Positions 1-49,845 of a stretch of 49,845 nucleotides of DNA are shown here, piece after piece; the first letter of the stretch is position 1, and the number at the start of each line of letters is the position of its first letter. Location: the NCBI GenBank assembly GCA_024641635.1, contig JAHECS010000024.1, positions 1-49,845 on the forward strand, in the 5' to 3' direction. The position numbers and the translations under genes are program-made. The stretch is from Actinomycetes bacterium. Lineage in GTDB: Bacteria > Actinomycetota > Actinomycetes > S36-B12. The notes under the pieces were generated by a model. That model did no database searches, was not told the origin of the DNA, and saw nothing but the letters and a program-made list of their open reading frames with translations.

Positions 1-3
1 CGA

Positions 4-9
4 CAGGAT
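4..9 (+). promoter_or_regulatory. -10 box for leaderless GNAT gene
   Basis: CAGGAT ends 6 nt before the GTG start at 16, and no Shine-Dalgarno sequence is visible. The same hexamer serves the threonine deaminase gene at 40836. The upstream part of the promoter lies outside the window. Confidence 0.45.
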
Positions 10-15
10 GCTCAG

Positions 16-567
16 GTGAACGACGACATTCGCGTGGCGACGACGGAGTCCGACTACGCCGCCTTCGGGGACCTGATCCGGGAGTACTGGGCTTGGCTCC
101 AGGCCCGCTACTCGGACATGCCCGGCTTCATCGACACGATCGGCGGGCATCAGGCGCTGGAAGCCGAGCTGGCTGGACTGGCGGCCAAGTACGGCCCGCC
201 TGAGGGGAAGACACTCCTTGCGTTCCGCGAAGGCGATGTCACGGGTGCAGTCGCGTACCGCGACCTCCGTGACGGCTCATGCGAGATGAAGCGGCTCTTC
301 GTTCCTGATCGCTTCGGCGGCCGCGGAACAGGCCGCCTCCTGTGCGCGACCCTCATCGATGAGGCGACGGCTGACGGCTATCGGGTGATGCGCCTCGACA
401 CGGGGCGGCAGAACACCGAGGCGATGAAGATGTACGAGTCGCTCGGCTTCCGTCGATGCGCCCCATTCCACGACTACCCGGCAGAACTGCTGGCCCATCT
501 GCACTTCATGGAGAAGTCCCTCGGGGACACGGTCACCGGCGCGGAGCGGTCGTCCGAAACGGCCTAG
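16..567 (+). CDS. GNAT family N-acetyltransferase
   Basis: A 183-residue protein of the Gcn5-related acetyltransferase fold, which transfers acetyl from acetyl-CoA to an amine; the substrate cannot be read from sequence. The acetyl-CoA loop is visible as RFGGRGTGRLL near residues 98-108, followed by the amphipathic helix and the usual C-terminal YESLGF stretch (about 139-144). GTG at 16 is chosen because the only nearer ATG (8) runs into a stop after three codons and because a -10-like hexamer sits 6 nt upstream, suggesting a leaderless transcript. The stop codon interlocks with that of the convergent small gene in a shared CTAG at 564-567. The family call is firm, the substrate unknown. Confidence 0.88.
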   Translation: MNDDIRVATTESDYAAFGDLIREYWAWLQARYSDMPGFIDTIGGHQALEAELAGLAAKYGPPEGKTLLAFREGDVTGAVAYRDLRDGSCEMKRLFVPDRFGGRGTGRLLCATLIDEATADGYRVMRLDTGRQNTEAMKMYESLGFRRCAPFHDYPAELLAHLHFMEKSLGDTVTGAERSSETA

Positions 568-752
568 CTGGCCGCGAGGTCGGCGACTTCCCACTCCCAC
601 GAACCGAGGGAGTCCTGGTTCACGAACCAGACCCGGTCGCAGAAGTGGCAGCGCCAGTTCCTGCCGCGGTCGTTCGACGTGAGGCTCGTATGACGGGGAG
701 GCTGGCAGCGGTGCCTGCCGGCTCCCGGACTGGTCGGATCGACCCACTGCAT
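564..752 (-). CDS. small Cys/His-containing hypothetical protein
   Basis: A 62-residue protein that I cannot assign to a family. It contains HRC near residues 14-16 and WRCHFCDRVWF (CxxC) near 33-43, so a small zinc-ribbon-like fold is possible but unproven. An SD-like GGGAG lies about 8 nt before the ATG at 752, and a CAGGCT hexamer a little further upstream could be its -10. Its stop overlaps the GNAT stop in the palindrome CTAG, a tight convergent packing also seen at 22408-22411. The aromatic, charged C-terminal half reads like protein rather than a random frame. It could still be a chance frame. Confidence 0.5.
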   Translation of the reverse strand: MQWVDPTSPGAGRHRCQPPRHTSLTSNDRGRNWRCHFCDRVWFVNQDSLGSWEWEVADLAAS

Positions 753-849
753 GACGCGACTCCCGGAGCCTGGGCCACCTGATTGGCCAGTGCCGAGTAT
801 CTGCGACCGCCGAGGTCCATGGCAAGTCGCTTCATGCCGTGCTTCCCTG

Positions 850-872
850 CCGCGAGGACCGGTCGTCCGCGG
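850..872 (-). terminator. possible hairpin terminator of the ABM-like gene
   Basis: CCGCG and CGCGG arms enclose a GC-rich centre, 22 nt beyond the stop of the minus-strand gene at 894. There is no clear U-tract. The rest of 753-893 shows no gene I can support. Confidence 0.28.
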
Positions 873-893
873 CCCTCCTTTCGGGGCGGTGGG

Positions 894-1211
894 CTATCGC
901 GAAAGCGAGCGTTCCACGGTGAAGAAGCCGTGGGTGTGCTCCGCTCCGAGACGGTCCAGCAGGGCCAGCGCGGAAGGCGCCTCGCCGCTGCTCCGCAGGG
1001 CCTTCAGGGAGTCCAGGTCGCGCCAGACCGTCTCGATCCGCCAGGTGCCGTCGGCCCCCCGCAAGAGCTGTGAACTCACGAGTGCGTCGGGGGTGGGGCC
1101 GGCGACGAGCGCCTCGAAGCCCGCGAGGAGGTCTGCGACTCGATCCGGATCGATGGAAGCGTCGACCACGGTGACCACGCGCTGGGCACTGCCGTCCATG
1201 GGTGCCGTCAT
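894..1211 (-). CDS. ABM-like (dimeric alpha-beta barrel) protein
   Basis: A 105-residue protein with the pattern of antibiotic-biosynthesis-monooxygenase/dimeric alpha-beta barrel proteins: an opening strand RVVTVVDASIDPDRV, a helix DLLAGFEALV, and a second strand WRIETVWRDLDSLKALR. Such proteins are small cytosolic monooxygenases, dehydratases or stress proteins; the role here is unknown. ATG at 1211 is chosen over an upstream in-frame ATG because TATGGT lies 6 nt before it and the longer version adds a low-complexity proline/glycine leader. It diverges from the PLP enzyme gene at 1346. Confidence 0.65.
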   Translation of the reverse strand: MTAPMDGSAQRVVTVVDASIDPDRVADLLAGFEALVAGPTPDALVSSQLLRGADGTWRIETVWRDLDSLKALRSSGEAPSALALLDRLGAEHTHGFFTVERSLSR

Positions 1212-1217
1212 GCGCCA

Positions 1218-1223
1218 ACCATA
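1218..1223 (-). promoter_or_regulatory. -10 box for leaderless ABM-like gene
   Basis: TATGGT on the minus strand, 6 nt before the ATG at 1211. No Shine-Dalgarno sequence is visible. Confidence 0.5.
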
Positions 1224-1332
1224 GGCGGGAGAGGGGGGATGGGTGTGGGTCCGGGAGCCGACCCCGGCCCCAGCGGCGGGGCGGCAATCGGGATTCGGCC
1301 TCGAAGGGGGTCCGCCACCTGTCGGAGGCACC

Positions 1333-1338
1333 TAGGCT
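1333..1338 (+). promoter_or_regulatory. -10 box for leaderless PLP enzyme gene
   Basis: TAGGCT followed by 7 nt and the ATG at 1346. The same hexamer and spacing precede eno at 4982. Confidence 0.6.
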
Positions 1339-1345
1339 CGTCGGC

Positions 1346-2521
1346 ATGTCCATCGAACGCATCGACGCCGCGACTCGCGACCTGCCGGCTCCCTTGGCAG
1401 CCGTGGACATGGCGGACCTGATGACCAACGCGGACGACCTCGTTCGCCGGGCGGACGGGTTGCCGATCCGGATCGCGACGAAGTCCGTGCGGTGCCGCGA
1501 GGTCCTGCGACGGACGCTCGCGCTGCCGGGCTTCGGCGGGCTCATGGCGTACTCGCTGTCCGAGGCCCTCTGGCTGGTTCGAGGGGGCTTCACCGATGTG
1601 CTGGTCGCCTACCCGAGCGTCGACGCGGTCGCCTTCCACGACCTCGCGCACGACGAGGTCGCCGCCCGGGAGATCACCATCGTCGTCGACGACCCTCAGC
1701 ACCTCAAGGTCATCGCCCGCGCGGTCGGCGAGGATGCACGGCCCATCCGGGTGTGCCTGGACATCGACTCGTCGCTGCGCGTCGCGGGCGTCCACCTCGG
1801 CGTGCGCCGCTCGCCCGTGCACACGCTGGAGAACGCGGTCAATGCGGCGCGGGGGATCCTCGCCGAGCCGTCAGTCCACCTCGTGGGACTGATGTTCTAC
1901 GACGCGCAGCTGGCGGGCATCCAGGACTCGTCACCCGCGGTTCGGGCGATGAAGCGCCGCTCGGCGAACGAGCTCCGCGAGCGGCGTGCCCGCATCGTCC
2001 GCGCCGTCCGGGACCTCACCGACCTCGAATTCGTCAACGGCGGGGGCACCGGCAGCCTCACCATGGTCAGCGGCGACGAGGGGCTCACCGAGCTGGCGGC
2101 GGGATCCGGCCTCTACGGCCCGACGCTCTTCGACGGCTACCGCGACTTCCGCCCCGAGCCGGCCTTCGCCTACGCGCTCCCGGTGACGAGGAGGCCGAGC
2201 GCGCGGGTGCGCACGCTGTTCGGCGGCGGCTACGTCGCCTCGGGGCCGGCAGGCAAGTCGCGGGTCCCGACTGCCGTCCTGCCCGCCGGGCTGTCCGAGC
2301 TCGGCGCGGAGGGAGTGGGCGAGGTGCAGACACCCGTGTCGGGCGACGCCGCTGGCGACCTCAACGTCGGGGATCGCGTGTGGTGGCGGCACCCCAAGGC
2401 GGGCGAGGTCTGCGAGCGCTTCGCCACGCTGCATCTCGTGGAGGACGTCGGCAGCGACGGGACTCAGGCGGTGGTGACATCCGTACCCACCTACCGGGGG
2501 GAGGGGAAGTGCTTCGGCTAG
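1346..2521 (+). CDS. PLP-dependent amino-acid deaminase/aldolase, alanine racemase-like fold
   Basis: A 391-residue member of the fold-type III PLP enzymes that includes D-threonine aldolase and D-serine dehydratase. The N-terminal barrel carries the PLP lysine in RIATKSVRC (K46), and VNGGGTGSL is the phosphate-binding region. The C-terminal domain holds a His...Cys pair in GDRVWWRHPKAGEVCERF, the position of the metal site in D-serine dehydratase-like proteins. It probably cleaves or deaminates a beta-hydroxy or D-amino acid in the cytosol. ATG at 1346 is supported by the leaderless -10 box; an in-frame upstream ATG at 1202 would add an arginine/glycine-rich tail. The lactone oxidase gene starts 13 nt inside its 3' end, so the two are translationally coupled. 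Exact substrate is not readable. Confidence 0.85.
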   Translation: MSIERIDAATRDLPAPLAAVDMADLMTNADDLVRRADGLPIRIATKSVRCREVLRRTLALPGFGGLMAYSLSEALWLVRGGFTDVLVAYPSVDAVAFHDLAHDEVAAREITIVVDDPQHLKVIARAVGEDARPIRVCLDIDSSLRVAGVHLGVRRSPVHTLENAVNAARGILAEPSVHLVGLMFYDAQLAGIQDSSPAVRAMKRRSANELRERRARIVRAVRDLTDLEFVNGGGTGSLTMVSGDEGLTELAAGSGLYGPTLFDGYRDFRPEPAFAYALPVTRRPSARVRTLFGGGYVASGPAGKSRVPTAVLPAGLSELGAEGVGEVQTPVSGDAAGDLNVGDRVWWRHPKAGEVCERFATLHLVEDVGSDGTQAVVTSVPTYRGEGKCFG

Positions 2522-3828
2522 AGGCCGGAACGACCTGGGGCAACTGGGCCGGCACGGCAACCGCCGACCCCGTCGCCGTGGCGCACCCGTCGAGCACCGA
2601 CGAGGTGGTGGACGTCGTGCGGCAGGCTCGGGAGCGCGGACTGACCGTCAAGCCGGTCGGCAGCGGCCACTCCTTCACCGGCGTCGCCGTCACCGATGGG
2701 GTGCTCGTCATGCTCGATCGGCTCCGGGGCGTCGTGGCGGCGGACGTACCCAGAGGTCGGGTGCGGGTGCTGGCAGGGACCCCTCTGCACCAGCTGAACC
2801 CGGCGCTGGGCGCGCTCGGCCTTGCTCTGCCCAACCTCGGTGACATCGACCGGCAGACCATCAGCGGTGCGATCGCCACCGGGACGCATGGCACCGGTGC
2901 TCGCTTCCGCGGCCTCGCGGACGCCGTCGTGGGGACCCGCATCGTGCTCGCCGACGGATCGGTTCACGACTGCGATGTCGAGACCGAGCCGGACCTCTTC
3001 GCGGCGTCGAGGGTGAGCCTCGGCGCCCTGGGCATCATCACTGAGCTGACCCTGCAGTGCGTCCCGGCGTTCCTCCTGCACGCGCGCGAGGAGCCGGGCA
3101 CTCTCACCGGAACCCTGGACGCGCTCGACGACCTCGTCGACGGGACGGACCACTTCGAGTTCTACTGGTTCCCGCACACGGATCGCGTCCTGACGAAGCG
3201 CAACACGCGGCTTCCGGTGGAGGCAGGGGAGAATCCCCTCCCGAGGTGGCGGGCCCGGCTCGACGACGACCTGCTCTCCAACCGCCTCTTCGAGGTCGTC
3301 AACCGCGTGAGCGCGGCCAGGCCGCAGTGGGTGCCCCGGATCAACGGGGTGTCCAGCCGCGTCCTCTCGTCGCGGGAGTTCACCGCTGCCTCCTACGAGG
3401 TGTTCGCGTCTCAGCGGGACGTCGTCTTCCGCGAGATGGAGTACGCCGTGCCACGTGAGGCGGCCCGAGACGTCATCACCGGGCTCCGGCGGATCGTCGA
3501 CGAGGGCGGCCACCGCCTGCCCTTCCCGGTCGAGGTGCGCTTCACAGCCGCGGACGACGTGTGGCTGTCCACGGCGCACGGTCGGGACACGTGTTACGTG
3601 GCCGTGCACCAGTACCACCGGATGGACCATCGCCCGTACTTCGCGGCCTTCGAGGACGTGGCTCGGGCGCACGACGGGCGACCGCATTGGGGAAAGCTGC
3701 ACGGCCGTGCTCGTGACGACCTGCGTCCGACGTATCCATGCTTCGACGACTTCCTCGCTGTCCGCGACCGGGTCGACCCGGATCGGCTGTTCGCGAACGA
3801 CTACCTCGTGCGCGTGCTCGGTGACTGA
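2509..3828 (+). CDS. FAD-binding oxidoreductase, D-arabinono-1,4-lactone oxidase type
   Basis: A 439-residue VAO-family flavoprotein. The N-terminal FAD-binding domain begins at HPSSTDEVVDVVRQARE and contains PVGSGHSFTG and SGAIATGTHGTG; the C-terminal ALO domain ends in the conserved RLFANDYLVRVLG. Such enzymes oxidise sugar lactones (arabinono-, gulono- or similar) with oxygen or another acceptor. Length matches the family. The GTG at 2509 is preceded by GGGGGAGGGGAA, an unusually purine-rich ribosome-binding region inside the upstream gene, and overlaps that gene by 13 nt. The pairing with an alanine racemase-like enzyme recurs, to my knowledge, in actinobacteria; the shared pathway is not established here. 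Confidence 0.88.
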   Translation: MLRLEAGTTWGNWAGTATADPVAVAHPSSTDEVVDVVRQARERGLTVKPVGSGHSFTGVAVTDGVLVMLDRLRGVVAADVPRGRVRVLAGTPLHQLNPALGALGLALPNLGDIDRQTISGAIATGTHGTGARFRGLADAVVGTRIVLADGSVHDCDVETEPDLFAASRVSLGALGIITELTLQCVPAFLLHAREEPGTLTGTLDALDDLVDGTDHFEFYWFPHTDRVLTKRNTRLPVEAGENPLPRWRARLDDDLLSNRLFEVVNRVSAARPQWVPRINGVSSRVLSSREFTAASYEVFASQRDVVFREMEYAVPREAARDVITGLRRIVDEGGHRLPFPVEVRFTAADDVWLSTAHGRDTCYVAVHQYHRMDHRPYFAAFEDVARAHDGRPHWGKLHGRARDDLRPTYPCFDDFLAVRDRVDPDRLFANDYLVRVLGD

Positions 3829-3893
3829 AGCCTTGTCCTTCCCAGCCTGAGCGGGGAGACTTGCTGCCGCTGGGGGCTGGAGAAGGAGGCCAC

Positions 3894-4196
3894 GTGGCAA
3901 CTCCGTACGGCACGGTCATGATCGCCCGGCTGGCAGTCCCCGTCGAGGATGTCGAAGCGAGCATGCGTAAGTGGGTCGCCGAGCGACGCACCCCAGGGTT
4001 CCGGCACGAGGACGTGATGCTCTGCGACGACGGGGTCACGTGCATCGTGAGGGTCGTGTTCGACGACAAGGAGAGCTACCAGGCGCTGGCGGACGACCCG
4101 GCCCAGGACGAATGGTGGTCGACCGTCGTGCAGCCGATGCTCGACGGTGACGCTCAGTGGTTCGACGGGCACTGGATGGTGTCCATCGACGCGTGA
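3894..4196 (+). CDS. hypothetical protein, about 100 residues
   Basis: A 100-residue protein of unknown function. It starts VATPYGTVMIARLAVP and ends DAQWFDGHWMVSIDA; the alternation of strands and helices (MIARLAVPV, EDVEASMRKWVAER, VTCIVRVVFDD, KESYQALADDPAQDEWW) suggests a ferredoxin-like alpha-beta barrel, an inference only. GTG at 3894 is chosen because AAGGAGG lies 4 nt upstream. A perfect palindrome follows 22 nt after the stop and the DM13 gene converges on it. Confidence 0.65.
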   Translation: MATPYGTVMIARLAVPVEDVEASMRKWVAERRTPGFRHEDVMLCDDGVTCIVRVVFDDKESYQALADDPAQDEWWSTVVQPMLDGDAQWFDGHWMVSIDA

Positions 4197-4218
4197 TCGC
4201 CCGATCGCCCCGCACCGC

Positions 4219-4258
4219 CGAGTGGTCACTGCGCGCAGGTGCGCGCAGTGACCACTCG
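4219..4258. repeat. long perfect palindrome, copy 1 (19-bp arms, 2-nt loop)
   Basis: Two 19-base arms, starting CGAGTGGTCAC and pairing perfectly around a GG centre. It lies between convergent genes, 22 nt after one stop and 5 nt from the other, where it could act as a bidirectional terminator, although there is no U-tract. A near-identical element lies at 4873-4930 on the other side of the DM13 gene. Confidence 0.9.
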
Positions 4259-4263
4259 CGGGG

Positions 4264-4800
4264 TCAGGTGGGGATGAGCTCCGCCGCGCCGAAGGAGACC
4301 GAGAACCGGTCGCACCAGATCGCGACGCTGGTGAGATCCGTCAGGTCGACGCCGTCCGGGATCGCGTAGTTCTGGTTGCCCTGGTTCCCCTTCAGGGATC
4401 CGAGGTCGACGTACCGGCCGTCGTCGAAGACGCGCCAGCCGTCCTCCCCCTCGATCACTGGTGCGTCGGTGAGCCACACCTTGAGGTCGGGGCCGTTGCT
4501 CGTGTCCAGCCCCTCCACCCGCAGGATGCGGGACCCGTCCGCCAGCTCGAGGATGCTCGCGGCGCCGGTGGTTCCGTGCTCGTGCGAGATGAACGAACCC
4601 TCGGCAAGGACCACCGGCTCTGTCTCCGTCGACGCGGCCTGGGCGGACGAGGTCGCAACCGGCGCTGCGGGAAGGGCCTCGTCGACGGACACGTTCGTGA
4701 ACAGCCGCCACGGCTGGAAGAGGAACAGCCCGACGGCGAGGAGGGCGACGGCGGCGACGACGGTCGGGACGAGGACGGCGGGACGGCGGAGAGTGCGCAT
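4264..4800 (-). CDS. membrane-anchored DM13-domain protein
   Basis: A 178-residue protein with one N-terminal membrane segment (about residues 8-28, PAVLVPTVVAAVALLAVGLF) and an extracytoplasmic DM13 domain (about 65-175) running from GSFISHEHGTTGAASIL through LRVEGLDTSNGPDLKVWL to SVAIWCDRFSVSFGAAEL. DM13 domains resemble cytochrome-like redox domains of the DOMON group and carry one conserved cysteine, present here in WCDRF. A role in extracytoplasmic electron transfer is plausible for the family, but no redox partner is encoded nearby. ATG at 4800 gives a normal signal-anchor start. The gene is bracketed by two copies of the same long palindrome. Confidence 0.82.
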   Translation of the reverse strand: MRTLRRPAVLVPTVVAAVALLAVGLFLFQPWRLFTNVSVDEALPAAPVATSSAQAASTETEPVVLAEGSFISHEHGTTGAASILELADGSRILRVEGLDTSNGPDLKVWLTDAPVIEGEDGWRVFDDGRYVDLGSLKGNQGNQNYAIPDGVDLTDLTSVAIWCDRFSVSFGAAELIPT

Positions 4801-4807
4801 GCCAGCA

Positions 4808-4813
4808 ATGCTT
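4808..4813 (-). promoter_or_regulatory. possible -10 box of the DM13 gene
   Basis: AAGCAT on the minus strand, 7 nt before the ATG at 4800. Only the second A and last T of TAnnnT are kept, so it is weak. Confidence 0.3.
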
Positions 4814-4872
4814 GCAGCCGGAATCCTCACTTCGAGGTGCCAGACCTTACGAAGCAGTGACGGAGCCTGTCC

Positions 4873-4930
4873 CCTCCTCCGCGAGTGGTCACTGCGCGCA
4901 CCTGCGCGCAGTGACCACTCGCGGAGGAGG
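4873..4930. repeat. long perfect palindrome, copy 2 (28-bp arms, 2-nt loop)
   Basis: Two perfectly complementary 28-base arms around a CC centre. The inner 18 bases of each arm, from GAGTGGTCAC to GCGCGCA, are identical to copy 1. This copy lies between the divergent DM13 and eno genes, where a terminator is not expected, so it is better read as a mobile or structural palindrome or a regulatory site. Confidence 0.92.
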
Positions 4931-4970
4931 GAGGGGAGAGGTGGGGGTTCCACCGAGTGTGGATGGCTGA

Positions 4971-6278
<1,308 letters not shown>

Positions 6279-6352
6279 CGCTGCGGGCCACCCGGGGCCG
6301 ACTTCCTGCGAGCGGGAGCGTTTCGCTCAGGAGCCGGATCGGTCTTTCGTGA

Positions 6353-6358
6353 CACCAT
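6353..6358 (+). promoter_or_regulatory. possible -10 box of ftsB
   Basis: CACCAT ends 6 nt before the GTG at 6365. It keeps only A2 and T6 of the consensus, so it is weak. Confidence 0.35.
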
Positions 6359-6364
6359 CGTCCC

Positions 6365-6814
6365 GTGACCTCCGCCGGCACTGACGTGCGTGGCCGCCCG
6401 GCCGCGCCCCCAGGGCCGCCGAAGCGGTCATCCGGTGCTTCCGTCACGAGCCGTGCCCTCATCCTCGCCCTCGTCGCGGGGCTTCTCCTGCTCACCCTGG
6501 CGGTGCCCGTTCGCTCGTGGTTCGCGCAGCGCGCCGAGATTGCCGGGCTCCGCGCCGACGTCGAAGCCGCCCGCGAGCGCGTGGCGGCCCTCGAGGTGCA
6601 GAAGGAGCGGTGGGACGACCCCGCGTTCGTGGCCGCCGAGGCACGGCGGCGTCTCCACTTCGTGCTGCCGGGCGAGATCGGCTTCGTGACCCTCGGATCG
6701 GAGGAGAGCATCCTCGCCGACAGCGCCGAGTCGACGCCCGACGCCCCGTGGTACTCGACCATGTGGGGCGCCTTGCAGCAGGCGGACGACAATGCCCCAG
6801 CATCCTCCAAGTAG
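6365..6814 (+). CDS. ftsB: FtsB/DivIC-family septum formation initiator
   Basis: A 149-residue bitopic membrane protein: a proline-rich cytoplasmic tail (1-28), one membrane helix (about 30-50, ALILALVAGLLLLTLAVPV), an extracytoplasmic coiled coil (EIAGLRADVEAARERVAALEVQ) and a short C-terminal domain with WDDPAFVAAEARRRLHFVLPGE, typical of DivIC/FtsB. It would take part in the FtsQ-FtsL-FtsB division complex. It follows eno by 86 nt and its end overlaps the DUF501 gene by 23 nt. GTG at 6365 is the natural start, with no SD sequence nearby. Confidence 0.9.
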   Translation: MTSAGTDVRGRPAAPPGPPKRSSGASVTSRALILALVAGLLLLTLAVPVRSWFAQRAEIAGLRADVEAARERVAALEVQKERWDDPAFVAAEARRRLHFVLPGEIGFVTLGSEESILADSAESTPDAPWYSTMWGALQQADDNAPASSK

Positions 6815-7316
6815 CGGACTCCGTCCCGAGGACACCGCGGCGGTCTCCCGACAGCTCGGGCGGGAGCCCCGCGGCGCGGTGGCCGTGGCGCACCGATGCC
6901 CCTGCGGGGAGCCGGACGTCGTGACAACCCTGCCGCGGCTTCCCGACGGCACGCCCTTCCCGACTCTCTTCTACCTCACCTGCCCGCGGGCGACGGCGGC
7001 GATCGGGACGCTGGAGAGCAGCGGCCTGATGCGGGACATGGAGGCGCGTCTCGCCGCCGATCCGGAATTGGCGTCCCGGTACCGGGCGGCGCACGAGTCC
7101 TACCTGGCGGACAGGGACGCCCTGGATGTGGTGGACGAGATAGCCGGGATCAGCGCCGGAGGCATGCCGACGCGGGTCAAGTGCCTGCACGTCCTGGTCG
7201 CGCACGCTCTCGCGTCCGGGCCGGGAGTCAATCCCCTCGGGGACGAGGCGATCGAGGCTCTCGGCGACTGGTGGGCGCCGATGTCCTGCGCCGACCGGGG
7301 CGCCGGCACCCCATGA
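6792..7316 (+). CDS. DUF501 domain protein
   Basis: A 174-residue protein of the DUF501 family, whose gene is conserved next to ftsB and ppx in actinobacteria; function unknown. Visible family features are AVAHRCPCGEPDVVTTLPRLPDGTPFPTLFYLTCPRA near 32-66, with CPC and TCPRA cysteines, and GMPTRVKCLHVLVAHALASG near 123-142. It starts inside ftsB and its stop overlaps the ppx start as ATGA, so the three genes are almost certainly co-translated. Confidence 0.9.
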   Translation: MPQHPPSSGLRPEDTAAVSRQLGREPRGAVAVAHRCPCGEPDVVTTLPRLPDGTPFPTLFYLTCPRATAAIGTLESSGLMRDMEARLAADPELASRYRAAHESYLADRDALDVVDEIAGISAGGMPTRVKCLHVLVAHALASGPGVNPLGDEAIEALGDWWAPMSCADRGAGTP

Positions 7317-8239
7317 TCGCGGCGATCGACTGCGGCACCAACGCCGTGCGCCTGCTCGTTGCCGACGTCGCCGCCGACGGCTCGTTGCGCGAGCACGTCA
7401 GGCTCATGCGCATCGTCCGGCTCGGCGAGGGGATCGACCGTACGGGGGAGTTCTCCGGCCCGGCCCTCGAGAGGACGTTCGCGGCACTGGACGAGTACGC
7501 CGACGTGATCCGGTCATCAGGCGCGACGAGCGCCCGCTTCGTCGCGACCTCGGCGAGCCGTGACGCCCGCAACCGTCAGGCCTTCATCGACGGCGTCCGG
7601 AGGCGATTGGGGGTCGAGCCCGAGGTCATCTCCGGCACCGAGGAGGCGGACCTGTCCTTCATCGGCGCCGTGCGCGGGCTGCCGGCCGGGCTCGTATCGC
7701 CGCCGGCCCTGGTCGTCGACATCGGTGGCGGATCGACGGAGTTCGTGCTCGGCTCGACCGCGCCGGAGGCATCGGTGAGCGTCGACGTGGGGTGTGTCCG
7801 GATGACCGAGCGCCACCTCACGAGCGATCCGCCGACGGAGGATCAGGTGGCCGCGACGTGGAGCGACATCCGTGCGGCCGTCGAGGCCGCAGGACGAGCG
7901 GTGCCGCTCGCCGACGCCGCCTGCTTCGTCGGACTGGCCGGCACGGTCACCACCGTGGCGGCCATGGCGATGGATCTGCCGAGGTACGACTCCGACGTGC
8001 TGCACGGCTCGGTCGTAGGCGTCGCCGCTGTCGCGACGGTGACCGAGAGGCTGCTCGGGATGACCCGCGGGGAGCGCGCTGACCTGCCGTTCATGCACCC
8101 CGGCCGGGTGGACGTCATCGCGGGTGGGGCCATGGTGCTGCTCGAGGCGATGCGGGCGGCGGGGGCGGACAGCGTCATCGTCTCCGAGACGGACATCTTG
8201 GATGGCATCGTTTACAAGATGGCGCCTGATTTAGCCTGA
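7313..8239 (+). CDS. ppx: Ppx/GppA-family exopolyphosphatase
   Basis: A 308-residue protein of the ASKHA fold that hydrolyses polyphosphate and/or pppGpp. It shows IAAIDCGTNAVRLLVADV (phosphate-1 loop), GTEEADLSFIGA, the second nucleotide loop VVDIGGGSTEFVLG, GLAGTVTTVAAM, and DVIAGGAMVLLEAM. It lacks the C-terminal HD region of longer Ppx proteins, as is usual for the short actinobacterial form. The ATGA overlap with DUF501 fixes the start. The last codons include TTA for leucine (8231-8233), a very rare codon in this GC-rich sequence. Confidence 0.92.
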   Translation: MIAAIDCGTNAVRLLVADVAADGSLREHVRLMRIVRLGEGIDRTGEFSGPALERTFAALDEYADVIRSSGATSARFVATSASRDARNRQAFIDGVRRRLGVEPEVISGTEEADLSFIGAVRGLPAGLVSPPALVVDIGGGSTEFVLGSTAPEASVSVDVGCVRMTERHLTSDPPTEDQVAATWSDIRAAVEAAGRAVPLADAACFVGLAGTVTTVAAMAMDLPRYDSDVLHGSVVGVAAVATVTERLLGMTRGERADLPFMHPGRVDVIAGGAMVLLEAMRAAGADSVIVSETDILDGIVYKMAPDLA

Positions 8240-8256
8240 TTGGTGCTGCAACCTTT

Positions 8257-8272
8257 CATGTAACCGGTTGTG
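8257..8272. promoter_or_regulatory. candidate LacI-family operator before lacI
   Basis: CATGTAACCGGTTGTG, centred on the palindrome AACCGGTT with the central CG step common in LacI-family operators. Its CATGTAAC half also occurs, inverted, in the palindrome upstream of the binding-protein gene (14837-14855). It overlaps the likely -35 region of lacI. Confidence 0.5.
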
Positions 8273-8291
8273 TCGGGCGTCGACGCGTGCC

Positions 8292-8297
8292 TAGACT
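8292..8297 (+). promoter_or_regulatory. -10 box of the lacI-type gene
   Basis: TAGACT, placing transcription start just before the SD sequence GGGAGGAG at 8306-8313. Unlike most genes here, this one has a short leader and an SD sequence, which picks the GTG at 8318. Confidence 0.5.
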
Positions 8298-8317
8298 CGC
8301 TGATCGGGAGGAGTTCC

Positions 8318-9328
8318 GTGGCCATCACGATCAAGGACGTTGCTGACGCGGCAGGCGTCTCGACGGCGACGGTGTCGCGAGCGCTCCGCGGCCTGCCGAA
8401 CGTCGATTCGGCCACCCGTGAGCGCATCCAGAGGATCGCGACCGATCTCGACTACGTCATCTCCCCGAGCGCGTCCCGGCTGGCCAGTGGGCGCACCGGC
8501 AGCATCGCGGTGATCACCCCCTACATCGCCCGCTGGTTCTTCAGCACCGTGCTCTCCGGTGTGGAATCCGTCCTCCAGAGCGCGGGCATGGACCTGCTCC
8601 TCATGAGCGTGAGCACTCCCGATGGCCAGCATCGCCTCCCGCCGGCACCGCGCCTGCGACGCCGGGTCGACGGCGTCCTGGTCATCGCACTGGCGCCGCA
8701 GGACGCGCAGCTGCACGAGGTGCTGGCGCTGGACATGCCGACGAGCCTCATCGGGCTGACCCTTCCCAACGTGCCGAGCGTGACCATCGACGACGTGCTC
8801 GCCGGCCAGATCGCCACACAGCACCTGATCAACCTCGGGCACCAGCGCATCGGCGTGATCAACGGTGCCCCGATCATCTCCCCGTACACCGCCGAGAACG
8901 ACCGCTACAAGGGCTTCGAGAGCGCGATGTCCGATGCCGGCCTCGAGGTGGACCCGATGCTCGAGACCTACGGATACTTCACCATCGCAGGTGGGGAACA
9001 GGCGATGACGGCACTGCTCACGCAGAGGAACCCACCGTCGGCGGTGTTCGCGATGTCCGACGAGATGGCGTTCGGTGCGATGAAGGCGATGCGCAGCCAT
9101 GGACTCCAGCCCGGCAGGGACATCTCGCTCGTCGGCGTTGACGGCCATGACATGTCGGAGTTCCTCGACCTCACCACTGTCGTTCAGCCGGTGCAGGACC
9201 TCGGTCGGATCGCCGCGGAGGCGCTCGTGCTCCAGCTGCGGTCGCCGGGGTCCGATGTGAACGCCGATGCCATCCGGCTGCCGACCCAGCTCATCGTGCG
9301 CGGCTCCACCAGTCCGTTGAGGGGATGA
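8318..9328 (+). CDS. LacI-family sugar-responsive transcriptional regulator
   Basis: A 336-residue repressor. The N-terminal helix-turn-helix and hinge are clear: ITIKDVADAAGVSTATVSRALRG followed by VDSATRERIQRIATDLDYVISPSAS. The rest is a periplasmic-binding-protein-like effector domain (about 60-335). GTG at 8318 is preferred because GGGAGGAG precedes it by 4 nt and because family members begin directly with this helix; the in-frame ATG at 8270 would add 16 unrelated residues. It most likely controls the glucoside uptake operon (15037-19948) and perhaps the debranching-type enzyme genes, on the basis of location and a shared half-site. Confidence 0.92.
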   Translation: MAITIKDVADAAGVSTATVSRALRGLPNVDSATRERIQRIATDLDYVISPSASRLASGRTGSIAVITPYIARWFFSTVLSGVESVLQSAGMDLLLMSVSTPDGQHRLPPAPRLRRRVDGVLVIALAPQDAQLHEVLALDMPTSLIGLTLPNVPSVTIDDVLAGQIATQHLINLGHQRIGVINGAPIISPYTAENDRYKGFESAMSDAGLEVDPMLETYGYFTIAGGEQAMTALLTQRNPPSAVFAMSDEMAFGAMKAMRSHGLQPGRDISLVGVDGHDMSEFLDLTTVVQPVQDLGRIAAEALVLQLRSPGSDVNADAIRLPTQLIVRGSTSPLRG

Positions 9329-9385
9329 ACACCGAGCCGTAGCGCTGGCTGTGACGCGGCCGACGCAGGAGTCGGTGCGTGCCGG

Positions 9386-11536
9386 TCAGCCGGTGAGCGT
9401 GGTGGCCACCAGGCGCGGCTCGGCCACGAGGGCGATGTCTGGCGGCAATCGGTCGACGCGGAACCCGTCCGTGGTGACGTCGATGCTGACGCGGTTCCCG
9501 GCCAGCAGCAGGTGGGACACATGGAGCGGCAGGAAGCCGGGCGGCACGGAGGGGTCCAGCCTGATCTCGCCGTACGGGATGCGCGGCTCCAGCCGCAGGA
9601 GCGTACGCAGGAAGAGGAACGGCGCGGCCGCTGACCAGGCCTGCGGGGAGCAGGCGGTCGGGTAGGGCACGGGGCGCGGGAACTCGTCGCGACCCATCCC
9701 GCAGAACAGCTCGGGGAGTCGCCCGCCGAACTGGTCGGCTGCGTCGAGGATGTCGGTCGCGATCCGCTCGGCCTCCGCCACGAACCCGTACCGGCTCATT
9801 CCTGCTGCGATGAGGGCGTTGTCGTGAGGCCAGACCGACCCGTTGTGGTAGCTCATCGGGTTGTAGCCCTGCATCGATGCGCCCATCGTGCGGACGCCCC
9901 AGCCGGAGTACATGTCCGGGCCCATGAGGTGGTCCACGACGGACGATGCCCGGTCCTCGTCGATGATGCCGGTCCACAGGCAGTGACCCATGTTCGACGC
10001 CAGCGCGTCGACAGGACGCTTGTGCCTGTCCAGGGCCATGGCGTAGTAGCCCCGATCCGCCAGCCAGAAGGCCTCGTTGAACCGCTCCTTCAGCTCCCTG
10101 GCCCGTGCGGCCCAGGTGCGACCCAGGTCCGCATCCCCGTCCTCGATGGCGAAGTGGGCGCGCGCGAGGTATGCGCCGTAGACATACCCCTGGACCTCCG
10201 CCAGGGCGATGGGCGGCTCTGCGAGGGATCCGTCAGCGAAGGCGATGGCGTCGCCGGAGTCCTTCCAGCCCTGATTCGGCAGTCCGCGGTCGCTCGAGCG
10301 CTGGTACTCGACGAAGCCGTCGCCGTCGCGGTCGCCGTACTCGCGGATCCAGTCGAGAGCTCGATCGGCGTTGGGCAGCATGGCATCGACGTCCGAGGAT
10401 CCTTGACCCCAGCGGCGAAGCTCGCCGAGGAGCATGACGAACAGGGGAGTGGCGTCGACGGTCCCGTAGTAGACGCCGTGACGGTCCATCGGCAGCGACG
10501 AGGCGGGCCCATGGCGTCGCTCGTGCAGGATCCGGCCCGGCTCCTCCTCGGTGAACGGGTCGACGCGTTCCCCCTGGTACTGCGCGAGGGTCTGCAGCGT
10601 CCCGAGCGCGAGCCGCAGGTCGACGGGGAGGACCATCCACGAGGTCAGCAGCGAGTCGCGACCGAACGTGGCCATGAACCAGGGCGCCCCTGCGGCCACT
10701 CCCGTGCGCTCCGGGTAGCGCGGATCGGCCATGCGCAGCGTGCCGAGATCCTCGAGGCTGCGGGACAGCGTCCGTGCGAACCCGGCATCCGGGGTCGAGA
10801 CCACCGGGGCTCCCAGGCGCCAGTCGCGGAGTCGGCGCATCGCTGCCCTCTCCTCCTGGACCTCCCCGGCGAACTCGGCGACGGGGGAGTCGTCGACGAG
10901 CGCCTCGACGAGGACGTGGCACGACCACTCGGACCGGGCTGGGACGACGAGCTGCCACGCCATCCGGTCCCGGGTGACGCGATCGGGCGGGTGTCCGTCG
11001 GCCGTGGCGGTGACCCGAGTTCCGCGGCTATGGCCCTCCCACTCGCGCCGCAGCAGGAGTCCGGACTCCAGGGGCTCGACGGTCCCTGGCTGCCCTGCGC
11101 GGACGCGGCCCTCCTTGACCTCGAAGAGGTCGGCGAAGTCCGTGCCCATCTGGAGGTCCACGCGGAGCCCCGCAGCCTCGTGGGCCAGGTTGCGGATCGT
11201 GATGGTCTCCGTCATGCCCTCGCCAACCGTGCGTCGGCGCGTCACCAGGATGGTGCTCTCCGGACGTCCGGGCCGCGGGCGGGTCCGACTGATGAACGTC
11301 GCGAGCAGCGGGTCGGGGGAGTCCACCGCAAGCGGCTCCAGGGCGCCGTCGTCGATGCTCAGCTCCCACGTCGACAAGACCCTGGTGTCGAGCACGAACA
11401 GGCCCATGGGCCCGCTCGGCACGATGTTCCCCGTCGACGTGCTGATGCAGAAGGTCGCCCCGTCCACCAGGGTCACCAGGGCCGGCTGGTTCGGCACGGC
11501 TGATGGGGTGCTCATGAAGGACCACGATTCGGCCAT
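9386..11536 (-). CDS. glycogen-debranching-type glycosidase (amylo-alpha-1,6-glucosidase-like)
   Basis: A 716-residue protein with an N-terminal 'glycogen debranching N-terminal' domain (about 10-230; LVDGATFCISTSTGNIVPSG then GLFVLDTRVLSTWEL) and an (alpha/alpha)6-barrel catalytic part (about 260-700) with APWFMATFGRDSLLTSWM, MDRHGVYYGTVDATPLFVML, LPNQGWKDSGDAI and NGSVWPHDNALIAAGM. It would hydrolyse alpha-glucosidic bonds of a glucan or glucosyl metabolite in the cytosol. AGGAGG precedes the ATG at 11536. The GT4 gene lies 8 nt upstream in the same operon. No glgA, glgB or glgX homologue is present, so a role in glycogen itself is not certain. Confidence 0.85.
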   Translation of the reverse strand: MAESWSFMSTPSAVPNQPALVTLVDGATFCISTSTGNIVPSGPMGLFVLDTRVLSTWELSIDDGALEPLAVDSPDPLLATFISRTRPRPGRPESTILVTRRRTVGEGMTETITIRNLAHEAAGLRVDLQMGTDFADLFEVKEGRVRAGQPGTVEPLESGLLLRREWEGHSRGTRVTATADGHPPDRVTRDRMAWQLVVPARSEWSCHVLVEALVDDSPVAEFAGEVQEERAAMRRLRDWRLGAPVVSTPDAGFARTLSRSLEDLGTLRMADPRYPERTGVAAGAPWFMATFGRDSLLTSWMVLPVDLRLALGTLQTLAQYQGERVDPFTEEEPGRILHERRHGPASSLPMDRHGVYYGTVDATPLFVMLLGELRRWGQGSSDVDAMLPNADRALDWIREYGDRDGDGFVEYQRSSDRGLPNQGWKDSGDAIAFADGSLAEPPIALAEVQGYVYGAYLARAHFAIEDGDADLGRTWAARARELKERFNEAFWLADRGYYAMALDRHKRPVDALASNMGHCLWTGIIDEDRASSVVDHLMGPDMYSGWGVRTMGASMQGYNPMSYHNGSVWPHDNALIAAGMSRYGFVAEAERIATDILDAADQFGGRLPELFCGMGRDEFPRPVPYPTACSPQAWSAAAPFLFLRTLLRLEPRIPYGEIRLDPSVPPGFLPLHVSHLLLAGNRVSIDVTTDGFRVDRLPPDIALVAEPRLVATTLTG

Positions 11537-11544
11537 GTCGCCTC

Positions 11545-12582
11545 CTACCCGGCCCGCAGGACGGAGGGTCCGTGCGTCAGCCGGGAGTACAGGTCGACGT
11601 AGTCGTCGACCATGCGCCGGGCCGAGTAGTAGCCCTCGACCGCGGCCCGGCACTGACCCCGATCAAGGGTCGGGGTGGCGCGGAGGGCGGCTGACGCCTC
11701 GGCCTCCGTGCGCGGCAGGAAGCCGGTGACACCGTCGTCGATGATCTCGGGCGCCGCACCGTTGGGGAAGGCCACGACGGGCGTGCCACTGGCCAGCGCC
11801 TCGATCATGACGAGTCCGAAGGGCTCGGACCAGGTGATCGGGTCGAGGAGGGCGGTGGCATTGCGCAGCAGGCGGTCCCGCTCCGCACGCGTCGCCTCAC
11901 CGACGAAGTGGACGTCCGGGCCGAGCTCGGGCTCGATGAGGGTCACGTAGTAGAGCCGTTCCTCGGGAGTCTGCATCTTGGCGGCGATGACGAGCGGCCA
12001 CCCCGCTCCCCGGGCGATCCGGATCGCCTCCGCGGCGCCCTTCTCGGGAGCGAAGCGGCCGAGGTACATGGCGTACCCGCCCGATCCGTCGCCGGGGACG
12101 AAGCGCGTGGGGTCGAGGCCGTGCCGGATGACCGCGCGGACAGGGACGTCGCGGGCCTGGGCGCGGTGACTGCGCGAGATGGCCACGATCGAGGCGTACT
12201 CGGAGATCCGCCGGTAGACCGGGCGGCTGTCGGCCGTGAAGGGGTTGTGCACGGTCACGACGATGGGCGTCGTGATGCCCTGCGACCGGGCCCACACGGG
12301 GCCGACCGTGGTGTGGTCATGAATGACGTCGCAGTGCCGGAGCTCGTCGTAGGCGGCCTGCACGTGCCGACACTCCGGCATGGTGGTGTTCATCTGCTGC
12401 ACGGCCGTGTCGAACGCCCATCGACGGGCGACGGGGCAGCTCGAGTCGCCGGTCGCGAAGAGGGTGACGCGGTGGCCCGCCGACGCGAGGCCGCGAGCCA
12501 GCTCGTCGACCACCTCCTCGGTGCCCCCGTACGCGGGCGGAGGCACAGGGACCCAGGGAGGGGCGATCAGGCCGACGTGCAC
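11545..12582 (-). CDS. glycosyltransferase family 4 (GT-B fold)
   Basis: A 345-residue GT-B glycosyltransferase. The glycine-rich acceptor loop PPAYGGTEEVVDELARGL is at 15-32, a conserved histidine lies in DVIHDHTTVGPVW (about 86-98), and the donor site has YLGRFAPEKGAAEAI and the E-x7-E motif EPFGLVMIEALASGTPVV (about 263-280). It would transfer a sugar from a nucleotide donor; acceptor and product are unknown. It precedes the debranching-type enzyme by 8 nt, so the pair probably makes and trims one glycoside or glucan. The start is the GTG at 12582, with a GAGGG just upstream. Confidence 0.87.
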   Translation of the reverse strand: MHVGLIAPPWVPVPPPAYGGTEEVVDELARGLASAGHRVTLFATGDSSCPVARRWAFDTAVQQMNTTMPECRHVQAAYDELRHCDVIHDHTTVGPVWARSQGITTPIVVTVHNPFTADSRPVYRRISEYASIVAISRSHRAQARDVPVRAVIRHGLDPTRFVPGDGSGGYAMYLGRFAPEKGAAEAIRIARGAGWPLVIAAKMQTPEERLYYVTLIEPELGPDVHFVGEATRAERDRLLRNATALLDPITWSEPFGLVMIEALASGTPVVAFPNGAAPEIIDDGVTGFLPRTEAEASAALRATPTLDRGQCRAAVEGYYSARRMVDDYVDLYSRLTHGPSVLRAG

Positions 12583-12712
12583 GGGGCCCTCGCGTCGAGC
12601 CGGACGAGATCACATGCCACGGCGGCCCCCTCCACTCGGTTGCCTCTTCGATTGAAGCCCACGTGGCCCGCGGGTGGCAACCGGTGGCGGGGGCCGCCGG
12701 TGGTCGGTTGAA
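12583..12712. other. intergenic region between ATPase and GT4 genes
   Basis: 130 nt without a gene. It contains CAACCGGTGG (12678-12687), which matches the AACCGGTT core before lacI at seven of eight positions and may be a further operator for the GT4/debranching operon. No clear terminator or -10 box is visible. Confidence 0.3.
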
Positions 12713-13786
<1,074 letters not shown>

Positions 13787-13805
13787 GATGTGTCGATCCC
13801 TTCTA

Positions 13806-13823
13806 CCGGCAGGAACGTGCCGG
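13806..13823. other. small hairpin in the ATPase 5' leader
   Basis: CCGGCA and TGCCGG arms around a 6-nt loop, 20-37 nt upstream of the ATPase start on its transcript. A possible minus-strand -10 (TACCGT) lies further upstream at 13865-13870. Regulatory meaning is unknown. Confidence 0.25.
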
Positions 13824-13942
13824 ACGATCCGAAGTGGAAGAGCCATCCTGATGGATGTGCCGCCACGGTAGCCCATCAATCCTCGTGGCGACAGCCCGTT
13901 CGGCAGCGGGTGGTCAGTACTTCACGACCGACGGAGTTGAGG

Positions 13943-13948
13943 CAGACT
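13943..13948 (+). promoter_or_regulatory. -10 box for leaderless MBL gene
   Basis: CAGACT ends 7 nt before the ATG at 13956. No SD sequence. Confidence 0.45.
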
Positions 13949-13955
13949 CGCGGAC

Positions 13956-14762
13956 ATGCCGCAAGCGCGCGCGCCACGATCCCGGCCCTTCGATGCGGGG
14001 GCCTTCGAGCCCTCGGACGCCACGGTGCTGCGCTGGCTCGGAATGGCGGGGTTCCTCATCAACAGCCGCGGAACGACGATCATGATCGACCCACTGCTCC
14101 GGGGCTTCGACATGCCGATGCTCATCGAAGTGCCGGTCACGTCGGCCACCGTCCCCCGGTTGGACGCCATCCTGGTGACCCACGGAGATGCGGACCATTA
14201 CAGCGTTCCCACGTGTCAAGACCTCATCGGCGTGACGCGCGGATATCACTCCACTCGATATGTGGCGGGAGTGATGGCTCGGGACGGGCTGCCCGCACAC
14301 GGCCACGACATCGGAGAGCACTTCCAGGTGGGTGTCGTCGGTGTGGACGTCACTCCGGCGGACCACGCGTGGCAGAACTCGTCGCCCGGCGCCAGCGAAC
14401 GCACGTTCGAGCGCGAGGATTGCTGCGGCTATTGGCTCGACACACCCGATGGGACCATCTGGGCTCCCGGTGACTCACGCCTCATCCCGGAGCATCATCT
14501 GACCCGCTCCGCTGCCGATGCGCTGCTCTTCGACTTCTCCGACAGCGACTGGCACTTCGGGCTCGCCGGCGCGGCACGGGTGGCCAACGCGTACCCGGAG
14601 ACTCCCCTCCTCCTGCACCACTGGGGGTGCGTCGACGCCCCGGACTTCCCGCCGTTCAACGCGGACCCGGCGTCGCTGTACGGACTGATCGACAACCCCG
14701 ACCGGATCAGGGTCCTCGCCCCGGGAGAGGCGTTCACCCTGGAGAGGCTGGGCGGCACGTGA
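13956..14762 (+). CDS. MBL-fold metallo-hydrolase, UlaG-like, with altered metal motif
   Basis: A 268-residue metallo-beta-lactamase-fold protein resembling the UlaG/UPF0173 branch: LRWLGMAGFLINSRGTTIMIDPLL at the N-terminus, the metal motif ILVTHGDADHYS (about 70-81), PADHAW, WAPGDSRLI and LLLHHWGCVD. The usual HxHxDH is HGDADH here, so the second metal histidine is replaced by aspartate. The substrate is unknown. It lies between the ATPase and the sugar operon but carries its own promoter, so membership in the sugar regulon is uncertain. Confidence 0.8.
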   Translation: MPQARAPRSRPFDAGAFEPSDATVLRWLGMAGFLINSRGTTIMIDPLLRGFDMPMLIEVPVTSATVPRLDAILVTHGDADHYSVPTCQDLIGVTRGYHSTRYVAGVMARDGLPAHGHDIGEHFQVGVVGVDVTPADHAWQNSSPGASERTFEREDCCGYWLDTPDGTIWAPGDSRLIPEHHLTRSAADALLFDFSDSDWHFGLAGAARVANAYPETPLLLHHWGCVDAPDFPPFNADPASLYGLIDNPDRIRVLAPGEAFTLERLGGT

Positions 14763-14836
14763 TCGCATGATCCCCCGCCGCTCGCCGCCGCCAGGTTGCT
14801 GCCGCGCGAGTCGGCTCCTGGTGACTTGTGGGGGCT

Positions 14837-14855
14837 CATGCAACGCTGTTACATG
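14837..14855. promoter_or_regulatory. candidate LacI-family operator before the binding-protein gene
   Basis: CATGCAACGCTGTTACATG is an imperfect palindrome with 7 of 9 arm positions pairing. Its right half is the exact reverse complement of the CATGTAAC in the lacI upstream site. Confidence 0.5.
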
Positions 14856-14862
14856 CCTCACG
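14847..14862. promoter_or_regulatory. possible CRP/GlxR-type site
   Basis: TGTTA-N6-TCACG matches the CRP-family pattern TGTGA-N6-TCACA at 8 of 10 positions and overlaps the LacI-like palindrome. Confidence 0.28.
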
Positions 14863-15036
14863 ACGTTGGTCGTATATCAAATCGTGACTATTTGCACCGC
14901 TTCAGAAGTGCGTCAGGGGTTGCGACACACCTCGTGGGCGAGACAAGATGACAGCGTTTACGTCGTGCGGCGATCCCGTCGACGACTCATCGGTCGGGGA
15001 CCTCCCCCGTCGATTCTGTGAGGGCAAGGAGAATCC

Positions 15037-16452
15037 ATGACCGCATCGATGCGGCGCCGTGGGGCCACGATCCTCGTCGGTGGCGTTGCAGCAACCATGC
15101 TGCTCGCCGCTTGCGGTGGAAGCAGCTCCTCGAGCGAGAGCAGCAGCGAGGCTGCTGCACCCAGCGAAAGCGCGATGGCCAGCGAGGGCGGCGGCGACGT
15201 CGCTGCCGGTTGCGAGGCCTACGCCGCCTACATGGGCAACGAGGGCACCTCGGTGACCCTGTTCACATCCGTCCTGCCGCCCGAGCAGCAGCGGTACGAG
15301 GATGCCTGGAAGCCTTTCGAGGACTGCACCGGCATCGACATCGTGTACGAAGGCAGCGACCAGTTCGAGGCCCAGCTGCCGACGCGCATCGCCGGTGGCA
15401 ACGCGCCTGACCTGGCGTGGATCCCGCAGCCTGGCCTGCTCGCCAAGCTCGTCCAGCAGGGCGGCCCCGTGCCGGCACCCCAGTCCGTCGCCGACAACGT
15501 CGACCAGTACTGGAACCCGGCGTGGAAGGCCTACGGCAGCGTCGACGGCACCTTCTACGGCGCCCCGAACAGCTCCAACATGAAGTCCTTCGTGTGGTAC
15601 TCGCCGAAGGTCTTCGCGGAGAAGGGCTACACCGTCCCCACCACGTGGGATGAGCTCTTCGCTCTCAGCGACCAGATGGTCGCCGACGGCATCAAGCCGT
15701 GGTGTGGCGGCATCGAGTCCGGCGGCGCCACCGGTTGGCCGGCCACTGACTGGCTCGAGCAGGTCGTCCTGCGCACGCAGGGTGGCGACGTCTACGACCA
15801 GTGGGTTGCCCACGAGGTCCTGTTCAACTCGCCGCAGATCACCGAGGCGATGGACACGATCTCCGGTTGGATGAAGAACCCTGACTACGTCAACGGTGGC
15901 TTCGGCAACGTCCAGACGATCGCGACGACGGCGTTCCAGGATGCCGGCAAGCCGATCCTCGACGCCAAGTGCGGGATGCTCCAGCAGGCCTCGTTCTACG
16001 CGGCCCAGTGGGAGTCCTTCCAGCCGGGTGCGGTCGTGGCCGAGGACGGCGACGTGTTCGCCTTCTTCCTGCCGCAGATCAAGGACGAGTTCCCGAACCC
16101 GGTCGTCGGTGGCGGCGAGTTCACCACCGCGTTCTCGGATCGTCCCGAGGTCCAGGCTGCTCAGACGTACCTGTCGTCGGCTGAGTACGCGACCGCTCGT
16201 GCGGCGCAGCCCGGTGGCTGGGTGTCGGCAAACAGCGGCGTGCCGCTGGACACCTACACCGACGCCATCGCCAAGCTGTCGGCGCAGTTCCTGACCGACC
16301 CGAACGGAATCTTCCGCTTCGATGCTTCCGACCTCATGCCCGCCGCCGTCGGCGCCGGTGCAGAGTGGACGCAGATGACGGCATGGTTCGGCGAGGACAA
16401 GCCGACTGCAGATGTTCTGCAGGCGATCGACGACGCATGGCCCGCGTCCTGA
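15037..16452 (+). CDS. alpha-glucoside-type ABC transporter substrate-binding lipoprotein
   Basis: A 471-residue extracytoplasmic binding protein. A lipoprotein signal ends in LLAAC (Cys26), followed by a Ser/Glu/Ala-rich linker to about residue 55. The mature part has ITLF-type openings (VTLFTSVLPPEQQRYEDAW), LPTRIAGGNAPDLAWIPQPGLL and KSFVWYSPKVFAEKGYTVPTTWDEL, characteristic of family 1 sugar-binding proteins of the AglE type. It is the first gene of a binding protein-permease-permease-GH1 operon. The SD AAGGAGA precedes ATG 15037. A strong hairpin follows the gene, which would allow more binding protein than permease. The sugar is not readable from sequence; the downstream beta-glucosidase suggests a glucoside. 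Confidence 0.92.
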   Translation: MTASMRRRGATILVGGVAATMLLAACGGSSSSSESSSEAAAPSESAMASEGGGDVAAGCEAYAAYMGNEGTSVTLFTSVLPPEQQRYEDAWKPFEDCTGIDIVYEGSDQFEAQLPTRIAGGNAPDLAWIPQPGLLAKLVQQGGPVPAPQSVADNVDQYWNPAWKAYGSVDGTFYGAPNSSNMKSFVWYSPKVFAEKGYTVPTTWDELFALSDQMVADGIKPWCGGIESGGATGWPATDWLEQVVLRTQGGDVYDQWVAHEVLFNSPQITEAMDTISGWMKNPDYVNGGFGNVQTIATTAFQDAGKPILDAKCGMLQQASFYAAQWESFQPGAVVAEDGDVFAFFLPQIKDEFPNPVVGGGEFTTAFSDRPEVQAAQTYLSSAEYATARAAQPGGWVSANSGVPLDTYTDAIAKLSAQFLTDPNGIFRFDASDLMPAAVGAGAEWTQMTAWFGEDKPTADVLQAIDDAWPAS

Positions 16453-16485
16453 CCTAGAGGTCGCGGTCAGTTCGAAGGATTGACT

Positions 16486-16535
16486 GAGGGCCGGGGTCTA
16501 GAGGGTGTAAACACTTCCTTTAGACCCCGGCCCTC
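16486..16535 (+). terminator. strong intercistronic hairpin between binding protein and permease genes
   Basis: Perfect 15-bp arms (GAGGGCCGGGGTCTA and its complement) enclose a 20-nt loop whose base can pair further through G-U and A-U pairs. It lies 34 nt after the binding-protein stop and has no U-tract. It may act as a partial terminator or mRNA 3'-end stabiliser. Confidence 0.75.
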
Positions 16536-16613
16536 GACATCTGGCACGACGATGACTGGGGTTGCGGGGGAACCCGTGGCGGTACCGAACGAGACGCTTG
16601 AGACGGAGGACCG

Positions 16614-17594
16614 GTGGAGGAGTTGACCGCGGGGCTGACGAAGGTCGGTACCGGCCTCGCTGCCGTAGCGATATTCCTGGGCCTGCTGCTGGTGATCTTC
16701 TTCATCGGCGCCCGGGCGAAGGGGAAGCTGCAGTTCCCCGCGGCGATGATCGTGTTCCTCGGGCCGGCGATCCTGCTGCTCGCCTACGGCCTCATCGCGC
16801 CGGCCTTCCTCACGACGGTGGGCAGCTTCCAGAATCCGAACGGCAACGAATTCGTCGGCTTCGCCAACTACTCGTGGATCTTCACCACGGAGGCCAACCG
16901 TACGTTCCTCACCAACACGGCGATGTGGATCATCATCGCCCCGTTGGTGTCGACGGGCATCGGCCTGATGCTCGCGCTGCTGCTCGACCGCATGCGGCGC
17001 GAGTCGATCTCCAAGTCCCTCATCTTCATGCCGATGGCCATCTCCTTCGTCGGCGCCGGCATCATCTGGGGCCTGGTCTACGAGTACCGCGATCCGGCCG
17101 AGACCCAGGTGGGCCTCCTGAGCCAGGTCGTCATGTGGCTCGGAGTGGAGGAGCCGCCCAACTGGCTCCTGTGGCAGCCGTGGAACAACTTCCTCCTCAT
17201 GGTGATCATGATCTGGATCCAGGTCGGATTCGCCATGGTGGTCCTGTCCGCGGCCATCAAGGCCATCCCCGGCGACGTGGTCGAGGCCGCCGAGCTCGAT
17301 GGCGCGACCGGCTGGAAGCTCTTCAGCCGGGTGACCATCCCGATGGTCCGCGGGACCCTGATCGTGGTCTTCACCACGATCATGATCGCGGTCCTGAAGA
17401 TCTTCGACATCGTGCGCACGATGACGAACGGCAACTTCGGCACCCAGGTGGTCGCGAACGAGATGTACGCGCAGGCCTTCGTCCAGTTCGACGTCGGACG
17501 AGGCAGCGCCCTGGCGGTGGTGCTCTTCGTCGCCGTGATCCCGCTGATTGCATACAACGTCATCCAGCTGCGTAAGGAGCGGACGATCCGATGA
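16614..17594 (+). CDS. sugar ABC transporter permease, AglF-like
   Basis: A 326-residue inner-membrane permease of the MalF/AglF type with about eight hydrophobic segments (for instance AAVAIFLGLLLVIFFIGA, AAMIVFLGPAILLLAYGLIA, TAMWIIIAPLVSTGIGLMLALLL, and a C-terminal ALAVVLFVAVIPLIAYNVI). The EAA loop that contacts the ATPase is VEAAELDGATGWKLFSRVTIP near 220-240. GTG at 16614 has GGAGGA about 5 nt upstream. It overlaps the second permease gene as ATGA. Confidence 0.92.
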   Translation: MEELTAGLTKVGTGLAAVAIFLGLLLVIFFIGARAKGKLQFPAAMIVFLGPAILLLAYGLIAPAFLTTVGSFQNPNGNEFVGFANYSWIFTTEANRTFLTNTAMWIIIAPLVSTGIGLMLALLLDRMRRESISKSLIFMPMAISFVGAGIIWGLVYEYRDPAETQVGLLSQVVMWLGVEEPPNWLLWQPWNNFLLMVIMIWIQVGFAMVVLSAAIKAIPGDVVEAAELDGATGWKLFSRVTIPMVRGTLIVVFTTIMIAVLKIFDIVRTMTNGNFGTQVVANEMYAQAFVQFDVGRGSALAVVLFVAVIPLIAYNVIQLRKERTIR

Positions 17595-18580
17595 GCGTCG
17601 AAGCGCACGAGATCATCCCCATGCCCCAGCCCGAACCGGCCGGGCGGGAGGAGTCGATCCCCGAGGCGGCTCGCCGCAAGCTGAGCAGTCCGTGGGCGTC
17701 CGGCCTGGTCATCCTCATCACGATCCTGTGGACGATCCCCACGTTCGGCCTGCTGGTCACGTCTCTGCGACCGTCGTCCCAGGCTCAGAACTCCGGCTGG
17801 TGGACGATCTTCACCGACCCGACGATGACGCTGAGCAACTACAGCGAGGTCATCACCGGCGGCAGCGTTATCCCCAACGGCATCGAGCCATACTTCTGGA
17901 ACTCCTTCGCCATCGCGATCCCGGCGGCCATCTTCCCGCTGGTCCTCGCGTCGATGGCGGCCTACGCCATCGCGTGGATCCCGTTCAAGGGATCGACCTT
18001 CGTCTTCTTCACCATCTTCGCCCTGCAGGTGATCCCGCTGCAGATGTCGCTGCTCCCGCTTCTCACCATGTTCAACAAGGGCTGGAGCCTCGGTCCGATC
18101 CCGATCTTCCCGGACCTGAACAAGCCTGGTTCCGAGCAGTCCATCTTCGTGGGCACGTACATCCCGCTATGGGTGGCGCACACGATGTTCGCGCTGCCGC
18201 TGGCGATCTTCCTGCTCCACAACTTCGTCAGCCAGCTGCCGCGTGAGCTGTTCGAAGCGGCTCGCGTGGACGGTGCCAGTCACTTCCTCATCTTCCGCAA
18301 GCTGGTTCTCCCGCTGACAGTTCCAGCGATCGCGTCCTTCGCCATCTTCCAGTTCCTCTGGGTCTGGAATGACCTGCTCGTCGCGTTGACATTCGCTGGT
18401 GGCACACCAGACGTGGCGCCGATCACGGCATACCTGGCGAGTATCAAGGGCTCCTACGGGTCCCAACTCCACCTGGTCACCGCGGGTGCCTTCGTGGCCA
18501 TCATCGTGCCGCTCATCGTGTTCTTCTCGCTGCAACGCTTCTTCGTCCGCGGTCTGCTCGCCGGCTCCGTCAAGGGGTAG
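17591..18580 (+). CDS. sugar ABC transporter permease, AglG-like
   Basis: A 329-residue permease of the MalG/AglG type. A cytoplasmic tail precedes the first membrane helix (about 37-59, ASGLVILITILWTIPTFGLLVTSLRP); further helices include NSFAIAIPAAIFPLVLASMAAYAIAW and VTAGAFVAIIVPLIVFFSL. The EAA motif is FEAARVDGASHFLIFRKLVLP near 220-240. It ends with the family-typical QRFFVRGLLAGSVKG. The ATGA overlap with the first permease and a 6-nt gap to the GH1 gene mark a single operon. Confidence 0.93.
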   Translation: MSVEAHEIIPMPQPEPAGREESIPEAARRKLSSPWASGLVILITILWTIPTFGLLVTSLRPSSQAQNSGWWTIFTDPTMTLSNYSEVITGGSVIPNGIEPYFWNSFAIAIPAAIFPLVLASMAAYAIAWIPFKGSTFVFFTIFALQVIPLQMSLLPLLTMFNKGWSLGPIPIFPDLNKPGSEQSIFVGTYIPLWVAHTMFALPLAIFLLHNFVSQLPRELFEAARVDGASHFLIFRKLVLPLTVPAIASFAIFQFLWVWNDLLVALTFAGGTPDVAPITAYLASIKGSYGSQLHLVTAGAFVAIIVPLIVFFSLQRFFVRGLLAGSVKG

Positions 18581-18586
18581 CCGGGG

Positions 18587-19948
18587 ATGGATCTGAACCT
18601 CCCGCCCGACTTCGAGCTGGGCGTGGCGACCTCGGCATGGCAGATCGAGGGCGACGTCGCCGGACGCGGCCGGTGCAACTGGGACGACTTCGCCGAGCTT
18701 CCCGGCGCCATCGTCGACGGGGCGACGGGCGAGCCGGCCTGCGATCACGTGCACCGGCTCGACGAGGACCTCGACCTGCTCACCTGGCTCGGCGTCGACG
18801 CGTACCGCTTCTCGATCAGCTGGCCCCGCGTCATGCCGACGGGCACCGGCGCACTCTCGCCCCAGGGGCTGGACTTCTACGACCGCCTGATCGACGGCCT
18901 CCTGGAGCGGGGCATCCGACCCGTCGCGACCCTGTTCCACTGGGACCTGCCCAGCCCGCTCGAGGCGGCCGGCGGCTGGCCCGAGCGAGACACCGCGTAC
19001 CGGTTCGCCGACTACGCGCAGGCCATGGGCGAGCGCTACGCCGACCGGGTCGACCGATGGGCCACGCTGAACGAGCCGTGGTGCTCGGCCTTCCTCGGCT
19101 ACTGCTCCGGCTACTTCGCCCCCGGCCGCAAGGAGCCGGGCGCATCCCTGGCAGCCGTGTACCACCTGCTGCTCGGCCACGGCCTGGCGATTGACCGGCT
19201 GCGTGACCTGGGAGCCAGGAACCTCGGCATCGTCCTGAACCTCATCCCGGTGATCGCGCAGTCCGAGTCGATGGAGGCGGCGACCCGACATGTCGACGGC
19301 CTGCAGAACCGGATCTTCCTCGACCTGCTGGCCGGCAACGGCATCCCGCCCGACATCCGGGAGTCGTGCGCGTCCGTCACCGACTGGTCCTTCGTGCGAC
19401 CCGAGGACACCCCGATCCTGGCCACGCCGATCGACTGGCTGGGCGAGAACTACTACTCCGTCATGCGGGTCGCGGAGGTCGACTCCGAACGCCACGTCGA
19501 TGCGATCGGCCAGGACATCGCCGACATCCCCGCCTGCCCGCCCCTACGGTTCGATCCCCAGCCTCCCTACACGGACATGGGGTGGGAGGTCCTCCCCGAG
19601 GGCATCGAGATGGCGCTGAGGAAGGCCACCGACCACCTGCCCGACGTGCCGCTGTGGATCTGCGAGAACGGTGCCGCCATCGCGGAGGAGATCGCGGCCG
19701 ATGGCACGGTCCACGACCCGAACCGGATCGAGTACATCGACGACCACTTGCGCGCCCTTCTTCGTGCCCGCGACCGCGGCTTCGACGTGCGCGGCTACTT
19801 CGCGTGGAGCCTGCTGGACAACCTCGAGTGGGCGTCGGGCTGGACGAAGAAGTTCGGGCTGGTCCGTGTCGATCCCGCGACGGGCACTCGTACCCCGAAG
19901 GACAGCGCTCGCTGGTACCGCGACGTCCTGGCGGCACGGACGCGCTGA
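18587..19948 (+). CDS. GH1 beta-glucosidase
   Basis: A 453-residue glycoside hydrolase family 1 enzyme, acting by retaining hydrolysis. Acid/base glutamate E163 lies in TLNEPW; the nucleophile E360 is in LWICENGAA, where TENG is the usual form. GVATSAWQIEGD, RFSISWPRVMPTG, TLFHWDLP and GYFAWSLLDNLEWASGW are all present. There is no signal peptide, so it cleaves the imported glucoside in the cytosol. Its position 6 nt after the second permease links transport and hydrolysis, pointing to cellobiose or another beta-glucoside even though the transporter resembles alpha-glucoside importers. Confidence 0.95.
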   Translation: MDLNLPPDFELGVATSAWQIEGDVAGRGRCNWDDFAELPGAIVDGATGEPACDHVHRLDEDLDLLTWLGVDAYRFSISWPRVMPTGTGALSPQGLDFYDRLIDGLLERGIRPVATLFHWDLPSPLEAAGGWPERDTAYRFADYAQAMGERYADRVDRWATLNEPWCSAFLGYCSGYFAPGRKEPGASLAAVYHLLLGHGLAIDRLRDLGARNLGIVLNLIPVIAQSESMEAATRHVDGLQNRIFLDLLAGNGIPPDIRESCASVTDWSFVRPEDTPILATPIDWLGENYYSVMRVAEVDSERHVDAIGQDIADIPACPPLRFDPQPPYTDMGWEVLPEGIEMALRKATDHLPDVPLWICENGAAIAEEIAADGTVHDPNRIEYIDDHLRALLRARDRGFDVRGYFAWSLLDNLEWASGWTKKFGLVRVDPATGTRTPKDSARWYRDVLAARTR

Positions 19949-20015
19949 TCCGCGGGTCTGCCTCGCCTGCAGCCCTGGAAGCGATCAACCTCGCGTGCCC
20001 GGCCCCGTGGTGCGC

Positions 20016-20021
20016 CAGACT
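20016..20021 (+). promoter_or_regulatory. possible -10 box of the dienelactone hydrolase gene
   Basis: CAGACT ends 6 nt before the ATG at 20028, with no SD sequence. Confidence 0.42.
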
Positions 20022-20027
20022 GTGGGC

Positions 20028-20711
20028 ATGCGCAACACGACGATCAGCATCGACGGCCAGGACGTCCCCGGAGTCATCTCCCTGCCCGCCTCCGGCTCGG
20101 GTCCCGGCGTCATCGTCATCCAGGAGTGGTGGGGACTCGTCCCGCACATCGTCGACGTGACCCAGCGGCTCGCCGCCGAGGGATTCGTCGCCCTGGCGGT
20201 GGACCACTACCGGGGTGCCGAGACCACGGAGCCCGACGAGGCGCAGAAGCTCATGCTCGGCCTCGACATCGCCCAGATCGCCGACGACCTCGCCGCTGCC
20301 GCGGACGACCTCGTCGCGCGACCCGAGGTCACCGGAGAGACCGTCAGCGTCATCGGCTTCTGCATGGGCGGAGGCCTCGCCCTGCTCGCGCCGACCATCT
20401 CCGACCGCATCCGATGCGCCACGGCGTTCTACCCGGCCATGCCGTGGCCGCAGTACGCACCGGACTGGTCACGTTACGCAGGCAAGTCCGCGAACGTGCA
20501 CAAGGCGCTCTCCGACGAGCCCGGCAACGGCCCTGCCATCGCGGAGTACGCCGACGCCATCGCGGCGAGCGGCGGCAGCGTGGACGTCTTCGACTACCCC
20601 GACAGCGTGCACGCGTTCTTCAACGACGCCCGGCCCGAGGTCTACCAGGAGGCGAACTCCGCACTGGCGTGGGAGCGGACCCTCGACTTCCTGCGCTCCT
20701 GCGCGGGCTGA
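20028..20711 (+). CDS. dienelactone hydrolase family protein
   Basis: A 227-residue alpha/beta hydrolase of the dienelactone hydrolase family. The nucleophile elbow is GFCMGGG with Cys112, the histidine is H195 in DSVHAFFND, and E33 lies in IQEWWG as in the family. It hydrolyses dienelactones or a related ester in the cytosol; the natural substrate is unknown and no chlorocatechol genes are nearby. Its TGA stop is in the same frame as the uracil-DNA glycosylase that follows, which has no usual start codon of its own. Confidence 0.9.
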   Translation: MRNTTISIDGQDVPGVISLPASGSGPGVIVIQEWWGLVPHIVDVTQRLAAEGFVALAVDHYRGAETTEPDEAQKLMLGLDIAQIADDLAAAADDLVARPEVTGETVSVIGFCMGGGLALLAPTISDRIRCATAFYPAMPWPQYAPDWSRYAGKSANVHKALSDEPGNGPAIAEYADAIAASGGSVDVFDYPDSVHAFFNDARPEVYQEANSALAWERTLDFLRSCAG

Positions 20712-20714
20712 GTC

Positions 20715-21452
20715 CTGCCCGACCTCGCCGCGCTCGACGCGGCCGTCTGCGAGTGCCGTGCCTGCCCCCGCCTCGTTGCCTGGCGGGAGGACGTCGCCGC
20801 GACGAAGCGTGCGGCCTACGCGAACGAGGACTACTGGGGGCGTCCGGTACCAGGCTTCGGGTCGCCCGAGCCGTCGATCTGGATCGTGGGGCTGGCACCA
20901 GCCGCCCACGGCGCCAACCGCACGGGACGGATGTTCACCGGGGACCGGAGCGGCGACTGGCTCTACGCGGCCCTGCACCGGGCCGGTCTGGCCTCCCTGC
21001 CGACCTCGACCTGTCGTGACGACGGGCAACGGCTCGAGCACGTGCGCATCACTGCGGCGGTGCACTGCGCGCCGCCCGGGAACAAGCCGACGACGGAGGA
21101 GAGCCGCGAGTGTGCCCACTGGCTGTCCGAGGAGCTCCGGGCGATCGAGCCGTCCGTGCGTGTGATCGTGCCCCTCGGCGGGATCGCCTGGTCGGCCACC
21201 CTCAGCGTGCTGCGGACCGGCGGCTGGGAGGCGCCGCGGGGTCGCTTCGGGCACGGAGCGCGAATGATGGCGACGTCTCCGACGGGCCGCCGGGTGGACG
21301 TGATCGGGTCGTACCACCCGAGCCAGCAGAACACCTTCACCGGACGGCTCACCGAGGCGATGCTCGACGACGTCCTCGCGCGCGTGCGAGAGGCCGCCGG
21401 TCTGCCCGGACCGGGCATCGAACGGCCGTATCGTGGGGCCACGCCCCTGTAG
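20715..21452 (+). CDS. family-5 uracil-DNA glycosylase (UdgB-like), start codon unclear
   Basis: A DNA-repair glycosylase with an iron-sulfur cluster, removing uracil and other deaminated bases. Visible are the first cysteines in [22 protein letters not shown], motif 1 [19 protein letters not shown], the later cysteines in [13 protein letters not shown] and ESRECAHWL, and motif 2 [14 protein letters not shown]. Between the in-frame TGA of the upstream gene (20709-20711) and this conserved N-terminus there is no ATG, GTG or TTG. I give the CTG at 20715 (245 residues) as the most likely start; GTG at 20886 would remove the first two cluster cysteines. The UAG stop lies inside the tRNA gene. Function is confident, start is not. 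Confidence 0.8.
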
Positions 21453-21516
21453 TCCAACTGGCAGAGACACCCGGCTTAAACCCGGCACAGTATGGGTTCG
21501 ACTCCCATCGGGGGCA
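21443..21516 (+). tRNA. tRNA with UAA anticodon (Leu by anticodon), short variable loop
   Basis: A 74-nt cloverleaf. Acceptor arms are GCCCCTG and CGGGGGC with discriminator A. The D-arm carries GG, the anticodon loop CTTAAAC gives TAA at 21477-21479, the variable loop ACAGT is only 5 nt, and the T-arm is ATGGG-TTCGACT-CCCAT. By anticodon it reads UUA (leucine), but bacterial tRNA-Leu normally has a long variable arm. The anticodon stem has a C-C mismatch at 27-43. CCA is not encoded. The first 10 nt overlap the end of the uracil-DNA glycosylase gene, and T8-A9-G10 serve as its stop codon. Confidence 0.85.
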
Positions 21517-21568
21517 CGCCCTCGTCGACTTCGGGGCACCCCTGATTGGCGAATCCGAGTGCGTCAGT

Positions 21569-21574
21569 TACCGT
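21569..21574 (+). promoter_or_regulatory. -10 box for leaderless BI-1 family gene
   Basis: TACCGT ends 6 nt before the ATG at 21581, with no SD sequence. Confidence 0.5.
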
Positions 21575-21580
21575 TGTTCA

Positions 21581-22411
21581 ATGCAGTCAAACAACCCCGT
21601 TCTGTCCCGCTACGAGAAGACCGACAAGTCCGGCTTCGCGTACGACGAGGGCGTGTCCGCGTACACCCAGGCCGCGACCGGCGGCGCAGGCGCCGCCGAC
21701 GTCAACACTGCCTTCCAGCAGGTCACGGCCGCGGGCGGTGCCCGCCTCACGATCAACGACGTGATCATCAAGACGCTGGCCGTGTTCGCCCTGACCGTCG
21801 TGTTCGCGGTGGTCGGCTGGAACACCGTGGACTCGATGCCCTGGCTGCTGTGGGTCGGCCTCATCGGCGGCGCAGCCCTCGGCTTCGTCAACGCGCTGAA
21901 GAAGACGGTCTCGCCGCCGCTGGTGATGCTCTACGCGGTGTTCCAGGGCGTCATGCTCGGCGGGATCAGCGCCTGGTACAGCGCCTATGCCGCCGGCAAC
22001 GGATGGAACGACATCGTCCTCCAGGCCGTCGTCGCCACCATGACGACCTTCGGCGTCATGCTGACCCTGTACCTCACGGGCGTCATCAAGGTCACCAAGA
22101 AGTTCCAGAGCGTCATGCTCGTGGCCCTGGTGTCCTACCTCGTCCTGGCCCTCGGCTCGTTCGTCTGGTCGTTGTTCGGCGGAGGCGACGGCTGGGGCAT
22201 CTACGGCACCGGCTTCGGCCCGATCGTCGCGGTCCTCGGCGTGCTCATCGCGGCCTTCTTCCTGCTCCTCGACTTCGAGGCGATCAGCCAGGGGATCAAG
22301 CGCGGTGCGCCTGAGCGCGAGTCGTGGCGGATGGCCTTCGGCCTGCTCGTCACGCTGATCTGGCTCTACCTGGAGTTCCTGCGCCTGCTGGCGATCTTCA
22401 GCCGCAACTAG
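21581..22411 (+). CDS. Bax inhibitor-1/YccA family membrane protein
   Basis: A 276-residue polytopic membrane protein of the BI-1/YccA group. A soluble N-terminal tail (1-62) precedes seven hydrophobic segments, including TLAVFALTVVFAVVGW, PWLLWVGLIGGAALGFVNAL, ATMTTFGVMLTLYLTGVIKV, VMLVALVSYLVLALGSFVW and FGPIVAVLGVLIAAFFLLLDFEAI. The last part, DFEAISQGIKRGAPERESWRMAFGLLVTLIWLYLEFLRLLAIF, is the signature of the actinobacterial branch. BI-1 relatives are implicated in calcium leak or membrane-protease control; the role here is unknown. Its stop interlocks with the convergent gene as CTAG. Confidence 0.92.
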   Translation: MQSNNPVLSRYEKTDKSGFAYDEGVSAYTQAATGGAGAADVNTAFQQVTAAGGARLTINDVIIKTLAVFALTVVFAVVGWNTVDSMPWLLWVGLIGGAALGFVNALKKTVSPPLVMLYAVFQGVMLGGISAWYSAYAAGNGWNDIVLQAVVATMTTFGVMLTLYLTGVIKVTKKFQSVMLVALVSYLVLALGSFVWSLFGGGDGWGIYGTGFGPIVAVLGVLIAAFFLLLDFEAISQGIKRGAPERESWRMAFGLLVTLIWLYLEFLRLLAIFSRN

Positions 22412-22758
22412 GGCAGCAACCGACGCAGACGCACGAGGGCGTCCAGCACCGAGTCGGGGTCCGCGGGGTCGGAAACGACACCCGCGGGCTCGGCCGGAGG
22501 GCTGGACGCCCTCGCTGCGTCCAGGTAGTCGCGGCCGAGGACGGCGATCATCGCGCCGAGGCCCTGCGGACCGAGGCGAGGCAGGGCGGCGCCGCTCGAG
22601 GCATCGCCAGCGAGAAGGCGGGTGCGGTCGAGCAGCACCTGTGCCGCGCGGATCGTGTCGTCCGTGGCGCTCTCGGCCTTCACGAGGGGCATGGAGTTCA
22701 GTCGGTCGACGACGCGGTCCAGCTCTCGCTCGACCTCGTCCAGGGCTGCGTCCGTCAC
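22408..22758 (-). CDS. hypothetical protein, helical, about 116 residues
   Basis: Begins VTDAALDEVERELDRVVDRLNSMPLVKAES and is rich in predicted helices, ending DSVLDALVRLRRLLP. I do not recognise a family. GTG at 22758 overlaps the stop of the upstream MBL gene as GTGA, so the two are co-translated. It ends in a shared CTAG with the convergent BI-1 gene. The charged heptad pattern of the first 20 residues suggests a short coiled coil. Confidence 0.7.
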   Translation of the reverse strand: MTDAALDEVERELDRVVDRLNSMPLVKAESATDDTIRAAQVLLDRTRLLAGDASSGAALPRLGPQGLGAMIAVLGRDYLDAARASSPPAEPAGVVSDPADPDSVLDALVRLRRLLP

Positions 22759-23468
22759 GCGGAGGCCGTGCGCCGCAGGAACCCCCGGATCGCCTCGCGC
22801 GCGTTGTCCCGGATCTCCGGGCCGTGGGTGAAGGCCGCGAGCGAGTAGTCCAGCTCGCCCAGCACGTGGGCGGACTGCCGGTTCTGCCTCGCGGAGGTGC
22901 AGAGCGTGGCGACGGGCCACCGCATGCGGGCGGCCATGTTGAAGATCGCATCGCCCGTGATGAGCACGCCTGAGGCCTCGTGCAGCAGGGACACGTGCCC
23001 CGGGGTGTGGCCGGGCGTGTGCACGATCCTCAGCCCGCCCGCGACGTCGACGACCTGCCCGTCCACGAGCTCGGTGAGGACCGGCACGGCGTCGAAGGAC
23101 GACATCGGCCCGCGCCCGAGGAGGCGGCCGGCGGTCGAGTCGGCGGCGGGGGCGCTGCGGCCCTCACGCACGTATCCGGCGTCGTCGGCGTGCACGTCCA
23201 CCCCGTCTGCCGTCGTCTCGGCGACCATCGCTCTCGCTCCGCCGGCGTGGTCGCCGTGCGCGTGCGTGAGCAGGATCCGCGTGACGTCCGACGGATGCCT
23301 GCCGATGCCGGCGAGGGCGGCGACGATGCGGCCCGGTGCCCGCTTGAGCCCACAGTCGACGAGAGTGACCTGGCCGTCGTCGTCGAGGAAGGCGAACGAG
23401 TTGATGTAGTCGCCCATTGTGGGGATCCGGTAGACGCCCGGAGCGAGCAGGACGATGGGTGCGGGCAC
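22755..23468 (-). CDS. MBL-fold metallo-hydrolase (glyoxalase II-like)
   Basis: A 237-residue protein with the complete HxHxDH metal motif (LLTHAHGDHAGG, about 68-79), the later histidine in VHTPGHTPGHVSLL and the metal-bridging aspartate in GVLITGDAIFN. This arrangement fits hydroxyacylglutathione hydrolase-like or general thioester/lactone hydrolases; in a mycothiol-using actinobacterium a thioester substrate is possible but unproven. GTG at 23468 is preceded at 6 nt by TAGGCT, so a leaderless start is likely. It diverges from the CBS gene across only 30 bp. Confidence 0.87.
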   Translation of the reverse strand: MPAPIVLLAPGVYRIPTMGDYINSFAFLDDDGQVTLVDCGLKRAPGRIVAALAGIGRHPSDVTRILLTHAHGDHAGGARAMVAETTADGVDVHADDAGYVREGRSAPAADSTAGRLLGRGPMSSFDAVPVLTELVDGQVVDVAGGLRIVHTPGHTPGHVSLLHEASGVLITGDAIFNMAARMRWPVATLCTSARQNRQSAHVLGELDYSLAAFTHGPEIRDNAREAIRGFLRRTASA

Positions 23469-23474
23469 CCGGGC

Positions 23475-23480
23475 AGCCTA
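23475..23480 (-). promoter_or_regulatory. -10 box for leaderless MBL gene (minus strand)
   Basis: TAGGCT on the minus strand, 6 nt before the GTG at 23468, back to back with the CBS -10 box. Confidence 0.55.
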
Positions 23481-23486
23481 CGGCGA

Positions 23487-23492
23487 TATGGT
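23487..23492 (+). promoter_or_regulatory. -10 box for leaderless CBS gene
   Basis: TATGGT, 6 nt before the GTG at 23499. Six bp separate it from the opposing -10 box. Confidence 0.55.
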
Positions 23493-23498
23493 CACCGG

Positions 23499-24875
23499 GT
23501 GCAGGTACACGAGTCAGTCCTCGAGCTCATCGGCAACACCCCGCTCGTTCGCCTGCGAAGCGTCACGCAGGGGATCGTCCCGGAGGGAGGCGCGCAGGTC
23601 TTCGCCAAGGTGGAGTACCTCAATCCCGGTGGCTCGGTCAAGGACCGCATCGCCGTGCGCATGGTCGACGCGGCCGAGCGTGACGGCCTCATCGAGCCGG
23701 GCGGCACCATCGTCGAGCCGACCAGCGGCAATACCGGCATCGGCCTCGCCCTCGTCGCCCAGCAGCGGGGCTATCGGTGCGTGTTCGTCTGCCCGGACAA
23801 GGTGAGCGAGGACAAGCGGAACGTCCTGAAGGCCTACGGGGCCGAGGTCGTCGTGTGCCCGACCGCCGTCGACCCTGAGGACCCGCGGTCGTACTACAGC
23901 GTCAGCGATCGCCTGGCCCGGGAGATCCCCGGGGCGTGGAAGCCCGACCAGTACGCCAATCCGAACAACCCGCTGTCGCACTACGAGACCACCGGACCCG
24001 AGCTGTGGGCGCAGACCGACGGGCGCATCACCCACTTCGTCGCGGGTGCCGGCACCGGCGGCACGATCACGGGCACCGGCCGCTACCTCAAGGAGGTCAG
24101 CGGCGGCGCCGTGCGGATCGTCGCCGCGGACCCGGAGGGGTCGGTCTACTCCGGCGGGACGGGGCGGCCGTACCTCGTCGAGGGCGTGGGCGAGGACTTC
24201 TGGCCGTCCACGTACGACGCATCGATCCCGGACGAGGTCATCGCGGTGTCCGACCGGGACTCCTTCGAGATGACCCGGCGCCTGGCCCGTGAGGAGGGGC
24301 TGCTGGTCGGGGGATCGTGCGGCATGGCCGTCGTCGCGGCGCTTCGGGTCGCCGCAGCGGCCGATCCCGACGATGTCGTCGTGGTCATCCTCCCGGACGG
24401 CGGTCGGGGGTACCTCTCGAAGGTGTTCAACGACGAGTGGCTGAGCAGGTACGGCTTCCTCCAGTCCGACAGCGAGACGACCGTGGGTGATGTCCTCCGG
24501 GCGAAGTCGGCGACCCTGCCGCCGTTCGTCCACACGCATCCGACGGAGACCGTCCGTGACGCCATCGACATCCTGCGGGAGTACGGCGTCTCGCAGATCC
24601 CTGTCGTACGCGCGGAGCCGCCGGTGATGGCAGCGGAGGTCGTGGGCTCGGTGATGGAACGGACCCTGCTCGACGACCTGTTCAACGGACGGGCGCAGCT
24701 GGCCGACACGGTGGATGCGCACATGTCGGATCCTCTGCCGATGGTCGGGGCGGGCGAGCCCGTGCACGCTGCGGTCGATGCGCTGCAGTCACACGACGCG
24801 GTGATCGTCGTCGACGACGGGAAGCCGACCGGCGTGGTCACCCGCCAGGACCTGCTCGGCTACCTCTCGCTCTGA
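23499..24875 (+). CDS. cbs: cystathionine beta-synthase
   Basis: A 458-residue protein: a fold-type II PLP domain (1-320) and a C-terminal pair of CBS domains (about 335-458). The PLP lysine is K48 in NPGGSVKDRI; EPTSGNTGIGLALV, GAGTGGTITGTGRYLKE and GGSCGMAVVAAL bind PLP and substrate. The first CBS repeat reads FVHTHPTETVRDAIDILREYGVSQIPVV and the second ends VIVVDDGKPTGVVTRQDLLGYL. It condenses homocysteine with serine (or acetylserine). The two CBS domains distinguish it from plain CysK. A gamma-lyase/synthase gene at 30592 could complete transsulfuration. The GTG start is supported by the -10 box. Confidence 0.93.
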   Translation: MQVHESVLELIGNTPLVRLRSVTQGIVPEGGAQVFAKVEYLNPGGSVKDRIAVRMVDAAERDGLIEPGGTIVEPTSGNTGIGLALVAQQRGYRCVFVCPDKVSEDKRNVLKAYGAEVVVCPTAVDPEDPRSYYSVSDRLAREIPGAWKPDQYANPNNPLSHYETTGPELWAQTDGRITHFVAGAGTGGTITGTGRYLKEVSGGAVRIVAADPEGSVYSGGTGRPYLVEGVGEDFWPSTYDASIPDEVIAVSDRDSFEMTRRLAREEGLLVGGSCGMAVVAALRVAAAADPDDVVVVILPDGGRGYLSKVFNDEWLSRYGFLQSDSETTVGDVLRAKSATLPPFVHTHPTETVRDAIDILREYGVSQIPVVRAEPPVMAAEVVGSVMERTLLDDLFNGRAQLADTVDAHMSDPLPMVGAGEPVHAAVDALQSHDAVIVVDDGKPTGVVTRQDLLGYLSL

Positions 24876-24921
24876 CCGGGCCTGTGAGGGCGTCAGGTCG
24901 TCGCCGGGAGCGGTTCTTTCA

Positions 24922-24946
24922 AGGAATCGGCTGCCCTGTGATTCCT
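24922..24946. promoter_or_regulatory. inverted repeat before the CheB-CheR-GGDEF-EAL gene
   Basis: Perfect 7-bp arms AGGAATC and GATTCCT around 11 nt, ending 13 bp before the -10 box and so overlapping the -35 region. It could be an operator or the terminator of the CBS gene. Confidence 0.35.
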
Positions 24947-24959
24947 GCCATGGCGGGTC

Positions 24960-24965
24960 TAGTCT
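24960..24965 (+). promoter_or_regulatory. -10 box of the CheB-CheR-GGDEF-EAL gene
   Basis: TAGTCT lies 22 nt before the ATG at 24988. A purine-rich GAGGTGGGG just before the ATG may serve as SD sequence. Confidence 0.45.
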
Positions 24966-24987
24966 GGACGGGGGCTGAGGTGGGGTC

Positions 24988-27900
24988 ATGGCAATAGACC
25001 GATCGCTCGAGTCGGGGTCATCCGCTGGGACGTCGCTGGATCGGGTCGTGGGGCTCGGCGCGTCCGCCGGAGGGCTGGAAGCCCTCCAGGAGGTCATGGG
25101 ATCCCTGTCGACGAGTCCGGGAATGGCCGTCATCATCGCCCAGCACCTTGCGCCTGACCATCCGAGCTCCCTCGCCCTGCTGCTGACGTCGGCGAGTGGG
25201 CGCTCGGTGGTCGAGGCGATCGACGACATGCCGCTGCGGCCGGGCGTCGTGTGCGTCGTCCCGTCCAACCGCGATGCCATCGTTGTGGGCGATCGCGTAC
25301 GGCTGGTCGAGCCGCCGCCTCGGACGAGCCCCAGCCCGAGCATCGACCGCCTCTTCGAGTCCCTTGCCGACGAGTGGGGGCCTCGGTCCGTCGGCGTCGT
25401 TCTCTCCGGGACGGGGGTCGATGGCGCCCAGGGTCTCCGCGCCATCCGGGGCGCGGACGGTCTCACGATGGTGCAGACGCCCGAGACGGCCCGCTTCGAC
25501 GGGATGCCGCGGGCGGCCATCGGCCTCGGAGGGGTGGACCTCGTGGCGAGCGCGGCCGATATCGGCAATCGGCTGGGGGCCTTGTTCGAGGGCGGTGAGG
25601 GCGCCTTCGCCGCATCCGTTCCCGAGCCTGGGGGCGAGGTCCTGAGCCAGATCGCGGCCCGACTGCGACACGTGACGGGCATCGACTTCGCGGGCTACAA
25701 GCCGACGACTTTGACCCGGCAGATCCAGAGACGAATGGCCGTGCGCCAGGTGTCCGAGGATGGCGACTACGCGGCATTGCTCATGCGAGACCTCGCTGAA
25801 GCGCAGGCGCTGGCGGACAACCTCCTCGTGACCGTCACGTCGTTCTTTCGGGACGACGATGCGTTCGCGGCCCTGCGCTCCCAGGTCACCGACTACGTCA
25901 CCGCGCTGGCCCCGACAGCGACCATCCGCGTCTGGATACCCGGGTGTGCGACCGGTGAGGAGGCCTACTCGATCGGCATGCTGATCAGTGAGGCGCTCGG
26001 GCGCCCGATGGACCTGCCCCGTCGGCTGAAGATCTTCGCCAGCGACATTCACGAGCCGAGCCTGGGCATCGGTCGGCAGGCCTGGTACCCCGCGTCCGAA
26101 GCCGACCGCGTGCCCCCGGAGCTGCTGTCGGTCTACACCCGGGCCGTGCGGGGCGGGGTTCAGATGGTCGAGACCCTTCGTGAGTGCGTGGTCTTCGCCC
26201 GTCACGATGTGACGAATGACCCCCCGTTCCCGAGCATCGACCTGGTCTCCTGTCGGAACACGCTGATCTACTTCACCCGCCCCACCCAGGATCGCGTTCT
26301 GGGATGCTTCGAGTTCGCGGTCAAGCCGGGCGGCATCCTCTTCCTCGGCGCGGTGGAGAGCCTCGACCGCGGAAGCAAGACCTTCCGTGCGCTCGACGCG
26401 GACAATCGGATCTACACGAGGATCCCCGGCACGTCACCCCGGACGTGGCAACCGGTGGTGCGCCTCGCTGGATCCGTGTCCGCTGCGGAGCGCAAGCCCG
26501 AGTTGCTGCCGCCTCCGGAGAGCTCTCGGTTGACCGAGGAGAACGAGCTGCTCGAGGCACTCGTGCGGTTGGGCGGCACGTCCTTCCTGGTCTTCGACCA
26601 AGCGCAGAACCTCGTCCGGGTGGGCGGTGACGTGTCCGGCTACTGCACCCTTCCCGCGGGCCGCCTCGCCGCCGCCGGTGGAGCGTTCCTGAGGCCGGAA
26701 CTCAGGGACGAGGCGCGAGCGCTCTTCCTCCTCTGCCGCGCCGACGGACGACCGGTTACCGGCCAGCAGGTGGTCCTCCCTGATTCCGGGGTCGTCGTGC
26801 GCATGCGTGCCACGCCCGTGCCGCTGGCCGGGGAGGAGGGCATCGTCGTGTCCTTCGCGCGGGAGGATGACGTGCCCGGCGTCGACGAGGTCCCCGCTCG
26901 AACTGAGACCTTCGAGCGCGAGCTCGAGCGGCTGGAGCGGGAGCTGCTCATCAGTCAGGATTCGCTGCGGCGATCCCTCGGCGAGCTCCAGGCCACCAAC
27001 GAGGAGCTTGAAGCATCGGCCGAGGAGCTCCAGGCGGCATCGGAGGAACTGCAGTCCTCGAACGAGGAGCTGCAGGCGTCGAACGAGGAGATCCAGGCGA
27101 CGAACGAGGAACTGGGGACCCTCAACCTAGAGCTGACGAAGCGCACTGAGTCCTCCGAGGCGCTCACCCTGGAGCTGGAGAACATCCAGGCGTCCCTCAG
27201 CCAGGGGATGGTGCTCCTCGACCGGGACCTTTGCGTGAGGCGCTACACGCCGATGGCTGTGCGGCTCTTCGCCTTGGTGGACACCGATATCGGCCGCCCG
27301 CTGCTGTCCGTACCCACGACATCTCGGATCGAGGGCCTCCACACAGCCCTACGAGCGGTGCTCGGCGGCGAGCCACGGCGGTCCCTGGAGACGGTTGGGG
27401 GCGCGATGACCTACCTCCTCCAGGTTCTGCCGTACCTCGACAGTCATGCGGAGTGCGTCGGTGTCATCGTCACGATGACCGATATCTCGGAGATGGTGGG
27501 GTTGCGCCGTGCCGCGGACGACGCCTTCAGTGATCTCGAGGCCAAGAGCGAGCTCCTCGCTGACATGGCCGCGACGGACAGCCTCACCGGTCTGGGCAAC
27601 CGGCGGGCCTTCCTGACCAGGATCTCGCGCGCCGTCGACCGAGCGGAGCGCAGCGGGCGCACCTTCGCCCTCGTCGAGCTGGACCTCGACCGCTTCAAGG
27701 AGGTCAACGACGAGATGGGTCATGCCGCCGGTGACCTCGTCCTCGCCGCCACGGCGAGCCGCATCACGGACGTCGTCCGCGGAACGGACAGCGTGGCCCG
27801 ACTCGGCGGAGACGAGTTCGGCGTCCTGCTCGAGGACTTCGGCCACCCCGCCGAGCTCGAACTCATCGTCGATCGCCTGCGGCTCTCGCTCGAAGAGCCG

Positions 27901-28845
27901 GTCGACGTCGGCGACAGGATCGCTTTGTCGAGTGCCAGCATCGGCGTCGCGCTCTTCCCTCGGGATGGGCGGAGCGAGGACGAGTTGATTCGGGCAGCGG
28001 ATGCAGCGATGTACGCGCAGAAGCGTCGCGGCGGAGATGGATTCTCCTATTTCGACACGTCGATGAACGAGGCGGCCGAGATCCGTCGAAGGACGAGGCT
28101 CGAGGTCGCGGCGGCGATCGAGGCCCGTGAGTTCGAGATGCACTACCAGCCGATCGTCGACGCGGTCACCCGGCAGGTGCGGCTCGTCGAGGCGCTGGTG
28201 CGCTGGCGGCGGCGCGGCGTCGTCGTCGCGGCTGCTGACTTCGTCCCGTTCTGCGAGGAATCGCGGCAGGTTCGAGCGCTCGGGGAGATCGTCGCGGAGC
28301 TCGTGAGCGCTGACCTCCCCGAGCTGCTGAGCGCGGGTCCGGCCGCCCTCCGCATCTGCGTCAACGTGTCCGTGGAACAGCTCGAGGAGCGGGGCGTCAA
28401 CGTGGCCGTGTTCAGCGAGTCGCTGCACGGACATCTTGACCGCCTGGTCGTGGAGATCCTGGAGACGGTCTTCCTGCCCAACCACCCGATCGCACTCGAC
28501 CGGGTCCGGGGCCTGGCGGGCATGGGCGCTCAGATCGCGATCGACGACTACGGATCCGGCTACTCCAACATGCTCCTGCTCGAGTCGCTCTCGCCGGACT
28601 ACATCAAGCTCGATCGGACGTTTCTCGGGGAGGGCCGTACGGCCGCCGATCGCCTCTCGATGATCCGCTCCGCCGTGGACGTCGCCCACGTGGTGGGCAG
28701 TCAGGTCATCGCCGAGGGGATCGAGACGGAGGAGCAGCTGCATGTCGCCCTCGACGCGGGGGTCGACTTGATCCAGGGCTACCACGTCGGCGGGCCGATG
28801 CCGCTCGCCGAGCTCCTGGACTTCCTCGCCAGCGATCCGGCGTGA
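24988..28845 (+). CDS. CheB-CheR-PAS-GGDEF-EAL fusion signalling protein
   Basis: A 1285-residue cytosolic protein. A CheB methylesterase-like domain (about 18-200) has the full triad S26 (GASAGG), H53 (AQHLAPDH), D145 (GTGVDG). A CheR methyltransferase-like domain (about 215-480) has TSFFRDD, the SAM motif PGCATGEEAYSIG (318-330) and SCRNTLIYF. A PAS-like stretch (about 520-625) and a heptad-rich coiled coil (about 640-740) with repeated EELQA/NEEL units follow, then a second PAS-like region (735-835). The GGDEF domain has RLGGDEFG (938-945) and an I-site R931-x-x-D934. The EAL domain has EAL (1068-1070), N1126, E1156, D1186-D1187, K1207, E1243 and Q1263. All catalytic residues of both c-di-GMP domains are retained. 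No receptor, CheA or flagellar gene is nearby, so the methyl-group modules probably act in signalling rather than taxis. Confidence 0.93.
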   Translation: MAIDRSLESGSSAGTSLDRVVGLGASAGGLEALQEVMGSLSTSPGMAVIIAQHLAPDHPSSLALLLTSASGRSVVEAIDDMPLRPGVVCVVPSNRDAIVVGDRVRLVEPPPRTSPSPSIDRLFESLADEWGPRSVGVVLSGTGVDGAQGLRAIRGADGLTMVQTPETARFDGMPRAAIGLGGVDLVASAADIGNRLGALFEGGEGAFAASVPEPGGEVLSQIAARLRHVTGIDFAGYKPTTLTRQIQRRMAVRQVSEDGDYAALLMRDLAEAQALADNLLVTVTSFFRDDDAFAALRSQVTDYVTALAPTATIRVWIPGCATGEEAYSIGMLISEALGRPMDLPRRLKIFASDIHEPSLGIGRQAWYPASEADRVPPELLSVYTRAVRGGVQMVETLRECVVFARHDVTNDPPFPSIDLVSCRNTLIYFTRPTQDRVLGCFEFAVKPGGILFLGAVESLDRGSKTFRALDADNRIYTRIPGTSPRTWQPVVRLAGSVSAAERKPELLPPPESSRLTEENELLEALVRLGGTSFLVFDQAQNLVRVGGDVSGYCTLPAGRLAAAGGAFLRPELRDEARALFLLCRADGRPVTGQQVVLPDSGVVVRMRATPVPLAGEEGIVVSFAREDDVPGVDEVPARTETFERELERLERELLISQDSLRRSLGELQATNEELEASAEELQAASEELQSSNEELQASNEEIQATNEELGTLNLELTKRTESSEALTLELENIQASLSQGMVLLDRDLCVRRYTPMAVRLFALVDTDIGRPLLSVPTTSRIEGLHTALRAVLGGEPRRSLETVGGAMTYLLQVLPYLDSHAECVGVIVTMTDISEMVGLRRAADDAFSDLEAKSELLADMAATDSLTGLGNRRAFLTRISRAVDRAERSGRTFALVELDLDRFKEVNDEMGHAAGDLVLAATASRITDVVRGTDSVARLGGDEFGVLLEDFGHPAELELIVDRLRLSLEEPVDVGDRIALSSASIGVALFPRDGRSEDELIRAADAAMYAQKRRGGDGFSYFDTSMNEAAEIRRRTRLEVAAAIEAREFEMHYQPIVDAVTRQVRLVEALVRWRRRGVVVAAADFVPFCEESRQVRALGEIVAELVSADLPELLSAGPAALRICVNVSVEQLEERGVNVAVFSESLHGHLDRLVVEILETVFLPNHPIALDRVRGLAGMGAQIAIDDYGSGYSNMLLLESLSPDYIKLDRTFLGEGRTAADRLSMIRSAVDVAHVVGSQVIAEGIETEEQLHVALDAGVDLIQGYHVGGPMPLAELLDFLASDPA

Positions 28846-28857
28846 GACTCCGGACGG

Positions 28858-29514
28858 CTAGGAGGCCAGCGGCGGCAGGGCCAGCCCGGTGTTCGCGTGG
28901 CAGCGGTACCCGTTCGGGTTCTTGTACAGGTACTGCTGGTGGTAGTCCTCGGCGAGGTAGTACGTGCTGCTCTCCGCGGGGGCGATCTCGGTCGTGATGT
29001 CCGGGTAGCCACGATCGGCGATGACCGCCGCGTACGCGTCGCGCGTGCGTTCGATGAGGTCTCGCTGGCCGTCAGTCGTGTAGTACACGGCGCTGCGGTA
29101 CTGCGTGCCCATGTCGTTGCCCTGGCGGTAGCCCTGCGTCGGGTCGTGGTTCTCCCAGAACGCCTTGAGCACGTCGAAGGTCGACAGCACCGACGGGTCG
29201 TAGGCGACCATCGCCGTCTCGGTCTGCCCGGTTCGCCCCGAGCAGACCTCCTCGTAGGTCGGGTTGGGCGTGAATCCGCCCATGTAGCCGACGCTCGTCG
29301 TGACGACACCGGGCAGGCGCCAGAGGATCTCCTCCACTCCCCAGAAGCACCCCATCGCCACGTAGAGCACCTCGGTGCCCTCGGGGAACGGGCCGGTGAG
29401 CGAGCTGCCGAGCACGGCGTGGGGCGCCGGGTGGGGCAGGACGGGATTGGACCGTCCGGCGAGCGCCCCCTCGGGGGCGACCATGCGAGACCTGCTGGCG
29501 CTGAAGATGCTCAT
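28858..29514 (-). CDS. msrA: peptide methionine sulfoxide reductase A
   Basis: A 218-residue MsrA, reducing the S-epimer of methionine sulfoxide in proteins or free. The catalytic cysteine is C56 in AMGCFWGVEE; a C-terminal cysteine in NGYRCHANTG can act as resolving residue. SVGYMGG, NPTYEEVCSG, FWENHDPTQGYRQGNDMGTQYRS and AEDYHQQYLYKNP are conserved. ATG at 29514 is preceded at 6 nt by TAGGGT, whose first three bases are the stop codon of the upstream gene. It follows the M15 gene on the same strand and may be read both from it and from its own promoter. Confidence 0.96.
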   Translation of the reverse strand: MSIFSASRSRMVAPEGALAGRSNPVLPHPAPHAVLGSSLTGPFPEGTEVLYVAMGCFWGVEEILWRLPGVVTTSVGYMGGFTPNPTYEEVCSGRTGQTETAMVAYDPSVLSTFDVLKAFWENHDPTQGYRQGNDMGTQYRSAVYYTTDGQRDLIERTRDAYAAVIADRGYPDITTEIAPAESSTYYLAEDYHQQYLYKNPNGYRCHANTGLALPPLAS

Positions 29515-29520
29515 AAGGAC

Positions 29521-29526
29521 ACCCTA
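29521..29526 (-). promoter_or_regulatory. msrA -10 box overlapping the upstream stop codon
   Basis: TAGGGT on the minus strand, 6 nt before the msrA ATG. Its TAG is the stop codon of the M15-type gene. Confidence 0.5.
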
Positions 29527-30573
29527 AGCGGGCTTCCGTCCCACGTCGAAATGGTGATAGTCGCCGCGCGGCCCCAGCCAGGACCAGCCCAGGGACTTCA
29601 TCAGCTGGACCGGCGGGCTGTTCGGCGTCAGGAGCAGGGGAGTGAAGGGCCGGCTGGGTCCGGGGAGGAACAGCGAGTTCGGGAACGGTCCGCGCCGGGA
29701 CCGGTAAGGGTTCTCCCAGGGGTTGAGGTCCAGGGCGCGGCCGCCGGCGTGCGGGCTCACCACGCGCTGCTTCTCCCGGCCCACGATGTACCGGCAGTTG
29801 AACATCGACGTGTTCCCCGATGCCATCGACGCGTAGTCGTTGGCGCCGGGCCCGATCGGGGAGGGGCCGTAGACGTCGACCGGGTGCATCGACCAGATCC
29901 GGTACTGGAGGTCGTGGAGCTTCGTGAGCGCCAGCGCGACGCGCTCGGCGGCGTTCGCGCGCGAGATGAGGACGCCGCGGTGCCGGTAGCCGTCCGGCGC
30001 GATGTAGTTGACCTGCACCTCCCTCAGGAGATCGAAGCGCAGGCAACCGGGACGCCACGACAGGCCGGTCATCGACGCCTGCCGCTCGGGGGAGATGGGC
30101 AGGACGGCCGGGTTCGCACCGGGCCCGAAGGCGGGCGGGTCGGCGATCACTCCGATGGGCTCAGGCGTCGATCGGACATCGGGGAAGGCGGGGTCGACCG
30201 GGATGGCCACCTCGACGACGCTCGGACCGGCGGTCACCACCGCCGTGAACGGCCCCCACGCGGTGAGCAGCAGGTCAGCGCTGCCCGTGGCGTCGGCTGC
30301 GGCGCTCACCGGTCCGGCAGGGCCGGTCAGCGTCACGACGGATCCGGGCTCGGCCCCCGACACGCGCACGGATCCGGGCACCTCGGAGACGAGCCCGCCC
30401 GTGACCGCCAGGGTGCCCGGGCCAGGGGTGCCCGCCCCCTGGTCGTCGGCTGACGCTGGGGCGGCGGCGAGCAGGGCGGCGAGCGCCAGGGACGTCGCGG
30501 CCGCCAGCGCGGTGATCCCTGGATGCGCGGCGCGGGCCGTCGCCGGCCGTGCGGCACGGCGGTGCTGGAGCAT
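29524..30573 (-). CDS. secreted M15-type peptidase-like protein
   Basis: A 349-residue protein with a Sec-type signal peptide (about 1-42; hydrophobic core ITALAAATSLALAALLAAAPASA) and an Ig-like Gly/Pro/Thr-rich region (about 50-150). The C-terminal part has the M15 D-Ala-D-Ala carboxypeptidase pattern: SPHAGGRALDLNPWENPY (His-x6-Asp) and the second metal histidines in GPRGDYHHFDV. It would act on cell-wall peptides outside the membrane. The extension of this open frame upstream of 30573 is antisense to metB and is not real. ATG at 30573 has TACCCT 6 nt upstream. Confidence 0.8.
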   Translation of the reverse strand: MLQHRRAARPATARAAHPGITALAAATSLALAALLAAAPASADDQGAGTPGPGTLAVTGGLVSEVPGSVRVSGAEPGSVVTLTGPAGPVSAAADATGSADLLLTAWGPFTAVVTAGPSVVEVAIPVDPAFPDVRSTPEPIGVIADPPAFGPGANPAVLPISPERQASMTGLSWRPGCLRFDLLREVQVNYIAPDGYRHRGVLISRANAAERVALALTKLHDLQYRIWSMHPVDVYGPSPIGPGANDYASMASGNTSMFNCRYIVGREKQRVVSPHAGGRALDLNPWENPYRSRRGPFPNSLFLPGPSRPFTPLLLTPNSPPVQLMKSLGWSWLGPRGDYHHFDVGRKPA

Positions 30574-30578
30574 GGTCC

Positions 30579-30584
30579 TAGGGT
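30579..30584 (+). promoter_or_regulatory. metB -10 box, superimposed on the opposing -10 box
   Basis: TAGGGT, 7 nt before the metB ATG at 30592. Shifted by one base on the other strand lies TACCCT (30580-30585) for the M15 gene. Confidence 0.55.
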
Positions 30585-30585
30585 A
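30580..30585 (-). promoter_or_regulatory. M15 gene -10 box, superimposed on the metB -10 box
   Basis: TACCCT on the minus strand, 6 nt before the ATG at 30573. Confidence 0.5.
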
Positions 30586-30591
30586 TGCGGC

Positions 30592-31743
30592 ATGGAGGGT
30601 TTCGAGACGCGCGCGATCCACGCCGGGCAGGAGCCCGACCCGCTCACCGGGGCGGTCGTGCCGCCGATCTACCAGGTGTCGACCTACGCGCAGGACGGCG
30701 TCGGCGGGCTTCGGGGCGGCTACGAGTACTCGCGCAGCGCCAACCCGACGCGGACGGCGCTGCAGGAGTGCCTCGCGGAGCTCGAGGCCCCCGGGCTGGG
30801 GGGGACGGGTCTCGCCTTCGCCTCCGGCCTCGCCGCCGAGGACACCCTCTTGCGGACCGTCTGCCGTCCCGGAGACCACGCGGTCATCCCCGACGATGCC
30901 TACGGCGGCACCTACCGGCTGTTCGCCAAGGTCGCGGAGCCATGGGGGCTTGACTACACCCCCGCCAGTCTGGGCGACCCGGACGCCGTCGCTTCGGCCA
31001 TCATCCCCGGACGGACGAAGGTGGTCTGGGTCGAGACGCCGACGAACCCCCTGCTCAACATCGCCGACATCGCCGCGCTCGCCGACGTCGCGCATGCGGC
31101 GGGCGCCATCCTCGTGGTCGACAACACCTTCGCATCGCCCTACCTCCAGCAGCCCCTGCTCCTCGGCGCGGACGTCGTCGCGCACAGCACCACCAAGTAC
31201 CTGGGAGGGCACAGTGACGTCGTCGGCGGTGCCCTCGTCACCGTGGACGCGGATCTCTCCGAGCGGCTCGCGTACCACCAGAACGCGATGGGCGCGGTCG
31301 CCGGACCGTTCGACTCGTGGCTGGTGCTGCGCGGGATCAAGACCCTGGGCGTCCGGATGGACCGCCACTGCTCCAACGCACGCGCCGTGGCCGAGCACCT
31401 CGCCGGCCACGCGGCGGTCTCGGAGGTGCTCTGGCCCGGACTGCCGGAGCACCCGGGGCACGATGTCGCGCAGAAGCAGATGCGCGACTTCGGCGGCATG
31501 GTGTCGTTCCGGGTGGCGGCAGGGGAGCTGGCCGCGGTCGACCTGTGCGGGCGCACCCGGGTGTTCACCCTGGGCGAGTCACTGGGCGGCGTCGAGTCCC
31601 TCATCGAGCATCCGGCGCGGATGACACACGCCTCGGCGGCGGGCAGCCCGCTCGAGGTGCCGGCCGACCTCGTCCGGCTGTCCGTGGGGATCGAGACCGT
31701 CGATGACCTGCTTGAGGACCTCGACCGCGCGCTGACGGCCTAG
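30592..31743 (+). CDS. metB: cystathionine gamma-synthase / gamma-lyase
   Basis: A 383-residue fold-type I PLP enzyme of the Cys/Met metabolism family. The PLP lysine is K202 in HSTTKYLGGHSD; FETRAIHAGQEPD, YEYSRSANPTRTALQ, WVETPTNPLLNIADI, VVDNTFASPYLQQPL and SLGGVESLIEHPARMTHAS are typical. Sequence alone does not separate the synthase (MetB) from the lyase; together with the CBS gene at 23499, a transsulfuration role is likely. The ATG at 30592 sits 7 nt after its -10 box. The membrane-protein gene starts 2 nt after its stop. Confidence 0.92.
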   Translation: MEGFETRAIHAGQEPDPLTGAVVPPIYQVSTYAQDGVGGLRGGYEYSRSANPTRTALQECLAELEAPGLGGTGLAFASGLAAEDTLLRTVCRPGDHAVIPDDAYGGTYRLFAKVAEPWGLDYTPASLGDPDAVASAIIPGRTKVVWVETPTNPLLNIADIAALADVAHAAGAILVVDNTFASPYLQQPLLLGADVVAHSTTKYLGGHSDVVGGALVTVDADLSERLAYHQNAMGAVAGPFDSWLVLRGIKTLGVRMDRHCSNARAVAEHLAGHAAVSEVLWPGLPEHPGHDVAQKQMRDFGGMVSFRVAAGELAAVDLCGRTRVFTLGESLGGVESLIEHPARMTHASAAGSPLEVPADLVRLSVGIETVDDLLEDLDRALTA

Positions 31744-31745
31744 GC

Positions 31746-32405
31746 GTGTCCGACGTGCCGGCCGCCGCCGTCCGGGGGGAGCGCCGGTGGCCCATGGCGG
31801 TGGCCGTCCTTGTTGCCGCCGTCCTGCACGCCCTGCTGCCCCCGGAGCTGACCGTCACGGCATCCCCGTGGCTGCCCTGGGCCACGGCCGTCATCCTTGC
31901 CGTCCTCGTCGTCGGCGACCCCGGGCGCATCGACGTGCGGCGGAACTGGGCGCGGATCCTCACCGACGCGCTCATCGCCCTCATCACCCTCGCCAACGCC
32001 TACGCGGCGGTGATGCTCGTGGTGGGGATCGTCGACAACGCGTCCTTCGAGACCCCCCGCGAGCTCCTGTTCGCCGGCGGCGCGGTGTGGGTCACGAACG
32101 TGATCGCCTTCGCCCTCTGGTACTGGGACCTCGATCGAGGCGGAGCGGCCGAGCGCGCGCACGGCACGTCACGACCGCCAGCTTTCGTCTTCCCCGAGAT
32201 GACGCACACCGACCACGTGCCGGCCGGGTGGTACCCGACCTTCGTCGACTACCTGGCCTTCTCGTTCGCCACGGCCACGGCATTCAGCCCGACCGACGTG
32301 TCGGCCGTGCGCCCGTGGGCCAAGACCATGGTGGTGCTGGAGTCGCTGCTGTCCCTGGCGCTCGCGACGCTCGTCATCGCTCGCGCCATCAACGTCCTCA
32401 CCTGA
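31746..32405 (+). CDS. integral membrane protein, DUF1345/pore-like
   Basis: A 219-residue protein with about five to six membrane segments: WPMAVAVLVAAVLHALLP, LPWATAVILAVLVVG, ILTDALIALITLANAYAAVMLVVGIV, AGGAVWVTNVIAFALWYW and a C-terminal VVLESLLSLALATLVIARAINVL. Before the last helix lies YLAFSFATATAFSPTDV, reminiscent of the pore-helix layout of two-helix ion channels and of DUF1345 proteins, but without a potassium-filter GYG. GTG at 31746 begins 2 nt after the metB stop, so the gene rides on the metB transcript. Function unknown. Confidence 0.78.
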   Translation: MSDVPAAAVRGERRWPMAVAVLVAAVLHALLPPELTVTASPWLPWATAVILAVLVVGDPGRIDVRRNWARILTDALIALITLANAYAAVMLVVGIVDNASFETPRELLFAGGAVWVTNVIAFALWYWDLDRGGAAERAHGTSRPPAFVFPEMTHTDHVPAGWYPTFVDYLAFSFATATAFSPTDVSAVRPWAKTMVVLESLLSLALATLVIARAINVLT

Positions 32406-32421
32406 ACCCGCGCCAACGGCG

Positions 32422-35400
32422 TCACCGAGTCAGGACGCGCCCGTAGCGGTGCATCGTGCGCGACACGGCCTGCTCGAGCAGCCAGTGCGGCAGCTCCGCG
32501 CGGCCGTCGCCCGTCAGGGGGCTTGTGTCGACGGTGATCCCGCTCGCGTGCGCCACCGCCAGCAGGGATTCCGAGGCTCCCAGGGGCGCGCGGACGCGGG
32601 CGAACGCGGCCCGCGGCACCTGCTCCAGCCACGCGAGGACCTCCTCCTCCGTGGAGTGCAGTGAGAGGGCGACGCCGCACGTGTCGGCGGCAAGGCGAGC
32701 GAGGTCCCTCGGACCCTCGGCATCGGCGGGGGCGAGCAGCGCGACGCTCTCGAGCGCCCGGTAGCGCAGGACGTTGCTCTCGGCCGCGAGGCCGGTGGCG
32801 TCGTTCTCGAGCGAGAAGTGCCCGTTCCAGGCGGCGTCGAAGGAGGCCGCCGCTCGCCCGGAGTCCGTCACCCGCTCCGACCAGCGGCCGTAGCCGTGGA
32901 GATGTGACGGCCCGCCTGGCTTGTGCCCGGGGCCGATCGACGACGCCTTCCAGCCGCCGAAGGGCTGGCGCTGGACGATCGCCCCGGTGATGTGCCGGTT
33001 GACGTAGGCGTTGCCCACCTCCACCTGACGCAGCCAGTGGTCGATCTCCAGCGGGTCGAGGCTGTGGAGGCCGCCGGTGAGCCCGTACTCCGTCGCGTTC
33101 TGGAGGGCGAGGGCGTGGTCGAGCGAGTCCGCGCGCATGAGCCCGAGCACCGGCCCGAAGCACTCCGTCCGGTGGAACCACGATCCCGGCTGCACATCGA
33201 GCCTGATCCCGGGGGACCACACCGTGGCGTCGTCGCTGAGCCGGCGCGGCGCGACGAGCCACTCCTCGCCGGGCTCCAGCTGGGTGAGGGCGCGCAGCAG
33301 GTTTCCCGACGGCGCGGAGATGAGCGGGCCGGCCTTGGTCGCCGGATCCAGTGCGCTCCCCACGACGAGACTGGTGGTCGCGTCGGCGAGCCGCCGCCGG
33401 AACGTCGGATCGTCGTAGACGGCCGCTTCGACGATGGCAAGGCTGGCGGCGGAGCACTTCTGGCCGGAGTGGCCGAAGGCCGAGCGCACGAGGTCCTTGA
33501 TCGCCTGGTCGATGTCCGCGGCCGCGGTGATGACGAGCGCGTTCTTCCCGCTCGTCTCCGCCTGCAGGGTGAGGGACGGCTTCCACCCGTGGAACAGGCG
33601 GGCCGTCTCGATGCTGCCGGTCAGCATGACGAGATCGACGTCCTCGTGGGTGATGAGGCGTTGTCCCACCTCGTCGTCGGGAGTGGCCGCGAGCTGCACG
33701 AGGTCGTGCGGCAAGCCTGCGCGGCGCACCTGATCGACCAGGTGGGCCGCGACCGCACGGGTCTCCGGGGCCGGCTTCATGATGACCGCGCAGCCTGCGG
33801 CGAGCGCGTGGACGATGCCGCTTGCGGGGATCGCATAGGGGAAGTTCCACGGACCCGCCACGACCACGACCCGCATGGGAGTCCAGGTGAGTCCGTCCGC
33901 GGTGATGGACTCGTGCTGCTCCGTGAGGTGGGCCGCGTAGCGGGCGAAGTCGATCGCCTCGGACACCTCGGGATCCCCCTCGGCAACGGTCTTCCCGGCG
34001 GTGTGCGCCATCAGGGCCACTGTGGTGCCGCGCTCCTGCTCCATGAGCTCGGCCACGCGAAGGAGGGCGGTTCGCCGCTCCGACCACGGGGTGCCGCGCC
34101 AGGCCTCCTGCGCTGCTGCCGAGGACGACACGAGGGCGTCCACGTCATCGACCGTCGCGACCAGGCCCGGCTCCTGTGGCTCGGTCTCGATGAGGGCACG
34201 GGCGATCCACTCCCGGCTGGCCGCCTGCGTGACGTCGGTGTCGGGTGCATTGCGGAATGCGCCGTCGGCCGCGACGACGTCCGGTCGGGTCGCTCGATGG
34301 CTGGTGGTGCCCACGGAATGGCGACCGGAGACGGAGCCACGGAAGCGCTCCGCCTCGAGCGTCCACGCGGGTGACCCGGGGGTGATGTCGAAGAGCGACC
34401 GGAGGAAGTTGTCCGGTGCTGCGTTCTCGTCGAGGCGGCGGGACAGGTAGGCGATGGACGCGTCGCGATCGGACCGGTCCACGATCGGTGCGTACAGGAG
34501 GAGGTCGCCGAACCATTCGCGCACCGCGCGCGCCTGCGCCGGAGCCATGCCCTCGAGCATCTCCAGGTCGATCCGGTCGAGCGCGCGGAGGTGACCAGCG
34601 ACGGTCACCGCGTAGGCGATCTCGAACAGGTTGTGGCTGGCGATCCCGAGCCGCACGGCACCCGGGCTGCCGATCTCGAGGGCGCGCTCGAGCATCCGCT
34701 TGTAGGAGGAGTCCACCTCGGTCTTGGTCGCGTACGGAGCCTGCGGCCAGTCGTGCAGTTCGGCCTCCACCTGCTCCATGGCCAGGTTGGCCCCCTTGAC
34801 GAGCCGGATCTTGACGCCCGCGCCGCCTGCCTCATAGCGCTGGTTGGCCCACGAGCACAGGCGCTCGAGCGCGCCGTGCGAGTCGGGAATGTAGGCCTGC
34901 AGGACGATGCCGGCGGCCAGCCCGTGGAACTCGGGCTCCGACAGGACGCGCATGAACGAGGCGAGCGACAGCTCGAGGTCGCGGTACTCCTCCATGTCGA
35001 GGTTGACGAAGGTCGCGGGGGTGCTGGCGAGCGCGGCTCGGTACAGCCGGCGCAGCTGGTTCGAGATCCGGTCGACCGAGTGCTCCTCGGCGAGGACGTC
35101 GAGGTTCGCGCACAGGGCTGAGATCTTGACCGACACGTAGTCGACGTCGGGACGCTCGATGCAGGCGATGACCTTGCGGCAGCGTTCCTCGGCCTCGTCG
35201 TCTCCGAGGATCGCCTCGCCCAGGACGTTCACGTTGAGGCGGAAACCGTCGCTGCGGCGACCTCGCAGATAGGTGGCGAACCCGGGGTCGTCGGCAGGCA
35301 GGATGACGCCGGCCGTGTCGCGGTCGACGCGCCAGTCGACTGCCCGGTCCGCGATGCGCGGGATGGCCGGCGCGATCCGCCCGAGCATGCGCAGGCCGAG

Positions 35401-35706
35401 ACGGTCGGTGGGCACGAGCGCGTCCGGGATCCCCGTCTCGGCGAGGTCGTGCAGGCGGCGTGCCGATCGGCGGGGGTCCCGGATCCGCAGCACCTGGTCG
35501 GTCAGGTCGAGCAGAAGGTCCCGTCCGCGGACGTCGCCGATGAGGGACGCGAGGCGGCGCCCGCGCCGTCGCTCCGCCCCGCTCATGAGGACCTCGGATC
35601 GCTCGAGCAGGGCCAGGGCGAGGGCCTCGGTCTCGCGGATGAGGGTCGCGTCGTCGGGGAGGGCGGCAGGGGCGGGGCGGGGGGCGGTCCTCGCGGATGT
35701 CGTCAT
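32422..35706 (-). CDS. putA: bifunctional proline dehydrogenase / glutamate-semialdehyde dehydrogenase
   Basis: A 1094-residue PutA. The N-terminal proline dehydrogenase barrel (about 60-440) has YVSVKISAL, LDMEEYRDLELSL, VLQAYIPDS, RLVKGANLAMEQVEAELH and ASHNLFEIA, which bind FAD. The aldehyde dehydrogenase (about 500-960) has VVAGPWNFPYAIPAS, LTGSIETARLFH, ETSGKNALVI and the catalytic cysteine in GQKCSA, plus ECFGPVLGLM. A C-terminal extension (960-1094) follows. It has no N-terminal DNA-binding domain, so it should not repress itself. It oxidises proline to glutamate in two steps. The AraC-type regulator gene diverges 41 bp away. ATG at 35706 is chosen because the longer frame runs into that regulator. 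Confidence 0.95.
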   Translation of the reverse strand: MTTSARTAPRPAPAALPDDATLIRETEALALALLERSEVLMSGAERRRGRRLASLIGDVRGRDLLLDLTDQVLRIRDPRRSARRLHDLAETGIPDALVPTDRLGLRMLGRIAPAIPRIADRAVDWRVDRDTAGVILPADDPGFATYLRGRRSDGFRLNVNVLGEAILGDDEAEERCRKVIACIERPDVDYVSVKISALCANLDVLAEEHSVDRISNQLRRLYRAALASTPATFVNLDMEEYRDLELSLASFMRVLSEPEFHGLAAGIVLQAYIPDSHGALERLCSWANQRYEAGGAGVKIRLVKGANLAMEQVEAELHDWPQAPYATKTEVDSSYKRMLERALEIGSPGAVRLGIASHNLFEIAYAVTVAGHLRALDRIDLEMLEGMAPAQARAVREWFGDLLLYAPIVDRSDRDASIAYLSRRLDENAAPDNFLRSLFDITPGSPAWTLEAERFRGSVSGRHSVGTTSHRATRPDVVAADGAFRNAPDTDVTQAASREWIARALIETEPQEPGLVATVDDVDALVSSSAAAQEAWRGTPWSERRTALLRVAELMEQERGTTVALMAHTAGKTVAEGDPEVSEAIDFARYAAHLTEQHESITADGLTWTPMRVVVVAGPWNFPYAIPASGIVHALAAGCAVIMKPAPETRAVAAHLVDQVRRAGLPHDLVQLAATPDDEVGQRLITHEDVDLVMLTGSIETARLFHGWKPSLTLQAETSGKNALVITAAADIDQAIKDLVRSAFGHSGQKCSAASLAIVEAAVYDDPTFRRRLADATTSLVVGSALDPATKAGPLISAPSGNLLRALTQLEPGEEWLVAPRRLSDDATVWSPGIRLDVQPGSWFHRTECFGPVLGLMRADSLDHALALQNATEYGLTGGLHSLDPLEIDHWLRQVEVGNAYVNRHITGAIVQRQPFGGWKASSIGPGHKPGGPSHLHGYGRWSERVTDSGRAAASFDAAWNGHFSLENDATGLAAESNVLRYRALESVALLAPADAEGPRDLARLAADTCGVALSLHSTEEEVLAWLEQVPRAAFARVRAPLGASESLLAVAHASGITVDTSPLTGDGRAELPHWLLEQAVSRTMHRYGRVLTR

Positions 35707-35713
35707 GCTCCTA

Positions 35714-35748
35714 TCTGACCACGCCCGTCTTGTGCGAAAGTCTGACCA
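35714..35748. promoter_or_regulatory. direct repeats between putA and the AraC-type gene
   Basis: TCTGACCA occurs at 35714-35721 and 35741-35748, same orientation, 27 bp apart, in the 41-bp divergent region. AraC-family regulators usually bind direct repeats, so these are candidate sites for the PAS-AraC protein. A GAAAGT hexamer (35736-35741), 6 nt before the ATG at 35748, may be the regulator's -10 box. Confidence 0.45.
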
Positions 35749-36491
35749 TGACTGTCCGATCAGTACAAAAGGGTGACTCATCCGGCGCCCGTGGGATCCC
35801 GACCGCCGGCCTCGCGGTCGTGGACCTGGTGGACGGCATCCCACAGGTGCTCGGCTGCCTCAAACGGGCCGACGGCCGCTATGCGTGGGCGAACACCGGC
35901 TTCGCGGAGCGCCTCGGGCGGCGACCCGAGGAGGTCGTCGGTCGCACCGTGGAGGAGCTGTTCCCGCGCGACTTCGCCCGGTCGTATGCGCACCAGGACG
36001 CCCGGGTGCTGACGACGGGCCAGCCGCTGCAGGGCCACCTCGAGCTGATCGTGCGGGCCGACGGCCGGATCGGCTGGTACGTGACGTCGAAGACGCGCCT
36101 CGTCGACGAGGCGGGCGCGACGTGGGGCCTCGCCGTCCTCTCCGTGGACCTCAACGCGCACCTCACCAGCGGGCATGCCGGTCTTGCGAGGGTCATCGAC
36201 GAGGTACGGGCCGACGTCGGCCGGCCCTGGCGGGTGCCCGAGCTCGCCGCGCTTGCCGACCTGTCGCCCAAGCAGCTCGAGCGACTGGCCAGGCGCACGC
36301 TCGGGCTGAGCCCGCAGCGACTCGTGCAGCGCCTGCGAGTCGAGCATGCCGTGCAGGAGATCGTGACGACGGACGCCTCGCTCGGCGTGATCGCCGCCGA
36401 CTGCGGGTTCTACGACCAGAGCTCCTTCACGAAGCAGTTCCGCCGGGTCCTCGGGGTGACCCCGGGGGCGTACCGGAGGGTGCGCCGGTAG
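35748..36491 (+). CDS. PAS-domain AraC-family transcriptional regulator
   Basis: A 247-residue regulator. An N-terminal PAS-type sensor (about 30-135; LKRADGRYAWANTGFAERLG, PEEVVGRTVEELFP, GRIGWYVTSKTRLVD) is joined to a C-terminal double helix-turn-helix (about 150-245) with VPELAALADLSPKQLERLARRTLGLSPQRLV and the family signature GVIAADCGFYDQSSFTKQFRRVLGVTPGAYRR. Divergent transcription from putA implies control of proline catabolism, with the PAS domain sensing a ligand or redox state; this is inference. ATG at 35748 is preferred over one at 35697, which would overlap the putA start. Confidence 0.87.
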   Translation: MTVRSVQKGDSSGARGIPTAGLAVVDLVDGIPQVLGCLKRADGRYAWANTGFAERLGRRPEEVVGRTVEELFPRDFARSYAHQDARVLTTGQPLQGHLELIVRADGRIGWYVTSKTRLVDEAGATWGLAVLSVDLNAHLTSGHAGLARVIDEVRADVGRPWRVPELAALADLSPKQLERLARRTLGLSPQRLVQRLRVEHAVQEIVTTDASLGVIAADCGFYDQSSFTKQFRRVLGVTPGAYRRVRR

Positions 36492-36497
36492 GGCGCC

Positions 36498-38186
36498 TCA
36501 GGCCTGGGCGACGTCGACCGCGTCGGCGGTCCGGCACGTGTCCCCGGCGCACGACCGCAGCGCCTGCATCTGCGAGTACAGCCCCGCTGTCAATCCGGGA
36601 TCCGCGGTCGCGGCGATGTTGTTCATCTCGAACGGATCCGCGCGCAGGTCGTACAGCTCACGCTCGCCGTCCCGGTACACGACGAAGAGGTAGTCGGTCG
36701 TTCGCAGGGCCGTGAAGGACGGCGGTGCCTGTGGCTGGTAGTCCGGATCGCCCGGTCCGGACTGGCCCAGGCTCTCGGAGATCGTGGCCTGGCGCCACGT
36801 GGACGGCACGTCTCCGGTGCGGACGATGTCGACGAGCGAGCGGCCGTCGACCCACGCCGGCGCCTGGGCTCCGAGAACGGACGTGAACGTCGGCGCGAGG
36901 TCGATGGTCGACGTCATGCTGTCGATCCGGGATCCCGGGGTGACACCGGGTCCGATGACGACCATGGGGACGACGGTGTCCTCGCGGAACGCCGTGCGCT
37001 TGCCCTTCGTGAGCCGGTGGGTGAGCACGTGGTAGCCGTTGTCCGTGGTGACGACCACGAGGGTCGTCGCGGCACGCCCGGTCTCCTGCAGCGCGGCCAT
37101 GACGGCGTCGACCGAGTCGGCGACCGACTCGGCGGACTGTGCCCGCTTCCGCCACAGCAGATCCAGGCGCTCCGCCTTCCACGGCTTGACCTGGGGGATC
37201 TGCTGCAGCCACGACGGCTCGTTCAGCCCGTAGGCGTTCGTGCTGGGCACCCGGGGAGCGACCGTGGCCAGGTGCGTGCCCTTGTTGCGCTCGGCGACAG
37301 GGGCGGGCTTGTGCGGGTTGTAGGTCGACAGCATGGCGAAGAAGCGGTCCGGCGCGGTGCGGATGAAGTCGACGGCCTTCTGCGTGAGCACGTCGTTGAG
37401 GAAGGCCTCGGGCTTCTTGCCGTAGCGCTTGAGCCGGCCGTTGGAGTTCAGCGTGTAGTCGTAGCCGGTGTACGAGTCGCCCTTCGAGGTGGGCACCGCC
37501 CACTGATCCCAGCCCGGGGGGACGTAGCGGGCGGACTTCGGGGACGTCGGGTAGCCGTTCAGGTACTTGCCGAACAGCGCGGTGGTGACGCCGGCCGACT
37601 GCAGCCAGACGGACAGGCAGTCGCGCTGCTCGCCCTTGGCCCGGAACGTGTCCCAGCCGCCGCCCGTCGCCTCGAGGTTCGACACGACGCCGTGGTTGTG
37701 GATGTACTGGCCGCGCAGGATCGACGTGCGCGACGGGCAGCACAGCGAGTCCGTGACCGTCTGGTTCGTGAACGTCATGCCCTTGTCCTTCAGGGCGGCC
37801 AGTCGGGGCACCTGCTCGAACAGGTTCCAGTCCAGGTCGTCCGCCAACACGAAGACCACGTTCTGGATGTCGTCGAACGAGCCGACCGCCTGGGCGGTGG
37901 TGGTCTGCTCGGCAGTCGTGGCGCTCGGCGTCGTGTCGCCGCCTGCGGCCGGGGACGCCGTGGTCGGTCCGGTCGATGCGAGGGGTGGCTGCTCGGTGGG
38001 CACGGGGACGGCCGGGATCGGGTCGACCGCGGCCGGGCTCGCTGCCGCGGACTGGGCGGCCGAGGCCGGCGACGGGGTGGTCGTCAGCCCGAGGAACCCC
38101 AGCCCGGCGATCGTGGCCACCGCCGTGAGGGCCGCTGTCGCGGTGACCCAGGCACGACGACGACGAGGCGTGTCGGGGTGGCTCAT
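36498..38186 (-). CDS. secreted sulfatase
   Basis: A 562-residue type I sulfatase. An N-terminal hydrophobic segment (about 12-44, with Arg-rich start) and a Ser/Pro/Thr/Ala linker (to about 105) precede the catalytic domain, which begins NVVFVLADDLDWNLFEQVP. The formylglycine motif is C149-C-P-S-R in SLCCPSRTSILRGQY; LFGKYLNGYP, TTDNGYH and NIAATADPGL are also typical. It hydrolyses an external sulfate ester. The cysteine needs conversion by a sulfatase-maturing enzyme, which is not encoded here. Its start overlaps the end of the MFS gene (ATGA), so the two are co-translated. Confidence 0.9.
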   Translation of the reverse strand: MSHPDTPRRRRAWVTATAALTAVATIAGLGFLGLTTTPSPASAAQSAAASPAAVDPIPAVPVPTEQPPLASTGPTTASPAAGGDTTPSATTAEQTTTAQAVGSFDDIQNVVFVLADDLDWNLFEQVPRLAALKDKGMTFTNQTVTDSLCCPSRTSILRGQYIHNHGVVSNLEATGGGWDTFRAKGEQRDCLSVWLQSAGVTTALFGKYLNGYPTSPKSARYVPPGWDQWAVPTSKGDSYTGYDYTLNSNGRLKRYGKKPEAFLNDVLTQKAVDFIRTAPDRFFAMLSTYNPHKPAPVAERNKGTHLATVAPRVPSTNAYGLNEPSWLQQIPQVKPWKAERLDLLWRKRAQSAESVADSVDAVMAALQETGRAATTLVVVTTDNGYHVLTHRLTKGKRTAFREDTVVPMVVIGPGVTPGSRIDSMTSTIDLAPTFTSVLGAQAPAWVDGRSLVDIVRTGDVPSTWRQATISESLGQSGPGDPDYQPQAPPSFTALRTTDYLFVVYRDGERELYDLRADPFEMNNIAATADPGLTAGLYSQMQALRSCAGDTCRTADAVDVAQA

Positions 38187-39466
38187 GCGATGGCTGGCTT
38201 CCTCGTCCGGTGCAGGGTCTCGGGCATTCGGACTACCAATGTAACTGCTGCCAGGCACAGGGCCGCACCCGCCGCGAAGGCCCAGTCGAAATCAAACATG
38301 TCGACGAGCAGCCCCGCGAGCAGTGGTCCGGTGATGGCGCCGACGTCCGACATCATCTGGAAGGTCGCGACGACGATGCCTCCGCGCCGTCCACCCATGA
38401 TGTCGCCGACCACGGCCGCGGGGGCCGAGCCGAGGAAGGCCCCGGCGGCACCCTGGATGGCCATCGCGAGGAAGAACAGCGCCGTCCCGCCCACGGCTGC
38501 GGTGCCCCAGCCGTTCGCTGCGACGTCGGACAGGGTCAGGACGAGCATGCCGATCGAGGTGCCGATGGTGCCGAAGAGCAGGGCCTTGCGGCGTCCCTGG
38601 GTGTCTGCCATGCGGCCGGCCGGCAGCAGGAGGACAGCCTGCACGCCGGCGGCGGCAAGGAAGCCGATCCCGGAGATGGAAGCGCTGCGTCCCAGCCCCT
38701 CGGTGACGAAGAGCGGCACTGCGGAGGCCCGGAGTCCGAACACGACGAAGCCGGTCACGAGGTTCACGGTGAGGGCCGCCTGGTAGGCGCGGTCCTTCAG
38801 CGCCTCGCGCAGCTGCTCGAGGCGGTTCTCGTCGCCCTTGGCCACCTGGTGCTCGAGATCGTGCAGGCGGGTACGGGCGAGGAAGACGAGGGCGACGGTC
38901 GCCGCCATGAGGAGGGTGGCGGCGTACACGAAGAAGGGGGCCCGGATCGACCACGCCACCACGAGGCCGCCGACGGCCGGGCCGGCCACGCCGCCGAGGA
39001 GGAAGCCGCCCTGGAAGGCGCCGCTGGCGCGACCCCGCTGGTCGGAGTCGACCACGCGGAGGAGGAGGGCCATCGCCGAGACGGTGAACATGCTGGAGCC
39101 GAGGCCGCCGATGCCCCGTAGGAGGAGCAGCTGGAGGTACGTCTGGGAGAACCCGGCTGCGGCGCTGGAGGCCGCGACGATCAGCAGCCCTGAGGACATG
39201 ACGGTCCGCTCGCCCAACCGGTCGACCAGGCCGCCGGCGAGCGGTGACGTCGCGAACCGTACGAGGGCGAAGACGGAGATGACCGCGCTGGCCTGCAGCG
39301 CCGTGACGTCGAAGGTCCGGGCGAACACCGGCAGGACGGGGATGAGGATGCCGAACCCGAGGGCCACGCAGAAGGCGACCCCGGTGAGGACCGCGACCTC
39401 GCGCGGGAGTCCGGCGAGGAGGGGAGTGCGGCGGAGGGCGCGGCCGATGCGGCGGGTCGGGCTCAC
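38183..39466 (-). CDS. MFS transporter
   Basis: A 427-residue major facilitator with 12 predicted helices. The loop between helices 2 and 3 has GGLVDRLGERTVM, and the equivalent in the second half is GRMADTQGRRKALL, both MFS signatures; FGILIPVLPVFARTFDV in helix 1 is typical of drug/H+ antiporter-like members. The central loop (about 200-235) is charged. Substrate is unknown; coupling to the sulfatase might mean sulfate or desulfated product movement, but this is speculation. The start is GTG at 39466, with a weak GAGG-type purine run before it. Confidence 0.88.
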   Translation of the reverse strand: MSPTRRIGRALRRTPLLAGLPREVAVLTGVAFCVALGFGILIPVLPVFARTFDVTALQASAVISVFALVRFATSPLAGGLVDRLGERTVMSSGLLIVAASSAAAGFSQTYLQLLLLRGIGGLGSSMFTVSAMALLLRVVDSDQRGRASGAFQGGFLLGGVAGPAVGGLVVAWSIRAPFFVYAATLLMAATVALVFLARTRLHDLEHQVAKGDENRLEQLREALKDRAYQAALTVNLVTGFVVFGLRASAVPLFVTEGLGRSASISGIGFLAAAGVQAVLLLPAGRMADTQGRRKALLFGTIGTSIGMLVLTLSDVAANGWGTAAVGGTALFFLAMAIQGAAGAFLGSAPAAVVGDIMGGRRGGIVVATFQMMSDVGAITGPLLAGLLVDMFDFDWAFAAGAALCLAAVTLVVRMPETLHRTRKPAIA

Positions 39467-39508
39467 CTCTGGGGGAGCCGGTTCGGCTGGCCTGTCACCG
39501 CGTCAGCC

Positions 39509-39514
39509 TATCCT
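39509..39514 (+). promoter_or_regulatory. -10 box for leaderless TIGR04338-like gene
   Basis: TATCCT, 7 nt before the ATG at 39522. No SD sequence. Confidence 0.55.
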
Positions 39515-39521
39515 CCGGTGC

Positions 39522-40019
39522 ATGACCGCCCCCTCCGTGTACGCCGCTGAGGACCAGTGGTCCGCGGTGCTCGACCGTGGCGGCCCAGTCGACTTCTTCG
39601 GCTCCCGGATGGACGTCCCCCTTCAGCGGCGCTTCGCCGACGTCGCGAATGTCCAGGCGTACGTGGACGCAGCCTTGGCGCGTGCGCCGATCGCTGCCGC
39701 GTACCCGGGAGTCGGTCCGGTCGTGGTGCGCGAGCGGGCGGGGCAGACCCGGGCCCACTACGAGCCGGCCACCTCGACCATCGCGGTGCCCCTTCGCACG
39801 CTGTGGGCCGGACGCGAGTCGGTCGTGCTGCACGAGCTGGCCCACCACCTCGCCTGCAGCAGAGGTGTGCCCCCGCAGAGGTCCTCGCGGCGCTGGCACG
39901 GAGCCGAGTACCTGGCGGCCATGCACGCTCTCGTGGCGGAGGTGCTCGGTGAGCCGGCGGCGCTGCTGCTCAGGGCGGGCTACGAGGCCGCCGGGATCCG
40001 CCCGGGAGCCGCGTCGTGA
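39522..40019 (+). CDS. putative metallohydrolase, TIGR04338-like
   Basis: A 165-residue protein with a zinc-protease-like HELAHHLAC motif (about 106-114) and a further histidine in RRWHGAEYLAAMHALV (about 124-139), the layout of the actinobacterial TIGR04338 family and of SprT-like proteins. Function is unknown. It overlaps the DUF2786 gene as GTGA; the two families commonly occur side by side, which suggests a shared task. Confidence 0.82.
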   Translation: MTAPSVYAAEDQWSAVLDRGGPVDFFGSRMDVPLQRRFADVANVQAYVDAALARAPIAAAYPGVGPVVVRERAGQTRAHYEPATSTIAVPLRTLWAGRESVVLHELAHHLACSRGVPPQRSSRRWHGAEYLAAMHALVAEVLGEPAALLLRAGYEAAGIRPGAAS

Positions 40020-40819
40020 GCGCGACCATCGACCGGATCTCCGCGCTGCTTGCCAAGGCCGAGCGGACCGACAACGAGGCAGAGGCCGACGCCTACCTCA
40101 TGAAGGCCCAGCAGCTCGCCACGCTGGCGAGCGTCGACCTGGCCGTCGCCCGCGCCCGTATCGCCCGGCGTGAGGCCCGGCAGCAGCCCGAGTCGCGCAC
40201 CACCTCGATCGGGGAGAAGGGGCGACGCGCGAACCCGCACCTCATCTCCCTCTTCGTCGCCATCGCCCATGCGAACGATGCCCACGTCGATGTCGCGTCC
40301 AACTCGACCTACGTCATCGGCTACGGCATGCCGGCCGATCTCGATGTCGTCGAGACGATCTTCGCCTCGTTGGCCGTCCACATGGTGCACTCGAGCCAGG
40401 GCTACGTGTCCGGCCGCAGCTGGACGGGCGAGACGTACGTGGCCGTGAGCGGCCGACGTCGACAGCGGCGCCCGCACACCGCGCAGACCGCCCGAGCGGC
40501 GTTCTACCGCGCCTACGTCGACCGGATCCGGGAGCGGCTCGAGCAGGCGCGCAAGCAGGCCCTCGAACGGGTGGCCGAGGCGCTACCGGGCACGGCCGGC
40601 GATGCTGCTTCCGGAGCGCTCGTCCTGAGGCAGAAGGCGGCCGAGGTGACGTCCTTCCATGCCCAGGAGTCCCGGGCCCGCGGCTCCTGGAGCGGCTACA
40701 GCGGGGCGGTCCGCAGCGCCAGCGGCACGGCGGCGCAGGCGGGGCGGACCGCGGCGTCGCGAGCGCGCCTCACGAAGCAGGCGGAGCTGCCCGGCAAGGG
40801 TCCGGGAATCCGAGGCTGA
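40016..40819 (+). CDS. DUF2786 domain protein
   Basis: A 267-residue protein starting with the DUF2786 signature IDRISALLAKAERTDNEAEADAYLMKAQQLAT (about 5-36). The middle holds LISLFVAIAHANDAHVDV and ADLDVVETIFASLAVHMV, and the end (about 160-267) is an Arg/Ala/Gly/Ser-rich helical tail. Function unknown. Translationally coupled to the upstream metallohydrolase gene through GTGA. Confidence 0.87.
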   Translation: MSATIDRISALLAKAERTDNEAEADAYLMKAQQLATLASVDLAVARARIARREARQQPESRTTSIGEKGRRANPHLISLFVAIAHANDAHVDVASNSTYVIGYGMPADLDVVETIFASLAVHMVHSSQGYVSGRSWTGETYVAVSGRRRQRRPHTAQTARAAFYRAYVDRIRERLEQARKQALERVAEALPGTAGDAASGALVLRQKAAEVTSFHAQESRARGSWSGYSGAVRSASGTAAQAGRTAASRARLTKQAELPGKGPGIRG

Positions 40820-40835
40820 CGTCCGCTTCTGGTGA

Positions 40836-40841
40836 CAGGAT
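40836..40841 (+). promoter_or_regulatory. -10 box of the threonine deaminase gene
   Basis: CAGGAT, 7 nt before GTG 40849. It overlaps the alternative ATG at 40840, which argues for the GTG as start. Confidence 0.45.
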
Positions 40842-40848
40842 GGCTCGC

Positions 40849-42075
40849 GTGCCCGCGACCGTGACCATCGCCGACATCGAGGCGGCCGCGCGCCAGCTCG
40901 ACGGCATCATCCGGGATCTCCCGCTCGCGGGGGCGCAGTGGCTCGAGCGCCTCGTCGGCGGAGACGTGCGCCTGGTCACCGAGAACCTGCAACGGGCCGG
41001 ATCCTTCAAGATCCGCGGCGCCTACACGCGGATCGCGAACCTCACGGACGAGGAGCGATCCCGAGGGGTCGTCGCGGCGAGTGCGGGCAACCACGCCCAG
41101 GGAGTCGCCGTCGCCGCCCAGCTGCTCGGCGTGCGCGCCACCGTCTTCATGCCCGAAGGGGCGACGATCCCGAAGGTGCAGGCCACCCTCGGCTACGGCG
41201 CCGACGTGCGGTTCCACGGGGACACGATCGATCAGGCACTCGAGGCGGCGACCCAGTTCGCGGGCGAGACGGGGGCCGTGCTCATCCACCCCTTCGATCA
41301 CGCTGACGTCATCGCCGGTCAGGGCACCCTGGGGCTGGAGATCATGGCGAAGCTTCCTGGCGTGCGCACCGTTGTCGTGTGCACGGGCGGGGGAGGGCTG
41401 CTCGCAGGAGTCACGCTGGCGGTGAAGTCCGTCGATCCCTCCATCCGGGTGGTCGGGGTGCAGGCCGAGTCGGCGGCCGCGTACCCGGCGTCGCTGGCTG
41501 CGGGGCACCCCGTTCGTCTCGAGTCGATGTCGACGATGGCTGACGGCATCGCGGTCGGGAGGCCCGGCGACGCGCCGTTCGCCGTCATCAGGGATCTCAC
41601 GGACGAGATCGTCACGGTGACCGAGGAGGAGATCTCCCGGGCCGTCCTGCTCCTCCTGGAACGGGCCAAGCTCGTGGTCGAGCCGGCGGGTGCCGCGGCC
41701 GCCGCGGCCGTCATGTCGCATCCGCAGGATTTCGAGCCGCCGGTCGCCGTCGTGCTGTCCGGCGGCAACGTCGACTCACTCGTGCTGCTGCGGATCATCC
41801 GGTACGGCTTGGCGTCGGCCGGGCGCTACCTCACCCTGGCGGTCAGGATGCCGGATCGTCCTGGCTCGTTGGCCCAGCTGCTCAGCGACATCCAGGAGCT
41901 GCGCGCGAACGTGGTCGACGTCGAGCACAACCGGGTTGATGCCGGTCTGCGGGTGGATGAGGTGGACATCGTCGTGCACGTCGAGACGCGTGGGCCCGAG
42001 CACTGCCAGTCCCTGCTCGCCAGCCTCGCCGAGCGCGACTACCGCATCCTCCCGCACGGCCCCCGGCTGCCCTGA
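40849..42075 (+). CDS. ilvA: threonine ammonia-lyase
   Basis: A 408-residue fold-type II PLP enzyme converting threonine to 2-oxobutanoate. The PLP lysine is K54 in AGSFKIRGAYTRI; AASAGNHAQGVAVAAQLLG, the glycine-rich CTGGGGLLAGVTLAV and VVLSGGNVDSLVLL are conserved. The C-terminal ACT domain (about 325-408) starts LAVRMPDRPGSLAQLLSDIQELRANVVDVEHNR, as in the catabolic/TdcB-with-ACT actinobacterial form. The start could be ATG 40840, adding three residues, but that ATG lies in the -10 box. It converges on greA. Confidence 0.92.
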   Translation: MPATVTIADIEAAARQLDGIIRDLPLAGAQWLERLVGGDVRLVTENLQRAGSFKIRGAYTRIANLTDEERSRGVVAASAGNHAQGVAVAAQLLGVRATVFMPEGATIPKVQATLGYGADVRFHGDTIDQALEAATQFAGETGAVLIHPFDHADVIAGQGTLGLEIMAKLPGVRTVVVCTGGGGLLAGVTLAVKSVDPSIRVVGVQAESAAAYPASLAAGHPVRLESMSTMADGIAVGRPGDAPFAVIRDLTDEIVTVTEEEISRAVLLLLERAKLVVEPAGAAAAAAVMSHPQDFEPPVAVVLSGGNVDSLVLLRIIRYGLASAGRYLTLAVRMPDRPGSLAQLLSDIQELRANVVDVEHNRVDAGLRVDEVDIVVHVETRGPEHCQSLLASLAERDYRILPHGPRLP

Positions 42076-42083
42076 GCAACCGG

Positions 42084-42101
42084 GCTGCCCTGACGGGCGG
42101 G
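42084..42101. terminator. small hairpin between ilvA and greA
   Basis: GCCC-TGAC-GGGC in the 40-nt gap between convergent genes. There is no U-tract. The stretch GCTGCCCTGA occurs twice (42067-42076 and 42085-42094), an 18-bp duplication at the gene end. Confidence 0.35.
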
Positions 42102-42115
42102 TGGTGACCCTCCGC

Positions 42116-42607
42116 CTACGAGCCGTACGTCTCCACCTTGAGGATCTCGACCATCATGTCCTTGCCATTGGCGAGTGAGTACGTCGCGCTGTCGCCGACG
42201 CGCTGACCGAGCACCGCCGCGCCCAGCGGGCTCGTCGGCGAGTAGACCTCGATGGATGCGTGCGCCGCCTCCTCGCGGGAGCCGAGCAGGAAGGTCTCCT
42301 CCTCCTCCCACGCCGGGAAGCGCACCGTGACGACCTTGCCCGGTGCGACCTCGTCGTGGTCGGCTTCCGGCGCGCCGATCTGCGAGTACTCGAGCAGGTG
42401 CTTCAGCTGGCGCACGCGAGCCTCGTTCTTGCCCTGCTCCTCACGAGCGGCGTGGTACCCGCCGTTCTCCTTGAGGTCACCCTCCTCGCGCGCCGCCTCG
42501 ATCCGCTTCTTGATCTCGTTGCGGCGCGGGCCCTCGCGGTCGGCCAGTTCGGCCTGGAGGCGGTCGTACGCCTCCTGGGTCAGCCAGGTGATCGTGGGCT
42601 CAGTCAT
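42116..42607 (-). CDS. greA: transcription elongation factor GreA
   Basis: A 163-residue GreA: an N-terminal coiled coil (about 8-80) with the acidic tip residues in EEGDLKENGGYHAAREEQGKNEARV and a C-terminal FKBP-like domain (about 85-163) containing SPTSPLGAAVLGQRVGDSATYS. It stimulates cleavage of backtracked transcripts by RNA polymerase. Length and motifs are normal. TACCCT lies 8 nt before the ATG at 42607. Confidence 0.96.
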   Translation of the reverse strand: MTEPTITWLTQEAYDRLQAELADREGPRRNEIKKRIEAAREEGDLKENGGYHAAREEQGKNEARVRQLKHLLEYSQIGAPEADHDEVAPGKVVTVRFPAWEEEETFLLGSREEAAHASIEVYSPTSPLGAAVLGQRVGDSATYSLANGKDMMVEILKVETYGS

Positions 42608-42615
42608 AAGGGGGA

Positions 42616-42621
42616 AGGGTA
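42616..42621 (-). promoter_or_regulatory. -10 box of greA
   Basis: TACCCT on the minus strand, 8 nt before the greA ATG. Confidence 0.42.
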
Positions 42622-42655
42622 CCCGCGTCCCTGGGGCGTCGGGGCGGGGGAGCGG

Positions 42656-44602
42656 CTAGCCGTGCCGCGAGCGGACGTAGTCGGTCACGACGTAGTCGCC
42701 GAGGCGATCGGCGTTCACGGCCAGCACGCGCCCGCCGTTCCGACGGGCCATGCCGTCGAGGAACCTCGCCAGCCCCGGGTCGTCGCCGAGCCGGAACCAG
42801 GAGACCGGCACGCGTCGCCGCGTCATCCGATCCACCTGGGCGACGGTCTCGTCGATCGTCTCCTGGGACGGCGGCCAGGTGAACCAGCCCTCACCGCTGG
42901 GCAGCAGGTGGGCGGTCGGCTCACCGTCGGTCACGACCATGACGATGCGTTGCGTCCCCGGATGCCGGTCGAGGAACTGGCCCGCGAGGAGGAGGGCGTG
43001 GTGCAGGTTCGTCCCCTGCACGTAGCTCGCCTCGAGGTTGGGCAGCTCATGCGGATGGACGACGCGGGCCACGTTCGCGAAGGCGATGATCTGGAGGGCG
43101 TCAAGCGGGTAGGCCGTCGACGCCAACGCGTGAAGGGCGAGTGCCATCGTCTTGGCGTCGCGCCAGGTGTCGTTGACGACCATGGAGAACGACTGGTCGA
43201 TGAGCAGGGCCACGGCAGCGCGGGTGACCGTCTCCGTCTCGTGCACCTCGAAGTCGTCGGCCTGCAGGTGCGCCTCGTGCGTGCCGCCCATGAGCCGGCG
43301 CGACGCCGCGTTGCGCAGGGTGCGCACCACGTCGACGGGCTGCTCGTCTCCAAACGTCCATGCGCGCGACGTGCCGGTGAGCTCGCCGGCCGCGCCGGAG
43401 CGCTGGATCTCATGGTTGCCCCGCGCCGCCCCGTCGAGGGAGTCGAACACCGATCGCAGGGCAGTGCGGCCGATGCGCCGGATCGCCTTGGGGGTGAGCT
43501 CCAGCCGCTCGCCATCGTTCAGCAGATAGCCCTGCCGCTCGAGCTCTTGCTGGAGGGTCCGCAGGGCCTCGAGATCGTCACGCGCCTGGCGCCCCAGCGC
43601 CCGCTCGACGGCCTCCTCGTCGATCGTGTCGAGGTCGGCGCGGGCGAAGCCGTCTCCCAGCGCTTCCGACAGCTGCTCGAGGTCGGCCAGCTCGGCGAGG
43701 GCGTCGGTCGCCTCTGGGAGACCGAGACGTCGTTCGCCGTCCATCGACGCTCGCCCGCCCCTGCCGAATTCCGGCCGCAGGGCGCCGAGGTTCTCCTGGA
43801 GCGCGGCCATCTCCGCCTGCAGGTCCAGGTCCTCGAGCGCCTGTTCCATCGCCGACTGCAGCTCGGCCCGCTGCTCGGGACTCATCGAGTCCAGCATGCG
43901 CTGCATGGCCTGTGACCGGCGGGCAAGCTCGTCGATGAACTCCTCGACCGTCTCGGGAGCGTCGGGGAAGAACTGACGGTGCTTGTCGATGAACTCGCGG
44001 TAGTCCTCGGTGACGTCCTCCCCGCGCTGATGCTTCTCCAGCAGCCGGTTGAGATCGCCCATCATCTCCTTGAGATCCGCGCGGGCTTCCGGCGACGACA
44101 TCCGATCGATGCCGTGGGTCATGTCCCGGAACTGCTGGTCCACCACATCCCGTTGAAGTCGCTCGCGGATCTGCTCGAACGCCGCCCGGGCATCGTCGGA
44201 GCGCCAGTCGTAGCGGGACAGTTCTCGAACCGCGCGTCCGATGTCGTCCGGCACGTTGTCCAGCACTGCCTCGCGGAACCGCGCATCGTCCGACGGGTCG
44301 GGAAACAGCTCGGCTCGCTCGGCCTCCAGAGCGGTGTCGAGCAGGTCGCGCAGGTCCTGGAGCAGGCCGTCCATGCGGCCACTGCCCTCCAGCTCGCGGC
44401 GTCGCTCCCGGAGGCGCTGCGCCATCTCCTGCAGCCCTTGCCGGCCCTGGACGCCCTCGCGGAGCAGGTCGCGCAGCGCCTCCGCCACGGACTGCCCGGC
44501 GAGGATGCGTCGGGCCAGGTCGTCGACGCCCGCTCCGGCGTCCGGGGGTGCGGCGAGCGGATCTGGCCCGCCGTGGAACGCCCCGTACCGGTAGCCGGTC
44601 AC
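42656..44602 (-). CDS. VWA-domain protein partner of the MoxR-like ATPase
   Basis: A 648-residue cytosolic protein. The first 450 residues are strongly helical and acidic/arginine-rich, with several coiled-coil-like stretches. The C-terminal von Willebrand A domain (about 455-640) has an intact MIDAS: DQSFS at 469-473, then TWRDAKTMALALHALA and MVVTDGEP. GTG at 44602 is chosen because relatives begin with a short RYGAFHGGPDPLAAP-like N-terminus; GTG at 44635 would overlap the ATPase gene. With the AAA+ gene 7 nt upstream it resembles the BchI/BchD and MoxR/VWA pairs that remodel or metallate a target. The target is unknown. Confidence 0.87.
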   Translation of the reverse strand: MTGYRYGAFHGGPDPLAAPPDAGAGVDDLARRILAGQSVAEALRDLLREGVQGRQGLQEMAQRLRERRRELEGSGRMDGLLQDLRDLLDTALEAERAELFPDPSDDARFREAVLDNVPDDIGRAVRELSRYDWRSDDARAAFEQIRERLQRDVVDQQFRDMTHGIDRMSSPEARADLKEMMGDLNRLLEKHQRGEDVTEDYREFIDKHRQFFPDAPETVEEFIDELARRSQAMQRMLDSMSPEQRAELQSAMEQALEDLDLQAEMAALQENLGALRPEFGRGGRASMDGERRLGLPEATDALAELADLEQLSEALGDGFARADLDTIDEEAVERALGRQARDDLEALRTLQQELERQGYLLNDGERLELTPKAIRRIGRTALRSVFDSLDGAARGNHEIQRSGAAGELTGTSRAWTFGDEQPVDVVRTLRNAASRRLMGGTHEAHLQADDFEVHETETVTRAAVALLIDQSFSMVVNDTWRDAKTMALALHALASTAYPLDALQIIAFANVARVVHPHELPNLEASYVQGTNLHHALLLAGQFLDRHPGTQRIVMVVTDGEPTAHLLPSGEGWFTWPPSQETIDETVAQVDRMTRRRVPVSWFRLGDDPGLARFLDGMARRNGGRVLAVNADRLGDYVVTDYVRSRHG

Positions 44603-44609
44603 GTCGCAC

Positions 44610-46034
44610 TCACGCGGAGCCGTACCGGCTGACACCGTTCAGGGAGTCCTTGTCGATGCGACGTGTCAGCCACAGGCCCTCCACGGCGAACTCGACGCAT
44701 GCGGCGGTCATCCCGGGCGACTCGGCCATGCCGGGCTCGAGTGTGGCCACGAGGCGTCCGAGCCCGTCGTGGGGGCCGAGGTCGTCGAGGATCGTCGTTG
44801 CGGGCACGCCGTCACCGGCGAGCAGCGAGTTGCCCTCGTCGAACCAGGCGACGAGGGAGGCGAGCAGGGGACGCACGTCGCCTCCGCCCAGCAGCGAGCG
44901 CCAGGCGTCGGCCGTGGCCCGACGGGCCAGCAGCTGGAGGGTCTCCTCCTCCTGGCCCTCCTCGCTCACGTCGAACTCCACCTTGCCGCGCAGGGTGGGC
45001 ACCACGCCGGCCAGGTCCCCGATCCGGGCGACCGGATTCGGCTCGCCGCCGATCGCGCCGCGGCGAACGGCCGCACCGGACAGCGCCTCGACGCAGGCGA
45101 TGGCGAAGCGGGCGGAGACGCCGCTGCGCTGGTCCACGGAGGGGGATTCGCGGACCTCCCTGGTGAAGCGCGCGACGACGTCGAGCAGGTGACGGGGGAC
45201 AACGGCCTCGAGGTGCGCCTCCTGGCCGATCAGCTCCATCTCCGCGTCGAGGCTGACCGGGTAGTGGGTGCGGATCTCGGCGCCGAAGCGGTCCTTCAGC
45301 GGGGTGATGATGCGACCGCGGTTGGTGTAGTCCTCCGGGTTGGCGCTGGCCACGACGAGCAGGTCGAGGGGCAGGCGGATCTGGTAGCCGCGCACCTGGA
45401 TGTCCCGCTCCTCGAGCACGTTGAGCAGCGCCACCTGGATGCGCTCGGCGAGGTCGGGCAGCTCGTTGATGGCGAAGATCCCGCGGTTGGTGCGCGGGAC
45501 CAGGCCGTAGTGGATCGTCTCGCTGTCGCCGAGGCTGCGCCCCTCGGCGACCTTCACCGGGTCGACGTCGCCGACGAGGTCGCCGACGGAGGTGTCGGGC
45601 GTGGCGAGCTTCTCGCCGAAGCGCTCGCTCCGGTGCCGCCACGTCACCGGCAGGGCGTCGCCCTGTTCCACCGCGAGCCGACGGCACCGCGCGCAGATCG
45701 GCGCGGTCGGGTCGTCGTTGATCTCGCAGCCGTCGACCACCGGCAGCCACTCGTCGAGGAGCGCCGTGAGCGAGCGGATGAGGCGGGTCTTGCCCTGGCC
45801 GCGCTCCCCGAGCAGGACGACGTCGTGACCGGCGAGCAGCGCACGCTCGAGCTGGGGGCCCACGGTGTCCTCGAACCCGACGATGCCAGGGAACGACGGC
45901 TGTCCGCCGCGGAGCCGTTCGACGAGGTTGGCTCGCATCTCGGCCTTGACGCTGCGCGCCTCGTAGCCGCTCGCGCGCAGGGCGCCGAGGTGGGCGGGAA
46001 GGTGCGACGGGACGGGGGGAGCCAGGGAGGTCAC
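44610..46034 (-). CDS. MoxR/ChlI-like AAA+ ATPase
   Basis: A 474-residue AAA+ protein of the magnesium-chelatase ChlI/MoxR group. Walker A is LLGERGQGKTRLI (about 74-86). Between Walker A and B lies a cysteine-rich insert, DGCEINDDPTAPICARCRRL (about 101-120), possibly zinc-binding. Walker B-like GIFAINELPDLAERIQVALLNVLEER, sensor 1 LLVVASANPEDY and PLKDRFGAEIRTHYP follow. It probably acts with the VWA protein encoded 7 nt downstream. There are no chlorophyll or cobalamin genes nearby, so a chelatase role is not supported. GTG at 46034 has TACGGT 6 nt upstream. Confidence 0.88.
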   Translation of the reverse strand: MTSLAPPVPSHLPAHLGALRASGYEARSVKAEMRANLVERLRGGQPSFPGIVGFEDTVGPQLERALLAGHDVVLLGERGQGKTRLIRSLTALLDEWLPVVDGCEINDDPTAPICARCRRLAVEQGDALPVTWRHRSERFGEKLATPDTSVGDLVGDVDPVKVAEGRSLGDSETIHYGLVPRTNRGIFAINELPDLAERIQVALLNVLEERDIQVRGYQIRLPLDLLVVASANPEDYTNRGRIITPLKDRFGAEIRTHYPVSLDAEMELIGQEAHLEAVVPRHLLDVVARFTREVRESPSVDQRSGVSARFAIACVEALSGAAVRRGAIGGEPNPVARIGDLAGVVPTLRGKVEFDVSEEGQEEETLQLLARRATADAWRSLLGGGDVRPLLASLVAWFDEGNSLLAGDGVPATTILDDLGPHDGLGRLVATLEPGMAESPGMTAACVEFAVEGLWLTRRIDKDSLNGVSRYGSA

Positions 46035-46040
46035 CTCCCG

Positions 46041-46046
46041 ACCGTA
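46041..46046 (-). promoter_or_regulatory. -10 box for leaderless MoxR-like gene
   Basis: TACGGT on the minus strand, 6 nt before the GTG at 46034. Confidence 0.5.
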
Positions 46047-46092
46047 CGTCCATCCGGTGGGATCCGCGAGGGGATCAGCCGCGAGCGGAACG

Positions 46093-46563
46093 TCAGGACC
46101 AGGGCTGCTCCGGCGGCACGACCCCCGGGGGGAACTGCGGCGGGGGCACGTTGGGCAGTCCGTCGGCCGAGCAGCCCAGCAGCTCGGCGGTGGAGGCGGG
46201 GGCCAGTGTCCGCAACGGGTAGTCGAGGAGGACCTCCGCCTCGCCCGGCGGGACCACCAGCGTCGCGTACCCGACGTCGATCCGCCTGGCGTCCTGGGCT
46301 CGCAGCGCGCAGGTGACCTCGAGCTCCGCGGGACGCTTCACCTGGATCGTCATGTCGATGTGATCCGCGGCCACGGCTTCCCACGCGACCATCCTCGAGT
46401 CGATGGGATTGCCGGTCACTCCCACGGCGACGAAGGCCAGGGCGGCCACGAAGGCTGCCAGCAGCAGGCCGATCGCCAGCCATCGTCCGACCGGCCTGCG
46501 ATCGAGTCCGTAGCGCTCCTGCATCGCCGGGCTGAGCTGGTCCCGGGTGAAGGGCGTGGGCAC
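46093..46563 (-). CDS. DUF4307 membrane protein
   Basis: A 156-residue protein with a short cytoplasmic start (MQERYGLDRRPVGRW after 13 residues), one membrane helix (about 29-51, LAIGLLLAAFVAALAFVAVGV) and an extracytoplasmic domain with AELEVTCALRAQDARRIDVGYATLVVPP. This matches DUF4307, conserved divergently from mca in actinobacteria; function unknown. The GTG start is supported by TAGTCT 7 nt upstream, superimposed on the mca -10 box. Confidence 0.85.
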   Translation of the reverse strand: MPTPFTRDQLSPAMQERYGLDRRPVGRWLAIGLLLAAFVAALAFVAVGVTGNPIDSRMVAWEAVAADHIDMTIQVKRPAELEVTCALRAQDARRIDVGYATLVVPPGEAEVLLDYPLRTLAPASTAELLGCSADGLPNVPPPQFPPGVVPPEQPWS

Positions 46564-46569
46564 GTGGTG

Positions 46570-46575
46570 GAGACT
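46570..46575 (+). promoter_or_regulatory. mca -10 box, superimposed on the DUF4307 -10 box
   Basis: GAGACT, 7 nt before the GTG at 46583. It overlaps, one base shifted, the minus-strand TAGTCT at 46571-46576. Confidence 0.45.
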
Positions 46576-46576
46576 A
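46571..46576 (-). promoter_or_regulatory. DUF4307 -10 box
   Basis: TAGTCT on the minus strand, 7 nt before the GTG at 46563. Confidence 0.5.
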
Positions 46577-46582
46577 GTCCCC

Positions 46583-47458
46583 GTGACGAGCCCCCTCCGC
46601 CTCATGGCCGTGCATGCCCATCCCGATGACGAATCCAGCAAGGGGGCCGCGACCACGGCCAAATACCGCGCCGAAGGCGTCGACGTCATGGTGGTCACCT
46701 GCACCGGGGGGGAGCGGGGCGACGTCCTGAATGCCGCCGCCCAGCCGGAGGTCGACGCACGAGGGATGCACGCGGTCCGACTCGACGAGATGGCCGCCGC
46801 CGTCTCGATCCTCGACGTCGAGCACGCCTGGCTGGGCTTCGAGGACTCCGGATTCCCGGAGGGCGACCCGCTCCCGCCGCTGCCCGACGGCTGCTTCGCG
46901 GCACGTCCGCTCGAGGAGACCGTCGCGCCGCTCGTGCGGCTCATCCGGGAGTTCCGCCCCCAGGTGGTCACGACCTACGACGAGAACGGCGGCTACCCGC
47001 ACCCCGACCACGTCCGTACGCATGAGACGACGATGGCGGCGGTCGACGCAGCAGCGGACGCGCAGCGCTACCCGGACCTGGGCGAGCCGTGGCAGGTCAT
47101 GAAGGTGTACTACAACCAGCAGTTCACCAAGGCCCGCGTCGAGGCGCTGCACCTCGCCATGATCGACGCCGACCTCGACTCGCCGTACCACGACTGGATC
47201 ACGCGCTGGGACGACCGCCCCGACGATGCCAATCGGGTGACCACCCGCATCGAGGCGGCGGACTGGTTCGAGGTCCGCGACCGGGCGCTCATCGCCCATC
47301 GCACCCAGATCGACCCTGACGGCATGTGGTTCGCCGTCCCTCTGGACTTCCAGCGGCGGGTGTGGCCGACAGAGGACTTCGAGCTGGCCCGCTCCCTCGT
47401 CGAGACCGCACTGCCCGAGGACGACCTCTTCGCCGGTCTTCGGGAGGACACGCCATGA
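46583..47458 (+). CDS. mca: mycothiol S-conjugate amidase
   Basis: A 291-residue zinc amidase of the LmbE/PIG-L fold. The metal motif AHPDDESSKGAAT (about 10-22) and YPHPDHVRTHE (about 139-149) are intact, and VTCTGGERGD is typical. The ESSKGAA form and the C-terminal region favour Mca over the related deacetylase MshB. Mca cleaves mycothiol conjugates of toxins so that the mercapturic acid can leave the cell; its presence implies a mycothiol-producing actinobacterium. The GTG start at 46583 is leaderless-like; an in-frame ATG at 46547 lies inside the DUF4307 gene. Its stop overlaps the next gene as ATGA. Confidence 0.92.
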   Translation: MTSPLRLMAVHAHPDDESSKGAATTAKYRAEGVDVMVVTCTGGERGDVLNAAAQPEVDARGMHAVRLDEMAAAVSILDVEHAWLGFEDSGFPEGDPLPPLPDGCFAARPLEETVAPLVRLIREFRPQVVTTYDENGGYPHPDHVRTHETTMAAVDAAADAQRYPDLGEPWQVMKVYYNQQFTKARVEALHLAMIDADLDSPYHDWITRWDDRPDDANRVTTRIEAADWFEVRDRALIAHRTQIDPDGMWFAVPLDFQRRVWPTEDFELARSLVETALPEDDLFAGLREDTP

Positions 47459-47730
47459 TCACCGCCCTGACGCTCGCCGCAGTCGTCGCCGAGGAGATGG
47501 ACCCGGACCAGCAGAAGACCCTCATCGACAACGCGCTGCCCATCGCGGGCCTGTTCGTGCTCGTGCTCGGGGTCGCCATGTTCTTCCTGTGGCGGTCGAT
47601 GAGCAAGCAGATCAAGAAGATCGATCCAGCCCTGCCGGATGGCCCGGACGACCGCGAGCAGGCGCAGGACCAGGAGATCACCGAGGACGCCGTCGAGCGG
47701 GGCGAAGCCGGGGATGACTCCTCCCGCTAG
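47455..47730 (+). CDS. small membrane protein downstream of mca
   Basis: A 91-residue protein with one membrane helix (about 29-47, PIAGLFVLVLGVAMFFLWRSM), a short extracytoplasmic N-terminus and an acidic cytoplasmic tail rich in Asp, Glu and Gln. Unknown function; small proteins of this kind often follow mca in actinobacteria. ATGA overlap with mca, and it overlaps the SURF1 gene by 17 nt, so mca, this gene and SURF1 form one operon. Confidence 0.75.
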   Translation: MITALTLAAVVAEEMDPDQQKTLIDNALPIAGLFVLVLGVAMFFLWRSMSKQIKKIDPALPDGPDDREQAQDQEITEDAVERGEAGDDSSR

Positions 47731-48475
47731 CCGCATGCTGCGGCTCGCCGTGACGCCTCGGTGGCTGGTCGCCGTCCTGGTGATGCTGGTGTTCGTGGCC
47801 GCGGCCATCCTGCTGGGCCGGTGGCAATGGGATCGCACGCAGACGATCCTCGAGGCCGAGCGGGCGGCCGCGTCGCAGCCGGTGGCCATCGAGACGGTCG
47901 TCACCGACCAGGACGAGTCGCTTCCCGACGAGGGCATCGGCAGGCCCGTGACGGTGACCGGCAGGTACGACCCCGCGTTGCAGGTGGCCGTCACCAGTCG
48001 AGAGCTGGACGGTCGCCCCGGCGTCTGGATCGTCAGCGGCGTGCGCCTCGAGGACGGGCGAGTAGTCGCAGTGCAGCGGGGTTGGCTGCCGTCCATGGAC
48101 GACCCGGGTGCAGCGGTGCCCGAAGGCACCGTCACGGTCACGGGAGTCCTGCAACCCGACGAGGGCTTCTACGCCGACGCGGATTCGGCACCGGGGACGG
48201 TGGCGTCGATCGCCAGCGGGCGGCTCGCCGAACTCTGGCAGGAGCAGGTCCTCCCCGGGTTCGTCGCGCTGAAGGCGGAGGAGCCGTCGACGGATCCGTC
48301 CCCGCTGCCGGTGCCGCCGACCGTCCAGACCGCGGACGTGCCGTTCCCGCTGCAGAACTTCTTCTACGCCTTCCAGTGGTGGGTCTTCGCCGCCTTCGGC
48401 ATCGCGCTCTACCTGCGCTGGCTGTGGATCGAGGCGGCTCCCGAAGCTGCCGACGACACTTCTGCCGACCGGTAG
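47714..48475 (+). CDS. SURF1 family cytochrome oxidase biogenesis protein
   Basis: A 253-residue protein with the SURF1 layout: an N-terminal membrane helix (about 17-36, WLVAVLVMLVFVAAAILLG) followed directly by RWQWDRT, a large extracytoplasmic domain with GRPVTVTGRYDP, VVAVQRGWLP and FPLQNFFYAFQWW, and a C-terminal helix ending LYLRWLWIE. SURF1 helps insert haem into cytochrome c oxidase. ATG at 47714 lies inside the preceding gene and gives the family-typical start. Confidence 0.88.
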   Translation: MTPPASRMLRLAVTPRWLVAVLVMLVFVAAAILLGRWQWDRTQTILEAERAAASQPVAIETVVTDQDESLPDEGIGRPVTVTGRYDPALQVAVTSRELDGRPGVWIVSGVRLEDGRVVAVQRGWLPSMDDPGAAVPEGTVTVTGVLQPDEGFYADADSAPGTVASIASGRLAELWQEQVLPGFVALKAEEPSTDPSPLPVPPTVQTADVPFPLQNFFYAFQWWVFAAFGIALYLRWLWIEAAPEAADDTSADR

Positions 48476-48481
48476 GGATTG

Positions 48482-48497
48482 TGTGATGTAGGTCACC
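48482..48497. promoter_or_regulatory. CRP/GlxR-type binding site
   Basis: TGTGA-TGTAGG-TCACC matches TGTGA-N6-TCACA at 9 of 10 positions. It lies about 19 bp before a possible -10 box (GATACT, 48516-48521), so it overlaps the -35 region of the amine oxidase gene. Confidence 0.5.
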
Positions 48498-48573
48498 TTT
48501 CTTCTCCGGATTGCCGATACTTGCACCACGATCGGCCACGGCGGCCGGCGCATCCACCGGGGAGGAACCACGC

Positions 48574-49845
48574 ATGAGCCGTTCACCACTGATGCGCCGG
48601 CTGCAGGCCATCGCCCGTGACCACACCATGGCCGACGAGTTGGGGACAGACCTCGACGACGTCCGCTCGCGACGGGCAGCCGCTGAACGCCGTGACGAAG
48701 GAGTCTCACGGCGTTCGATACTCAAGGGCGCCGCCCTGTCGGCAGCCGGGACCGCGGCGCTCGGTGCCGGATTGTTCAACGCCGGGCCTGCGGCCGCCGC
48801 GCCCCGACGAACCTCGAAGGTCGCCGTCGTCGGCGGCGGCATCGCCGGGCTGACGGCCGCGTTGTCGCTCAAGGACCAGGGCTTCAGCGACATCACCGTC
48901 TTCGAGGCCAACCCGGCCCGACTGGGCGGTCGCATGTGGACGAACACCAGCGGCTACTGGGCGGACTACCAGCTCACCGAGTGGGGCGGAGAGCTGATCG
49001 ACTCCGGTCACGCGACGATGCGCGGCCTGGCGAAGCGGTTCGGGATAGCCGAAGTCGACATCCTCGCCACGCCCTACGAGGACACCTTCTTCCTCGGTGG
49101 GAGCTACTACACGCCCGCCCAGATCGAACTGGACTACCGACCCGTCCACACCAGTGTCCGCAAGGACATGTCGTCCTTCACCTGGCCGATCACCTACAAC
49201 GGGAACAACACCGCAGCAGGCATTGCGCTGTCGAGCATGAGCGTCTACGACTGGATCGAAACGCGCGTCCCCGGCGGTCACTCGTCCAGGATCGGGCAGC
49301 TCATCGATGTTGCGTACGTGATCGAGTTCGGGGCCGACACCCGGCAGCAGTCGGCCATCGACCTGCTGGGCCTGCTCGGGTTCGGCACCCAGCCCAGCAA
49401 GTTCAAGATCTTCGGCGCCAGCGACGAGCGCTACCGCTTCGTGGGCGGCAATCAGCAGATCATCGAGGCGGAGGCCGACGCGATCGGTCGCGACCGGATT
49501 CAGATGGGCTGGCGGCTGGAGGCCGTGCGCAAGAACGCCGACTCCAGCCTCAGCCTGACCTTCTCGGTCGATGGGCAGGTGCGGACGTTTGCTGCGGACC
49601 ACGTGATCCTGGCGCTGCCCGTGTCGATCATGGCCGACATCTCCCGCGCCGGTGGTTTCGGCGTGGCGGCCGGGTTCGACTCCCGGATGGATACCACGGT
49701 CCGCGCCTACCCCATGGGCGCGAACACGAAGGTCCAGATGCAGTTCGAGCAGCGGATCTGGAACGGGTCCGGCCCGTGGCCGGCTCCTTCGAGCGGATCC
49801 TCGTACTCGGACACCGGGTACCAGTGCTCCTGGGAGCCGACCAGC
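48574..49845 (+). CDS. TAT-exported flavin amine oxidase, cut by the window end
   Basis: The first 424 residues of an FAD-dependent amine oxidase. A helical leader of about 42 residues precedes a twin-arginine signal, SRRSILKGAALSAAGTAALG (R46-R47), so the folded flavoprotein would be exported. The Rossmann dinucleotide motif VAVVGGGIAGLTAAL (83-97) and FEANPARLGGRM follow; NQQIIEAEADAI and HVILALPVSI are usual in monoamine/polyamine oxidases. GGGGAGGAA gives a clear SD before the ATG at 48574. The C-terminal end and the final FAD-binding segment lie beyond 49845. The amine substrate is unknown. Confidence 0.88.
   Translation, partial: MSRSPLMRRLQAIARDHTMADELGTDLDDVRSRRAAAERRDEGVSRRSILKGAALSAAGTAALGAGLFNAGPAAAAPRRTSKVAVVGGGIAGLTAALSLKDQGFSDITVFEANPARLGGRMWTNTSGYWADYQLTEWGGELIDSGHATMRGLAKRFGIAEVDILATPYEDTFFLGGSYYTPAQIELDYRPVHTSVRKDMSSFTWPITYNGNNTAAGIALSSMSVYDWIETRVPGGHSSRIGQLIDVAYVIEFGADTRQQSAIDLLGLLGFGTQPSKFKIFGASDERYRFVGGNQQIIEAEADAIGRDRIQMGWRLEAVRKNADSSLSLTFSVDGQVRTFAADHVILALPVSIMADISRAGGFGVAAGFDSRMDTTVRAYPMGANTKVQMQFEQRIWNGSGPWPAPSSGSSYSDTGYQCSWEPTS

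Follow-up and report, generated by a model that had tools for sequence, protein, structure and literature searches.

The window analyzed here, a 49,845-nucleotide stretch of an Actinomycetes genome, encodes a 1285-residue protein in which CheB and CheR domains are joined, through two PAS domains and a long coiled coil, to a GGDEF diguanylate cyclase and an EAL phosphodiesterase. The heptads of this coil match, at the motif level, the published methylation consensus of chemoreceptors (Glu-Glu-x-x-small-small; PMC1079850, PMC6829392). This led us to a model, held with about even confidence, in which CheR would add methyl groups to the protein's own coil, the putative acceptor, and CheB would remove them, so that the c-di-GMP output of the protein is tuned.

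The gene is a single unbroken ORF with an ATG start (Table 1). All Pfam matches were above cut-off: CheB (residues 21-196, 4e-49), CheR_N (219-268), CheR (283-472, 1e-42), PAS_10 (730-833, 1e-14), GGDEF (861-1016, 2e-41), and EAL (1040-1269, 2e-52). Alignment to solved structures of CheB (1chd), CheR (5ftw, 1bc5, and 1af7), and GGDEF-EAL chains (4rnh and 5m3c) showed that the key residues are kept throughout: S26/H53/D145 in CheB; R288/E324/E325/D353/N424 in CheR; the I-site R931xxD934 and the GGDEF motif (940-944) in the cyclase; and E1068/N1126/E1156/D1186/D1187/K1207/E1243/E1246/Q1263 in the EAL domain. With its active-site motif, I-site, and metal- and substrate-binding EAL residues, the protein is predicted from sequence to be a bifunctional GGDEF-EAL c-di-GMP enzyme. 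It also falls in the CheB/CheR fusion family, since the catalytic domains of CheB and CheR are on the same chain and are followed by PAS, a NEEL-type coil, and PAS_10.

Table 1. Location of the fusion gene and its parts, in nucleotide positions of the window
Feature	Position	Strand	Basis
CheB-CheR-PAS-coil-PAS_10-GGDEF-EAL protein, 1285 aa	24988..28845	+	ORF, Pfam
CheB methylesterase domain, residues 21-196, S26/H53/D145 triad, without the usual receiver domain	25048..25575	+	
CheR_N and CheR SAM-dependent methyltransferase, residues 219-472	25642..26403	+	
PAS-fold domain, ~residues 513-628, missed by Pfam	26524..26871	+	AlphaFold2, VIA-align
Continuous helix (coiled coil), residues 640-736, 97 residues	26905..27195	+	AlphaFold2, high confidence in two models
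Proposed methyl-acceptor ladder, [EQ][EQ]xx[ASTG][ASTG] at residues 672, 679, 686, 693, 700	27001..27102	+	
PAS_10 domain, residues 730-833	27175..27486	+	Pfam; structural match to ThkA PAS 3a0s
GGDEF diguanylate cyclase with I-site R931xxD934	27568..28035	+	
EAL phosphodiesterase, key residues present	28105..28794	+	

The full AlphaFold2 model (40-sequence alignment, mean pLDDT 86.7) contained an extra PAS-like domain at ~513-625 and one continuous helix at 640-736, and a second model restricted to residues 505-860 (mean pLDDT 89.2) agreed on both. The first PAS region aligned with the TraJ PAS domain 4kqd (VIA-align Z 10.2 over 109 residues, rmsd 3.4) and the PAS_10 region with the ThkA PAS domain 3a0s (Z 12.4 over 93 residues, rmsd 2.4). 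Hydropathy predicted no membrane segment, the highest 19-residue value being 1.48, and the MCP signaling hairpin (PF00015) was absent from the protein in the Pfam search and from its genome. A sequence-only reading of the same DNA had described one protein joining CheB, CheR, PAS-like, GGDEF, and EAL modules, with a long heptad coiled coil, an I-site, and the key phosphodiesterase residues; the ORF, the Pfam matches, the structure alignments, and the single predicted helix bear this out, and the description was incomplete only in missing the second PAS fold.

The helix contains heptads of the form N-E-E-L-Q-A-S, and its five consecutive motifs, three of which read EExxA[ST], are spaced by exactly seven residues. 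When the coil was shuffled, three motifs were reached in 1 of 20000 trials (5 of 20000 with Leu fixed), compared with the five observed. The same motif occurred in runs of up to four in 20 MCPs taken as positive controls. A ladder of at least three motifs was found in 39 of 54 family members but in only 2 of 1230 other ORFs; one of these is an archaeal MCP and the other a split family member from Deinococcus, located beside CheR. Fewer than three consecutive motifs were present in the other 15 family members, and in L066 and L071 the ladder is down to one motif with the CheB and CheR residues intact. Across 40 proteins of 28-55% identity from several phyla, the Glu pairs are either invariant or conserved to 90% or more, on par with the catalytic residues; in a set of 18 diverse coils, most of the pairs are invariant and the length differs by whole heptads. 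With Leu as heptad position d, the second Glu falls at position c, and the conservation of this exposed Glu is close to that of the core Leu when positions are counted with Leu anchoring (anchoring on Glu inflates Glu conservation). Two features run counter to self-methylation: the short ladders of some family members, L066 and L071 among them, and heptad position e before the Glu pair, which is Gln or Glu where a small residue is expected. The sequence-only reading had supposed that the methyl-group modules might modify something; it missed the match of the coil to the methyl-acceptor consensus, which offers a concrete candidate for that substrate.

To see how the coil is distributed, 296 Actinomycetota genomes were searched with a profile of it, and 29 had a match. 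In 24 of the 29 the match lay in an ORF also bearing CheR, and CheB was encoded by that ORF or by one close to it; the others were two contig-edge or short fragments and three proteins of genus g151 that contain neither CheB nor CheR. CheR was present in 28 of the 29 coil-positive genomes and in 89 of the 267 coil-negative ones (Fisher p ~1e-11), an association that is largely explained by the coil and CheR sharing one gene. The coil-positive genome with no strong CheR match (G435) is that of the L135 coil fragment. With genus g151 left out, MCPs were absent from 21 of 26 coil genomes. The three g151 proteins, which include a histidine kinase and a Cache-GAF protein, have Glu-ladder coils, one with three motifs, and, like the L135 fragment, they count against self-methylation, although their genomes do have CheR and MCPs. 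Two of them, L138:195-3941 (dCache-GAF) and L139:529-4653, are possible substrates of CheR in trans.

The coil could be conserved for dimerization alone. Such a reading, in which it is a rod for dimerization and signal transmission and CheR and CheB act on another cytosolic protein, draws on the Glu-rich heptad coils of the g151 proteins that lack CheB and CheR and on the AlphaFold2 models, where one long helix connects the two PAS domains, an arrangement shared with ordinary PAS sensors. We nevertheless judge it less likely than self-methylation, since the exposed second Glu is conserved like the core Leu and the Glu pairs like catalytic residues, the coil accompanies CheR even where CheB is a separate gene, and the coil profile matched nothing in the window's own genome other than the 1285-residue protein.

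The assembly (3.06 Mb) was searched for the other components of a chemosensory system. Its sole CheB and its sole CheR both sit in the fusion protein, and no member of the MCP, CheW, or flagellin families was found across the whole assembly, which extends the sequence-only reading's remark that the window holds no receptor or flagellar genes. With neither an MCP nor a CheW domain (CheA carries a CheW-like domain), no classical chemosensory pathway was found in the genome, and the case that the sequence-only reading had named as refuting, an ordinary chemotaxis cluster served by this protein as its only CheB and CheR, does not apply. It does encode 26 GGDEF domains. Within the order, the fusion is present in 20 of 166 genomes, 15 of these without MCPs and five with them.

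The lack of a classical substrate in this genome would also suit CheB and CheR retained as non-catalytic sensors of a ligand such as SAM or SAH, setting the c-di-GMP output allosterically. This appears improbable, as the CheB Ser/His/Asp and CheR Arg/Glu/Asp/Asn residues do not vary among 40 proteins with identities as low as 28%, unlike those of pseudo-enzymes, and a SAM sensor would have no need of CheB. That the protein modifies chemoreceptors missing from a draft assembly of 82 contigs that is 96.9% complete, as a component of a Wsp-like pathway or of ordinary chemotaxis, is very improbable even though some relatives in the order carry MCPs, given the absence of MCP, CheW, and flagellin here and the fact that the 15 genomes of the order with MCPs all belong to families other than that of the window, a family in which several members carry the fusion.

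Self-methylation of the coil would make the protein a soluble, receptor-independent adaptive sensor in a single chain. In this model, the chain would dimerize via the coil and the first PAS domain would sense a cytosolic cue. The Glu residues of the ladder would be methylated by CheR and demethylated by CheB, in cis or across the dimer, by analogy with what these enzymes do to chemoreceptor adaptation helices. The degree of methylation would then alter coil packing and reset the coupling of the PAS domains to the GGDEF/EAL pair, so that the c-di-GMP output would show adaptation or memory and depend on SAM. The feedback would be conformational and not via CheA phosphorylation, because CheB has no receiver domain through which CheA could act on it, and the search for CheW-domain proteins found none.

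The surroundings of the gene were compared with 20 relatives' loci, several of them short. A conserved gene neighborhood was rejected, as the window neighbors (CBS/PALP, MsrA, Cys/Met PLP enzyme, GH1, and PutA-like) had no counterparts in these loci, and no operon partner was found among them. The genes around it (23457-24875, 28858-29514, and 30523-31743) encode a CBS-domain PLP enzyme (cystathionine beta-synthase-like), MsrA, and a PLP enzyme of Cys/Met metabolism. They belong to sulfur amino acid metabolism, with a link to SAM/homocysteine, and their arrangement was not found in the relatives' loci. The view that the protein could be self-contained is thus well supported by the missing MCP, CheW, and flagellin families, the single CheB and CheR, and the lack of conserved neighbors. 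A phage origin of the coil and PAS regions was rejected, with no match in 50,697 phage records.

The same genus and family contain full-length relatives of 47-50% identity (L057=L014, L059, L060, and L062), and other families of the order have versions with additional PAS domains (L065, L067, L068, L069, L071, L072, and L073; L068 was recognized with profiles built in this analysis). Among fusions uncut by a contig end, two have no GGDEF-EAL (L063 and L070), and the gene directly before the L070 fusion encodes a GGDEF protein. Outside the order, a plasmid protein of Shewanella sp. LC6 (WP_140906637.1), annotated only as "EAL domain-containing protein," combines CheB, CheR, PAS_10, GGDEF, and EAL in one chain with the coil. 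A c-di-GMP output had been singled out by the sequence-only reading as the unusual element. No paper on such a CheB-CheR-GGDEF-EAL protein, or on self-methylation or an acceptor role of the coil, was found in a search that missed most subscription papers; the fusion is not singular, however, as it recurs in the order and in Shewanella. In a CheB-CheR tree, all GGDEF-EAL fusions, Shewanella included, fell in one clade with moderate support (89/72), and the GGDEF-EAL label required seven changes, a count that includes several contig-truncated rows scored as absent.

The core of the protein belongs to a known CheB/CheR fusion family whose outputs vary between kinase, phosphatase, GGDEF-EAL, and none. 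Elsewhere the same core carries HisKA-HATPase, an HWE kinase, a SpoIIE phosphatase, a receiver, or nothing recognizable, and the CheB and CheR catalytic residues are retained in all fusions examined. Two fusions (L112:1668-5864 and L113:839-4675) end in GAF and SpoIIE phosphatase domains, with PAS_10 detected in L112. A CheB-CheR-PAS gene adjoins a separate GGDEF-EAL gene in Rhodovulum, Saccharophagus, and Glaciecola (L015, L016, and L018), a two-gene version of the pairing with a receiver in two of the three. Three genomes of 5.6-6.2 Mb from one genus of the same class (L122, L123, and L124) encode CheR-PAS-coil-PAS with a CheB ORF nearby and no MCP. A 777-residue CheB-PAS-GGDEF-EAL protein (L076:6326-8656), in which CheB is shortened and both CheR and the coil are missing, is possibly a half-lost version of the fusion.

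CheB/CheR fusions are common, and no description of their methylation target in receptor-free organisms was found in the literature searched; the conserved Glu-pair ladder matching the chemoreceptor consensus is one candidate answer. More tentatively, and at somewhat less than even confidence, we suggest that these fusions may form a class of receptor-free adaptive signaling proteins with their own writer (CheR), eraser (CheB), and acceptor ladder and with interchangeable outputs (c-di-GMP, kinase, or phosphatase), much of the family occurring in bacteria without chemoreceptors and the window protein being the c-di-GMP version. If this is true, methylation-based sensory adaptation would extend beyond chemotaxis arrays and could be coupled to a second messenger within one chain.

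The CheB/CheR fusion class is already known by name (PMC8067831, PMC8396549). Its known members likewise have a CheB-CheR-PAS-coil-PAS_10 core, at ~30-50% identity, and a Glu-pair coil; the window protein differs in its GGDEF-EAL output and in a genome that lacks MCP and CheW. The Shewanella protein shares the chain and the coil but has one extra PAS domain, and its gene sits on a conjugative plasmid, in the vicinity of IS elements and a PAS-MCP gene. The PAS-GGDEF-EAL enzymes DosP and PA0861 share the PAS-helix-GGDEF-EAL carboxy half, and both are without CheB and CheR. Chemoreceptors of the Tsr type also have a coiled coil on which CheR and CheB act and on which Glu pairs, each with small residues after it, recur every seven residues, whereas the window protein lacks the signaling hairpin, carries the enzymes covalently attached, and would have c-di-GMP and not CheA as its output. 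Control of a diguanylate cyclase through MCP methylation is known from the Wsp pathway (PMC8919034), in which CheR (WspC) and CheB (WspF) act on an MCP (WspA) that governs the GGDEF protein WspR. In Wsp the MCP, CheA, and the receiver-GGDEF are separate proteins; the control proposed here from sequence would reside in one chain with no kinase.
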